The notes under the pieces were generated by a model. The model saw only the letters and a program-made list of their open reading frames with translations, did no database searches and was not told the origin of the DNA. From assembly GCA_947174495.1 (NCBI GenBank), contig CAMWJC010000016.1:1-50256 (forward strand): a stretch of 50,256 bases of DNA. Reading direction: 5' to 3'. The position numbers were made by a program, and so were the translations under genes. The DNA is from an uncultured Lachnospiraceae bacterium (GTDB taxonomy: Bacteria; Bacillota; Clostridia; Lachnospirales; Lachnospiraceae). Positions 1-50,256 of the stretch are shown here, one piece after another (the first letter of the stretch is position 1; every line of letters begins with the position of its first letter).

Positions 1-86
1 AATTTTATAATGTCATAGAATGCAAATATCATTCAGTGATATAGTACAAGATAAAAAAGAAGGAATACTTCTCCCCAATACATTTT

Positions 87-125
87 TAAAATACCTGACT
101 GGTGAACAGTTGGGTATTTTTGTAT
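87..125 (+). terminator. Intrinsic terminator upstream of the moron gene
   Basis: A 13-bp stem runs from 88 to 100 and 107 to 119, with two G-T wobbles, closed by a short loop and followed by a T-rich tail. It should end transcription of whatever phage gene lies left of the window and insulates the next gene. Confidence 0.7.
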
Positions 126-139
126 TAACTATAGGTAAA

Positions 140-168
140 TTGTAAATTGTCGAATTTTAGAATATAAT
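140..168 (+). promoter_or_regulatory. Sigma-A promoter of the moron gene
   Basis: The -35 box TTGTAA (140-145) and -10 box TATAAT (163-168) are separated by 17 bp. They lie 23 bp before the start codon, so the gene has its own promoter independent of the phage late operon. Confidence 0.7.
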
Positions 169-191
169 ATAGAAAAATGTGATGGAGGAAT

Positions 192-1016
192 ATGATAGTG
201 GAACTAAAAAGTAAAGTATTGGAAAATAAAAATGTTGTTAAGGCGGATAGGCTTGAAATAGGCAATAATATTTTTAAATATGACCATGCAGTTATTCAAT
301 TAAGTAATATATCATACTTTGATGTATCTCCAATGTCGAAATTGGCTTATCCATTATGGGCATTTGCAGGTATAGTCATAGGCTTTCTTCTGCTATTCAC
401 CGGTCAGATCACCCTAATAGTGATTGGTTTAATCGCAATGGCTGTATGTGCTTATATAGTCTATAATACATATGACAATAATAGAAAATTAGGTGATTAT
501 CTAATTTTGGCATTAAATTCAGGTAAGATATTCTATTTTTCATGTTATAATAAACAATTTCTTTATGAAGTGGAAAATATACTAATAAAGTGCTTTAAAG
601 ATAGAAGTCTAAAATATAGTGTGGATATGAATGGCTGTGTAATTGTACATCAGGAGGAAAATATGATACACAATGAGGGTAATATTGTTAATGGAAATGA
701 CAATACAGTTAATGGTAATATTGTTAATGGGAATGACAATACAGTTAGTGGTGTAGGAAATATTAATAAAGGTGAGTTGATCACTAATGAAGAATGGGCA
801 AAATTAGAAGATGCATTTAAAGAGATTGTTTCCAAAACAGAAATAAACTCGTATGAGCATATGTTAGCTGTAAGTGCGCAGTATCAAATTACTAAAAAGG
901 ATAAAATGGGGTTGCGTAAGGTTTTAACAGAAAATCTCAATGATTTCAAGAATAGTATTTTTTCTAAAATAGCATTGGGAGGAGTCATGGAGATTTTAAA
1001 GAGGATAATTCAGTAA
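192..1016 (+). CDS. DUF6232-like membrane protein with GNDN repeats, phage moron
   Basis: Unknown function. The N-terminal ~45 residues resemble the start of DUF6232-type small membrane proteins. Two adjacent hydrophobic segments follow at about residues 50-90 and predict a membrane hairpin. At about residues 160-190 are two copies of a 12-residue Gly/Asn repeat (GNIVNGNDNTVN type), a pattern that tends to form stacked beta turns. A charged helical tail of about 80 residues ends the protein. The start is an ATG with a good GGAGG site. It has its own promoter and a terminator on each side, and is more AT-rich than the packaging genes. I infer an accessory lysogenic-conversion gene (moron), perhaps for superinfection exclusion or host fitness. 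The family call rests on memory only. Confidence 0.6.
   Translation: MIVELKSKVLENKNVVKADRLEIGNNIFKYDHAVIQLSNISYFDVSPMSKLAYPLWAFAGIVIGFLLLFTGQITLIVIGLIAMAVCAYIVYNTYDNNRKLGDYLILALNSGKIFYFSCYNKQFLYEVENILIKCFKDRSLKYSVDMNGCVIVHQEENMIHNEGNIVNGNDNTVNGNIVNGNDNTVSGVGNINKGELITNEEWAKLEDAFKEIVSKTEINSYEHMLAVSAQYQITKKDKMGLRKVLTENLNDFKNSIFSKIALGGVMEILKRIIQ
678..749 (+). repeat. 36-bp tandem repeat, two copies
   Basis: Two in-frame 36-bp units (678-713 and 714-749) differ at two positions and encode the Gly/Asn-rich 12-residue repeats of the moron protein. A third, degenerate unit follows. In-frame units like this can expand or contract by slippage. Confidence 0.85.
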
Positions 1017-1040
1017 ATGTTTCATATTATAATAACTAAG

Positions 1041-1070
1041 AGAGATAGCTCCGGCTGTCTCTTTTCTTTT
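1041..1070 (+). terminator. Terminator after the moron gene
   Basis: A 9-bp stem (1041-1049 with 1054-1062, one wobble) is followed by a T-rich tract. It closes the moron transcript 25 nt after the stop and separates it from the packaging operon. Confidence 0.75.
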
Positions 1071-1101
1071 CCCAAAACAAACGAATGAGAGGTGGTGATA
1101 T

Positions 1102-1998
1102 TTGAATGAAGGAATAAATCAAAATTATGAGCTGGCAGAAATTGATTATATGGCTGGCATGAAATATAAGGATATCGCCCAGAAATATGGGGTTACATTA
1201 AATACTGTAAAATCATGGAAAGTTCGTTATGGGTGGGAAAAAGATAAGTCAAAAAGTGTGCACACAAAATTAAAAAAGGTGTGCACACAAAATGAGAATA
1301 AAAAAGGAATGCAGGAAGCCATTGCAGAGGAAGTTAATCAGGTGATAGAAAATACTGATTTAACCGATAAGCAAAGGCTTTTTTGTTGTTTATATATTAA
1401 GTGCTTCAATGCTGCTAAAGCATACCAAAAAGTCTATGAATGTGATTATGTAACAGCAACGGTTAATGGGTCAAGGTTACTAGGAAATGCTAAGGTAAAA
1501 GAAGAAATTCTAAAGCTTAAGAGAGAACGCCTTAACAGAGAAATGTTATCTGAAGAGGACATATTTCAGAAATACATGGATATAGCCTTTGCGGATATTA
1601 CAGACTACGTAGAATTTGGACGTGAGACAGTTCCAGTCATGGGACCATTTGGCCCCGTTATAGCGAAAGATGAAGAAACCGGTGCCAAAATAGAGGTAAA
1701 AAAAGAAATAAATGTGGTTCGGTTCAAGGAAAGTGTTGAAGTTGATGGAACGCTGATCACGGAAGTCAAGCAGGGTAAAGACGGAGCGAGCATAAAGCTT
1801 GCTGACCGCATGAAAGCATTGCAGTGGATTTCAGATCATATGGATTTGGCTACGGCGGAGCAGAAAGCAAGAATTGCAGTTCTTCAATCACAGGTAGTAC
1901 AGAAAGATGAAGCCAGAGAGCAGGTGCAGGATTGGAAAACAGCGATCATTGAGATAGCAAAGCGAAGGAGTGAAAAGGCAGATGGAAGAACTGATTGA
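1102..1998 (+). CDS. terS: Phage terminase small subunit
   Basis: DNA-recognition subunit of the packaging motor. The N-terminal ~50 residues form a YfeD-like helix-turn-helix (a KDIAQKYGV...[10 protein letters not shown] pattern), as in PBSX XtmA relatives. A basic linker follows, then a Terminase_2 domain starting near residue 88 ([13 protein letters not shown], with the [11 protein letters not shown] motif). The start is a TTG at 1102 placed 7 nt after a GAGAGGTGG ribosome site; no in-frame ATG fits better. It overlaps terL, as usual for this pair. The linker-coding DNA contains two copies of a 10-bp palindrome (annotated separately). Confidence 0.9.
1256..1288. repeat. Two palindromes GTGTGCACAC, 23 bp apart
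   Basis: The perfect 10-bp palindrome occurs at 1256-1265 and 1279-1288, each followed by AAAA, inside terS. Start-to-start spacing is 23 bp, about two helical turns, so both faces align on the DNA. Packaging (pac) sites of headful phages often lie within terS. The coding meaning is Val-His/Cys-Thr in a linker with few constraints. Confidence 0.6.
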
Positions 1999-3373
1999 CG
2001 CTTTGGAAGTCTATTATGATGATCCGGTTGCTTTTCTGGAAGATATGCTTGATATGAATTGTGATGATTGGCAGGAAGAGGTTGCTTCTGATGTGGCAGA
2101 ACATGCCAAAGTAGCAGTAAAGTCCGGTCAGGGCGTAGGTAAGACAGCGCTGGAAGCCGGGCTTATTATATGGTTTCTTGTGTGCCGGCCATATTCTAAG
2201 GTGATAGCTACGGCGCCTACCATGCATCAGCTTTATGACGTTCTGTGGGCTGAGATTTCCAAGTGGCTTAATTCTTCCAAAGTGAAGAACCTGCTCACAT
2301 GGACCAAAACGAAGGTTTACATGGTGGGGGATTCTGAGCGGTGGTTTGCCACGGCAAAGACAGCAACCAAGCCTGAAAATATACAGGGATTCCACGAAGA
2401 TCATATGCTGATAGTGATAGATGAGGCAAGCGGTGTTGCTGATCCGATCATGGAGGCGCTTCTTGGCACACTGACAGGCTTTGACAATAAACTCCTTCTG
2501 ATGGGAAATCCAAACCGAATTGAAGGAGTATTTTTTGACGCATTCAACAAAGACAGGGATAAGTTCAGGACCCACACAGTAAGCAGCCGGAATAGTAAGC
2601 GAACGTCCAGAGATAACATTGTAATGCTGGAATCTAAGTATGGGAAGGATTCAGATGTTGTCCGGGTGCGTATTGACGGCCAGTTTCCTAAAGGAGCGCT
2701 TGACTCTTTTATATCATTGGAAACAGTAGAGCTTGCCTGCTCCAAGGAAAACCGGATTAAACAACAGGATATTGATACAGCACAAACGCTTCATATTGGT
2801 GTTGATGTGGCAAGGTTTGGTGATGATAAGACGGTAATAACTCCAAGAATCAGTGCCAAAGTCTTTGAATTTAGGAAATATACAAAGAAAAGTACAATGG
2901 AAACAGCCGGCAATGTGATCAAATGCTGTAGGGATTACATGAGTCAGTTTCCACATATAAAGAGATGCCTCATAAAAGTAGATGATTCCGGTGTTGGCGG
3001 CGGTGTGACGGATCGCTTAAATGAAGTAATCCGGGAAGAAAAGCTTTCATGCACGGTAATTCCGGTAAATAACGGGGATTCAGCTACAGACGGGTATTAT
3101 TTTAACCTGGGAGCGCAGATCTGGGGGAATATCAAGGAACTGCTTGAAAATAATTTCTCCAATAATTTGCAAGGAAAGCAGGACGTTCAGATAGAGCTTC
3201 CGCATGATGAAGAAATGATAAAGCAGCTAAGTGTCAGAAAGTATCATATGACTTCTAAAGGAAAGATACAGCTTGAATCAAAAGAGGATATGAAAAAGCG
3301 GGGACTGGGTTCCCCGGATACCGCCGATTCCCTTTCCCTGGCATTGTATGAACCTGATACATGGTTGTATTAG
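1982..3373 (+). CDS. terL: Phage terminase large subunit
   Basis: ATPase and nuclease that pumps and cuts phage DNA. The Walker A motif SGQGVGKT lies near residue 50 and Walker B (LIVIDEAS) near residue 140. The RNase H-like nuclease domain starts with DVARFGDD, has [11 protein letters not shown] in its middle and [10 protein letters not shown] at the end; these carry the acidic metal ligands. A GTG at 1970 is in frame, but the AGGAG at 1966-1970 would overlap it. The ATG at 1982 has that site 11 nt upstream and is preferred. The length (463 aa) is normal for the family. The gene overlaps the end of terS. Confidence 0.94.
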
Positions 3374-3385
3374 AGAGGATCAGAT

Positions 3386-4834
3386 ATGTTAAAACCAAGT
3401 GAAATCAAACATTTCATTGAAGAGGATAAAACCTCACGTAAAAAGAGAATGGCAGAGCAGGGATTGAAGTACTATGAGGGTGAACATAAGATCATGGGAT
3501 CCCTTATCTTTTATGTTGATGCCGATGGAAATGTAAAAGAGGATACGCTCCGGAGTAATGTGAAAATATCGCACCCATTTTTCACGGAGCTTGTAGATCA
3601 GGAAGTCCAGTATATGCTTTCTGGTGATGAAAATTTTATTAAATCCGATAATCCGGAACTGCAGAAACAGTTGGGTTTGTATTTCAATGACAGCTTTTGG
3701 TCAGAAGTGTATGAGATGCTTACAGGGTGCATTTCCAAGGGATTTGATTACATGTATGCCTATAAATCGAACAATGGAAGAATTGGTTTTCAACATGCGG
3801 ATTCTATAGGAGTGATTGAAGTCCAGGCAAAATATGCAGATGATAACGAAGATCATGTAATCTATTGGTACATTGACCGTATTGAAAAAGGGAATAAGAC
3901 GATCAAAAGAGTTCAGGTATGGGATAAAAAGGAGACTTATTATTATAAGCAGGTCGATGATGGGGAGATTGTTGAAGATGATCAGGAATCATTAAATCCA
4001 AGACCACATATAGTGACTGAAAATGAGAAGGGGGAACGGTTCGGTTCCTCCTTTGACTTTATTCCGTTTTTCCGGCTTGATAATGGATCGAAACAGTTCA
4101 GCGGGTTGAAACCGATCAAAGATTTGATTGACGATTATGATTTGATGGCCTGTAGCCTTTCTAATAACCTACAGGATTTTACCGATGCGATCTATGTAGT
4201 ATCTGGTTTTCAAGGATCCAATCTTGATGAGATGATCCAGAACATCAAGGCAAAAAAGCATCTTGGCGTTGCTCCTGATGGCGGATTGGATATTAAGACC
4301 GTGGATATTCCATATGAAGCCCGGAAGGTAAAACTGGAGCTGGACGAAAAGAACATATACCGGTTTGGTATGGGCTTTAATTCCGCACAGATTGGTGATG
4401 GCAACATTACCAATGTTGTGATCAAAAGCAGATATGCGCTGCTTGACCTGAAGTGCAATAAGCTTGAAATAAGGCTGAAAGAGTTCCTGCGTAAGATTAT
4501 AAAGGTAGTATTAGACGAAATCAACGCTGATAAGCAAACGGATTATAAGGTTGAGGACATTTATTTTGTCTTTCCCCGGGAAGTTATCACAAATGCGCAG
4601 GATAACGCACAGATTGAGCTATTGGTTGCGCAGAAACAAGGACAACAGCTGAACAATATTCTATCAGTTGCTAATACGCTGGACGATGAGACTGTTATTC
4701 AGGCTATCTGCTCCATTTTGGATATTGATTATGAGGAAATCAAGGATAAGCTGGCAGTAGGGGAAGGTGATACCGAGTCAGTTCAAAAGATACTGAAAAG
4801 AATAGTCCCTGATGATGAAGGCGGTGCAGGATAA
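3386..4834 (+). CDS. Phage portal protein (SPP1 gp6-like)
   Basis: Forms the dodecameric ring at one capsid vertex, through which DNA enters and to which the tail joins. The 482-residue length, position right after terL, and charged N-terminus (KHFIEEDKTSRKKRMAEQGLKY) fit the Phage_prot_Gp6/SPP1-type portals. The middle segment IPFFRLDN...SGLKPIKDLIDDYD is a typical portal stretch (clip/stem boundary). Its last base is the first base of the next start codon, so the two genes are translationally coupled. Confidence 0.9.
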   Translation: MLKPSEIKHFIEEDKTSRKKRMAEQGLKYYEGEHKIMGSLIFYVDADGNVKEDTLRSNVKISHPFFTELVDQEVQYMLSGDENFIKSDNPELQKQLGLYFNDSFWSEVYEMLTGCISKGFDYMYAYKSNNGRIGFQHADSIGVIEVQAKYADDNEDHVIYWYIDRIEKGNKTIKRVQVWDKKETYYYKQVDDGEIVEDDQESLNPRPHIVTENEKGERFGSSFDFIPFFRLDNGSKQFSGLKPIKDLIDDYDLMACSLSNNLQDFTDAIYVVSGFQGSNLDEMIQNIKAKKHLGVAPDGGLDIKTVDIPYEARKVKLELDEKNIYRFGMGFNSAQIGDGNITNVVIKSRYALLDLKCNKLEIRLKEFLRKIIKVVLDEINADKQTDYKVEDIYFVFPREVITNAQDNAQIELLVAQKQGQQLNNILSVANTLDDETVIQAICSILDIDYEEIKDKLAVGEGDTESVQKILKRIVPDDEGGAG

Positions 4835-6297
4835 TGAATAAAAGGCAGCTTGAAGTTCAGAAAGCGCTTGCCGACAACGAAGCGGAGGTTATCAAACAGT
4901 TAAAGCAGATATATGCCAGGGCTTCAAAGGATTGTGAAAATAAAATCCGTGATCTTTCTGCAAGGACGGACATGGAAAATCTGAAATCCATTGTCTGGCA
5001 AAAGCAGTACCAGGAAGCGCTTAAGAGGCAGATAGACGGGGTACTGGATAAACTGAATGCGGAATCATTTACCACGGTAGCTGATTATCTGACAGATTGT
5101 TATGAAAACGGATTTTTTGGGACCTTATATGATCTCCAGGGGCAGGGCATTCCGTTAATTCTTCCGATTAATCAGGAAGAGGTTGTGCAGGCTATACAAA
5201 TTGACTCAAAGATTTCCAAAGGCTTATATCAGCGCATGGGCGAAGATACGGATCAGCTTAAGAGATCCATCAGATCAGAGGTTTCCAGAGGGGTGAGCAA
5301 TGGTTCTTCATGGAATACTATAGCAAGTAAGATTGCTTTTGGCATGAACAGCCCATTTATGAAAGCATTTAACCGCACTATCGGGATCACAAGGACAGAG
5401 GGGCACAGGGTACAGCAGGAATCAACATTGCATTGTCAACAGCGTGCAAAAGAGAAAGGCGCCGATGTTGTAAAACAGTGGGACTCAACGCTTGACAGCG
5501 TGACAAGGCCGACTCACCGGGAACTGGACGGACAAATAAGGGAAATTGATGAGCCGTTTGAGATAGAAGGAAAGAAAGCTATGTATCCCGGAGCATTTGG
5601 AGATCCTTCCGAGGACTGTAATTGCCGATGCTGCCTTTTACAGCGTGCAAAATGGGCTTTGTCTGATGAAGAATATTATACAAAGTTTGATGGTGACAAA
5701 AATGAGCTTGTAAGGGTTGAGGCGAAGACTTATAATGAGTTTAAGGAGAAATCAAAAAAGCATCTGCAGAAAACGCAATTCCCTGATGAAGTATACAAAA
5801 TCAAGGGGATTACGCCGAAAGTTAAGGATGAGCTGGAAACTGCACTGCAAAAGCTGAAATCGGAATATGATATCCGGTTAAATTCTGTTTCGGTTGAAAA
5901 AGTAATAGACAGGACTATTTTCGTTACAGGATACCATGATGGCATAATGGATATGGTGATTAATGAAAATATTGATTTCAAGGAAATCCTTGACAATATT
6001 CCACGGTATTACGCATCAGGGAAATTTGCTGGAAAATCAATTGAAGATTATTTGGCGCATGAAATGGCTCATGTAATGCTGTATCAGGATTGTACAAGTG
6101 ACAATGAATATTTTGCGAAATATCGACAGGTAGAGAATTTATATAATATTTTGCAGGGTATGTCAAAGTATGCAGATAAAAAGAAATCAGGTAATGAAGC
6201 AATTGCGGAAGCGTTTGTCAGAGTACGAAACAATGAAAGTGTTCATCCGGCTGTAAAGTTACTTGTAGAGACTTATTTTGGGAGGTATAAAAAGTGA
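4834..6297 (+). CDS. MuF-type minor head protein with C-terminal zincin domain
   Basis: The N-terminal ~280 residues match the phage Mu gpF/SPP1 gp7 head-morphogenesis domain: a helical region, then a domain with TEGHRVQQES, WDSTLDSVTRPTHRELDGQ and a Cys-rich end (EDCNCRCC). Such proteins enter the capsid and may be ejected with the DNA. The C-terminal ~170 residues are a separate domain with HEMAH at 409-413 and NEAIAE at 454-459, which fits a metal-dependent zincin. Known MuF polymorphic toxins of temperate phages carry toxin domains in exactly this position. The next gene overlaps by 4 bp and could be the cognate partner. Domain identity of the zincin is inferred from motifs. Confidence 0.85.
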   Translation: MNKRQLEVQKALADNEAEVIKQLKQIYARASKDCENKIRDLSARTDMENLKSIVWQKQYQEALKRQIDGVLDKLNAESFTTVADYLTDCYENGFFGTLYDLQGQGIPLILPINQEEVVQAIQIDSKISKGLYQRMGEDTDQLKRSIRSEVSRGVSNGSSWNTIASKIAFGMNSPFMKAFNRTIGITRTEGHRVQQESTLHCQQRAKEKGADVVKQWDSTLDSVTRPTHRELDGQIREIDEPFEIEGKKAMYPGAFGDPSEDCNCRCCLLQRAKWALSDEEYYTKFDGDKNELVRVEAKTYNEFKEKSKKHLQKTQFPDEVYKIKGITPKVKDELETALQKLKSEYDIRLNSVSVEKVIDRTIFVTGYHDGIMDMVINENIDFKEILDNIPRYYASGKFAGKSIEDYLAHEMAHVMLYQDCTSDNEYFAKYRQVENLYNILQGMSKYADKKKSGNEAIAEAFVRVRNNESVHPAVKLLVETYFGRYKK

Positions 6298-6524
6298 GCT
6301 TGAGTTTGCCTAAATGTGATTTTTGCAAACATTTCCGTGAAGAGACGAAGGAAAAAGCGTATTGTGATGCTTTTCCTGATGGGATACCAGAAGATAAAAA
6401 TATTTTCGACTACGATGATGATTCCGAATGTGCAAATGGGATAAAATTTGAAGATGTGAACGGAAAACAAGAAAAATTCATCCCTGATTCGGAAAGCATC
6501 TTGGCAAAAATGCACCGTATTTAA
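6294..6524 (+). CDS. Small Cys-rich protein, candidate MuF immunity/partner protein
   Basis: A 76-residue acidic protein of unknown function. It starts with CxxCKHF (C8, C11), continues with CDAFPDGIP (C24) and has C46, an arrangement able to bind zinc. I recall similar small proteins with the CxxCxxF...CxAFPxGIP pattern in phages and bacterial chromosomes, but cannot name the family. The start is GTG at 6294, 8 nt after a GGGAGG site, overlapping the MuF stop codon as GTGA. A terminator 30 nt downstream makes it the last gene of the packaging transcript. Overlap with a toxin-like gene suggests neutralisation of the zincin domain inside the host; this is inference. Confidence 0.75.
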   Translation: MSLSLPKCDFCKHFREETKEKAYCDAFPDGIPEDKNIFDYDDDSECANGIKFEDVNGKQEKFIPDSESILAKMHRI

Positions 6525-6553
6525 AATTTAATAAAATGATTTAGGTAAAGAAG

Positions 6554-6578
6554 ACAGTCAACTCGGCTGTTTTTTTTA
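6554..6578 (+). terminator. Terminator between packaging and scaffold genes
   Basis: A 6-bp stem (6554-6559 with 6565-6570) with a 5-nt loop is directly followed by eight T residues. It is probably leaky, since the structural genes downstream must also be expressed. Confidence 0.6.
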
Positions 6579-6639
6579 TGCCCGAGATAGGCTTCATGGC
6601 ATTAAAACTGCAGCCGTAATATCTCTTGCGTACAGAGAA

Positions 6640-6690
6640 TAAAACAGGCGATGCATTGCGGGAGAAACCGCATAAAACGAAATGCAGGAA
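6640..6690 (+). other. Possible structured leader of the scaffold gene
   Basis: A GAGAAA loop is closed by the stem TGCGG/CCGCA (6657-6661 with 6668-6672). An outer TGCAT/ATGCA pairing (6652-6656 with 6682-6686) ends next to the scaffold ribosome site. This could modulate translation of the scaffold protein. No known RNA family is recognised. Confidence 0.35.
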
Positions 6691-6699
6691 AGGGAAAGG

Positions 6700-7302
6700 A
6701 TGAAATTAGAAGAGTTATTGAGCAAGGAGCTGTTTGAACAGGTAAGGGCGGTGATAGACGCAGCAAATGCGAATGAACCGGATAAACTGAAGCATATCAG
6801 ATATACTGACCTGTCAGAAGGAAACTATGTGTCAAAAGAAAAGTATTCAGCATTGGAGACGGATAAAGGGAACCTTGCTGAACAGCTTAAGACAGCGCAG
6901 GGGCTGATTGAGGAACTGAAAAAAGAGACCAGCAAAGATGAAGCCCTACAGGGAAAGATCGGAGAATATGAAACCACAATTGCCACATTACAGAAGCAGT
7001 TAAATCAGGAAAAGCTTGACGCAGCAGTAAAGATTACGCTTTTGGAATCCAATTGCAAGGACGTGGATTATATCACTTTCAAGTTGAAGGAGAAAGGTGA
7101 ACTTGCCCTTGATGATTCCGGGAAAGTGAAGGGCATGGAAGATAAGCTGGCAGCACTGAAAACACAGTTCCCGGATCAATTTGTATCCAATAATTCTACT
7201 AAGGTAGATGAAAACAGGCTTCCGGAGTCTGACAGTAACCGGACAGGTGAACCTAAGAATTTGGCGGAAGCGCTGAAAATGCAGTATGAAGACAAAGAGT
7301 AA
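6700..7302 (+). CDS. Phage scaffolding protein (GP20 family)
   Basis: Internal scaffold that directs capsid assembly and then leaves the head. Residues ~45-120 are a long charged coiled coil (EQLKTAQGLIEELKKE, IATLQKQLNQEKLDAAV), followed by a small C-terminal domain, as in the phage minor structural protein GP20 family. An ATG at 6682 is in frame, but the one at 6700 has a strong AGGAAAGGG site just upstream and gives the usual MKLEELL start. It lies directly before the capsid gene, as expected. Confidence 0.88.
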   Translation: MKLEELLSKELFEQVRAVIDAANANEPDKLKHIRYTDLSEGNYVSKEKYSALETDKGNLAEQLKTAQGLIEELKKETSKDEALQGKIGEYETTIATLQKQLNQEKLDAAVKITLLESNCKDVDYITFKLKEKGELALDDSGKVKGMEDKLAALKTQFPDQFVSNNSTKVDENRLPESDSNRTGEPKNLAEALKMQYEDKE

Positions 7303-7328
7303 AAGAAAGGTTAAAAAGGTGAACGATT

Positions 7329-8360
7329 ATGGCAGCAATGACACTTGAAGAGTTGAAGAAAGGTATGTCTGATAAGGTATATGGACAGATTATTGACATT
7401 TTCCTCAGACATTCGGACATTTTGGCGGTATTGCCGTTTGATGATTGCGTAAGTGCATCGGGCGGTGGGTCCACAATGAAATACAAATATATGAGAAAGG
7501 TACTTCCGGCAACAGCGCAGTTCCGAAAGCTGAATGGATCCTATACTGCAAGTATGGCTACGAAAAAGGAATTTGAAGCAGCCCTTGCGATCATGGGCGG
7601 TGCAGTTCAGTTGGACAGGGTGCTCAATAAAGTTTCAGGTCGCTGGGACAATCTGGCTTACCAGATCGAGGAACACATCAAGGCGGTTATCAGTTTATTC
7701 CACTATACGCTGATTAATGGTGATGCGGTAACAACTGCTGCAACGAATGAACCGCAGTTTGAGGGACTTGATTCCATGCTGGCAGGAACAACTACAGAGT
7801 ACGGTACAGAAAAGTCTATTGACTTATCTACGATTGCAAACCTGAAAAACAATGCAGATGAGTTTTACGAAGCATTGATGCTGCTCGTGAAAGCTACTCA
7901 GGCAGATGCACTCATGATGAATACCGATATGATTACCAAGATTCAGACCGTTGCCCGTGTGCTTGGTTACAAGACAGAAACTGAAGAGGCTTTTGGAAAA
8001 AAGGTGGTATCCTTGGACGGTGTGCGCTTTATGGATATGCAGAACCATTATACTGTTACCGGAGAGGGCACCAGTGTAGTAGCAACTGCAAATGCGGTTG
8101 TTAAGAAAGGGATTTCCCGGAAGATTAACAATGCGGAAACGGCAACTACAGGCCTGACAGATATTTATGCTGTTAAATTTGATGTAAATGACGGTTTCCA
8201 CGGGATCAGCCTGAATGGTTCCTCTGTCATCGAGAAGTATTTACCGGATTTTTCAAAACCGGGGACGGTAAAAGATGCGGAAGTGGAAATGATTGCGGCG
8301 ACGGTGCTTAAAAACACTCAGCACGCAGGTGTATTGAGAAATATTAAGATTTCAGCGTAA
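7329..8360 (+). CDS. Major capsid protein
   Basis: Probable HK97-fold shell protein of 343 residues. It follows the scaffold and precedes the head-completion genes. The N-terminal helical part (LEELKKGMSDKVYGQIIDIFLRHSDIL) is followed by long alternating strand and helix segments, including ATQADALMMNTDMITKIQTVARVLGYKTE, typical of capsid P- and A-domains. There is no separate protease gene, so the shell probably matures without a prohead protease. The family call is by synteny and general character. Confidence 0.85.
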   Translation: MAAMTLEELKKGMSDKVYGQIIDIFLRHSDILAVLPFDDCVSASGGGSTMKYKYMRKVLPATAQFRKLNGSYTASMATKKEFEAALAIMGGAVQLDRVLNKVSGRWDNLAYQIEEHIKAVISLFHYTLINGDAVTTAATNEPQFEGLDSMLAGTTTEYGTEKSIDLSTIANLKNNADEFYEALMLLVKATQADALMMNTDMITKIQTVARVLGYKTETEEAFGKKVVSLDGVRFMDMQNHYTVTGEGTSVVATANAVVKKGISRKINNAETATTGLTDIYAVKFDVNDGFHGISLNGSSVIEKYLPDFSKPGTVKDAEVEMIAATVLKNTQHAGVLRNIKISA

Positions 8361-8364
8361 GAGA

Positions 8365-8387
8365 AAGGGCGTCTGACAGGCGCCCTT
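8365..8387 (+). terminator. GC-rich hairpin after the capsid gene
   Basis: A 7-bp AAGGGCG/CGCCCTT stem with a 9-nt loop lies 4 nt after the capsid stop. It lacks a proper T tract, so it may stabilise the capsid mRNA or partly attenuate downstream expression instead of terminating. Confidence 0.45.
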
Positions 8388-8417
8388 CACTATTTAAGAA
8401 AGGAAAAGGTGGTTATT

Positions 8418-8639
8418 ATGGCAAAATCAGAAACATTAGAAGAAAAGATCGCAAAGACAGATGAAAAGGCAGCAAAAGAAAAAAATCCTTCCTGGCTGGT
8501 AAAGGTTAATAACAATCCTGATTTTTGCGGTATTGGCGCAGGCGGGGTTCAGTTTGCCGATGGACAGGCAACGGTCACATCAGAGAGAATGGCAGACTGG
8601 TTCACAGAGCATGATGGCTATGAAGTGATCAAGCGGTGA
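8418..8639 (+). CDS. Small capsid-associated protein, unknown function
   Basis: A 73-residue protein with a Lys/Glu-rich helical N-terminus, then a compact domain containing NNPDFCGIGAGGVQFADGQATV and a C-terminal WFTEHDGYEV. Proteins with this FCGIGAGG...ADG pattern are often seen right after capsid genes in Firmicutes siphoviruses, where they may decorate the shell or join the head-tail interface. The ATG at 8418 follows a strong AGGAAAAGGTGG site; the GTG at 8409 lies inside that site. Confidence 0.7.
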   Translation: MAKSETLEEKIAKTDEKAAKEKNPSWLVKVNNNPDFCGIGAGGVQFADGQATVTSERMADWFTEHDGYEVIKR

Positions 8640-8658
8640 GAGAAAGGCGGTGATCCTG

Positions 8659-9186
8659 ATGGTGGTTAATATTGAAAAGCTTCTTTCAATGCCGGAATTC
8701 AAAGGTATGGATAAAGATGCCTTATCCGCAAAGCTTAAGGCTGTTGAAAATCTTATCAGGTCATACACCAATAATAATTTTCAAAACCGTACTATGAGGA
8801 TAGAGGCCCCTGTCATCAATGGAATGATTCAGGGGCATTGTCCTTATTTCAGAGTGGGTGACACAGTCCAGATATCACAGTCCAAAGTAAATGATGGGCT
8901 ACATGAGATCCTAGAGATTACCGACACGGCAATTAAGGTAGATGGTGAAATCTATGATTTCCCTTTCAATATTGTCACGAAGGTGATTTATCCACCCGAT
9001 GTTCAAAAAGGTGTGGTTGACCTGATGATATGGGAGAAGGACAACCGGAAAAAGGTTGGAATTAAATCTGAGGAACTTTCACGGCACTCAGTAACATATT
9101 ATGATCAGGATTCAAATAATCAGGTGATGGGATATCCGGTTTCCCTGCTTGGTTTTTTGAAGCCGTATGTGAAGCCAAGGTTCTGA
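8659..9186 (+). CDS. Head-tail connector protein
   Basis: Likely the adaptor ring attached below the portal (gp6/gp15-like). The N-terminal part is helical (IEKLLSMPEFKGM...KLKAVENLIRSYTNNNF). It is followed by an inserted beta-rich part and a C-terminal helix-containing segment ending in VSLLGFLKPYVKPRF, the usual end of these connectors. An in-frame GTG at 8650 exists, but the AGGCGG site fits the ATG at 8659. Its stop overlaps the next start by one base. Confidence 0.78.
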   Translation: MVVNIEKLLSMPEFKGMDKDALSAKLKAVENLIRSYTNNNFQNRTMRIEAPVINGMIQGHCPYFRVGDTVQISQSKVNDGLHEILEITDTAIKVDGEIYDFPFNIVTKVIYPPDVQKGVVDLMIWEKDNRKKVGIKSEELSRHSVTYYDQDSNNQVMGYPVSLLGFLKPYVKPRF

Positions 9187-9551
9187 TGGGAAATATTGGT
9201 GGAAACAAGTCGGCTGCTATTCAGATTAAGAATGTAGCACAGAATAAGATCGGTGAGCGTGAGCCGGATTATAAAGATGCACTTACGGACCTTGTAGGGT
9301 GGCTGGATTTATCAGCTGGCGATTCTAAGCATTTAAATTACAATGCAAAAATACAGGAATCAACCCATGTCTTTCTGTGTGATTATTTTGAACTGAAATA
9401 TAAGGTGGAAGGAAAACCGGACGTAAAGATAACACCTGAAAACAGCAGAATGATAGTCGATGGGGATATTTACGAAGTCATGTTGTATGATGATCCGATG
9501 GGTATGCATGAGCATCTTGAAATCTACCTGAAATATACAGGGGGCAGTTAA
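9186..9551 (+). CDS. Head closure / head-tail joining protein
   Basis: A 121-residue beta-rich protein in the slot of SPP1 gp16-like head closure proteins: after the connector and before the HK97 gp10-like protein. It has the short strand pattern and GDIYEVMLYDDPMGMHEHLEIYL end seen in that group. It would plug the head and provide the docking surface for the tail. The role comes mostly from gene order. Confidence 0.68.
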   Translation: MGNIGGNKSAAIQIKNVAQNKIGEREPDYKDALTDLVGWLDLSAGDSKHLNYNAKIQESTHVFLCDYFELKYKVEGKPDVKITPENSRMIVDGDIYEVMLYDDPMGMHEHLEIYLKYTGGS

Positions 9552-9552
9552 T

Positions 9553-9969
9553 ATGGCAGTAGAATTCCAGGATAACCGTATAGAGGTAAAGGCGGCTATA
9601 AGCGGTGCTGTGACTGCTTTTTTGTATGAAGCATGTGGAGAACTGGAAGCTCAGACCAAACGAAACTCGAAGGTAAAGACCGGCCAGACTAAAGGCTCCT
9701 ACGGATATGTTGTTGATGAGGCAGAGCTTACAGGATATGTAGGGTCGAATTATGATAATGCTGTCTGGGAAGAATTTGGAACTGGTGAGTATGCGCTAAA
9801 CGGTGATGGGAGAAAAGGCGGCTGGCGTTATGTAGACGCGGAAGGAAAAGGTCATTTTACCTATGGTAAAAGGCCACGCAGACCGCTTTTTAAGGCGTTT
9901 GCCGAATTAAGGGCAAAGATTATTGCAAAGGCTGAACAGATTATGAAAGAAAGGCTGGGATCAGAGTGA
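9553..9969 (+). CDS. HK97 gp10-like tail-completion protein
   Basis: A 138-residue protein with the characteristic core of the HK97 gp10 family. This consists of an N-terminal helix (GELEAQTKRNSKVKTGQTKGSY), a GYVGSNYDNAVWEEFGTG motif, and a final RPRRPLFKAFAELRAKI helix. It acts at the head-tail joining site or in tail completion. It overlaps the next gene by 4 bp. Confidence 0.85.
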   Translation: MAVEFQDNRIEVKAAISGAVTAFLYEACGELEAQTKRNSKVKTGQTKGSYGYVVDEAELTGYVGSNYDNAVWEEFGTGEYALNGDGRKGGWRYVDAEGKGHFTYGKRPRRPLFKAFAELRAKIIAKAEQIMKERLGSE

Positions 9970-10361
9970 GCATTGAAGCGCTTAGTATCATAAAAGATGC
10001 CATGGAAGGAATGAGATTGAATTATGCCTTTATGGAGTACATAGTCCAACCTGGCGAAACTTTACCCAAGACTTATTTTATCGGTGAGTACCAAGAATTG
10101 GAGTCTGTAAATGAAGACGGGGAAGAGGATACAATATTTATTCTGACTGGATTTTCACGGGAAAAGTGGATTCAGTTGGAAGAGGCAAAAGGAAAGATTA
10201 AGAAATACTTTCCAAAGACAACAGGGAAAACGGCTGTCACGGAATCGGGTTCAGTGATAGCTGTTTTTTATGCCAATAGTTTACCGTTCCCTGTAGAGGA
10301 CGATGAACTGAAAAAGATACAAATTAATTTAACAGTCAAGGAATGGAAGGTGGAAGAATGA
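9966..10361 (+). CDS. Tail terminator / tail-completion protein
   Basis: A 131-residue protein located between the gp10-like gene and the tail tube gene, where siphovirus tail terminators sit. It begins with a helix, then a central strand segment (KTYFIGEYQELESVNEDGEED) and a C-terminal EWKVEE strand, matching the alpha/beta fold of gpU/gp17-type proteins. The start is a GTG in a GTGA overlap with the previous stop. It overlaps the next gene as ATGA. The role is inferred from order. Confidence 0.66.
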   Translation: MSIEALSIIKDAMEGMRLNYAFMEYIVQPGETLPKTYFIGEYQELESVNEDGEEDTIFILTGFSREKWIQLEEAKGKIKKYFPKTTGKTAVTESGSVIAVFYANSLPFPVEDDELKKIQINLTVKEWKVEE

Positions 10362-11101
10362 GAAAATCAGGAATTAACAGTAATACCCCTAATGATTTTT
10401 TACTCGGGGCAGGCGTGGTATTTAAAAATTTTAAATACCTGTACAAGAAATATACTGGGGAGGAGCCCGAAGACGCAAAAGAAATCAAGCTCAGCCAGGT
10501 AAAGTCAAAAGCGTCCTTTATCGGCACAGAAAAAGGCTATGAGCCTGCAGTTGGTGATTTCGTTACCGGAGCATGGGACGATTCAGAAGAAAATGTGCTT
10601 GGTGCTACCAGTGGTGGAAATAAGCTTTCTATCGTGCCGGAGATCACGCCGATTGAAGTAGACGGTGCAGTTGTAGAAATTAAAGGCCTTAACCAGAAAA
10701 CAGGAGAGACCGGGACAATTGAAGTAAATCTTGCGCAGCATACGATGGAATCTCTTAAGCGTGCAATCGTGGGGAAAGAAGTCGATAGCCCGATTGCGGG
10801 ATACAAGCAGATTCAGACAAAATCACTCATTGAACTGTCTGATTATCTGGATAATATTGCTTACGTAGGCAGTATGACAGATGGAACAGAGGTCATTGTT
10901 ATCATGGAAAATGCAATCTGCTCATCGGGGCTTGAAATGGATACGAAAAACAAGGAAACATCTGTTGTGAAGACAGTATTCAAATCTACTGCTGATTTTA
11001 ACAGCGGAGTATATGATACACTGCCTGTTTACATTTTCTATCCGGACAAGACAGCACAGAAAGCAGCATCAAAGCAGATTTTGAAAATTGTTGAAGGGTA
11101 A
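10358..11101 (+). CDS. Major tail tube protein
   Basis: Structural subunit of the non-contractile tail tube. The 247-residue beta-rich sequence contains LLGAGVVFKNFKYLY at the N-terminus and GAWDDSEENVLGATSGGNKLSIVPEITPIEVDG, a segment typical of clostridial siphovirus tail proteins. The ATG at 10358 follows a GGTGG site; the ATG at 10343 lies inside the preceding gene with no site. It is followed by the tail assembly chaperone, as expected. Confidence 0.85.
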   Translation: MRKSGINSNTPNDFLLGAGVVFKNFKYLYKKYTGEEPEDAKEIKLSQVKSKASFIGTEKGYEPAVGDFVTGAWDDSEENVLGATSGGNKLSIVPEITPIEVDGAVVEIKGLNQKTGETGTIEVNLAQHTMESLKRAIVGKEVDSPIAGYKQIQTKSLIELSDYLDNIAYVGSMTDGTEVIVIMENAICSSGLEMDTKNKETSVVKTVFKSTADFNSGVYDTLPVYIFYPDKTAQKAASKQILKIVEG

Positions 11102-11112
11102 GGGCTAAGGAT

Positions 11113-11541
11113 ATGGGAAAAAAAGAAGTAGAAGGGACATTGCAAGAGACACCTGTATCAGAAAATCAGGAAGTGGAAGAAATCATTGAGCGTCCTTATA
11201 CACTGCGTAAACTAAAAGATCATGATTTATTCACGCTGCTTAAGATTTTAAAGAAAATCGGCATTAAGGATTGTAAGGAAGCATTCATTCAGGTGGCTTC
11301 CGGAGAAAAGACATTGAAGCAGATCGGAATTATGGCTTCTTTTGACATAGCAGATATCCTGATCGGGAATCTGGCAAAGGTTGAAGAGGAAACCTATGAA
11401 ATGTGGTCAGATATCTCAGGCATTCCGGTGGAAGAAATGAAAGATATGGAGTTCGGTACACTTCCGCTCATGATCATGGATACTTTTTCAGAGGCACGGA
11501 ATACAAGTTTTTTCAGGGTGCTCTCCAAATTTCTTTCGTAG
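11113..11541 (+). CDS. Tail assembly chaperone, short form (gpG-like)
   Basis: Chaperone that coats the tape measure during tail assembly. The short product has 142 residues, with an acidic N-terminus followed by helices (HDLFTLLKILKKIGIKDCKEAF). The 3' end overlaps a second reading frame at -1 that continues to 11870. A TTTTTTC slippery heptamer lies eight codons before the stop codon. This reproduces the G/GT arrangement of lambda-like tails, so both a short and an extended product are expected. Confidence 0.85.
   Translation: MGKKEVEGTLQETPVSENQEVEEIIERPYTLRKLKDHDLFTLLKILKKIGIKDCKEAFIQVASGEKTLKQIGIMASFDIADILIGNLAKVEEETYEMWSDISGIPVEEMKDMEFGTLPLMIMDTFSEARNTSFFRVLSKFLS
11508..11514 (+). promoter_or_regulatory. 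-1 programmed ribosomal frameshift site
   Basis: The heptamer T TTT TTC is in the correct X XXY YYZ register: the zero-frame codons are AGT TTT TTC. Slippage by one base keeps both Phe codons paired and continues as CAG GGT GCT in the -1 frame. Confidence 0.85.
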
Positions 11542-11870
11542 GTGAATTTGAATTCATGGACTTGCTGTATTCCAGATACGCAAGTCCTGCTGAATTCATG
11601 GGAACTTATATTGAGCAGGGCAGATTTGGAGAATTTGTAGCTAATATTCTTGAATTGGATATGAAGCAAAAAAAGGAAACCGCCCAAAAAGATGAAGATA
11701 ATAAACTGTGGCTGGCGTATATCCACAGTATGACGGATCAGTCATTCCAGAATTGGAAAAAAGGGCTGATGCAGAACCAGGAACCTGTATCCTATTCTAT
11801 GTCGGATAAACAGGTTGATGCAGTGAAACAGCAGACAAGGGGAATCTTGAATAAGTTTTCCCCTGTATAA
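11514..11870 (+). CDS. Tail assembly chaperone frameshift extension (gpT-like)
   Basis: This -1 frame segment of 118 codons has no ribosome site or convincing start of its own and is best read as the C-terminal half of a 252-residue frameshift fusion. It contains a helical region (FMDLLYSRYASPAEFMGTYIEQGRFGEFVANIL) followed by a charged tail. In the G/GT system the extended domain binds the tail tube protein. A terminator hairpin follows 11 nt after the stop. Confidence 0.82.
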   Translation, partial: QGALQISFVGEFEFMDLLYSRYASPAEFMGTYIEQGRFGEFVANILELDMKQKKETAQKDEDNKLWLAYIHSMTDQSFQNWKKGLMQNQEPVSYSMSDKQVDAVKQQTRGILNKFSPV

Positions 11871-11881
11871 TGAATGAGTAA

Positions 11882-11914
11882 AAGCACCGGTAAATTATTT
11901 ATCGGTGCTTTTTT
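11882..11914 (+). terminator. Terminator between tail chaperone and tape measure
   Basis: A 13-bp stem (11882-11894 with 11898-11910, one G-T wobble), a TTA loop and a run of T residues make a strong intrinsic terminator. Its place inside the late operon suggests partial termination to balance tail proteins, or an unseen antitermination system. Confidence 0.75.
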
Positions 11915-11985
11915 AAGACGTATATAAGGGAAGGGCTGGCTTAGGATCAGCTCTCTATTTATTTCATAGAGAAGGGATCTTCATA

Positions 11986-14826
11986 ATGGAACTGTTTAAG
12001 TTATTTGGAACAATAGCGGTTAAGAATACGGAAGCTAATAGTGCAATTGATGAAACAACTAACAAAGCACAATCTTTCTCTCAGAAGCTATCAGATAAAT
12101 TTACGGATATTGGATCAAAGGCTACAAAGCTGGGGACAAAAATGAGCCTTGGGCTTACTACGCCCCTAACTCTTATTGGGAAGAAAGCTGTTCAAGCCAC
12201 GATGGATTTTGAATCAGCTATGTCAGAGGTTGGTGCTATTTCCGGTGCTACAGGTGATGATTTGACAGCATTAAGGAATAAAGCAGAGGAAATGGGGAAG
12301 ACAACAAAGTTCTCTGCATCTGAGTCTGCTGAAGCCTTAAAATATATGGCTATGGCGGGCTGGAAGACCTCAGATATGCTTAACGGCTTAGAAGGGATTA
12401 TGAACCTTGCAGCAGCTTCCGGTGAAGATTTAGGAACCACATCTGATATTGTGACAGATGCACTTACTGCATTTGGGCTTACAGCAGCAGATAGTGGACA
12501 TTTTTCAGATGTATTAGCGGTAGCAGCATCAAATGCTAATACTGATGTAGGAAAAATGGGAGAAACCTTTAAATATGTTGCTCCGCTTGCTGGAACATTG
12601 GGATTTTCAGTGGAAGATATGGCTTTGGCAATAGGTCTAATGGGAGATGCCAGCATCAAATCAGGTCAAGCTGGAACATCACTTAGGGGAGCATTGACTA
12701 ATCTTGCAAATCCCACGGAACAAATGGCAAAAATGATGGTAAAGCTTGGGCTGGCTACGGAAGAAACTACACATGTTATTGATAATGGAAAACTCCAAAA
12801 AGCCCAAACTAAGGTTGAAAATAAGACCATTGATATGGAAAAAGCCCAGATTAAGTATAATGAGGCCGTTGCGAAATATGGGGCAAATTCATCACAGGCA
12901 GAGACAGCGGCATTAAACCTGGAAAAAGCGCAAAATAATTTAGAATCAGCCATTTATGATTTAACCGTAGCGCAAGAAGGGGAAGTCAAGGTATCGGGCA
13001 TTAATAACAATCTCCTTGTAGACAGTGAAGGAAATATGAAGTCATTTCGTGAAATCGTGACAACATTGCGCTCGGCTTTTTCAGGGTTGACAGAGGAGGA
13101 GAAGACACAAGCAGCAGCTACCATATTTGGAAAAGAAGCTATGTCTGGTATGCTTGCAATTATTAATGCTAGTGATGATGATTTTAACCATCTTGTCTCT
13201 GCAATAGATTCTGCTGATGGGGCAGCAAAAGAAATGGCAGACACCATGAATGATAATCTGGCAGGTCAGATTACGTTGCTAAAGTCACAATTAGAAGCCT
13301 TGGCTATACAGTTTGTTACACTTGTTATGCCATATTTAAGGCAGGCAGTTGATTGGATTTCTAAAGTTTGTGATTGGATAGCGGGGTTAGATGATGGGAC
13401 AAAGAAAATGATTATGGTTGTAGGAGCAGCTCTTGCAGCGGCTGGTCCTGTACTAATCTTTTTTGGAAAAGTATCCAGTGGAATAGGTGAGATCATCAGA
13501 GTCGGCGGTTTATTGATTGGTGGCATTGGAAAACTGTCACCCGCTATATCCGGGGTAATGGGAATAGGAAGTAAACTGATTGGTGGCATAGGTGGACTGA
13601 TTGGAAAGGTTACTGGCAGTAGTGGGCTTGTAGTAGCTATAGGGAAGATAATTGGAGTAATCGTTGGGAATGCAGGGTTGATTGCTGTGATTGGCTTGGC
13701 TATTGCAGCAGGCGTCCTGATCTACAAAAACTGGGATGAAATTAAGGAATGGGCTGGGAAAGCTTGGGGAAAAATTACGGAAATAGTCGGCGGAGCAGTT
13801 GACGGAATTAGAAATTTATTTTCAAAAATTATTGATTTTGTGAAAAATAACTGGCAGGGTCTGGCTCTGCTCTTAGTAAACCCGTTTGCTGGAGGATTTA
13901 AGCTGCTTTATGACAATTGTGAGTCCTTTCGAAATTTTGTTGATAATTTCCTTGGAAAGTTGAAAGAAGGTTTTCATAATTTTGCTTCCAACATTTCCGA
14001 AAAAGCAGGGGAATTGAAGGATAAGGTGGTTAACAAGGCAAAGGAACTGAAAGACGGAGCTGTTGAAAAGTTTCAAGAGCTGAAAGAGAAAGCTGCTGAA
14101 AAAATTGAGAATCTTAAAGAAAGCGCTTCAAATAAGTTTAATCAGCTTAAAGAAATTGCAACTGAAAAGGTAAACAGCCTGAAGGAAAAGGCGGTATCAA
14201 AATTCCAGGAATTAAGGGACAAGGCATCTGAAAAAATTGATTCATTGAAAGAAAAAGGAATGGCCGGATTTGAAGCTTTAAAGTCAGGAGCACTTCAAAA
14301 GTTTGATGGCCTAAAATCCGGTGTAACTGAAAAATTAGACGCAATAAAGAGTTTTGTTTCAAATACTGTTCAAAAATTGAAAGACTTTTTTAAGTTTGAT
14401 TGGAGCCTTCCTAAGATTAAACTGCCACATTTTAGTATGGAAGGAAGCTTTTCATTGAATCCGCCATCTATACCGCATATAGGCGTTGAATGGTATAAGA
14501 AAGCAATGGACAATCCTCTTGTTATGGATAAGCCTACAGCATTTGGAATCAATGCATCTGGCCAGATCATGGCAGGCGGGGAAGCAGGAAGCGAAGTGGT
14601 AAGCGGAACACAGACGCTGATGAGCATGATTTCGGCAGCAGTAGCAGAAAATAATGATCAGTTATATGAGGTGATGAATAAGCTTTATAATTTACTGGTT
14701 GAATATCTTCCTACATTTGCCAATATGCAAATGGTCCTTGATTCTGGTGTACTGGTGGGAGAACTTGCACAGCCAATGAATGAAGAACTTGGAAGAATCA
14801 CACATATGAGGGGGAGGCGGAATTGA
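11986..14826 (+). CDS. Tail tape measure protein (TP901 family)
   Basis: Sets tail length and helps DNA pass into the cell. Residues ~70-300 match the conserved TP901 core (MDFESAMSEVGAISGATGDD, SASESAEALKYMAMAGW, AASNANTDVGKMGETFKYVAPL). Gly-rich hydrophobic segments at ~475-580 could insert in the membrane. A Lys/Glu-rich 11-residue repeat region at ~665-800 (LKEKA.EKF type) predicts long amphipathic helices. By the rough rule of 1.5 angstrom per residue, 946 residues suggest a tail around 140 nm. The GAAGGGAT site precedes the ATG at 11986. Confidence 0.93.
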   Translation: MELFKLFGTIAVKNTEANSAIDETTNKAQSFSQKLSDKFTDIGSKATKLGTKMSLGLTTPLTLIGKKAVQATMDFESAMSEVGAISGATGDDLTALRNKAEEMGKTTKFSASESAEALKYMAMAGWKTSDMLNGLEGIMNLAAASGEDLGTTSDIVTDALTAFGLTAADSGHFSDVLAVAASNANTDVGKMGETFKYVAPLAGTLGFSVEDMALAIGLMGDASIKSGQAGTSLRGALTNLANPTEQMAKMMVKLGLATEETTHVIDNGKLQKAQTKVENKTIDMEKAQIKYNEAVAKYGANSSQAETAALNLEKAQNNLESAIYDLTVAQEGEVKVSGINNNLLVDSEGNMKSFREIVTTLRSAFSGLTEEEKTQAAATIFGKEAMSGMLAIINASDDDFNHLVSAIDSADGAAKEMADTMNDNLAGQITLLKSQLEALAIQFVTLVMPYLRQAVDWISKVCDWIAGLDDGTKKMIMVVGAALAAAGPVLIFFGKVSSGIGEIIRVGGLLIGGIGKLSPAISGVMGIGSKLIGGIGGLIGKVTGSSGLVVAIGKIIGVIVGNAGLIAVIGLAIAAGVLIYKNWDEIKEWAGKAWGKITEIVGGAVDGIRNLFSKIIDFVKNNWQGLALLLVNPFAGGFKLLYDNCESFRNFVDNFLGKLKEGFHNFASNISEKAGELKDKVVNKAKELKDGAVEKFQELKEKAAEKIENLKESASNKFNQLKEIATEKVNSLKEKAVSKFQELRDKASEKIDSLKEKGMAGFEALKSGALQKFDGLKSGVTEKLDAIKSFVSNTVQKLKDFFKFDWSLPKIKLPHFSMEGSFSLNPPSIPHIGVEWYKKAMDNPLVMDKPTAFGINASGQIMAGGEAGSEVVSGTQTLMSMISAAVAENNDQLYEVMNKLYNLLVEYLPTFANMQMVLDSGVLVGELAQPMNEELGRITHMRGRRN

Positions 14827-15455
14827 TGATGCATGGTGCAATATTCGGAAATAAGCGCTCAAAAGAAGATTATGGAGCTGTCATGAACTATGCACGGATA
14901 ACACCGCCTTTCGTAAAGGAAAATTATGTAGATATTGCCGGCGGTGACTCCTCCATAGATTTAACAGAAGCAGTTGGCGGTGTAGTGTTTGATGATGGGA
15001 AGATCAGTTTTAAGTTCACATTATTTGATGTGGAACATAAAGAAAAAATGAAAAATGACCTGCATGGGAAAAGACTGAAAATATATTTGGAAAGGGAACC
15101 AGAATTTTATTATGAAGGAAGGATTTCAGTCACAAGCGAAAACCAGAAGGGGAATATCTATGAGTTGTGCATTGATGCAAGGGTAAGTCCTTATAAAATG
15201 GAAGATCAGATTACAATCCATGATGAAGAGGTGAAAGCAGCAAAGGATATCATTATATCAAATGAAAGAATGCCGGCTATGCCGGTAATTACAATTAGAG
15301 GAAATATCAATATAAGTTATGATGGTATTAGTTTTTCCCTGAAAACAGGCATTTATGAGATACCAGAAATTACGTTCCGGGAAGGAATTAACAGGTTAAA
15401 GGTATCCGGGAATGGAAGTATCCGGATTGAATACAGAAAGGGGAGATTGATTTGA
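14826..15455 (+). CDS. Distal tail protein (Dit-like)
   Basis: Forms the hub ring at the tail tip that connects tube, baseplate and receptor-binding proteins. The gene lies between the tape measure and Tal, and the product is beta-rich with the phage tail component N-terminal pattern (YARITPPFVKENYVDIAGGDSSIDLTEA) and a C-terminal jelly-roll-like half. The ATG at 14826 overlaps the tape measure stop and lies 5 nt after a GGGGGAGGCGG site. The upstream in-frame TTG and the ATG at 14829 are less likely. Confidence 0.82.
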   Translation: MMHGAIFGNKRSKEDYGAVMNYARITPPFVKENYVDIAGGDSSIDLTEAVGGVVFDDGKISFKFTLFDVEHKEKMKNDLHGKRLKIYLEREPEFYYEGRISVTSENQKGNIYELCIDARVSPYKMEDQITIHDEEVKAAKDIIISNERMPAMPVITIRGNINISYDGISFSLKTGIYEIPEITFREGINRLKVSGNGSIRIEYRKGRLI

Positions 15456-17329
15456 TAATCATTAAAAATGGTGAAAGGCAGATCTATCACCCTCAGAACC
15501 CTAATTTGAAACTGATCAGTCCTAAACTTACCCTTGAAGACAACGCAGCCGGAAGCCTCACATTCAAGATATATGATAGCAATTTGAATTACAGTACTAT
15601 CAGAAAACTTTATCCGGTTGTGTCAGTGGTAAGAGATGATGAAACTTTGTTTAAAGGAAGAGTAATCTCTGATAAGAAAGATTTTTACAATGGAAAATCG
15701 GTGGAAGTGGAGGGAAAGCTTGCCTTTTTCAATGATTCTTATATGGAGCCCTTTTCCTTTGCTGGAAGTCCTGTAGATTTGTTTAAGATGATTGTAGAAA
15801 ATCATAACTCACAGGTGATGGAATGGCAGCAGTTCAAGGTCGGGAAGGTGACGGTAGTTGATCCGAATGATTATATCGTAAGGAGCAGTGAAAACGTCAT
15901 TAATTCGTGGAACGCTTTAAAAGAGAAATGCTTTAAATCTTCTTTAGGCGGTCATATTAGGATACGCTATGAAGCTGATGGGGACTACATTGACTGGCTG
16001 GCCGATTATGAAATGGTATCGAGACAGAGCATTGAGTTTGCCAAAAATATGATTGATATGTCCTTGGAAGTAGATGCCACGGAAACTTATACAGCGATCA
16101 GGCCAGTCGGGGCAGAGGTAGACGGTTTTAAGGTTGATATTTCGTCAGTGAATGACGGGAAAACCTACCTTGTTAATGAGGAAAAGGCTGCGGAATATGG
16201 GATTATTTTCGCACCGGAAAACGAATCTACATGGGAAGACGTAACATTGCCACAAAACCTTCTTAAAAAGGCAAGAGACAAGCTGTTCGGTTCCTTCATT
16301 ACTTTGAATGAGACTTATGAGATTAAAGCGGTTGACCTGCATCTGACAGATGAAAAAATAGAAGCTTTGAATATTTGTGAGTATGTACCGGTGATCAGCA
16401 GACCGCACGGGATAAATGGAAATTATCTGCTAAGTAAAGCGGATATTAGCATCACGGAGCCTCAAAACTCAGTTTTTTATCTTGGGTCCAGTAAAAGAGT
16501 ATTCAGTGATATGAATGGTGGCGGAACAACTGTTGTTACCGTACCAAGAAATATTAGTTCCTTTGAAAATGATGCCGGGTACATTTCGGAAGAAAAGACA
16601 GAAGAAATCCTTTCTGACTATACCAAGACAGAAGATGTAGAAGAGATAGTCAGCCAAGCAGTATCACAGATACCAAGTGGGAAGAATGGTCTTTCTGCTT
16701 ATGAGATTGCTGTGATTTATGGTTTTAATGGTACAGAAGCAGAATGGCTTGATTCCCTTAAGGGGGAAAATGGAGATTCCGGCATTACGCCGACAATTGG
16801 CGAAAATGGGAATTGGTTCATTGGTGAAACGGATACAGGGATACCCTGTAAAGGTGAAGATGGATCTGCTCCAACCATTGAGATAGGTACTGTGACAACT
16901 GGTGATCCGGGAACACAGGCAACGGTAGAAGCAAAAGCAAGCGATTCTGATTCGGGAAATGTAATTTTTCTTGATTTTGTGATACCAAGAGGTGAAAAAG
17001 GAGATCCGGGAAGTTCCGGAGGAAGTGGCAGCGAGAATTCTGAAACTGACCAATCTATTTTAAGTAAACTAAATGAAATATCAGATAGGGTAGGTGGATT
17101 TTCGTTTGGTTATACAGAAGATGGTAAGCCAGGATTTAAAGAACCCGGCAGTGAAATTTTTAAACCATTTGGTTCAGAAAGTATGGAGGAAGAAATGTAT
17201 AAAATAGCAACAAATATTCAGTTATATATGCAACCATTAATTTCTAATGTTGTTGCAGTAGAGGAAGAAATAAATCCTGTTATTGCAGAAGGTGTACAAA
17301 TTGAAGCAATAAGTGCAGAAATTTTATAA
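15452..17329 (+). CDS. Tail-associated protein (Tal / gp37-like) with collagen-like tail
   Basis: The N-terminal ~350 residues match the hub/endopeptidase-tail family of Gram-positive siphoviruses (LTLEDNAAGSLTFKIYDSN; SYMEPFSF; PVGAEVDG). Around residues 405-530 are fibre modules: an AYEIAVIYGFNGTEAEWLDSLKG unit, a GENGNWFIGETDTG unit and short collagen-like Gly-X-Y stretches (RGEKGDPGSSGG). The last ~50 residues are AT-rich and resemble the next gene in composition, suggesting a recombination junction. The start is a TTG after GGGGAG, overlapping the previous gene by 4 bp. Confidence 0.82.
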   Translation: MIIIKNGERQIYHPQNPNLKLISPKLTLEDNAAGSLTFKIYDSNLNYSTIRKLYPVVSVVRDDETLFKGRVISDKKDFYNGKSVEVEGKLAFFNDSYMEPFSFAGSPVDLFKMIVENHNSQVMEWQQFKVGKVTVVDPNDYIVRSSENVINSWNALKEKCFKSSLGGHIRIRYEADGDYIDWLADYEMVSRQSIEFAKNMIDMSLEVDATETYTAIRPVGAEVDGFKVDISSVNDGKTYLVNEEKAAEYGIIFAPENESTWEDVTLPQNLLKKARDKLFGSFITLNETYEIKAVDLHLTDEKIEALNICEYVPVISRPHGINGNYLLSKADISITEPQNSVFYLGSSKRVFSDMNGGGTTVVTVPRNISSFENDAGYISEEKTEEILSDYTKTEDVEEIVSQAVSQIPSGKNGLSAYEIAVIYGFNGTEAEWLDSLKGENGDSGITPTIGENGNWFIGETDTGIPCKGEDGSAPTIEIGTVTTGDPGTQATVEAKASDSDSGNVIFLDFVIPRGEKGDPGSSGGSGSENSETDQSILSKLNEISDRVGGFSFGYTEDGKPGFKEPGSEIFKPFGSESMEEEMYKIATNIQLYMQPLISNVVAVEEEINPVIAEGVQIEAISAEIL

Positions 17330-17343
17330 AGGGGATAAAAGAA

Positions 17344-18147
17344 ATGTTTAAAGAAAAATTATATTCTGGAACATTCACAAAAGCTTCAGCAACAAAAGCA
17401 GTTACAAGAGTTCCAGAAACAACAACAGTTACAACTAATATAGAAAAAACAAATATAGTATGTAATGCTCTGTTAGATTTTTTGACAGAATGTGGGGCTG
17501 ATGTAAGTTATGAAGAGGAAAGTCTAATTATTTATATATGTGGACTTCCTGTAATTTTTTATTTTCAAGGTAGTTATATGTATTACTCAAATATCTATGT
17601 TGGGGGGTGTACGATTGTAACTGGAAGTTCTACAAATACAGTTATTTTTAATAGTAGTGGGGAATACAAATTTAAGTTAACATTAATTGGAGAACCCACA
17701 GGATTCTTTTCAATTTTAATATCAAATATGAATTTAACATATACTGCTTCAGCTAATCAGCTTTATTTTGTAAATCTTGAAAATATTTTAGAAAACCAAC
17801 AATATGCTGGAATAAATTCAGGAACAAGCTCCAGTGCGTTTTACGTTTTTAAGAAAACCCCAATTTTATCTATGAATCCAAGTAATTCAAATACAATCAC
17901 ATTATTTGGTTCGGGTTATACTATGTCTGAAAATGAAAAAAATGTTTTGGGAAATCAAGGAAAATATCCTTTAATTCAAAAATTTACAGGTCCTTATAAA
18001 CTTTTGAATTGCTATGAATTTATAAAAACGAATGAAATAAATAATAATTCAACGGCAAATCAAAATGGAGGAACATTTTATAAAATTGATAATAAAATTT
18101 ATATGACAAATTCAAGTTATGCATTGGTTGAATGCGTAACACCATAA
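17344..18147 (+). CDS. Putative receptor-binding/tail protein, recently acquired
   Basis: A 267-residue protein not assigned to any family. It is rich in Thr, Ser, Asn, Tyr and Phe with alternating short strands, like fibre-tip or carbohydrate-binding beta sandwiches. Its codon use is strongly AT-rich (AAT, AAA, ATA, TTT) compared with both flanking tail genes. It lies between Tal and a BppU-like protein, the usual slot for host-range determinants. It probably binds a cell-surface receptor; that is an inference from place and composition. Confidence 0.6.
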   Translation: MFKEKLYSGTFTKASATKAVTRVPETTTVTTNIEKTNIVCNALLDFLTECGADVSYEEESLIIYICGLPVIFYFQGSYMYYSNIYVGGCTIVTGSSTNTVIFNSSGEYKFKLTLIGEPTGFFSILISNMNLTYTASANQLYFVNLENILENQQYAGINSGTSSSAFYVFKKTPILSMNPSNSNTITLFGSGYTMSENEKNVLGNQGKYPLIQKFTGPYKLLNCYEFIKTNEINNNSTANQNGGTFYKIDNKIYMTNSSYALVECVTP

Positions 18148-18158
18148 TGGAGGGAACA

Positions 18159-18959
18159 ATGGCACAAATAAGACTTTTATTAGAGAAGCAGTTACTTACA
18201 ATTCAGAATATGGAAATTATAGCTTCCGGGGATAGTAATTTCGATTCCTGCAAGTTTATATTTGATGAGACATGGGACGGATTTGTCAAAACAGGAGTAT
18301 TCTATCAGGACAAGTCAAATGTCCAGTATGCAGTTCTAGGAAATGATGATACCTGCATGATTCCGGCAGCAGCAATGGCAAGGGCAGGACGAATGTACAT
18401 AGGCGTGTTTGGGATTAAGGACACAGCGGTTGTTACTTCTACACTGGGGACAATAGATATTAAAGAAGGGGCAATATCCGGCGGTAACATATCTACAGAG
18501 CCGACAGATGATGTTTTCTTGGCCATCATTGCACAGTATCAGCGGATTGTGGAAATGATAAGCAAGTATGAAGCTACGGCGGCACAGTTCAATGTACAGA
18601 TTGCAGAGCAGAACGCCATTCTTGAGACTTTAAATGCATTTGAAGTGGTGGAGCTGATGCAAAAGCTAGAACTAATCGAAGATCGAATGATAAACTACAC
18701 CAATGTTGCCAAGGAAATTATGAACAGAGAAAAAGTCATCAGAGATGTTCCGATTAAATTTGTAAACAAGGTATGTAAGGTAGAGAATGACGCCATTACA
18801 GCAGATTCGCTGTGTGACGTCTATTTTGATGAATACTCTTTTGAGATTGCATCAAAGGCACTGATCATGCCGGTATCGTATGATGGGTACATAGAACTGA
18901 CCAGTTCCATTGATATCCAGGAAGAATTGACCGCCAATATACTTGTCAGGAGGAATTAA
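18159..18959 (+). CDS. Baseplate upper / fibre-attachment protein
   Basis: A 267-residue protein with the N-terminal pattern common in clostridial siphovirus baseplates (CKFIFDETWDGFVKTGVFYQD, DDTCMIPAAAMARAGRMYIGVFG), which fits a beta-sandwich adaptor. A coiled coil follows at about residues 120-185 (QYQRIVEMISKYEATAAQFNVQIAEQNAIL) and probably trimerises. A small C-terminal domain ends in ELTANILVRRN. The ATG at 18159 has a GGAGGG site 5 nt upstream; the ATGs at 18132 and 18147 lie before or inside that site. Confidence 0.72.
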   Translation: MAQIRLLLEKQLLTIQNMEIIASGDSNFDSCKFIFDETWDGFVKTGVFYQDKSNVQYAVLGNDDTCMIPAAAMARAGRMYIGVFGIKDTAVVTSTLGTIDIKEGAISGGNISTEPTDDVFLAIIAQYQRIVEMISKYEATAAQFNVQIAEQNAILETLNAFEVVELMQKLELIEDRMINYTNVAKEIMNREKVIRDVPIKFVNKVCKVENDAITADSLCDVYFDEYSFEIASKALIMPVSYDGYIELTSSIDIQEELTANILVRRN

Positions 18960-18961
18960 TC

Positions 18962-20104
18962 ATGTTAGGAAAAACAAATATAACTACCTTGTCAGAAGGT
19001 GCAATTGTAACTGAGGTTGAGGATTTCAAATGGATACAGATGCAGTCTGGTGTATATGGGAACTTTGTGAAAGCAATCTATAAAAATGATTATCTGGTTG
19101 CTATTACAGCAGATGGAACTGTGGTATATACAACAGATGGTGAAGTGTGGCAGGCTTCTGTTCTTGAATATGAGAATTGCAAGTTGAATGATATTGAGTG
19201 GGATGGTAGCAGGTTTTTATTTGCTGGGAGTTATTCTGCTAATAATGTTACGATTGGCTTGATTTTAGCGACAAGCAATTTTGACGCATATGAAATGGTG
19301 AGAAGTGATGCTGAAATAGATTCATTTTGGGCTATATATTCGCAAAATGGAAAATATCTGGTTTTGGGAAGTAAATCATCAGATATGAAACTTTTTAAAG
19401 GAACCCTGACAGATGAAGAATGGGAGGGAACATCTAAAATAACGAGTTACTACAATGATGCTTCCCCACAGTCAATAGTTGTTGGTAAAAATACTAATGG
19501 AATGATGGTTACCTTTATGAACATCAGAACCTTATCTAGCACTTTATACAATACTTACTATATTTATCAAATAATCAATGGTGGCTTTTCACTCATTAGT
19601 ACCATGAGTGTTACAAAATCACACCGGAATGTTTTAGCTTTTGAATGTAAAGATGCTCTATTTTATATGTCGCTACAAAGTTCAGATGATTATAAATTTG
19701 TTAAAGTGCTTAATTCAAGAGAGGAAATACTTTTGAGTTCGGGGATTAACTTTATGTTCGTGGATGGCGTATACTTCAATGGTTGTGAACTGTTCATTAA
19801 CAATCACGAAATGCTGATTGTAAAGAAGGGAGAGAGCATTGCGGACAAGACCTTAGATGACCTGATAGAGATTGCCCCAGAGCTTACAATGAACTGCATC
19901 ACGAAAGCATTTGGTCAGCTCTACATATTTGGAAATCAGGGGACAATCCTGAAATCAAGTGTAGAGACTAATAATGAAAATGCAATTGCCGTACAGACAA
20001 TATCCGCTAAAAAGGCTCTTTCTGATGCGAAGCAATACACAGATGAACAGTACGCTATTCTGGAAGCAAGAATCGCGGCACTGGAAGGGGTAACAACAGA
20101 ATAG
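18962..20104 (+). CDS. Tail fibre/receptor-binding protein with propeller-like repeats
   Basis: A 380-residue protein whose first ~300 residues show repeated Asp/Trp/Gly-containing blades (YLVAITADGTVVYTTDGEVWQ, WDGSRFLFAGSY, YLVLGSKSSD). These resemble BNR/sialidase-type beta-propeller repeats without evident catalytic residues. The C-terminus is a coiled coil (KQYTDEQYAILEARIAALEG), which commonly trimerises phage fibres. An AGGAGG site precedes the ATG. It is the last structural gene and a good candidate for host-surface recognition. Confidence 0.65.
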   Translation: MLGKTNITTLSEGAIVTEVEDFKWIQMQSGVYGNFVKAIYKNDYLVAITADGTVVYTTDGEVWQASVLEYENCKLNDIEWDGSRFLFAGSYSANNVTIGLILATSNFDAYEMVRSDAEIDSFWAIYSQNGKYLVLGSKSSDMKLFKGTLTDEEWEGTSKITSYYNDASPQSIVVGKNTNGMMVTFMNIRTLSSTLYNTYYIYQIINGGFSLISTMSVTKSHRNVLAFECKDALFYMSLQSSDDYKFVKVLNSREEILLSSGINFMFVDGVYFNGCELFINNHEMLIVKKGESIADKTLDDLIEIAPELTMNCITKAFGQLYIFGNQGTILKSSVETNNENAIAVQTISAKKALSDAKQYTDEQYAILEARIAALEGVTTE

Positions 20105-20111
20105 AAAGTAT

Positions 20112-20143
20112 AAGTCAGAGCAGAAATGCATCTGGCTTTTATT
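20112..20143 (+). terminator. Weak hairpin after the last tail gene
   Basis: An 8-bp stem (20112-20119 with 20131-20138, one wobble) with an 11-nt loop is followed by TTATTTT. It could partly separate tail and lysis expression. Confidence 0.4.
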
Positions 20144-20240
20144 TTGCCTAAAAACAGAGGAAAGGAGTGATACACAAGACATAGATACCATTTGTAACAA
20201 TGCTAAATACACATTTATCAAGAAAGAAGGAGAATGAATT

Positions 20241-20666
20241 ATGAAAGTAAAAGAAATGATTTGTACAGTAGTAGGGTTGACAGGAAGCTTTGTTGCAAAA
20301 GCATTTGGAGGCTGGGATAGTGCCTTGGTAACATTGCTTTTCTTCATGATTGTGGATTATGTTTCTGGGCTTGTAGTCGCAGGAGTGTTCCACAAAAGCA
20401 AAAAGTCGGAGAACGGAGCACTGGAAAGTCATGCAGGGTGGAAGGGGCTTTGTAAGAAAGGAATGACGTTATTATTTGTTCTGATAGCATACCGCCTTGA
20501 TCTGGCACTTGGGCTTGATTTTGTTCGCACAACCGTCATTATCGGATTTATGGCCAATGAACTTATTTCTATTGTGGAGAATGCCGGCTTGATGGGCATT
20601 AAACTTCCGGCTGTATTGAGCAAAGCGATTGATATTCTCACACAAAAAGCGGACGTAAAGGAATAA
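20241..20666 (+). CDS. Phage holin (holin_4 / TcdE family)
   Basis: Membrane protein that permits endolysin access to the wall at the set lysis time. The 141 residues carry three hydrophobic segments: about 12-26 with 31-50, 75-87 and 92-115. The motif DYVSGLVVAG near residue 40 and the downstream GWKGLCKKG are diagnostic of the toxin-secretion/phage-lysis holin family. An AAGGAG site lies 8 nt before the ATG. The endolysin follows after 4 nt. Confidence 0.92.
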   Translation: MKVKEMICTVVGLTGSFVAKAFGGWDSALVTLLFFMIVDYVSGLVVAGVFHKSKKSENGALESHAGWKGLCKKGMTLLFVLIAYRLDLALGLDFVRTTVIIGFMANELISIVENAGLMGIKLPAVLSKAIDILTQKADVKE

Positions 20667-20670
20667 TATT

Positions 20671-21870
20671 ATGGTAATCGGAATTAATTGTGGTCACACG
20701 ATCAGCGGCGCCGGTTATGGCGCCGTTGGAATTATTAAGGAAAGTGAACATACCCGTTTAGTCGGACAAGCTTTAATGAGCCTGCTCCGATCAGCGGGGG
20801 CAACGGTAATTGACTGTACCATAGATCAGGCAAATAGCCGGAACGAATATCTTGCTGCAGCAGTTGCCCTAGCCAACCGGCAGGACCTTGACTGGTTTAT
20901 CAGTATTCACTTTAATGCATCAGCCAGTCATGAGGGGCATGGAGCAGAAGTATTCACCTATGAGGGCAGGCAATACCAAGATGCTTTGGACGTATGTGCT
21001 AACCTTGCGGAACTTGGTTTTACAAACCGTGGAGTAAAAGCTGGTACTGGTCTTTATGTTATCCGGAAGACTAAAGCAAAATCTATGCTGATTGAAGTAT
21101 GCTTCTGTGATAATCAGCAGGATATAGATACATATAATGCGGCAGGTGGAGCAGGGGGAATTGCAAAAGCAATCTATAAAGGTATTTATAAAGAAGCAGT
21201 GCTTCCTTCCGTACAGACTCCATCAAAAGAGAATCACAACCTTACAAGGGAAGAGTTCCATGAATTTGTAGGGAATATTGCCCGGAAGGATTGGGAAGAC
21301 CGACACATCATGCTTCCAAGTGTAGTTATAGCACAGGCAGCCATCGAAAGCGGTGTCGGAACATCAGAACTTGCGCAGAATGCGAATGCTTTATTTGGCA
21401 TTAAGCTAAACGGTTGGACAGGAAGAAGCTATGTAAAAGATGCTACAGAACAAAATCCGGACGGAAGCTATCGAGTGGATCAGAATGCCTTATGGCGGGC
21501 TTATGATAGTTGGGAGCAATCTATTCTGGATCACAACGAGTACATAGCTACCAGAAGCACAGATGGTGGTAAGACCTTAAGATACAGTCCAGTGATTAGC
21601 AATGATAATTATATTCTCACTTGCCAGTATTTGAAGCAGTGTGGATATGCCACTTCACAGACTTATGAGGAAACGCTGATAAATTATATTGAGATGTATG
21701 ATCTGCATAAGTATGATGAATTTGAACCTGATCAGATCGCACCGGAAGGATTTTTATGGATTGTCCAGGTGGGAGCATACAAGAGCCTGAACAATGCTAA
21801 AAATCTACAGCGCAGGCTTGAAAAGATGGGAGTTATTTCCTTAATTAATCAGTACAATATTGAGGGGTAA
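20671..21870 (+). CDS. Endolysin: Amidase_3 + glucosaminidase + short SPOR-like end
   Basis: Bifunctional lysin with two wall-cutting domains. Residues ~1-170 are an N-acetylmuramoyl-L-alanine amidase (Amidase_3), with zinc-site candidates H9, the ESEH segment at 24-27 and SIHFNAS, and the catalytic Glu in LIEVCFCD. Residues ~190-350 are a glucosaminidase (VIAQAAIESGVGTSELAQNANALFGIK), with the Glu of AAIES likely catalytic. The final 37 residues begin like a SPOR peptidoglycan-binding domain (WIVQVGAYKSLNNAKNLQRRLEK) but end early, about half the usual length. No signal peptide is seen, so release depends on the holin. Confidence 0.92.
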   Translation: MVIGINCGHTISGAGYGAVGIIKESEHTRLVGQALMSLLRSAGATVIDCTIDQANSRNEYLAAAVALANRQDLDWFISIHFNASASHEGHGAEVFTYEGRQYQDALDVCANLAELGFTNRGVKAGTGLYVIRKTKAKSMLIEVCFCDNQQDIDTYNAAGGAGGIAKAIYKGIYKEAVLPSVQTPSKENHNLTREEFHEFVGNIARKDWEDRHIMLPSVVIAQAAIESGVGTSELAQNANALFGIKLNGWTGRSYVKDATEQNPDGSYRVDQNALWRAYDSWEQSILDHNEYIATRSTDGGKTLRYSPVISNDNYILTCQYLKQCGYATSQTYEETLINYIEMYDLHKYDEFEPDQIAPEGFLWIVQVGAYKSLNNAKNLQRRLEKMGVISLINQYNIEG

Positions 21871-21894
21871 TTTCGTGTTGCATTTCGTGTTGCA
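21871..21894 (+). repeat. Tandem 12-bp repeat at the phage end
   Basis: TTTCGTGTTGCA occurs twice in perfect tandem, starting right after the endolysin stop codon and 137 bp before the attachment core. It could be an integrase or excisionase arm site, or simple slippage. Arm-type function is speculative. Confidence 0.6.
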
Positions 21895-21906
21895 TAGTTG
21901 TAAATT

Positions 21907-21951
21907 TGTATGTAAATTTCAATTTTAAAATAAAAATTTTTTTTACATACA
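21907..21951. repeat. 10-bp inverted repeat in AT-rich DNA
   Basis: TGTATGTAAA (21907-21916) and its exact complement TTTACATACA (21942-21951) flank a 25-bp A/T-rich spacer, close to the attachment core. It is a plausible recombinase arm-site pair or a protein binding site. Confidence 0.45.
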
Positions 21952-21960
21952 TGTAATAAT

Positions 21961-22011
21961 AAATCCAGTAAATACAAGGAATTCGAGTGAAGTATTGTAT
22001 TTACTGGATTT
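21961..22011. terminator. Bidirectional terminator at the prophage end
   Basis: A perfect 17-bp inverted repeat (21961-21977 with 21995-22011) encloses a 17-nt loop, with A and T runs at either end. It probably ends the phage late transcript and blocks reading into the host. Confidence 0.75.
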
Positions 22012-22030
22012 TATAAAATATGTTCTAATA

Positions 22031-22053
22031 GGGTTCGATTCCCGTCATCTGCT
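22031..22053 (+). other. Attachment site: 3' remnant of a tRNA-Gly gene
   Basis: The segment GGGTTCGATTCCCGTC followed by ATCTGCT is the T-loop, T-stem and 3' acceptor strand of a bacterial tRNA-Gly, with U at the discriminator position. There is no D- or anticodon arm upstream, and the base pairs before GGG do not match a T-stem. A terminator follows, as after a real tRNA gene. This is the duplicated 3' end left by integration into tRNA-Gly. The intact gene should lie at the other prophage end. Confidence 0.82.
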
Positions 22054-22058
22054 TACAA

Positions 22059-22090
22059 AGAGCCTTGATTTTATCAGGGTTCTTTCTTTT
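22059..22090 (+). terminator. Original tRNA terminator
   Basis: An 11-bp stem (22059-22069 with 22073-22083, two wobbles) and a T-rich tail lie 5 nt after the tRNA remnant. This is the natural terminator of the host tRNA gene. Confidence 0.75.
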
Positions 22091-22151
22091 TGTGCTACAT
22101 TTTCGGGGAAGGAGGTTAATAATAAATCGCGTCATTAGAGCGTTTTTTGGT

Positions 22152-22179
22152 TTGACAGGTTTTGTATAGTGGTTATAAT
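22152..22179 (+). promoter_or_regulatory. Near-consensus orphan promoter
   Basis: TTGACA (22152-22157) and TATAAT (22174-22179) are both perfect, with 16 bp between. About 15 nt after the likely start is a CGGAGGG ribosome-site-like sequence, but no open frame longer than a few codons follows. The next gene is convergent. The promoter appears to have lost its gene or makes a short RNA. Confidence 0.65.
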
Positions 22180-22277
22180 ATGCTTAACAAGGCAGTCGGA
22201 GGGTAAGTGCGAGTCACCTAACTTAGTGAAATATAAGATTATAAAGAGATAGCCGCTATTCTGATTTGACGATTATT

Positions 22278-22535
22278 TTATGAATAATCAGTAATTATTA
22301 TCTTTTCAGTCAAGTCTCCGAGAGGCCTGCCATCCACTAGAAACTCTTTAAGTAATGTATCTGCATCAGGATAAACTGATATCTCATTTTTGGGCTTGTT
22401 TTGTTCCCCTATACCTATACCATCATCAAGCCACGTTATTATTGTATAGTGACGGTTTCCGACGTTAAACATAATATCTCTTCCGTTTTCAATTTTTACA
22501 ACAAACTCACTCTTTTTCATGATAATTATCACCAT
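22278..22535 (-). CDS. Conserved small protein of unknown function
   Basis: An 85-residue protein with a regular strand pattern: FVVKIENGRDIMFNVGNRHYTIITWLDDGIGIGEQ, then a DADTLLKEFLVDGRPLGDLTEKIIITDY end. I recall similar small proteins in gut Clostridia but know no function. The ATG at 22535 has an AGGAG site 7 nt upstream, which supports this start over the Met at residue 6. It has its own promoter with a palindrome over the -35 box. It is monocistronic and lies in the tRNA-adjacent region, so it may be cargo of an older integrated element. Confidence 0.72.
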   Translation of the reverse strand: MVIIIMKKSEFVVKIENGRDIMFNVGNRHYTIITWLDDGIGIGEQNKPKNEISVYPDADTLLKEFLVDGRPLGDLTEKIIITDYS

Positions 22536-22586
22536 GCTTTACTCCTAAGCGGAAAGCAATTAGTTAATTTTTTATTGTTCATCTTT

Positions 22587-22618
22587 ATTATATCAAAAAA
22601 TGTTGTTTTTACAACATT
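22587..22618 (-). promoter_or_regulatory. Promoter with operator-like palindrome for the small minus-strand gene
   Basis: On the minus strand, TTGTAA (22614-22609) and TATAAT (22592-22587) are spaced by 16 bp. A perfect 8-bp inverted repeat, AATGTTGT-TTTT-ACAACATT (22599-22618), covers the -35 box, which is where a repressor would bind. No cognate regulator is seen in the window. Confidence 0.6.
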
Positions 22619-22619
22619 C

Positions 22620-23365
22620 TTCCCTATCGCATCTACAGACTCACGCCGGTTCTTTTTAGCCTTTTCACGCTACGCATGCATTTTTGTTTCCGCTTGGTGC
22701 CTTTTCAGCATCGCTTCATATGAATTATGCACCCTGTTCCGCAGACGTCAGCAAGCTGCTGGTGTGACCACACCTTCCTCCGTCATATCTTATGATAAGG
22801 ACGGGGGCCATGGTGCCAGACAACCTCGAATTAATCTGTTCCCAATTTCTGACTGTTCATATCAGATATCTACCCGGTCAGCTGGCCCATTTCGGTAAGT
22901 AATGTCTGCTTGACAGCCGCATCTACTTTACTGCTAATGTTTTTTTCTTTTTGGTCCGCAGATATCTCAGTGAGTTGTGAAATTGACTGAGAAATTTAAA
23001 TACCATTCAAAAAACACCGCAAAATAACGGAATTTCAGCTATCTTGCAGTGTTTTTATAAAATCAGGCGAACCTGTAGTTGTTTGTCGAAGCCGGTCAGC
23101 ACACGGTCTTGGCACCGGCGGCTTCATTTGATAGATATAGAATAACAGATAAATATGTACAAAGTGTTACCGAAAAAGTAATAAATCATAAAGAATCTCT
23201 TAAAAGAAAAAAGAATATGAAAAATACACCAGCCGTCAAGTGTTCTACGGGGTATTCTCTGTGTTTGAACCTAGACACTGACGATACAGGCAAGCCCATA
23301 CTCCTCCCAGAACTGGTGTTATCTTTATTATAAAGCGAAGAGAGAAGAAATGCAATCGTAACAGA
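22620..23365. other. Non-coding, decayed region next to the integration site
   Basis: No intact gene is supported here. The part 22620-22915 is visibly more GC-rich than its surroundings and reads like a fragment of some other element. On the minus strand, 22995-22870 holds 41 open codons without a start (ending ...KVDAAVKQTLLTEMGQLTG), which looks like the C-terminal scrap of a helical protein. An open frame at 23079-23333 (+) has no ribosome site and low-complexity content. A GC-rich imperfect hairpin lies at 23088-23125. The stretch fits repeated insertion and loss beside a tRNA hotspot. Confidence 0.5.
23010..23056 (+). terminator. Long imperfect hairpin, possible terminator
   Basis: Arms at 23010-23026 and 23040-23056 pair over 17 positions with two mismatches, around a 13-nt loop. 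A-rich and T-rich ends make it a candidate terminator in either direction, though no active gene adjoins it. Confidence 0.45.
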
Positions 23366-23575
23366 TCAGCCATGCACATTTATAAGTCACCAGAATCGGA
23401 ACCGTTCAGCCATGCCATTCATAAGTCACCAGAATATATACTTTGCCAATCCTATAGTGAATTGGCTGGTGACTTATTTCATGTCGGGCGTCTGCCCTAT
23501 AGAATTGATTGTACAATTTGTTCTTAGTGAGCAAGCTCACACGTACAAATTGTACAATCAATTCTGCATGGCTGA
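23366..23575 (-). repeat. Element A: structured BOX/REPIN-like repeat
   Basis: Read on the minus strand, the element starts with TCAGCCATGCAGA (23575-23563). Then comes a perfect 21-bp stem (23501-23521 with 23545-23565) enclosing the inner hairpin GTGAGC-TT-GCTCAC (23527-23540). A 31-nt block with a small GGGC/GCCC hairpin follows (23473-23503), then stem 2 (23466-23477 with 23421-23432, 12 bp perfect). The end is formed by two ~30-nt tail units (23406-23435 and 23366-23396) separated by 9 nt. The ends are 10-bp inverted repeats, TCAGCCATGC and GCATGGCTGA. Element B at 41776 has the same plan with different stem sequences. It contains no protein-coding frame worth calling. Confidence 0.85.
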
Positions 23576-23717
23576 ACTGTTTACACATTTAGCGAAGAAA
23601 GGTTTTTCTTTGGCGGGAAATTGGTGTATAATGAGTCCAAAGGTTAAAATTACGGGAAATCATTTGATTATTTTGTATTGACCAAAACCAGAATATAGAC
23701 ACAAGGGGGACTACAGG

Positions 23718-24491
23718 ATGAAAATTCAGGATTTTTGTGATATGGAGAAGTTTGAAAGTATCATGAACAACTGGGCAAAGAGTACAGGCTTGGCAACCGT
23801 GGCAGTAGGAGCTGACGGAGAATACATTAGCGACTGTTATAATTTTACGGATTTTTGTATTAAGCTTACAAGAGGAAGCGAAGAAGGCTGTAAACGCTGT
23901 ACGAAATGTGACAGGGAAGGAAAAGGTGTGTATTCCTGTCATGCAGGACTGGTGGATTTCGGTATTCCCATTACTTTGGTTGATGGCACGGTGCTGGGCA
24001 GTGTGATCGGAGGACAGGTTCTTCCAGAAAAACCGGATTATGAGGCTTTTCGTCGGACAGCTAGAGAACTTTCAATCAATGAAGAACAGTACATTGCTGC
24101 ATTGCAAAAAGTAAATGTTAAAACAAGAGAAGAAATCGAGGCTTCCGCCAATTTGTTGGGAGATGTAATCAACATGTATGTACGTTCCAGCTATCAGGAA
24201 AAGCAAAACGAAACAATACTTGAAAATTTAAAATCAGGGATTGCAAAAGCGGCGGAAGTGATTGATGGTGCAAATGAGTGTACGAATCAAATTGCCGGAT
24301 TCAGTAAGAAGCAGAATATTCTGGCTTTAAATGCTTCTATAGAGGCAGCCAGAGCAGGCGAAAGTGGAAGAGGATTTGCAGTGGTAGCCATGGAGGTGCA
24401 GAAATTAGCGGAAAGCATGGCAGCGGTCTCTTCAGAGATCAACGTAAAATTAAAGAAAATTGATCAAACGATTAAGGAACTAAATTACTAA
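23718..24491 (+). CDS. PocR-domain soluble chemoreceptor-like protein
   Basis: Cytosolic sensor of 257 residues. The N-terminal ~160 residues are a PocR-type ligand-binding domain with a Cys cluster (C47, C58, C61, C64, C74) that could hold a metal or iron-sulfur centre. The C-terminus (~residues 170-257) holds the hairpin tip of a methyl-accepting chemotaxis domain ([32 protein letters not shown]). Both coiled-coil arms of that domain are much shorter than in full receptors, and no membrane segment is present. It may signal to a CheA-like kinase elsewhere or work in another two-component circuit. A TATAAT-like box lies at 23627. The alpha-galactosidase gene follows after 50 bp. Confidence 0.82.
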
Positions 24492-24541
24492 TGTTGGAAA
24501 TTTAGAATCAAAAGATGTTTTGATGAAATGGAGTATAGGTG

Positions 24542-25801
24542 ATGAAGACATTAACGGCGCCTCTGGGATGGAATAGCTGGGATTGCTACGGAGCGGCAGT
24601 TACAGAAGAAATTGTAAAGCGTAATGCCGATTTCATGGCAAAATATCTGAAACAGTATGGCTGGGAATATATTGTAGTGGATATTCAGTGGTATGAGCCG
24701 CTTGCGGATACCCATGAGTATCACCCTTTTACTGATCTTTGTATGGACGAATATTCCAGGCTGCTTCCTGCACATAATCGGTTTCCAAGTGCGGCAGGCG
24801 GAAAGGGATTTGCTCCGCTTGCAGAATATGTTCATTCTCTGGGACTGAAATTTGGAATTCACATTATGCGGGGAATCCCAAGACAGGCAGTACATAAGAA
24901 TACAAAGATCATGGGAACAGACCGGATGGCACGGCAGATTGCCAAGACGGCAAGTATTTGTCACTGGAACACGGATATGTACGGTGTTGATCCGGATAAG
25001 GAAGGTGCAAGGGCGTATTATGACAGTTTGTTTGAATTGTACGCTTCCTGGGGTGTGGACTTTGTCAAGTGCGATGACATTGCAAGAGAACTCCCTCATG
25101 AGGAGAAGGAGTTGGTTTTACTTAGTGAAGCTCTTCATAACTGTGGACGGGATATGATTTTAAGCCTTTCGCCGGGGCCTGCTTTATTAGAAAAAGCGGA
25201 ATTGTACAAGCAGGTTTCCAATATGTGGCGTATAACTGATGATTTCTGGGATAAGTGGGAGCTTTTGTATGATATGTTTTCGCGGGCGGAAAAGTGGTGT
25301 ACCCATACCGGCGCCGGACATTGGCCGGATGCGGATATGTTACCCATCGGTCCAATTCGTCAGAGTGAAAATACAGAAAACCGTACATTGTTTACGGAGG
25401 ATGAGCAGGTTACTATGATGACGCTGTGGAGTATTTTCCGTTCACCGCTTATTATCGGCGGAGAGATGACAGGATTTGATGAATTTACCATGAATCTTTT
25501 GACCAATGAAGCGATTTTAGGAATGCATAGGAACGCCCGTCATTCCCATCAGGTATGGAGAAAGGAAATTGATGGAATAGAGCATATTCTCTGGATGGCT
25601 TCGAGTGCCGAAGGAGGACAATATTTTTCGGTGTTTAATGTAGGGGAGACGGATAGCAAAATAGAAATAAAGCTATCAGACCTTGAGATTTATGAGCCTG
25701 TAACAGGGCGAGAACTTTGGAGTGGAGAGACCGTTTCAGAAAAAGATGTCATACGGGTAAATCTGAAAAGCCATGGTGCAAAGGCTTATTACGTAAAGTG
25801 A
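24542..25801 (+). CDS. Alpha-galactosidase, glycoside hydrolase family 27
   Basis: Releases terminal alpha-galactose (or a close sugar) from oligosaccharides. The (beta/alpha)8 barrel starts with APLGWNSWDCYG, has VVDIQWYEP and HSLGLKFGIHIMRG, then the likely nucleophile in VDFVKCDD and acid/base in WRITDDFWD. The barrel end GHWPDADMLPIG and TLWSIFRSPLIIGGEM are also typical of GH27. A small C-terminal beta domain ends at residue ~419. No signal peptide is present, so it acts on imported sugars. The ATG at 24542 follows GGAG by 8 nt; the GTG at 24539 is an alternative. The binding lipoprotein gene begins 12 bp downstream, an unusual partner. Confidence 0.9.
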   Translation: MKTLTAPLGWNSWDCYGAAVTEEIVKRNADFMAKYLKQYGWEYIVVDIQWYEPLADTHEYHPFTDLCMDEYSRLLPAHNRFPSAAGGKGFAPLAEYVHSLGLKFGIHIMRGIPRQAVHKNTKIMGTDRMARQIAKTASICHWNTDMYGVDPDKEGARAYYDSLFELYASWGVDFVKCDDIARELPHEEKELVLLSEALHNCGRDMILSLSPGPALLEKAELYKQVSNMWRITDDFWDKWELLYDMFSRAEKWCTHTGAGHWPDADMLPIGPIRQSENTENRTLFTEDEQVTMMTLWSIFRSPLIIGGEMTGFDEFTMNLLTNEAILGMHRNARHSHQVWRKEIDGIEHILWMASSAEGGQYFSVFNVGETDSKIEIKLSDLEIYEPVTGRELWSGETVSEKDVIRVNLKSHGAKAYYVK

Positions 25802-25813
25802 AATATTAAGAAA

Positions 25814-26812
25814 ATGAAAATTAGAAGAAAACGGAAAAATCAGATGTTTGCATATAAGATGCTCACACCTGTCATATTGATTCTCTTACTGTGTGGCTGT
25901 GCCGGCAGCAGAGAAACTGTCCAGACAGAAAATCAAATAGGACCTGAAAAAGAAGAAGCTGCGGAGTCAGAAACGATTGAATTTGTCGATGATCTGGGCA
26001 GGGAGGTTCAAGTCTGCAGTTCTCCCCAAGCAGCAGCACTTATTGGCAGTTTTGCGGATGTCTGGCTTTTGGCCGGAGGAGAACTCAAGGCAGCAGCAAA
26101 TGATTCCTGGACAAGTCTTTCACTTCCGCTGGGAGAGCAGGTGGTTAATCTGGGAAGTATTACGGGGCCGGATGCGGAAAAGCTGATTGCATCCAAACCG
26201 GATCTGGTGTTGGCAAGCGTCAATACGGATGCGGATCTGGAATTAGAAGAACTTCTAACACAGACGGGCATCCCGGTGGCATATTTTCAGGTGTCGGATT
26301 TTGAAGAATATCTGCATATGCTGGATATCTGTACGCTGCTTACCGGCAGAAGGGACTTGTACGAGGAGCAAGGTCTTAAGGTTCAGCAGGAGATTGAGCA
26401 GGTGAAAGAGAGGATCGACGGTTCCCGTCCCAAAGTTTTGTTTCTTCGTGCATCCGCAAGCAGCGTGAAGGCGAAAGGAAGCAGAGACAACGTATGCGGA
26501 GAAATGCTGGCGGAATTAGATTGCATCAACATAGCGGATAATCAGGACAGTCTGCTGGAGGATTTAAGCCTGGAGGCTGTAATTGTGGAAGACCCGGATT
26601 ATATTTTTGTCACGGTGCAGGGAACCGATCAGGAAGCGGCAATGGATAATGTAGAACAGCTCCTGATTTCCAATCCGGCGTGGAATTCCCTTACGGCAGT
26701 GAAAAATGGTCAATATTATGTGCTGGATAAGCGGTTATATAATTTGAAGCCTAATGCAAGATGGGGAGAAGCATACCAAAAGCTGGCAGATATTTTATAT
26801 CCGGTGCAGTGA
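25814..26812 (+). CDS. ABC transporter substrate-binding lipoprotein (BtuF/FecB-like)
   Basis: Surface lipoprotein that captures a metal complex, corrinoid or siderophore for a FecCD-type importer. A basic start and hydrophobic stretch end in the lipobox LLCGC, with lipidated Cys near residue 29. The mature part fits Periplasmic_binding_2: GREVQVCSSPQAAALIGSFADVWLLAGG, NLGSITGPDAEKLIASKPDLVLAS and a long linking helix near 190-200. The dehydrogenase/methyltransferase gene follows after 13 bp, and a matching permease and ATPase are encoded on the opposite strand just beyond. Linkage to tetrapyrrole synthesis favours a corrinoid or haem-type ligand; no cobalamin riboswitch is seen. Confidence 0.85.
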   Translation: MKIRRKRKNQMFAYKMLTPVILILLLCGCAGSRETVQTENQIGPEKEEAAESETIEFVDDLGREVQVCSSPQAAALIGSFADVWLLAGGELKAAANDSWTSLSLPLGEQVVNLGSITGPDAEKLIASKPDLVLASVNTDADLELEELLTQTGIPVAYFQVSDFEEYLHMLDICTLLTGRRDLYEEQGLKVQQEIEQVKERIDGSRPKVLFLRASASSVKAKGSRDNVCGEMLAELDCINIADNQDSLLEDLSLEAVIVEDPDYIFVTVQGTDQEAAMDNVEQLLISNPAWNSLTAVKNGQYYVLDKRLYNLKPNARWGEAYQKLADILYPVQ

Positions 26813-26825
26813 GGAGGAGAAAGGG

Positions 26826-28151
26826 ATGGGATATTTCCCCTTTTTTATGGATATTGAAGGAAAAAGCGGTTTGATTGTGGGCGGCGGAGAAGTAGCCCGG
26901 CGTAAGGTTCGAAAGCTCATGCCCTTTCAGCCCAGGCTTACGGTGGTTGCGCCGGTTATTGCCCGGGAGCTTCTTGCGGATAAGGCGCTTACCTGTGTAC
27001 AGAGGGCTTTCCGGGAAGAGGATATCCTGGGACAGATGTTTGTGATTGCGGCTTCTAATGAGGCCGATGTGAACCGGGAAGTGGGAAGGTTGTGCAGAGA
27101 AAAGAATATTCCCGTGAATGTGGCGGATGAAAAGGAAGCATGCAGCTTCCTTTTTCCTGCGCTTGTAAAAGAAGGGAGACTTACCATAGGAATTTCCACA
27201 GAGGGTGCAAGTCCGGCCATGGCGGGAAAGATCCGAAGCAGTGTGGAAGCTTCCCTGCCTCACGGAATAGGGGAAGAGCTTGAGCGGCTTGCAAATTTAA
27301 GAGAACAGGTAAAAAAGGAGATTCCCGCCGGAGAACATAGAACGGAAATTTTAAAACAGGCAGCGCAAAATTGCGCAGACAGTACAGGCCGAATGACCGG
27401 GCAGGAAAAAGGAAAAGTAATATTGGCAGGAGCGGGCTGTGGGGCCTATGATCTGATTACAGTAAGAGGGTTGAATGCAGTGAGAGATGCCCAGGTGCTG
27501 GTTTATGATGATCTCATTGATGAAAGACTGCTTTCTCATACCGGTGAGTCCTGCGAAAAAATTTATGTGGGGAAAAGAAGCGGAAAACATAGTATGCCCC
27601 AAGAGGAGATCAATGCCCTTTTAATTGCGAAAGCAAAAGAAGGAAAACTTGTGGTCCGGTTAAAAGGAGGAGATCCCTTTGTGTTTGGCAGAGGAGGAGA
27701 GGAAATTCTGGCGTTAAGACAGGCGGGAATTGAAGTGGAAGAAATTCCGGGCATATCCTCCGCCGTGGCGGTGCCGGCAGCATCAGGGATCCCGGTAACA
27801 CACAGAGGGATCAGCCGGGGTTTTCATGTGATCACGGGGCACGGAGCAGAGGGCAGTCTGACCGAAAAGATGGAAACCCTTGCGGCTTTGGAAGGGACAC
27901 TGATTTTTCTTATGGGATTAGGGAATATAGAGGAAATTACGGAAGGTTTGATTGCCAGCGGAAAACCGGAAAGTACGCCGGTAGCAGTGATCCGGGGAGG
28001 ATTTGCCGATACTGCTCAGACAATCCGGGGGTGCCTTGGGGATATTGCAGAAAAGACAAAACAATCCGGCTTGATGTCACCTGCAGTGATTGTGATTGGA
28101 GAATGCGCTGGAATGGATCTGTTTGGATGTGAGACGGCATTGGAGGAATAG
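26826..28151 (+). CDS. Precorrin-2 dehydrogenase / uroporphyrinogen-III C-methyltransferase fusion
   Basis: Two-domain enzyme of the siroheme/corrinoid branch. Residues ~1-150 are a Rossmann dehydrogenase that oxidises precorrin-2 to sirohydrochlorin (GLIVGGGEVARRKVRKL, then NVADEKEACSFLFPALV). Residues ~200-440 are an S-adenosylmethionine-dependent methyltransferase making precorrin-2: AGAGCGAYDLITVRGLNA, VVRLKGGDPFVFGRGGEE, EEIPGISSAVAVPAASGIPVTHRG. The order matches E. coli CysG. The ATG at 26826 follows a GAGGAGG site; earlier codons in the frame overlap the lipoprotein gene. No hemA-type partner genes adjoin. Confidence 0.9.
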   Translation: MGYFPFFMDIEGKSGLIVGGGEVARRKVRKLMPFQPRLTVVAPVIARELLADKALTCVQRAFREEDILGQMFVIAASNEADVNREVGRLCREKNIPVNVADEKEACSFLFPALVKEGRLTIGISTEGASPAMAGKIRSSVEASLPHGIGEELERLANLREQVKKEIPAGEHRTEILKQAAQNCADSTGRMTGQEKGKVILAGAGCGAYDLITVRGLNAVRDAQVLVYDDLIDERLLSHTGESCEKIYVGKRSGKHSMPQEEINALLIAKAKEGKLVVRLKGGDPFVFGRGGEEILALRQAGIEVEEIPGISSAVAVPAASGIPVTHRGISRGFHVITGHGAEGSLTEKMETLAALEGTLIFLMGLGNIEEITEGLIASGKPESTPVAVIRGGFADTAQTIRGCLGDIAEKTKQSGLMSPAVIVIGECAGMDLFGCETALEE

Positions 28152-28167
28152 GGGAAAAAGAACTATA

Positions 28168-28932
28168 TCATTGAAAGAAATAATAGGTTCTATCCTGATC
28201 GGAAAACTGCTTACAGGTAACGCCAAAAACCTTTTCCAAAATACGGCTTTCCAGACATTTGGAAGGTGTATCCTGCGCGACGATAGCTCGATCTTTCATA
28301 ACGATGAGTCGATCCGATACCTGAAGCGCCTGGTTCAGGTCATGGAGCGTTAAAACAATGGTTTTACCCTGAGCTTTCAGTTCCCGGATCATATCAAGAA
28401 ATTCTTTTTGACCGTAAGGATCAAGATAAGTTGTAGGTTCGTCTAATACAATATAATCACAGTCCTGAGCCAGAGTCATAGCAAAGAAAACCCGTTGGCG
28501 GATGCCGCCGGAAAGGGTGTCTACAGATTGCCCGGCAAAAGGAAATGTGTGTGTAAAATTCATAGCGTCTTCTACAATGCGTACATCCTTTTCTGTTTTT
28601 TTGCGGGAAAACCCCAGATAAGGAAAACGTCCGTGCTCTACCAACATACGTGCAGGGATAGAAGGAATCACGGTGCGGGTTTGGGGGAGAAAAGAAACCC
28701 TTCGGGCGCGTTCCCGTAAGGAAAGCTGAAGGTAATCTTCTCCGTCAAGAAAAACAGCGCCTGATGTGACCGTTGATACTCCGTTTAAGCATTGTAGTAA
28801 AGTGGTTTTTCCGCAGCCGTTTGGACCGATTAAGGTTGTGATACAGCCTTTGGGAAAGGATACAGAAACAGAATTCAAAATAGGAGTACGCCCGCAGGAT
28901 ACGGATACGTTTCGAAATTCAAGCATTGACAC
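28168..28932 (-). CDS. ABC transporter ATPase (FecE/BtuD-like)
   Basis: Energises the adjacent FecCD permease. Walker A GPNGCGKTTLL near residue 37, the signature LSGGIRQRVFFAMTL near 140, Walker B DYIVLDEPTTYLD near 160 and the switch His in LTLHDLNQ are all intact. The start is GTG at 28932 with AGGAGG 5 nt upstream; the ATG at 28926 is farther from the site. It overlaps the permease gene by 14 bp. The gene ends 16 bp from the convergent dehydrogenase/methyltransferase gene with no terminator between, so the two transcripts should overlap. Confidence 0.92.
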   Translation of the reverse strand: MSMLEFRNVSVSCGRTPILNSVSVSFPKGCITTLIGPNGCGKTTLLQCLNGVSTVTSGAVFLDGEDYLQLSLRERARRVSFLPQTRTVIPSIPARMLVEHGRFPYLGFSRKKTEKDVRIVEDAMNFTHTFPFAGQSVDTLSGGIRQRVFFAMTLAQDCDYIVLDEPTTYLDPYGQKEFLDMIRELKAQGKTIVLTLHDLNQALQVSDRLIVMKDRAIVAQDTPSKCLESRILEKVFGVTCKQFSDQDRTYYFFQ

Positions 28933-29917
28933 GGCGTCCTCCTTTCTTTTTTAACAGCAGATACAGGAAGAAGGGGCCTCCGATAAATGCCATAATAATT
29001 CCGGCAGGCAGTTCAAAGGGACGAAAAAGTAACCGTCCAAGCAGATCGCAGCAAAGAACAAAGCTGCCCCCAAGCAAGGCACTGCAGGGAAGGAGAAAAC
29101 GGGCATCGTTTCCGAAAAGCTGTCTGCATACATGGGGAACGATCAGACCCACAAAGCTCAGAAGTCCCGCATAACTGACCACACAGCCGGCAAGAAGACT
29201 GGACAGGGTAAGAAGAAGCAGCCTTGTAAAAGAGACATTTAGTCCCAGAGAACGGGCAATGTCATCTCCAAGACCAAGGATATTTAATACCCGTCCAAGG
29301 CACAGGGAAAAGAAAAAAGCTGTCAGAATGCAGAGGCAGGGAAAAGTCAGTCTGCCCAAAGTCAGTCCGGACAAAGAGCCGGAAAGAAAAGAGGTTAGGT
29401 TGACGGATAACTCCGTATCGAGTATCTTAATGGTATTGATCCCGGCATTCAAAAAACTGGAGATTGTGATTCCGGCTAATATGATGGTGGTTCTGGAACT
29501 GTCTGCCAGATAGGCAAGTGCAAAAACAGCCAGAGAGGTAAAAAGCGCTCCCACAAAAGCAGAAGCAGGGATTAACAGAACATTGTGGGGGAACAGCAGC
29601 ATTGCCAGCATAACAGCGAAACCGGAGCCGGAATTGACGCCGATGGTAGCAGGACTGGCAAGTGCATTGTTCATCACTGTCTGTAAGATGACACCGGAAA
29701 CAGAAAGACCTATGCCGGCGAAAAGTCCGCCCAGAGCACGTGGCAGACGTACTGCAGTGATCAATGTATAGACGGTGGAATCCGTTTTTTGAAATAAGAT
29801 GCTGCTGCAGATATCCGAAATGCCAACCGATACGCTTCCAAACAAGATGGATAGGAGAAAGGAAGCCGGGAGCATAAGGCAAAGCAACGGAATTATAAGG
29901 AATTTGTGGTTTTTCAT
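28919..29917 (-). CDS. FecCD-family ABC transporter permease
   Basis: Integral membrane subunit of an importer for corrinoids, haem or siderophores. The 332-residue length and about nine to ten hydrophobic segments fit the BtuC/FecCD family. The motifs RLPRALGGLFAGIGLSVSGVILQTVMNNALASPATIGVNSGSGF and YAGLLSFVGLIVPHVCR are family hallmarks. An AGGAG site lies 8 nt upstream of the ATG. It probably works with the ATPase downstream and the lipoprotein at 25814, even though that gene is on the other strand. Confidence 0.92.
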   Translation of the reverse strand: MKNHKFLIIPLLCLMLPASFLLSILFGSVSVGISDICSSILFQKTDSTVYTLITAVRLPRALGGLFAGIGLSVSGVILQTVMNNALASPATIGVNSGSGFAVMLAMLLFPHNVLLIPASAFVGALFTSLAVFALAYLADSSRTTIILAGITISSFLNAGINTIKILDTELSVNLTSFLSGSLSGLTLGRLTFPCLCILTAFFFSLCLGRVLNILGLGDDIARSLGLNVSFTRLLLLTLSSLLAGCVVSYAGLLSFVGLIVPHVCRQLFGNDARFLLPCSALLGGSFVLCCDLLGRLLFRPFELPAGIIMAFIGGPFFLYLLLKKKGGRRVNA

Positions 29918-30026
29918 GGTATAATACTCCTATTGTTTGATGGTAACACAGAAAATCGATGCTTTCAATAGGCGTTATGAGGAGATTGAAACGAATAGAG
30001 CCGTAGCATTAAAGGAGAAAACGGAT

Positions 30027-30710
30027 ATGGATTTATTATGGAGACTTTCCAAATATCTTACTTTTGACAATATCTGTACTGCCCTGTCGATAATCGGATT
30101 AATTTATTTTGTAATTAATAGATTTATTCTGCATAGAGCGCCGGTTCCTTCCAGTGCGTTTAAGCGTGTTCCTAAGGAACTGTTGGATGAGTGTATCGAG
30201 CAGCTTAAGAAGCGGGAGAAAGAAGAGTATGAGGATTATGTACTTCCAGTTGCTCTTATGAGAGATTTGCAATTAAAGCCTGATGATGATGAGGTTTTGA
30301 AGCGTCTGCTTTGCAGCATTTGTGAACATATGGGATTTGATGGAAACTATATAGAATTGGTTATATCTGATACTCCGGTGCCGGAGCGGGCAGGAGCTAT
30401 CTCCACGGATCTGGATTTTACAACTATCTGGCTGGAGCTGCGACCGCCCTATATTGTTGATTCAATAATTGCTGTATTAGCCCATGAGGTTATGCATCTT
30501 CATTTGTATTATGAGGGGATACGGCGACAGGATAATTGGGAGAATGAAGTACTGACGGATACTGCGGCAGTTTACTGCGGCTTTGGGGAATATATGTATA
30601 AAGGTTATGCGGTAAATCCGGGAGAGATGGCGCTTTCTTACCATAAGGTGGGCTATATCCGGCAGGAGGATGTGAAATATATTATGGAAGTAATAAAGAA
30701 ACAAGAATGA
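30027..30710 (+). CDS. Membrane-anchored zincin-like protein, unknown function
   Basis: A 227-residue protein with one N-terminal membrane segment (ALSIIGLIYFVINRFIL, about residues 15-32) and a cytoplasmic or exposed domain. The motif AVLAHEVMHLHLYYEG carries HExxH, and NEVLTDTAAVYCGFGEYMYKGY supplies a likely third metal ligand, as in SprT- or M48-like zincins. Substrates are unknown. The frame is open from 29937, but only the ATG at 30027 has a ribosome site (AAAGGAG, 9 nt spacing). The PfkB kinase gene follows after 19 bp, so the two are probably cotranscribed. Confidence 0.7.
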   Translation: MDLLWRLSKYLTFDNICTALSIIGLIYFVINRFILHRAPVPSSAFKRVPKELLDECIEQLKKREKEEYEDYVLPVALMRDLQLKPDDDEVLKRLLCSICEHMGFDGNYIELVISDTPVPERAGAISTDLDFTTIWLELRPPYIVDSIIAVLAHEVMHLHLYYEGIRRQDNWENEVLTDTAAVYCGFGEYMYKGYAVNPGEMALSYHKVGYIRQEDVKYIMEVIKKQE

Positions 30711-30729
30711 CAAAATAAGGAGGAGTTTT

Positions 30730-31530
30730 ATGATGAAAGTGACTGCAATGACTTGTCTATGTGTGGATGTTTTTGATGGTACGGAGGAGATACGGCCCGG
30801 TGGCGAAGCGCTTAATTTTGCTGCGACAGCGGCCGGCAGATATGAGTACATTCAAATGAGTCTCATAGGCGGGATAGGAGATGATAATTATGGAAAAAGT
30901 ATTCTGGATTCTATCAGCGGATTGAAGATAAATACCGATTGTGTTCATGTGATACCGGGCGGTGCAACAGCCAGCAATCGAACTTATCTTACAGAAGACG
31001 GAGACAGATACTATCTGGATGACTCATGGCAGGAGGGAGTATATGGGAGCTTTGCTCTTACGGATGTGGATAAGCAAAAGATGAAGGATTCCCAATTAAT
31101 CCACACTAATTTCAGTTGCCCTATATTTTTTGAAATAATAAAATTGAAAAAGGAATATGGATTTCAGATGTCTGTGGACTTTGACAAAGAAAGAGATTTT
31201 TCAGGATTTGAAGAAATTCTTCCTTATATCGATTATTTTTTTATCAGCGGAGAGGAAAGTCTTCTGCCTGTTCTTAAGAAATGGTCAATGGATTATAAAG
31301 GTGTATTTACGGCAACGCTTGCGGAGAAAGGAAGTGTTGCTTATGGAAACGGTATAGAGTATAGAGCGGATGCGGTAAAGGTATCCGAGGTGATAGATAC
31401 CACCGGCTGCGGGGATAGTTATCAGGCGGGCTTCATCTGTTCAGTGATAAAGGATGGGCAGATTAAGGCAGCTATGGAGGAAGGTTCCAAGGTTGCTGCC
31501 GAAACACTCTCTCATATAGGAGGCTTTTAA
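30730..31530 (+). CDS. PfkB-family carbohydrate kinase (FrlD-like)
   Basis: Phosphorylates a sugar or sugar-amino acid adduct. GGEALNFAATAAGRY near residue 24 forms part of the substrate site, and DTTGCGDSYQAGF near 225 is the PfkB signature with the catalytic Asp in GCGDS. The short length (266 aa) and GGIGDDNYGKSILDSISGL are closest to fructoselysine 6-kinase (FrlD). No deglycase (frlB) gene is nearby, so the substrate is uncertain. A strong AAGGAGGAG site precedes the ATG. Confidence 0.82.
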   Translation: MMKVTAMTCLCVDVFDGTEEIRPGGEALNFAATAAGRYEYIQMSLIGGIGDDNYGKSILDSISGLKINTDCVHVIPGGATASNRTYLTEDGDRYYLDDSWQEGVYGSFALTDVDKQKMKDSQLIHTNFSCPIFFEIIKLKKEYGFQMSVDFDKERDFSGFEEILPYIDYFFISGEESLLPVLKKWSMDYKGVFTATLAEKGSVAYGNGIEYRADAVKVSEVIDTTGCGDSYQAGFICSVIKDGQIKAAMEEGSKVAAETLSHIGGF

Positions 31531-31585
31531 ATCGACACATATGATTGGATTTTGAAGCGGAAACGAAGTAAAGGAGCAGGAGAAG

Positions 31586-31954
31586 ATGGACAGAATAAAA
31601 GAATTTGTACATAGGTTATGCCAATATGGCGGTGAGGGAGAAGAGTTTGAAACGCAGTTTTTGACAGCACTGTCAGCCGATGAGGAAATACTTGCAGAGC
31701 TTACGTATTACATGGAACATGGAGATTTTGCATGTCAGGCAAAGGTGCAGGGCTATACGGTTGTGGACATAATGATTTGGCAGATGGATCATTTTAAGGC
31801 GCGGCTGGACCGGGATAATACCGGAACCAGACAAAACCCGGATCGTATGGTGCTTCTGGCATTTGACACTTTGCTTAAGATGCGGGAGGAACCTGAAAAA
31901 TATACTGTAAAAATGAGACAGGAGACAGGAACGGATTATGAAGGAAAATATTGA
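31586..31954 (+). CDS. Conserved hypothetical protein
   Basis: A 122-residue acidic, mostly helical protein (EEFETQFLTALSADEEILAELTYYMEHG; VDIMIWQMDHFKARLDRD). I do not recognise the family. It has an AAAGGAGCAGGAG site and overlaps the following small gene by 17 bp, so the pair is translated together. Gene order after a sugar kinase gives no clear role. Confidence 0.68.
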   Translation: MDRIKEFVHRLCQYGGEGEEFETQFLTALSADEEILAELTYYMEHGDFACQAKVQGYTVVDIMIWQMDHFKARLDRDNTGTRQNPDRMVLLAFDTLLKMREEPEKYTVKMRQETGTDYEGKY

Positions 31955-32138
31955 CGATGTAATTAGAATGTTAGACAATATGACAGAAAAGGAAATCAGC
32001 CGCATGAAAATAGAAACTTCCGGGGAGGTCAGAGAAGGAGAAACAGAGCGCTCATACCATCACGGGCGGTGTGATGTGGGAAGTCCCTTTGCAACAGGGA
32101 AGCTGTTTGATTTAGAACCGCCGGAGTGTGGAAACTAA
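31938..32138 (+). CDS. Small His/Cys-containing hypothetical protein
   Basis: A 66-residue protein with a charged helix and then SYHHGRCDVGSPFATGKLFDLEPPECG, a segment able to bind metal through two His and two Cys. I recall similar C-terminal motifs in small Lachnospiraceae proteins, without function. The start lies within the preceding gene with only a weak AGGAACGG site, consistent with coupled translation. Confidence 0.6.
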   Translation: MKENIDDVIRMLDNMTEKEISRMKIETSGEVREGETERSYHHGRCDVGSPFATGKLFDLEPPECGN

Positions 32139-32159
32139 TCCTAACGGGAATGTACTTTG

Positions 32160-32185
32160 TTTCATAATTATGATAAATTATGAAA
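32160..32185. terminator. Terminator between convergent genes
   Basis: A perfect 10-bp stem (32160-32169 with 32176-32185) ends exactly where the minus-strand gene stops. It is A/T-rich on both sides and can serve both directions. Confidence 0.6.
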
Positions 32186-32890
32186 TTAAAAATGTAGACG
32201 TCGCCTTACTGCATCTCGAAATCGTCTTATGGATAGCAGTGTGATCAACAGTACAACGATGACGCTGCATACCGTCAATACAATAGCGGACCATACCAGG
32301 CGCAGAGGCTTGTCAACATAATGCTGAATCAGAAGTTCGATTCCCACACATAGAAAAGCAGCCTCTATAAAGAAGTACAGAGAAATAGCAAGAAAAGATA
32401 TGGAAAAGGACCGGAGCAGCAGAGTGAAAATCTCTACCAGGATCGTGGTAAGTGCTACAATAGGAAGGGCAAGCATCCAGAACCATTCATCGCTCGCAGT
32501 GTTGAAGGTGATCAGGTATAGATAAATTCCGATTGCAACACCGTCAAATAACAGGGAAATATAGATCGGAAGTTTGGTATAGATCACGGCGGGAAAGACC
32601 AGTACGAACAATACCAGGCATGCTCCGATAATAAACAGAGACCATGGACTGCCGGGAAAAACAAACAAATTTAACAATAGGCAGCTGAGTGAAGTAGCGA
32701 TAAGTACAATGGAGGTCAGGATTCCAAAGTCCTTCCGTTTTACTACATCCACTTTTCCTTTTTCTGTAGGATAGGGAGAGAGAGACATAGCATCCTTCAG
32801 TTCGTTTGGATTGATTACTGGTGTATGGCACAGAGGACAGTTTTTTAAGGAAGCCTCCAGTTCTACACCGCAGTTTACACAATAGGACAT
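32186..32890 (-). CDS. Zinc-ribbon membrane protein (DUF6320-like)
   Basis: The N-terminus is a zinc ribbon (CVNCGVELEASLKNCPLCHTPV). After a linker, about six hydrophobic helices span residues ~55-225. The function is unknown; the DUF6320 assignment is from general resemblance. The ATG at 32890 has GGAGGT 6 nt upstream; upstream in-frame codons lack a site and would add a non-conserved leader. It follows the acyltransferase gene by 16 bp, and the esterase is divergent. These three gene types occur together in other Clostridia as I recall, suggesting a membrane-linked acylation function. Confidence 0.72.
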   Translation of the reverse strand: MSYCVNCGVELEASLKNCPLCHTPVINPNELKDAMSLSPYPTEKGKVDVVKRKDFGILTSIVLIATSLSCLLLNLFVFPGSPWSLFIIGACLVLFVLVFPAVIYTKLPIYISLLFDGVAIGIYLYLITFNTASDEWFWMLALPIVALTTILVEIFTLLLRSFSISFLAISLYFFIEAAFLCVGIELLIQHYVDKPLRLVWSAIVLTVCSVIVVLLITLLSIRRFRDAVRRRLHF

Positions 32891-32906
32891 ATAGATACCT
32901 CCATGA

Positions 32907-34238
32907 TCAGTAGTTTCGGTTACTTTCAATTTTAACATGAATTCCGTCGGCAACCAGCTTTTGGAAAAATAGCCGTTCCACATCGGATTCTACGATACTG
33001 CTTGCAAAGTTTATGGTGAGGATATCCTCAAAACTGACAATGGCACAGTTGGTTCGGGAAGAGAATGGCTGACCCATATAGATGTCAAATCGTTCAATAT
33101 GAGGCTTCATGTTATCAGGAACCTTTAAGGCACCCATGTTGGTCAGACCTGCAGAGGAGTTTTTGTCCTGTACTTTGGTGTAAAACATCCTTACCACAAA
33201 GTCTTTTACAAAAAGGGGAACGATGCGGATCAGAGGATTCCGCTGTGTGTTTGCGTTGGTAGTGATATCCCCTTTTAAAAACTTTTCATTGATGTAGTAG
33301 CGCATGTAATTGTGAACCTGCTTCACAATTTCTTCAAAGGTATATTCACCCAAGCGGGGATCGATGCCGGGATAAACCATGGTGATAAAATTACGCAACG
33401 TCTCCGAAGGGAAGAAGCGCCGAAGATTGACCGGCATGGCAATCTTTACCGGACGCAGTTTTATATGCCAGTCATGCTGCTGTTTTTGGAGCAGAGCATA
33501 TAGAAGTACAGAGTTTAAATATTCGGTGATTGTGGCCTGATATTTGGAGGCAACATTCATAACTTCCTTTACAGACATGATACCGTCGATCACATTAAAG
33601 GTGTAAAAAGGTGCTCTGGTTCCCCGAACACGGTAGGTCTTTTCTCCAGGACGGGAGGGACAGACCTTGGCGTTGGCATAACGCATATACGCGTCTTCCA
33701 ACTCGCCAGGAGTAGGCGCTTCATTAATATCTTTCACAAAACCGCCGTCAGAGATGGGATGTCCCAGGAGACGGAGGTAAACTGCAGTGATCGTCTGCAG
33801 TACGTACATGCCGCCGGTGCCGTCGCCCAGACAATGATGGGCTTCAAGGGAGATCCGGCAGTCGTGGTAATAAATCCGCAGAAGATAGCGGTTTCCAGCC
33901 TTAAAAGGCATAGGCATGCAAAAATTCCGAATATCCTTTTGGACAAAAGGACCTGGCCTGTCGTTGAGCTCTAAATAACGCCAAAAAAGACCTTTTCTGA
34001 TAGCAGTCTTGTAGGTGGGAAAGCGCTTTAAAGCAATATCCACGGCGTGTTGAAGAATATCCGGCTTTACCGGATCTTTCAAGACAACGGACAGCCGATA
34101 GACAGAAGAAAAGTCACGGCGCTGCAGGGTAGGATAAACAATGGCAGAAAGATCCAGTTTGTACCAGATCTTTGGGTCCTGCTTTTCTCTATTATTTTTA
34201 AATTTTTTTGCTTGGTTTCGAGAATATAAATTTTTCAT
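32907..34238 (-). CDS. Alcohol acetyltransferase / condensation-type acyltransferase
   Basis: A 443-residue protein of the chloramphenicol acetyltransferase-like superfamily. The active-site motif HHCLGDG (HHxxxDG) lies near residue 132, and KIAMPVNLRRFFPSETLRNF resembles the second conserved region of condensation and alcohol acyltransferases. The basic N-terminus suggests a cytoplasmic enzyme. The acyl acceptor is unknown. Two starts are possible (34247 and 34238). A TGC-TATAAT extended -10 box lies only a few bases before them, so the mRNA may have a very short or no leader. Confidence 0.75.
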   Translation of the reverse strand: MKNLYSRNQAKKFKNNREKQDPKIWYKLDLSAIVYPTLQRRDFSSVYRLSVVLKDPVKPDILQHAVDIALKRFPTYKTAIRKGLFWRYLELNDRPGPFVQKDIRNFCMPMPFKAGNRYLLRIYYHDCRISLEAHHCLGDGTGGMYVLQTITAVYLRLLGHPISDGGFVKDINEAPTPGELEDAYMRYANAKVCPSRPGEKTYRVRGTRAPFYTFNVIDGIMSVKEVMNVASKYQATITEYLNSVLLYALLQKQQHDWHIKLRPVKIAMPVNLRRFFPSETLRNFITMVYPGIDPRLGEYTFEEIVKQVHNYMRYYINEKFLKGDITTNANTQRNPLIRIVPLFVKDFVVRMFYTKVQDKNSSAGLTNMGALKVPDNMKPHIERFDIYMGQPFSSRTNCAIVSFEDILTINFASSIVESDVERLFFQKLVADGIHVKIESNRNY

Positions 34239-34280
34239 TGACCTCATTATAGCATAGGTTAGACAGAAAAAGGAGGAAAT

Positions 34281-35210
34281 ATGGCAACAGCACCAAAAAA
34301 TATTTTAAACAGAAAACCATCTACAGAGTCGGTCAATCAGAGCATGATGACGCTGATTCGAAAAGTTCATGGTATGATTGACCATCCGGACATTGAAAAG
34401 CATCGCCATTCTCAGGACCAGGTAGGCGCTCTTCTGGGAAATTCCAGAGATATTCTTCTGCGTGAGGTAAAGATTCAGGATATGAACGGGGAATGGGTTT
34501 GTGTGAACAGAGCTCATATGAAAAAATACGTGATTTTATATTGTCATGGCGGAGGATATTCTACCGGAAGTCATATTTATGCCAGGACCCTTACCACCAA
34601 GCTTGCGACCAGCACTTCCATGGATGTGCTTTCCTTTGATTACCGGCTTGCGCCGGAGCATCCTTTTCCCGCAGCAACAGAAGACGCAATGAAAGCCTGG
34701 GATTATCTGATGCTGTTGGGATACGGTGCAAGAGATGTGATCATAGCAGGAGATTCAGCCGGCGGAAATCTGGCATTATCCCTTGTTCTAAAACTGAAGG
34801 AGCAGGAGAGGCTTTTGCCGAGAGGACTGGTGTTGATGTCGCCCTGGACGGATCTGACTTCATCAGGGAAGACTCATGAGACCAGAGCGGAGGTGGATCC
34901 GGTTCTGGATGCGGAATATCTGAAACGGATGATTACCAACTATGCGGATGGATGTGAGCTGTCGGATCCTTATATTTCCCCGTTATTCGGGGATTTCAGT
35001 GGATTTCCGCCGGTTTATATACAGGCAGGCGACAATGAGATTCTTTTGTCTGATTCTGAAATGCTTCACAAAAAGCTGATCCAGGCAAATGTTTCCGTAA
35101 AACTTGATGTTTTTAAAGGAATGTGGCATGTGTTTCAGATGTCGCCCCTTAAAACATCACATGACGCTATGGAAAAAAATGCTGAATTTATTTTTGATAT
35201 TTGCAGATAA
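34281..35210 (+). CDS. Alpha/beta hydrolase, hormone-sensitive-lipase type esterase
   Basis: Likely carboxylesterase of 309 residues. The oxyanion motif HGGGYSTGS is near residue 90 and the nucleophile elbow GDSAGGNLA near 157. The acid lies in EVDPVLD or GDNEILLSDSE and the His in MWHVFQM. No signal peptide is seen, so it acts inside the cell. An AAGGAGG site precedes the ATG. It is divergent from the acyltransferase across a 42-bp gap, so the two may share control and act on the same ester. Confidence 0.86.
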   Translation: MATAPKNILNRKPSTESVNQSMMTLIRKVHGMIDHPDIEKHRHSQDQVGALLGNSRDILLREVKIQDMNGEWVCVNRAHMKKYVILYCHGGGYSTGSHIYARTLTTKLATSTSMDVLSFDYRLAPEHPFPAATEDAMKAWDYLMLLGYGARDVIIAGDSAGGNLALSLVLKLKEQERLLPRGLVLMSPWTDLTSSGKTHETRAEVDPVLDAEYLKRMITNYADGCELSDPYISPLFGDFSGFPPVYIQAGDNEILLSDSEMLHKKLIQANVSVKLDVFKGMWHVFQMSPLKTSHDAMEKNAEFIFDICR

Positions 35211-35277
35211 TGAAAAGGATTTTGGAATTTTGCGCCGAATAATGATAGTAGGAAGTTTTAGAAAACGGGAGCAATAG

Positions 35278-36282
35278 ATGAACATACGAGAAAATCTGGA
35301 AAATCTGGAAATGGAATATTTGAGCCCCTATGCCGCCCACAGCGCCAGTTCTAAGGGAAGAGAGCGGGAGGAAGAGCAGTGTGATATCCGGCCAGTATAT
35401 CAAAGAGACAGGGATCGGATTCTTCATTCTAAATCTTTTCGGAGACTAAAAGATAAGACACAGGTTTTTCTTACTCCGGAGGGAGATCATTATCGAACCA
35501 GACTTACCCATACGCTGGAGGTTTCTCAGAATGCCAGAACCATAGCCAAGGCACTTCGGATGAATGAAGATCTGGTGGAGGCGATTGCCTTAGGACATGA
35601 TTTAGGACACACGCCTTTTGGGCATGCGGGAGAACGTGCGCTTAATGCAGTCAGCCCTTACGGATTTTGTCACAGCGAGCAGAGTGTGCGGACCGTGGAT
35701 ATTTTGGAAAAAAGCGGTCAGGGGTTGAATCTGACCATAGAAGTAAAAGACGGGATTCGTAATCATCAGACCAAGGGGACTCCGGCGACACTGGAAGGAA
35801 AGATTGTCCGATTTTCCGATAAGATCGCTTATATCCATCATGATATGGATGATGCTATCCGGGGAGGCATTTTAAAGGAGAGCGATGTGCCGGCGGAAAT
35901 TGCGGAGGTGATCGGATATACTACCGGAGAGCGGCTGGACCACTTTATACATGATATTGTGTCTACCAGCTATGGGAAAGACGATATTATGATGTCTCAG
36001 CCAGTTGCAGATGCCATGAAGAAATTACGCCAGTTTATGTTTGAACATGTTTATCAGAATAAAACTGCCAAGAGTGAGGAAGGAAAAGCGGAAATGCTGA
36101 TCCAGACTTTATACAGTTATTATCGCCATCACCTGGAGCTTTTGCCCCGTGATTATGTAGAACTGGTACAAAGAGGAGAACCGGAAGAGCAGGTTGTCTG
36201 TGATTACATAGGAGCTATGACGGATCGGTTTGCCATTGCCAAATATGAAGAGATCTACATTCCAAAATCATGGCATGGATAA
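35278..36282 (+). CDS. dgt: dGTP triphosphohydrolase-like HD-domain protein
   Basis: Hydrolyses deoxynucleoside triphosphates to nucleoside and triphosphate. Motifs include YQRDRDRILHSKSFRRLKDKTQVF and the HD-domain ligands: H in RTRLTHTLEVSQ, HD in ALGHDLGHTPFGHAGE, and D in FSDKIAYIHHDMDDA. The length (334 aa) matches Gram-positive Dgt-like proteins. A GGGAG site lies 8 nt before the ATG. It precedes dnaG, a common order in Clostridia. Confidence 0.92.
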   Translation: MNIRENLENLEMEYLSPYAAHSASSKGREREEEQCDIRPVYQRDRDRILHSKSFRRLKDKTQVFLTPEGDHYRTRLTHTLEVSQNARTIAKALRMNEDLVEAIALGHDLGHTPFGHAGERALNAVSPYGFCHSEQSVRTVDILEKSGQGLNLTIEVKDGIRNHQTKGTPATLEGKIVRFSDKIAYIHHDMDDAIRGGILKESDVPAEIAEVIGYTTGERLDHFIHDIVSTSYGKDDIMMSQPVADAMKKLRQFMFEHVYQNKTAKSEEGKAEMLIQTLYSYYRHHLELLPRDYVELVQRGEPEEQVVCDYIGAMTDRFAIAKYEEIYIPKSWHG

Positions 36283-36341
36283 TGGAAGAATTTGTGTATG
36301 ACAAATGGCGGATGGTATGAACAAGAAAGAATGGAGATAGA

Positions 36342-38114
36342 ATGTATTATCCGGATGAACTAATTGAAGAAGTAAGAGCCGGAAATGACATTGTGGATGT
36401 GGTTTCCGGTTATGTGCGGATTCAAAAAAAGGGGAGCAGCTATTTCGGATTGTGTCCCTTTCATAATGAAAAATCACCATCCTTTTCCGTATCGCGAAGT
36501 AAGCAGATGTTTTATTGTTTCGGATGCGGCGCGGGAGGGAATGTTTTTACTTTTGTAATGCAATATGAAAATTATTCCTTTCAGGAGGCAGTAAAGCTTT
36601 TGGCTGATCGAGCAGGAGTGAATCTGCCGGAGATTGAATATGGAGAAGAGGTAAAAAAGCGGGAGTCCAAAAAGGCAAGACTTCTCGAAGTAAATAAAGA
36701 GGCAGCAAAGTATTTTTATTATCAGCTGCGGGCTAAGAATGGACAGGCTGGATATCAATACCTGAAAAAGCGTCAGCTATCCGATGAAACGATCAAGAAA
36801 TTCGGATTAGGGTATGCCAACGTAACCAGTGATGATCTGATTCGATATCTTAAGAGCAAAGGCTATGAGGATCAATTGATCACGGAGGCGGGACTTGGAA
36901 GCTTCGACGAAAAATACGGAATGCATGATAAGTTTTGGAATCGTGTCATGTTTCCGATTCAGGATAGCAATCACCGTGTGATTGGTTTTGGCGGCAGAGT
37001 CATGGGAGACGCAAAGCCTAAATACTTAAATTCGCCGGAGACAATGATCTTTGACAAAAGCCGTAATCTGTACGGATTAAATTTTGCCCGTACGGCCCGG
37101 GCGGGAAATATGATCCTATGCGAAGGATATATGGATGTGATCGCTATGCATCAGGCGGGATTTTCTCAAGCGGTTGCATCGCTTGGCACCTCTTTTACGG
37201 CAGGACAGGCAAATCTTCTGCGCAGATATGTGGGAGAGGTTATCCTTGCCTATGACAGTGACGGAGCGGGGGTCAGCGCAGCACTGAGGGCTATCGGCAT
37301 ATTGAAGGAGGCAGGACTTACCGGAAAAGTGCTGAATTTAGAGCCTTACAAGGATCCGGATGAATTTATGAAGAATCTTGGAAAAGAAGCTTTTGAAGAG
37401 AGAATCCGGACAGCAGAGAACAGCTTTTTCTTTGAACTCCGAATGCTTCAAAGGGAGTATGATCTGAATGATCCGGAGTCAAAGACGGCGTTTCACAGGG
37501 AAATTGCCAAGAAACTTTGCGGATTTTCAGAGGAAGTGGAGAGAGAAAATTATATTGAAGCGGTAGCCGGAAAATATCATATCGGATTTGATAATCTGCG
37601 GAAATTGGTACTTACCTATGCGACCCAGACCGGATTTGCAATGCCGGCCGCAAGGCCCAAATCAGGCATTCAAAAGAAAAGCGATCCGAAGGAAAATCAA
37701 AAAAAGCCACAAAAGCTTTTACTTACATGGTTAGTGGACGAGCCGGCGCTCTGGCCGAAGGTCAAAAAATATATTTCGCCTAATGACTTTACCGAGGAGA
37801 TGTACCGGATTATAGCCGAGAAATTGTTTGCGGATTTAGACGCCGGTACACTGAATCCAGCGGCGATTATCAGCCTGTTTACGGATGAAGAGCAGCAAAG
37901 AGAGGCAGCAGGTGTATTTAACACAAAACTGATGGAATTGGACACAAAATCGGAGAGGGAAAAGGCGTTTCATGACATTTTGCTTTCCGTGAAGCGTAAT
38001 AGTCTGGATTATTTTTCCAGTCAGCTTGGCGCAGATGTTTCGGCTATTTCCAAAGTAATAGAAGGCAAAAAAGAATTGGAAGAACTTAGCAAAACGCATA
38101 TTTCCCTGGATTAA
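36342..38114 (+). CDS. dnaG: DNA primase
   Basis: Makes RNA primers at the replication fork. The N-terminal zinc site is C38-P-F-H41...C59-F-G-C62. The catalytic core includes HDKFWNRVMFPIQDSNHRVIGFGGR and a Toprim segment (ILCEGYMDVIAMHQ, AYDSDGAG). The C-terminal ~150 residues are a divergent DnaB-helicase-binding domain. The length (590 aa) is standard. rpoD follows after 52 bp, reproducing the macromolecular synthesis operon order. Confidence 0.97.
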   Translation: MYYPDELIEEVRAGNDIVDVVSGYVRIQKKGSSYFGLCPFHNEKSPSFSVSRSKQMFYCFGCGAGGNVFTFVMQYENYSFQEAVKLLADRAGVNLPEIEYGEEVKKRESKKARLLEVNKEAAKYFYYQLRAKNGQAGYQYLKKRQLSDETIKKFGLGYANVTSDDLIRYLKSKGYEDQLITEAGLGSFDEKYGMHDKFWNRVMFPIQDSNHRVIGFGGRVMGDAKPKYLNSPETMIFDKSRNLYGLNFARTARAGNMILCEGYMDVIAMHQAGFSQAVASLGTSFTAGQANLLRRYVGEVILAYDSDGAGVSAALRAIGILKEAGLTGKVLNLEPYKDPDEFMKNLGKEAFEERIRTAENSFFFELRMLQREYDLNDPESKTAFHREIAKKLCGFSEEVERENYIEAVAGKYHIGFDNLRKLVLTYATQTGFAMPAARPKSGIQKKSDPKENQKKPQKLLLTWLVDEPALWPKVKKYISPNDFTEEMYRIIAEKLFADLDAGTLNPAAIISLFTDEEQQREAAGVFNTKLMELDTKSEREKAFHDILLSVKRNSLDYFSSQLGADVSAISKVIEGKKELEELSKTHISLD

Positions 38115-38166
38115 GGCTAATAATGGTAATGCATACTATATATAATAGGAAGGATGGAAATCTGGA

Positions 38167-39279
38167 ATGGATGAAAACACACAGGCAAAATTTGATGAGA
38201 AGCTGTCACAGCTCTTAGCAATTGCCAAAAAGAAAAAGAATGTCCTGGAATACCAGGAGATTACAGATCATTTTGCCGATATGGCACTGGGAGAGGAACA
38301 ATTCGATAAGATCATTGAAACTCTGGAGCAGAGCAGCGTGGATATTCTGCGCATTACGGAGGAAGATGATGTTGATGAGGAAGAAATCATTCTGACGGAA
38401 GAGGACGAGGTGGATGTGGAAAATATCGACCTGTCGGTTCCAGACGGAATCAGTATTGAAGATCCGGTCAGAATGTATCTGAAAGAAATTGGTAAGGTGC
38501 CGCTGCTCACAGCGGAGGAAGAAATTGAACTTGCACAAAAAATGGAAATTGGCGATCAGGAGGCTAAAAAACGCCTTGCAGAAGCAAATCTTCGTCTGGT
38601 GGTCAGTATTGCAAAGAGATATGTAGGCCGCGGAATGCTGTTCCTAGATCTGATTCAGGAGGGTAATCTGGGTCTTATTAAGGCTGTAGAAAAGTTTGAT
38701 TACAGAAAAGGTTATAAATTTTCCACATATGCTACATGGTGGATTCGCCAGGCAATCACAAGGGCAATTGCGGATCAGGCGAGAACTATCCGGATTCCGG
38801 TTCATATGGTGGAGACTATCAACAAGCTGATTCGTGTCAGCAGACAGCTCCTTCAGGAACTGGGGCGTGAACCTACTCCGGAGGAGATTGCGGAAGAGAT
38901 GAATCTTCCGGTGGAGCGTGTGCGTGAAATCTTAAAGATTTCCCAGGAACCGGTATCTTTGGAGACCCCTATCGGCGAGGAGGAGGACTCTCATCTTGGA
39001 GATTTTATACAGGATGATAATGTGCCTGTTCCGGCGGATGCGGCTGCTTTCACGCTTTTGAAGGAGCAGCTCGTTGAAGTGCTGGGTACGCTTACCGAGA
39101 GAGAACAGAAGGTATTGCGTCTGCGTTTTGGTCTGGATGATGGACGAGCCAGGACACTGGAAGAAGTGGGAAAAGAGTTTAACGTTACCAGAGAGCGTAT
39201 CCGGCAGATTGAAGCAAAGGCGCTGAGAAAGCTTCGCCATCCCAGCAGAAGTAGAAAACTGAAGGACTATCTGGATTAA
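38167..39279 (+). CDS. rpoD: Primary sigma factor RpoD/SigA
   Basis: Directs RNA polymerase to housekeeping promoters. After a region 1.1 of ~60 residues and an acidic stretch, region 1.2 begins with [11 protein letters not shown]. Region 2 includes the -10-recognising [17 protein letters not shown], and region 3 follows [12 protein letters not shown]. Region 4 has the -35-recognising helix [20 protein letters not shown]. The length (370 aa) fits Firmicutes SigA. Its stop codon overlaps the next start by one base. Confidence 0.98.
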
Positions 39280-40016
39280 TGAGCGGAAAAGTAGTTTTAT
39301 CCCGCAGAATGCAGGCAGTAGCGGATATGGTTACGCTGGGAAGCCGAGTGGTGGATGTAGGCTGTGATCATGGCTATGTATCTATTTATCTGATTCAGTG
39401 CCAAAAGGCGGAACATGTGCTGGCGATGGATATTAACGAAGGACCGCTTCTTAGAGCTGCGCAGCATGTGGAGGATGCGAAGCTCCGGTCATACATAACC
39501 CTGCGTCTTTCAGATGGACTTTGCGAATTTGCCAAAGGGGAAGCAGATACGCTGATATGTGCGGGAATGGGCGGAAGACTGATGCAGAGAATTCTGGAAA
39601 GAGAGCAGGACAAAACGGAGTCCATAAAGGAACTGGTTCTACAGCCACAGTCAGAAATACCGCTATTTCGTCGGTTCCTTGCGAATAAAGGGTATTCTAT
39701 TGCTGCGGAAGATATGGTTTTGGAAGAGGGAAAATTTTATCCGGTAATGAAGGCAGTCAAAGCAGGAGAGAGCAGACTTCTCTCGGAGTTGGAACAGCGG
39801 TTTGGACCGGTTCTTTTAATGCAGAAGCATCCCGTTTTAAAGCAGTATCTGATATTTGAATGGAAAAAAGGGATGAGGCTTGAGAAGGAGCTTATGTCCC
39901 TTAAGGCAAGCGGCCGCATTTCAGAAAGGCTTACAGATGTTCGGCGGGAAATGTCTTTTGTAAAACAGGCAGCAGAAATAACGGGAGTGGAACTGTCCGG
40001 CGAGTTAGCTGGTTGA
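39279..40016 (+). CDS. trmK: tRNA (adenine22-N1)-methyltransferase
   Basis: Methylates A22 in the D-arm of several tRNAs. The Rossmann SAM site VVDVGCDHGYVSIYL starts near residue 24, and CAGMGGRLMQRIL near residue 90 is typical of TrmK/YqfN. A coiled C-terminal segment ends the protein. It is coupled to rpoD. The usual partner nif3/yqfO is absent here; the next gene is a nucleoside kinase-like protein behind its own promoter. Confidence 0.9.
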   Translation: MSGKVVLSRRMQAVADMVTLGSRVVDVGCDHGYVSIYLIQCQKAEHVLAMDINEGPLLRAAQHVEDAKLRSYITLRLSDGLCEFAKGEADTLICAGMGGRLMQRILEREQDKTESIKELVLQPQSEIPLFRRFLANKGYSIAAEDMVLEEGKFYPVMKAVKAGESRLLSELEQRFGPVLLMQKHPVLKQYLIFEWKKGMRLEKELMSLKASGRISERLTDVRREMSFVKQAAEITGVELSGELAG

Positions 40017-40041
40017 CATAATGTGGAATTACGGATAAATA
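40013..40041 (+). promoter_or_regulatory. Promoter upstream of the TGS-kinase gene
   Basis: TTGACA (40013-40018) overlaps the trmK stop codon. TAAATA (40036-40041) follows at a 17-bp spacing, leaving about 65 nt of leader. Confidence 0.55.
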
Positions 40042-40113
40042 GTATACCAAAAAACACAGAGGTTAACATAACAAAAAGGTAGACATAACATTATGAAAGG
40101 GACAGGGGAATAT

Positions 40114-41769
40114 ATGGTTACAATTACAATCAACGGGGAAAAGAAGCAATATCCCAAAGGAACTCTATACGAAGAAATTGCAAAAGAATACCAGCCAGCC
40201 TATAAGGACATGATTGCGTTGGTGATTGAAAACGGGAAGATCAGGGAGCTGATCAAGCCGGCAGTGAAAGACTGTGAATTGTCTTTTCTGACAATTCGTG
40301 ACAATATCGGACATAAGGCATATGTGCGGACAGCTACCATGATGCTTGTGAAAGCGGTATATGATGTATTAGGAAGAGATATGGTCAAAAAGGTCAAGGT
40401 AGAATTTGCTATCGGACAGGGTTATTACTGCCGTTTGAAAATGGATGAAAAGCTCACCGATCAGCATGTAAGGCTGGTTGGCGATCGGATGAGAGAATTG
40501 GCAGAACAAAATATTCCGATTACCAAGAAGTCTTTTTCCATTGATGAGGCGATGGAAATTTTCAGAAAGAATCGTATGGAAGACAAAGAGAAGCTTTTTA
40601 GGTATCGAAGAAGTTCTTTTGTCAATATTTACTGTCTGGATGGGTTTTACGACTATTATTACGGATATATGCTCCCAAGCACGGGATATTTGAAATATTT
40701 TGATGTCATGTTGTATGAAAATGGAATCCTGCTTTTACTTCCAAGCATGGAAGCCCCCGATAAGATCGAATATTTTGAGCCTAAGGAGAAATTTTTCCAT
40801 ACGCTTATGACCTCTGCAAATTGGGGAGAGATGATGGGAATCGATTCGGTGGGAGATTTAAATGATACCATCTGTGATGGACAGATTCATGATATGATTT
40901 TGGTTCAGGAAGCATTGCAGGAGAGAAGGATTGGTGAGATTGCAAAAGAAATTGTAGATAGGGGAAATGTAAAGTTTGTACTGATTGCAGGTCCATCATC
41001 CTCGGGGAAAACGACCTTTTCCCACCGGCTTTCCATACAGCTTAGAACTTATGGAATGATACCGCATCCGATTGCGTTGGATGATTATTTTGTCAATAGA
41101 GAAGACACACCCAGAGATGCAAACGGAGACTACAATTTTGAATGTCTGGAAGCCATTGATATCAAGAAATTCAATGAGGATATGAACCGGCTTTTAAGCG
41201 GAGAAACCGTTGAACTGCCTCAGTTTAATTTTAAACTGGGAAAGAGAGAGTACCACGGTAATTTTAAGAAGCTGGGACCGGAGGATATTCTTGTAATAGA
41301 AGGAATTCACGGCTTGAATCCAGCAACCACGCTATCCCTACCAAATGAAAGTAAATTTAAGATTTATATCAGCGCATTGACCAGTATCAATGTGGATGAG
41401 CATAATCGAATTCCGACAACGGACGGAAGATTACTGCGGCGTATGGTAAGAGATGCCAGGACCAGAGGAACTTGCGCAAAAAGAACCATAGAAATGTGGC
41501 CGTCTGTGAGACGAGGTGAGGAACAGTACATATTCCCTTTCCAGGAAAGTGCAGATGAAATGTTTAATTCCGTTCTGATCTATGAACTGGCTGTATTAAA
41601 GCAGTACGCAGAACCGCTTCTTTTTGGAATCAAAAAGGGAGAGCCGGAGTACTATGAGGCAAAACGTCTCTTAAAGTTTTTGGAATACTTCCAGGGAATC
41701 GACAGCAAAAATGTGCCCTCCAATTCCATCTGCAGGGAGTTTATCGGAGGGAGCTATTTTAACGTGTAA
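40114..41769 (+). CDS. TGS-domain nucleoside (uridine) kinase-like protein
   Basis: A 551-residue protein combining an N-terminal TGS domain (VTITINGEKKQYPKGTLYEEIAKEY) and a threonyl-tRNA-synthetase-like second domain (residues ~60-200). It ends in a phosphoribulokinase/uridine kinase domain with Walker A LIAGPSSSGKTTFSHR near residue 290. ALDDYFVNREDTPRD and EGIHGLNP complete the kinase site. The domain pairing is well known in Clostridia and Thermotoga, with nucleoside kinase activity expected. An ACAGGGG site supports the ATG at 40114; the frame is open from 40093. Confidence 0.88.
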   Translation: MVTITINGEKKQYPKGTLYEEIAKEYQPAYKDMIALVIENGKIRELIKPAVKDCELSFLTIRDNIGHKAYVRTATMMLVKAVYDVLGRDMVKKVKVEFAIGQGYYCRLKMDEKLTDQHVRLVGDRMRELAEQNIPITKKSFSIDEAMEIFRKNRMEDKEKLFRYRRSSFVNIYCLDGFYDYYYGYMLPSTGYLKYFDVMLYENGILLLLPSMEAPDKIEYFEPKEKFFHTLMTSANWGEMMGIDSVGDLNDTICDGQIHDMILVQEALQERRIGEIAKEIVDRGNVKFVLIAGPSSSGKTTFSHRLSIQLRTYGMIPHPIALDDYFVNREDTPRDANGDYNFECLEAIDIKKFNEDMNRLLSGETVELPQFNFKLGKREYHGNFKKLGPEDILVIEGIHGLNPATTLSLPNESKFKIYISALTSINVDEHNRIPTTDGRLLRRMVRDARTRGTCAKRTIEMWPSVRRGEEQYIFPFQESADEMFNSVLIYELAVLKQYAEPLLFGIKKGEPEYYEAKRLLKFLEYFQGIDSKNVPSNSICREFIGGSYFNV

Positions 41770-41775
41770 CACCAG

Positions 41776-41983
41776 TCAGCCATGCAGAGAGTATGCCCGA
41801 AGGATTGGGTGAGCTTGCTCACGGAGGGCATTCGGGCATACTCTCTATAGGGCGGACGCCCGACATGAAATAAGCCGGCAGTTGATGAGTTCCGTGAGAG
41901 AAAACAAAAATTCAGCCGGCTTATGAATGGCATGGCTGATTGATGGAATCATTCAGCCGGCTTATGAGTGGCATGGCTGATTG
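41776..41983 (+). repeat. Element B: structured BOX/REPIN-like repeat upstream of rnpB
   Basis: It begins with TCAGCCATGCAGA (41776-41788). A perfect 16-bp stem (41786-41801 with 41831-41846) encloses the conserved inner hairpin GTGAGC-TT-GCTCAC (41809-41822). The 31-nt block at 41844-41874 differs from that of element A at one base. Stem 2 is ATAAGCCGGC/GCCGGCTTAT (41870-41879 with 41915-41924). Two 32-nt tail units (41911-41942 and 41952-41983) differ at one base and are separated by 9 nt, as in element A. The ends are again TCAGCCATGC and GCATGGCTGA. It ends 18 bp before the RNase P RNA. Confidence 0.87.
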
Positions 41984-42001
41984 AAAAATATTATAACGCA
42001 T

Positions 42002-42429
42002 AAAAGCAAGTAGAATAAATGATCGCGGCTGAGGGCATTACCCTCAGGTGAGGAAAGTCCGGGCTTCACAGGGCAGGATGCCGGATAACGTCCGGTGGAG
42101 GTGACTCCAAGGATAGTGCAACAGAAATATACCGCCTAACGGTCATCGTGCATAATGGTATGAAATGTCTTGTAAATTTGCGTAGCAAATTTTAGACATT
42201 CATGCTTTGCATGAATGTCCTGGTAAGGGTGGAAAGGCAGTGTAAGAGACTACCGCCTGCACGGTAACGGGCAGGGCACATGTAAACCCCATCCGAAGCA
42301 AGGCCAAACAGAAAGCGTTAAAGTCTGCCCGACGAGCTTTCAGGTGGGCCGCTTGAGGCTGTTGGTAACAGCAGTCCTAGACAGATGATCATTCACGACA
42401 TAACCCGGCTTATCGTTCTGCTTGCTTTT
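42002..42429 (+). ncRNA. rnpB: RNase P RNA, class A
   Basis: Catalytic RNA that matures tRNA 5' ends. P1 pairs 42002-42015 with 42416-42429 (14 bp, one wobble) and P2 pairs AATGATC with GATCATT. The universal P4 strands are present: GAGGAAAGTCCGGGCT near 42050 and GACATAACCCGGCTTATC near 42398. CGAAGCAAGGCCAAA and GGGCCGCTTGAG are also conserved. The variable P9 region is expanded into two competing hairpins around 42165-42220. A TATTATAAC -10 box at 41989-41997 fits the 5' end; the -35 would fall inside element B. No strong terminator follows. Confidence 0.95.
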
Positions 42430-42465
42430 AATATGTTTATTTTCATATTGACAAGGAAATTTGAA

Positions 42466-43194
42466 ATGAAAATAGAACTAAGAAAAAGAATTATTCAGAC
42501 GTTAATCCTGTCGATAGCTGCAGGTGTATTGTTTTTGGCATCCTTCCATTGGAGGATTAAAGAGCAGATCACCGATAAGATGGATAATGTGCAGGATGAC
42601 GAGAAAATTCGGGAAGATGCTTTTCAGCTTTCAGAGGTGCTTGGAAGCTGTGTGCGGATTCAGGCAGAGGGACATCACGGAAGCGGAAGTATTTATCAGT
42701 TAATGGACGATGAGATCATAATCGTCACAAACTGGCATGTGCTTCAATATTGGAATAATGAGGACAGCTATGTAACTTTTTTTAATGGAGCGGTGGGAGG
42801 CGGCAAGGTAATAGCCGCGTCAGAACAGGATGATATAGGGGTACTCAGCATAAAGACAGCATTTTTTGCGACAGAGGAATTAGAGGGGTTACATGCTATA
42901 AGCGAATCTGACCGTATATTAACGCGAGGCGATGTATTATATATGGTGGACATTGCATCTGATGTATGGCAGCCGGAAGTTTATGAAGGCCAGGTTCTCG
43001 AGCCTCTTCAATATCTGGACGAATTTGGAATGGAAATGCTATATGGAGAGTCTTTGTTTAAGCCGGGTATGTCCGGGTGCGGCGTTTTTGACGGGGAAGG
43101 AAATTATGTTGGGATGCTCACAGCAGGAACGGATCAGAATGAAATAGCAGCAGTTCCCTTAGATATCATTAGATTATGTAAAACTTGGATTTAG
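42466..43194 (+). CDS. Membrane-anchored trypsin-like serine protease
   Basis: A 242-residue protein with one N-terminal membrane anchor (TLILSIAAGVLFLASF) and an extracytoplasmic chymotrypsin-fold domain. The triad is readable: His in TNWHVL, Asp in EQDDIGVL and Ser in PGMSGCGVF. Unlike HtrA there is no PDZ domain. The frame is open from 42385, but that region lies inside rnpB. The ATG at 42466 has an AAGGAA site 7 nt upstream; the ATG at 42433 is an alternative. No promoter is obvious, so it may be read through from rnpB. Confidence 0.78.
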   Translation: MKIELRKRIIQTLILSIAAGVLFLASFHWRIKEQITDKMDNVQDDEKIREDAFQLSEVLGSCVRIQAEGHHGSGSIYQLMDDEIIIVTNWHVLQYWNNEDSYVTFFNGAVGGGKVIAASEQDDIGVLSIKTAFFATEELEGLHAISESDRILTRGDVLYMVDIASDVWQPEVYEGQVLEPLQYLDEFGMEMLYGESLFKPGMSGCGVFDGEGNYVGMLTAGTDQNEIAAVPLDIIRLCKTWI

Positions 43195-43215
43195 ATGGAA
43201 TAGAAAACAAACACA

Positions 43216-43231
43216 GTCACGCTTCGCGAGC
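43216..43231. repeat. Short hairpin repeat, copy 1
   Basis: GTCACGCTTCGCGAGC here and the complementary-strand copy at 45759-45774 match at 15 of 16 bases. Each contains a small hairpin. It may be a degenerate intergenic repeat related in style to the inner hairpin of elements A and B. Confidence 0.5.
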
Positions 43232-43247
43232 AAGCTTATTATAATTA

Positions 43248-43279
43248 AAACCAGTTCACATGACGGTATGAACTGGTTT
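43248..43279. terminator. Bidirectional terminator between protease and rpsT
   Basis: AAACCAGTTCA (43248-43258) and TGAACTGGTTT (43269-43279) form an 11-bp stem with a 10-nt loop and A/T tails on both sides. It serves the convergent protease and rpsT genes. Confidence 0.82.
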
Positions 43280-43311
43280 CATTTCATTTATATTGCAAAA
43301 ATTGAAATAAA

Positions 43312-43575
43312 TTAAGCCATCTTATTTACAGCCTGTGCCAAACGGGATACTTTTCTGGAAGCAGTGTTCTTATGATAAACACCCTTGGTAGCTGCTTTGT
43401 CAATAGTAGCTGTAGCAGCAACTAAAGCTTCTGTAGCAGCAGCCTTATCGTTTGCGTTGATAGCAGCAGTTACCTTCTTAACGGCTGTCTTAACGCCAGA
43501 CTTGATTGCTTTATTTCTTTCAGCTTTGGTTCTGTTAACTAAAATTCTCTTCTTAGCAGATTTAATATTAGCCAC
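43312..43575 (-). CDS. rpsT: 30S ribosomal protein S20
   Basis: Binds 16S rRNA early in 30S assembly. The sequence starts VANIKSAKKRILVNRTKAERN and is Lys/Ala-rich throughout, ending in RKVSRLAQAVNKMA. With the GTG start at 43575 the product has 87 residues, as usual; AGGAGG lies 8 nt upstream. The frame extends to 43596, but that part includes the ribosome site. It has its own promoter and a bidirectional terminator. It is convergent to the protease and divergent from gpr. Confidence 0.97.
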   Translation of the reverse strand: MANIKSAKKRILVNRTKAERNKAIKSGVKTAVKKVTAAINANDKAAATEALVAATATIDKAATKGVYHKNTASRKVSRLAQAVNKMA

Positions 43576-43666
43576 GATGTACACCTCCTGTTTCAAATCA
43601 TCAGTTTTTTGAGATGTTTCATTAAAGCCGGAGACACGGACGTCTTAATGTAAACACACGCATACT

Positions 43667-43695
43667 ATTGTAGCGGTAAAAACTATGTCTGTCAA
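43667..43695 (-). promoter_or_regulatory. rpsT promoter
   Basis: On the minus strand TTGACA (43695-43690) and TACAAT (43672-43667) have a 17-bp spacer. The remaining ~90 nt to the start codon form the rpsT leader, where S20 autoregulation is possible. Confidence 0.8.
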
Positions 43696-43778
43696 TACAT
43701 AAATCAAGATTATTTGGAAAATACTGTACTCAAAAGGCAAAAATATAACGATTCAAAGCGAAATGGCGTGGAGGCGGG

Positions 43779-44687
43779 ATGAGCAGTATTAAAATCAGAA
43801 CGGACCTGGCACTGGAAGCAAGAGAAAACATGGAGGAAAACGCAGAAGAGTGCAGAGGCGTTTATGTGGAAGAAGAATATCATGAGGAAAGTGAAATTAA
43901 GGTCACCAGAGTTGTGATTGAGACCAAAAACGGTTCCCGAGCAATGGGGAAACCTGTTGGTGTTTATGTTACGCTGGAGGCGCCAGCTATGGCATTACCT
44001 GATGAGGACTATCACAAAGAAATTTCTGATGAACTGGCAAAGCAGCTTAAACAGATCATTCCGGGGATTGATGGAGAACTGTCAGTGATTGTGATTGGAC
44101 TTGGAAACCGGGAGGTGACGGCGGATGCATTGGGGCCCAATGTTGTGGATAACCTTACCATCACCAGGCATATGGTGAGAGAGTATGGAAAAGTGGCATA
44201 TAATCAAAAACGTGTCCATATGATCAGCGGACTTGTACCCGGTGTTATGGCTAAAACGGGAATGGAAACCCAGGAAATCATTAAAGGTGTGGTTGAGATG
44301 ACAAGCCCCGATGTGGTGGTGGTAATCGATGCTCTGGCAGCTCGTTCCACCAAACGCCTAAACAGGACGATACAGATCAGTAATGCGGGTATTAACCCTG
44401 GTTCAGGGGTAGGAAATCATCGGAACGCCATCACGGAGGAAACCCTGGGAGTTCCGGTTATTGCAATTGGAGTTCCTACTGTAGTGGATGCAGCCACAAT
44501 TGTAAGTGATGCTTTTGAAAAGATGATGCATTTGGCAGGGGAGGAACCTCTGGAAATTCAGGATGATTTGTTTACTGGGTTGGATGAATTATATAATATG
44601 TATGTAACAGGGAAGGATGTGGATTATGAGATTAAGCAGATCAGCCATATTATCTGTAATGCTTTGAATACCGCACTGGAAACATAG
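43779..44687 (+). CDS. gpr: Germination protease GPR
   Basis: Aspartate-type protease that degrades small acid-soluble spore proteins at germination. The N-terminal RTDLALEARE matches the zymogen start. The conserved core includes VIGLGNREVTADALGPNVVDNLTITRH, VPGVMAKTGMETQEIIKGVVE, VVVIDALAARSTKRLNRTIQISNAGINPGSGVGNHR and GVPTVVDAATIVSD. A GGAGGCGGG site precedes the ATG. It would be expressed in the forespore. rpsT lies divergent upstream, the usual Firmicutes neighbourhood. Confidence 0.97.
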   Translation: MSSIKIRTDLALEARENMEENAEECRGVYVEEEYHEESEIKVTRVVIETKNGSRAMGKPVGVYVTLEAPAMALPDEDYHKEISDELAKQLKQIIPGIDGELSVIVIGLGNREVTADALGPNVVDNLTITRHMVREYGKVAYNQKRVHMISGLVPGVMAKTGMETQEIIKGVVEMTSPDVVVVIDALAARSTKRLNRTIQISNAGINPGSGVGNHRNAITEETLGVPVIAIGVPTVVDAATIVSDAFEKMMHLAGEEPLEIQDDLFTGLDELYNMYVTGKDVDYEIKQISHIICNALNTALET

Positions 44688-44723
44688 CGGCTTGAGAGTA
44701 GAAATTATTACAGGTCAATTAAT

Positions 44724-44833
44724 TTAACGTTTAGCTGGTTTACTCATAGGACCTAAACGATCACTCAGATAAGAGAGAATTTCTTTTCATCTGAGCGGCC
44801 GTCTTGCATATGCATATCCAAGCAAAACGTTAA
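44724..44833 (+). other. Structured intergenic segment after gpr
   Basis: Two tandem hairpins are present: CGTTTAG/CTAAACG (44728-44734 with 44753-44759) and CTCAGAT/ATCTGAG (44764-44770 with 44789-44795). TTAACGTTTAGC (44724-44735) can alternatively pair with GCAAAACGTTAA (44822-44833), one mismatch. The 44728-44734 strand is shared, so the folds exclude each other. There is no T tract. It lies upstream of the flagellin promoter. Confidence 0.4.
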
Positions 44834-44845
44834 TTTCCCAAAATC

Positions 44846-44874
44846 TTGCATCTACATTGCAAATGTATTATAAT
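44846..44874 (+). promoter_or_regulatory. Promoter of the flagellin-like gene
   Basis: TTGCAT (44846-44851) and TATAAT (44869-44874) are spaced by 17 bp, a sigma-A pattern and not the sigma-28 type usual for flagellins. Confidence 0.7.
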
Positions 44875-44938
44875 ATATTTATAAGGAAAAATTCGGCTTG
44901 ATGTGCAGATAGAAATTCTGTGCAGGAAAGGAGTACTC

Positions 44939-45697
44939 GTGAGAATATCAGGTGTGCAAAATGTGAATTTTTTATATGGGAAAATTGCCAGTGGCAGAAG
45001 AATTCAGTCAGCAGCCGATGATGCAGCGGGGCTTGCTATTGCAAATAAGCTAAAAAGAAACAGCAACGGACTAGATGTTGGAGCTTCCAATATTAAGGAT
45101 GGAATTGGGGTAGCTAATATTCAGGAAGGAGCTCTGGGGACTATGCAGGAATCCTTGCAGCGGATTCGTGAACTCAGTCTTAAGGCTTCCAACGGATTAT
45201 ATGGTGATTCTGAAAAGAGGATGATTCAGGGTGAGGTTGATCAGCTTTTATCAGATATTCAGCATACAGCAGTAGGAACACAGTATAATGAAATGAAGCT
45301 GTTTGACGGCAGCATGGCAGATATGGACATAGCCACCAATGCGGATGGAACCGGCTTGAAAATTCAGATGGAAAATGTGACGCTGAAGTCTCTTGGGCTG
45401 GAAGGTTATAATGTTACCGGCAAATTTGATATTGGAGTTATTGACTCCGCCATGGAAAAAATCAGTATGTCAAGAAGTCGGTTGGGCGCAACTACCAATG
45501 CATTGGAACATACTTATAATTATAATACGGGAGCATCTCTTAATCTGACAGCTTCCAGAAGCCGCATTGAGGATTTGGATATGCCGATGGCAATTTCTGA
45601 GCAGAAGAAAAACAAATTGTTGGAAGATTACCGAATGGGCATGCTTCGCAAAAAGATGCAGGATGATTCCTTGGTTACAAGAATGTTTGGCATGTAA
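44939..45697 (+). CDS. Orphan flagellin-like protein
   Basis: A 252-residue protein with the conserved flagellin N-domain core (SGRRIQSAADDAAGLAIANKLKRN, NIKDGIGVANIQEGALGTMQESLQRIRELSLKASNG, QYNEMKLFDG) and part of the C-domain (SMSRSRLGATTNALEHTYNYN). The first ~20 coil residues are shortened and the last ~40 (EQKKNKLLEDYRMGMLRKKMQDDSLVTRMFGM) replace the normal C-terminal coil. It lacks a variable central domain. The GTG at 44939 has AAAGGAG 5 nt upstream. No flagellar genes lie in the window; the neighbours are sporulation genes. It may not build a normal filament. Confidence 0.82.
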   Translation: MRISGVQNVNFLYGKIASGRRIQSAADDAAGLAIANKLKRNSNGLDVGASNIKDGIGVANIQEGALGTMQESLQRIRELSLKASNGLYGDSEKRMIQGEVDQLLSDIQHTAVGTQYNEMKLFDGSMADMDIATNADGTGLKIQMENVTLKSLGLEGYNVTGKFDIGVIDSAMEKISMSRSRLGATTNALEHTYNYNTGASLNLTASRSRIEDLDMPMAISEQKKNKLLEDYRMGMLRKKMQDDSLVTRMFGM

Positions 45698-45713
45698 TTT
45701 GATTAAATAGTAT

Positions 45714-45749
45714 CGGCGTAGGAAAGTAAATTTCCTATGCCGTTTTTTT
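45714..45749 (+). terminator. Terminator of the flagellin-like gene
   Basis: A 12-bp stem (45714-45725 with 45731-45742) followed by seven T residues lies 17 nt after the stop codon. It is a textbook intrinsic terminator. Confidence 0.9.
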
Positions 45750-45758
45750 ACAACGGAC

Positions 45759-45774
45759 GCTCGCAAAGCGTGAC
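45759..45774. repeat. Short hairpin repeat, copy 2
   Basis: GCTCGCAAAGCGTGAC is the reverse complement of the copy at 43216-43231 with one mismatch. It overlaps the small hairpin ACGCT/AGCGT, and the palindrome AAGCCGGCTT lies ~17 bp downstream; that palindrome resembles stem 2 of element B. Confidence 0.5.
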
Positions 45775-45887
45775 GAGAATTGTTGCAATAAAGCCGGCTT
45801 ACGAAACGTGGCAGCGTTTGCTTCTACAAACAGGTGACGAATGAATGTCCGCAAAAAAGCATATACTTTCGTAGTGGGGTGCATGCG

Positions 45888-47219
45888 GTGAGAAGTAAAG
45901 GCTTTAAACAAAAAGTGAGAAGATTGGGGGCCGGAGTGCTGTTTGTTGTGTGCATGGCAGGAAGCATTATGTTTTGTCAAAACAAAGTGTATGTAGCCGG
46001 ACACCAGGAAAATTGTAACCTGATCAGTTTTTTTTTCAAAAAGCAAATGGAAAGGGCATATTTTCAGATACCGGCTTTTTTGGAAGATGAAAAGACAGAA
46101 GGGGAGAGCGTAGAAGGAGTATTGGCAGTCTGGTTGCTGAATCAATTACCACTGTTTCGTTATGTGCAGCAGGAGACAAGTGTACAGCTGGCGCCGGAAG
46201 ATCCAATGATGGCGGAGCGGATTCTGCATAAGGAAGGCGTGGATGAGGATTACAAAAACATAGATGAGGAGAGTTTAGATTATGGAAAAGATGCTCTTCA
46301 CATAGAAAGCAATGTGCTGGCGGAGATGGAACGGGAAAATAGTTTACATAACACAGACCTCGAACAGGCTTTGGGCGAAGAAAATCGTCAGGCACAGGAA
46401 AATGCAGATTCGGAAACGGCAAGCAACAGAGTTTTTCAAACTGCGGTCTATCCGGCATATACCTATGACTGGTCGGAAGAATGGAGTTATGAAAATTTGA
46501 TCTCCAATTTTTATGCAGTGGACAGTTCTACCTTGTTGAAAGAAGAATATCTGGATCTGGATAAGCTTCTGCATCAGGATTTAACAGTAGACAAGGAAGT
46601 AGATGGACCTCAGATTCTGATCTATCATACCCATTCAAGGGAATCATTTGTGGATTCGGTAGAGGGGGATACATCTACCACGATTGTAGGGGCAGGGGAT
46701 AAGCTGACTTCACTGCTTCAGGATAAGTACGGCTTTAAAGTTTTGCATCATACAGGAGAGTACGATGTGGTGAGAGAGGACGCATATGCTAATTCCTTGC
46801 CAGAAATTGAAAAGATCCTGGAGGAAAATCCTTCCATTGAGGTGGTGATCGATCTGCATAGGGATGCAGTTTCCGGGGACAGAAAGCTGGTTATGGACCT
46901 GCAGGGAAGACCAACTGCAAGGTTCATGTTTTTTAATGGGCTCAGTTATATCCGCAAAAGTGGAAGTATTGAATATCTGGAAAATCCATACATCCAGGAT
47001 AATTTGGCTTTTTCCTTTCAAGCGCAGGTGGCAGCAAATGAGTACTATCCGGGAATTGCCAGAAAAGTGTATCTGAAAGCTTATCGCTATAATCTTCATT
47101 TAAAGCCAAAGAGCATGCTCATCGAGCTTGGGGCTCAGAATAACACTGTGGAAGAAATTATGAATGCCTGTGATCCATTGGCACACATTCTTGCCATTGT
47201 GCTGAATGGTATGGTATGA
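45888..47219 (+). CDS. spoIIP: Stage II sporulation protein P
   Basis: Peptidoglycan hydrolase (amidase and endopeptidase) of the DMP complex that drives engulfment. An N-terminal basic segment and membrane anchor (GAGVLFVVCMAGSIMF) are followed by a ~200-residue acidic linker. The catalytic domain has ILIYHTHSRESF, VVIDLHRDAV and MLIELGAQNNTVEE with the expected His and Glu residues. The frame is open from 45834; the GTG at 45888 with a GGGGTG site just upstream is chosen, but the start is uncertain. gpr upstream and lepA downstream match the usual order. Confidence 0.93.
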   Translation: MRSKGFKQKVRRLGAGVLFVVCMAGSIMFCQNKVYVAGHQENCNLISFFFKKQMERAYFQIPAFLEDEKTEGESVEGVLAVWLLNQLPLFRYVQQETSVQLAPEDPMMAERILHKEGVDEDYKNIDEESLDYGKDALHIESNVLAEMERENSLHNTDLEQALGEENRQAQENADSETASNRVFQTAVYPAYTYDWSEEWSYENLISNFYAVDSSTLLKEEYLDLDKLLHQDLTVDKEVDGPQILIYHTHSRESFVDSVEGDTSTTIVGAGDKLTSLLQDKYGFKVLHHTGEYDVVREDAYANSLPEIEKILEENPSIEVVIDLHRDAVSGDRKLVMDLQGRPTARFMFFNGLSYIRKSGSIEYLENPYIQDNLAFSFQAQVAANEYYPGIARKVYLKAYRYNLHLKPKSMLIELGAQNNTVEEIMNACDPLAHILAIVLNGMV

Positions 47220-47274
47220 TAGAAACGAAACCATGCTCTGTACGGGCATGGTATGACTAAAGGAGACAGGTATT

Positions 47275-49089
47275 ATGGCACAGATTGACCAGAGTAAGAT
47301 CAGAAATTTCTGTATAGTGGCCCATATTGATCATGGCAAGTCCACGTTAGCAGACCGAATCATAGAAAAAACAGGACTTTTGACCAGCAGAGAGATGCAG
47401 GCACAGGTTCTTGACAATATGGATCTGGAAAGAGAGCGGGGAATTACGATTAAGGCTCAGACCGTCCGGACGATCTACAAAGCGCAAAATGGGGAAGAAT
47501 ATATCTTCAATTTGATTGATACACCGGGACATGTGGATTTTAATTATGAGGTAAGCAGAAGTCTTGCAGCCTGTGATGGCGCTATTTTGGTGGTAGATGC
47601 CGCTCAGGGAATTGAGGCACAGACGCTTGCCAATGTTTATCTGGCATTGGATCATGATCTGGAAGTTTTTCCGGTGATCAATAAGATCGATCTCCCAAGT
47701 GCAGAACCGGAACGTGTTAAGAATGAGATTGAAGATGTGATCGGCATCGAAGCACAGGATGCTCCTTTGATATCTGCCAAAAACGGTATCGGGATTGAGC
47801 AGGTACTTGAAGCAATTATAGAAAAGATTCCGGCGCCCGGAGGGAGTGCAGACAATCCGCTGCAGGCTCTTATCTTTGATTCTATTTATGACTCTTATAA
47901 AGGAGTTATTGTATTTTGCCGCATTATGGAAGGAAGAGTGAGCAAAGGGACAAGCATTCGCATGATGGCTACCGGTGCCCAGGCGGATGTGGTGGAAGTG
48001 GGATATTTCGGAGCTGGGCAGTTTATTCCCTGCGAAGAATTAAGTGCTGGGATGGTTGGGTATATTACCGCTTCTATTAAGAATGTAAAGGACACTTCGG
48101 TAGGCGACACCATTACGAATGCGGACAAACCATGCAGTCAGCCGTTGCCTGGTTACAAAAAGGTTAATTCCATGGTTTATTGTGGGGTGTATCCAGCGGA
48201 CGGTGCAAAATACCCAGATCTTCGGGATGCGTTGGAGAAGCTGCAGTTAAACGACGCTTCCCTGCGTTATGAGCCGGAAACCTCTATTGCACTCGGATTT
48301 GGATTTCGATGTGGATTTTTAGGTCTTCTTCATCTGGAGATCATACAGGAGCGGTTGGAGAGAGAATATAATCTTGATTTAGTAACTACCGCACCAGGTG
48401 TTATTTATAGAGTTCACCGGACAGACGGCGAAGTAATTGAACTGACTAATCCTTCGAATTTGCCGGATCCGTCGGTGATTGAATATATGGAAGAGCCTGT
48501 GGTGTCAGCAGAAATCATGGTGACAACGGAATTTATCGGACCGATCATGGAACTCTGTCAGGAGCGGAGAGGCAGATACTTGGGGATGGAATATATTGAG
48601 GCTTCCCGTGCACTATTGAAATATGAGCTTCCCTTAAATGAAATCATATACGATTTCTTTGATGCCTTAAAGTCCAGATCAAGAGGGTATGCTTCTTTTG
48701 ATTATGAGCTGAAAGGTTATGAGCAGTCTGAATTGGTGAAACTGGACATATTGATCAATAAAGAAGAAGTAGATGCATTGTCTTTTATTGTGCATAAAGA
48801 CAGTGCTTATGAGCGTGGACGTAAAATGTGTGAAAAGCTGAAAGAAGAAATACCAAGACATTTGTTTGAAATTCCCATTCAGGCTGCGGTAGGCGGAAAA
48901 ATTATAGCAAGGGAAACGGTTAAGGCAATGCGTAAAGACGTGCTTGCCAAGTGTTATGGCGGCGATATTACCCGAAAGAAAAAGCTTCTGGAAAAACAGA
49001 AGGAAGGAAAGAAACGCATGCGTCAGATAGGTAGTGTGGAAATTCCGCAAAAAGCCTTTATGAGCGTGCTTAAGCTGGATGATAAATAA
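47275..49089 (+). CDS. lepA: Translation elongation factor 4 (LepA)
   Basis: Ribosome-associated GTPase. G1 AHIDHGKST near residue 17, [20 protein letters not shown] and [13 protein letters not shown] are intact. Domains II, III and V follow, and the LepA-specific C-terminal domain ends in [27 protein letters not shown]. The length (604 aa) is standard. An AAGGAG site lies upstream of the ATG. Its stop overlaps the hemW start by one base. Confidence 0.98.
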
Positions 49090-50240
49090 TGGGTCTTGCT
49101 GAAAAAGAATTGAGTATTTATGTTCATGTCCCTTTTTGTGTGCAGAAATGTCTATATTGCGATTTTTTGTCTGCACCGGCTTCTGACGAGGTCAGAGCGC
49201 GCTATGCTGATTGTTTGGTCAGGGAGATCAGGGAAGAGAGTACAAGTTATGTAAACTACAAAGTAAAAACAGTTTTTCTGGGCGGAGGAACCCCTTCTGT
49301 ACTTGAACCGATACAGATAACAGGAATTATGAATTCCCTCCGTGAAAACTACTCATTGGAGAAAGACTGTGAAATTACAATAGAGGTTAATCCTGGAACC
49401 TGTTCGAAGGAGAAGGCGGATGCGTGGAGAAGTGCTGGGATAAACCGGGTCAGTATAGGACTTCAGTCTTTAGAGGATATAGAACTTAAAGCGTTGGGGA
49501 GAATACATAGTGCAGATGAATTCTATGAGACCTATGAAGAACTGGTTAAAACAGGATTTAACAACATAAATATTGACCTTATGACAGCGATTCCGGGGCA
49601 GACCATGGAGAGCTGCTGCAAAACCCTACGGGCAGTGACAACTCTTAACCCTGCACCTGTTCACATCTCGGCATATAGCCTGATTATAGAGGAAGGAACG
49701 CCTTTTTTTGAGAATACGCCAGTATTGCCGGACGAGGATACTGAGAGAGAAATGTATAAAATAACAAATGATATATTATTTAAAGCGGGATATCACCGTT
49801 ATGAAATCTCCAATTTTGCCAGATCGGGATTTGAATGCAGACATAATAAAGTATACTGGCAAAGGGGAAATTATGTGGGCTTTGGTATTGGCGCTGCTTC
49901 TCTCGTAGAAAATGTCCGGTTTACAAATGGAAAGGATCTGAAAAGGTATTTGGAAAACGGCCCGGTGAAAGAAAACAGGCAGGAGTTGTCCTGGCAGGAA
50001 CAAATGGAGGAATTTATGTTTCTTGGTCTCCGTATGACTCAGGGGGTAAGCGAGAAGGAGTTTCAAAAGCTTTTTGGCAAAACGGTAGATCAGGTTTATC
50101 CGGGAATTGTGGATAAACATATAAAAAATGGGCTCCTTCGGCGGGTTTTTGACATGATAGAAGGAGAAGAGAGGATTATGCTTACCGACTATGGAATTGA
50201 CGTAAGTTATGTTGTTATGGCGGATTTTTTACTGACATAA
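49089..50240 (+). CDS. hemW: Radical SAM haem chaperone HemW
   Basis: HemN-related radical SAM protein. The cluster motif is C17-x3-C21-x2-C24, followed by D-F without the fourth Cys of HemN, which marks HemW. VFLGGGTPSVL, VNPGTCSKEKADAWRSAGINRVSIGLQS and NINIDLMTAIPGQT complete the barrel, and the C-terminal domain ends near residue 383. It likely inserts or carries haem and is not a coproporphyrinogen dehydrogenase. The gene is coupled to lepA, as in most Firmicutes, where hrcA usually follows. Confidence 0.95.
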   Translation: MGLAEKELSIYVHVPFCVQKCLYCDFLSAPASDEVRARYADCLVREIREESTSYVNYKVKTVFLGGGTPSVLEPIQITGIMNSLRENYSLEKDCEITIEVNPGTCSKEKADAWRSAGINRVSIGLQSLEDIELKALGRIHSADEFYETYEELVKTGFNNINIDLMTAIPGQTMESCCKTLRAVTTLNPAPVHISAYSLIIEEGTPFFENTPVLPDEDTEREMYKITNDILFKAGYHRYEISNFARSGFECRHNKVYWQRGNYVGFGIGAASLVENVRFTNGKDLKRYLENGPVKENRQELSWQEQMEEFMFLGLRMTQGVSEKEFQKLFGKTVDQVYPGIVDKHIKNGLLRRVFDMIEGEERIMLTDYGIDVSYVVMADFLLT

Positions 50241-50256
50241 TAAATAACATTTGATT

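Follow-up and report, generated by a model that had tools for sequence, protein, structure and literature searches.

A widespread repeat family of Lachnospiraceae with IS66-like ends and a conserved four-helix RNA-like fold

Two described systems come close to the repeat studied here, one at its ends and one in its interior. Insertion sequences of the single-ORF ISBst12 group of the IS66 family have the same type of end (GTAACnnnTCAGC) and make 8-bp target duplications as the repeat does. They differ from it in that the repeat has no transposase gene, its interior being a conserved RNA-like fold instead. A published ISBst12-group element whose transposition has been observed has ends of GTAACTGCTCAGCA and an 8-bp repeat (PMC12898284), and a table lists two Paracoccus IS66 elements with 8-bp repeats (PMC3281130). 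The interior resembles the RNA class Clostridiales-1 (Rfam RF01699), which appears as a row of a table in its discovery paper (PMC2864571). Both have a closing outer helix, a long variable hairpin with a GCTTGC apex and a helix with a tandem-GA loop (YATGA / GAATR), whereas the two short helices of Clostridiales-1 come in the other order. MITE-like repeats that are transcribed in UTRs or as small RNAs, namely bcr1-bcr3 of Bacillus cereus and QMITE1/QMITE2 of Coxiella, are likened to the element by their description only and not by sequence or fold (PMC3446304, PMC5896051). Among the bcr repeats, bcr3 was the only one that went with an altered decay rate, tabled as 3.6 vs 2.5. Literature searches in which IS66, MITE or mobile elements were combined with Lachnospiraceae or RNA structure did not bring up the element among the matches listed.

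The window, a stretch of 50,256 nucleotides from an uncultured Lachnospiraceae bacterium, carries two copies of the repeat, A and B (Table 1). At Rfam cut-offs, RNase P RNA was the only known RNA matched in the window. By contrast, the covariance model R2, which was built from 67 copies with A and B both in the building set, scored A at 181.8 bits (E 5e-50) and B at 139.1 bits (E 8e-38). On alignment the two copies have ends of TCAGCCATGC / GCATGGCTGA in common, together with the GTGAGC-TT-GCTCAC hairpin at the apex and a 31-nt block, CTATAGGGC(A/G)GACGCCCGACATGAAATAAG. Stem 1 is paired without a mismatch in both copies (A, 21 bp; B, 16 bp), and stem 2 measures 12 bp and 10 bp, respectively. 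Identity between A and B is only 39% in stem-1 columns, compared with 87% in the conserved core. An earlier note on this DNA had described shared ends, apical hairpin and block around stems that differ between the copies yet pair within each, a description confirmed by direct reading, alignment and the R2 scores. The note set the limits of A too narrowly, as the outer ends reach 23358 and 23584. The two tail units that it reported in A and B are present but are not typical of the repeat. The 25 copies flanked by target duplications (see below) have a single tail, and each duplicate in A and B carries the stem-2 arm of its own copy, indicating that the tail duplication is a private feature of these two copies. 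B lies 4 nt after a stop codon (41767-41769) and 65 nt upstream of RNase P RNA (42007), and the gene directly upstream of it belongs to a kinase family (PF00485).

Table 1. Features of elements A and B and their positions in the window.
Feature	Position	Strand	Remark
Element A, outer end to outer end, including duplicated tail	23358..23584	-	sequence; model R2 match 23404-23577
A 5' terminal inverted repeat, GTAAACAGTTCAGCCATGC (minus-strand reading), outer helix 5' strand	23566..23584	-	
A stem 1, 5' arm, 21 nt	23545..23565	-	
A apical hairpin GTGAGC-TT-GCTCAC	23527..23540	-	
A stem 1, 3' arm	23501..23521	-	
A short hairpin GGGC-AGAC-GCCC, within the 31-nt block	23486..23497	-	
A stem 2, 5' arm	23466..23477	-	
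A stem 2, 3' arm	23421..23432	-	
A first 3' terminal repeat, GCATGGCTGAAC, outer helix 3' strand	23404..23415	-	
A duplicated tail: second stem-2 3' arm and second end	23358..23403	-	degraded in G045 orthologue
B first unit	41774..41941	+	model R2 match
B 5' end, AGTCAGCCATGC, outer helix 5' strand, decayed terminal repeat	41774..41785	+	
B stem 1, 5' arm, 16 nt	41786..41801	+	identical in G045
B apical hairpin	41809..41822	+	
B stem 1, 3' arm	41831..41846	+	
B short hairpin GGGC-GGAC-GCCC	41850..41861	+	
B stem 2, 5' arm	41870..41879	+	
B stem 2, 3' arm	41915..41924	+	
B outer helix 3' strand	41930..41941	+	
B duplicated tail	41951..41984	+	97% identical repeat

Six copies in the genome that carries the window are full-length, one of them decayed at its 5' end, and several fragments are present besides. 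A first model, built from 15 copies, found matches in 23 of the 37 genomes of the genus (E up to 0.01). Across the family it gave matches in 124 of 397 genomes and 114 of 334 genera (E up to 0.001), of which the weak ones are uncertain and may be plain hairpins. In this family-wide search 18 genomes exceeded 100 bits, 16 of them from other genera. Faecalicatena contorta (L359) is among the named carriers. Sixty stretches surrounding matches were retrieved and read. The matches in the own genome, the genus and the family rule out that only two copies exist and bear out the earlier proposal of one repeat family. With A as the query, neither a phage nor a plasmid collection gave a match, and viral contigs held no exact match to the block pattern. 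We regard the family as real and widespread, and the repeat as a probable MITE with a deep RNA-like fold, the fold being strongly supported.

Short forms of the element, reduced to the outer helix and stem 1, were seen at L005 (G000), L072 and L434 (G019), L433 (G006), L435 (G043) and L440 (G045), the hairpin and stem 2 being absent between stem 1 and the 3' end. The 8-bp duplications at L005 and L072 agree in 7/8 and 8/8 bases, respectively. The fold was also found in tandem arrays of two or three units, at L177 (G158 C19), L176 (G158 C53) and L194 (G164 C7). Clostridiales-1 likewise occurs in tandem arrays, at L263 (G016 C34) and L262 (G008 C1).

Read from stem 1 onwards, the predicted fold consists of stem 1 with its conserved apex, a short hairpin of consensus GGGC-GNAC-GCCC and stem 2, which is entered via a CATGA / GAATG internal loop, all enclosed by an outer helix of GTTCAGCCATGC / GCATGGCTGAAC. 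Changes on both sides were found in 27 of 57 pairs among 15 copies, including 19 of the 21 in stem 1, and in 54 of 57 pairs among 67 copies. In the 67-copy alignment (A3, which omits twelve of 76 loci, mostly near-copies) 94.0% of the cells were paired, compared with 69.6% after shuffling, and the covariation score was 0.586 against at most 0.093 with partners slid; because the structure had guided this alignment, the figures are biased in its favour. The test on 67 copies confirms what had been noticed in A and B, namely that the stems are variable and yet paired. Unpaired residues of the apex, the block and the GA loop are conserved too. It is strongly supported, at the level of sequence comparison, that the interior of the element would form one conserved four-helix RNA-like fold. 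A presumed likeness of the apex and block to part of 16S rRNA was considered and then dropped.

Since every G.U pair on one strand is an A.C on its complement, a process blind to the strand would be expected to yield equal numbers of the two. We counted mismatches in 77 copies, the forward matches of 76 loci, from which reverse-strand matches and the extra tandem units of L176, L177 (third unit), L194, L195 and L201 had been dropped. Stem 1 was located by Watson-Crick matches only, making the count independent of the model. The 1648 stem-1 pairs included 59 G.U, 7 A.C and 60 other mismatches. Counted as distinct events over 49 arm clusters there were 49 G.U, 7 A.C and 49 other (p 7e-9, G.U vs A.C). 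G.U exceeded A.C both in copies with terminal repeats (30 to 4) and in those lacking them (29 to 3), and in 68 of the 77 copies the fold was more stable on that same strand. This excess points to selection on a predicted RNA of one strand; a mutational strand bias under transcription could add to the excess.

The comparison between copies, from which L215 was omitted for its short stem, gave a different picture at close range. G.U and A.C were near equal among the closest copies, 4 to 3 at an identity of at least 0.9 and 19 to 13 at an identity of at least 0.8, whilst the bias appeared in wider comparisons (50 G.U vs 18 A.C at identity 0.7). Recent copies thus seem to drift freely, with the G.U signal stemming from deeper lineages. 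We count the near equality in the closest pairs and the 60 other stem-1 mismatches against selection on the RNA. Double changes were frequent in close copies (identity of at least 0.8), double transversions (21) being about as common as double transitions (22). These frequent double changes are what would be expected if the stems mattered as DNA, maintained by template switching or as structures seen by a transposase, or did not matter at all, the RNA being unselected. Template switching has been reported to create and mend the stems of RNA genes (PMC8794818). Such a strand-blind process would not, however, give the 49 to 7 excess of G.U events, nor does it fit with conserved unpaired residues in the apex, block and GA loop, and we consider it improbable. 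Upkeep of a pure DNA palindrome fails on the G.U excess and is kept as a rival only for part of the paired changes. Template switching within the stem would fit double transversions being as common as double transitions, and it is possible that the paired changes arose partly in this way, beside selection for pairing.

The arms of A and B had been interpreted in the earlier note as cassettes, exchanged as pairs between otherwise fixed elements, a reading favoured by the almost complete difference of stem 1 next to a conserved core. Other copies do, however, share the arm sequences of A. They recur with at most two pairs changed in L002, L003, L005, L050, L051 and L214, and such A-like arms occur elsewhere in the own genome as well as in other species. 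Intermediates between A and B also exist: along the chain A, L173, L057, L052, B, stem-1 identity runs 0.81, 0.90, 0.93 and 0.63. In the closest relative, G045, the orthologue of A at the same site is 92% identical over 447 bases including flanks and has the same arms except for two one-sided stem-1 changes. At the B site of G045 stem 1 is unchanged and the rest of the element is missing. L050 and L051 have identical stem-1 arms within flanks that, by eye, are homologous in two species. From the recurring arms, the intermediates, the orthologous sites and the L050/L051 pair it follows that arms differ by lineage and are inherited at the site. The graded intermediates and the arms kept at orthologous sites contradict a wholesale swap.

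The site before RNase P RNA is present in all 37 genus genomes and was examined in the 30 with a retrieved locus. The model finds elements there in G000, G045 and G019, and remnants were recognised by eye in G049 and G008. The G019 copy (L335) and the G008 remnant (L326) are of another subtype than B. In different species the two subtypes lie at nearly the same base after the stop codon that precedes RNase P RNA, as exchange of arms at a fixed element would predict. In a tree of the upstream gene, however, G000, G045 and G049 form one clade and G008 and G019 another, among genomes that lack an element at this site. As the subtypes thus fall into separate clades, two insertions are more likely than exchange, and many losses are possible. 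Taken with the intermediates and the orthologous sites, this leaves the exchange of paired cassettes very improbable.

Inverted repeats resembling GTAACAGTTCAGCC, with at least 10 of 14 matches at each end, were found at both ends of 45 of 81 copies (the 77 copies together with L005, L072, L264 and L261:1128). The ends of A match at 12 and 12 of the 14 positions, whilst those of B match at 8 and 7, leaving it outside the 45. An 8-bp target duplication, with at least 7 of 8 bases agreeing, flanks 25 of the 45 copies with terminal repeats, compared with 0.7% in re-paired flanks, and agreement between the flanks of the 45 is maximal at exactly 8 bp. Y1 elements are not known to make target duplications, so the 8-bp duplications argue against a REP/REPIN with a RAYT (Y1). 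The end motif is present in 34 of the 37 genus genomes, with up to 59 occurrences per genome vs at most 3 for a reversed control. Ends of the GTAACAGTTCAGCC type were also noticed on other small repeats with different interiors, at L269 (G042 C1), L275 (G041 C95) and L274 (G040 C41). One of these is ~330 bp long and largely self-complementary; one end type thus serves several families.

IS66 transposases occur in 21 of the 37 genus genomes. Among 30 IS66 loci that we checked, L300 (G051) is an IS66-family element of 1824 bp with a single transposase gene, an 8-bp duplication and ends (GTAACTATTCAGCC) that are 12/14 like those of the repeat. A pair of similar ends was found at L298 (G019) and one end at L303 (G044); most of the 30 loci lacked such ends, and some loci are cut by contig ends. 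Relative to the NCBIfam IS66 cut-off of 180 bits, L300 scores below, at 144, and L298 above. R2 detected no repeat fold in the IS66 loci L298, L299, L300 and L303. No partner element bearing these ends turned up in the own genome (78% complete), and its IS66 element was rejected as a partner as that locus lacks a pair of them. The flanks of A agree in 2/8 bases after the first 3' end and, by eye, show no target duplication at the outer end; B, also by eye, has no clear one. The duplications at A and B may have decayed, or have been lost with the duplication of the tail. Their lack of a clear target duplication and the missing own-genome partner count against mobility. We conclude from the sequence evidence that the ends of the repeat are of the IS66/ISBst12 type, and we infer that an IS66-type transposase would move it in trans.

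The position of the repeat relative to genes was assessed in 80 copies, the 77 plus L359, L402 and L264, using open frames found mechanically. In 23 of the 80 a stop codon on the same strand precedes the 5' end by no more than 12 nt, and in 7 an opposite-strand stop follows the 3' end within that distance. With the distance set at 80 nt the two counts are 35 and 22 of the 80, a weak bias. The TAA inside the GTAACAG terminal repeat explains part of the stop bias, yet the counts for the two sides differ although the repeat itself is symmetric. Copies without terminal repeats sit behind rubrerythrin genes in G404, G211 and G007, behind a ribosomal S9 gene (by eye), and behind tRNA genes at L210, L220 and L221. 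At L213 and L224 (G273 C26) the element is preceded by only about the last 25 codons of a rubrerythrin gene, as though a piece of flank had been copied along with it. The element directly follows the stop codon in 2 of 80 named rubrerythrin loci, and the 3' end of rubrerythrin was dismissed as a generally conserved home. An intrinsic terminator was likewise rejected, there being by eye no T run directly after the outer helix of A or B. We tentatively suggest that the RNA might form a stable structure at the 3' ends of transcripts or close to them, which could make insertion just behind a gene harmless or mildly useful. The suggestion is tentative because the whole case consists of conserved position, sense orientation and fold.

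In a permissive scan of 34 loci with RF01699, seven full-model-length matches lay on the strand of the element, in B (24.3 bits), L211, L200, L221, L218, L219 and L176 (24-37 bits; cut-off 48). A had no RF01699 match at E up to 0.5. Scores of 24-37 bits alone prove little, since hairpins of the same loci reach 40 bits by chance with microRNA models. Clostridiales-1 itself is above cut-off in 11 of the 37 genus genomes, with three copies in the own genome. One bridging copy, L264, is accepted by both models, RF01699 (49.8 bits) and R2 (62.1 bits), and L261:1128 scores 41.4 and 47.6 bits, respectively. It is possible that the element and Clostridiales-1 belong to one superfamily, as opposed to the element being a member of Clostridiales-1.

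The double score of L264 would also suit a repeat that is primarily a host non-coding RNA of Clostridiales-1 type, captured in some lineages between IS66 ends, with the mobile copies, A and B included, as by-products. In line with this, copies without terminal repeats retain both the fold and an excess of G.U (29 to 3), and they stand behind rubrerythrin, ribosomal S9 and tRNA genes. However, the position behind rubrerythrin is rare (2/80), and R2 recovers just 5 of 17 further Clostridiales-1 loci, weakly (16-28 bits). Clostridiales-1 copies are themselves dispersed in G013 (L243, L256, L257 and L258), with 91-96% identity over ~200 bp, sharp edges and unrelated flanks; a search by eye for target duplications at these copies led nowhere. 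On balance, a host RNA as the primary entity seems rather unlikely.

We consider it probable that A and B are instead copies of a non-autonomous MITE-like element with ISBst12-type ends and a conserved RNA interior, the arms of which have drifted by paired changes. Such an element, of ~185 bp and with no gene inside, would be mobilised by an IS66-type transposase acting in trans. Transcripts running into it would carry the four-helix fold, and selection at the RNA level would preserve this fold in the lineages that spread. The helices of A and B would have drifted apart through paired changes, each in its own lineage, prior to the insertion of these two copies. Whether this amounts to a class of bacterial transposable elements that bear a working four-helix RNA as cargo, related to Clostridiales-1, which acts on host transcripts and thereby aids the element's own survival, is a more speculative step that we put forward with some reserve. 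If true, it would in outcome give bacteria an equivalent of SINEs and other RNA-bearing elements, though one that an IS66-type transposase moves in the form of DNA. Independently of that step, the repeat links an RNA-like fold related to an orphan Rfam class with a named transposon type and offers an experimental handle on both, with the fold and its strand, the ends and their target duplication, and the type of partner all defined. The orthologous and paralogous copies also make up a natural set for following how the long stems of an RNA acquire changes on both sides yet stay paired, and for asking whether selection acting through G.U intermediates or template switching brings this about.
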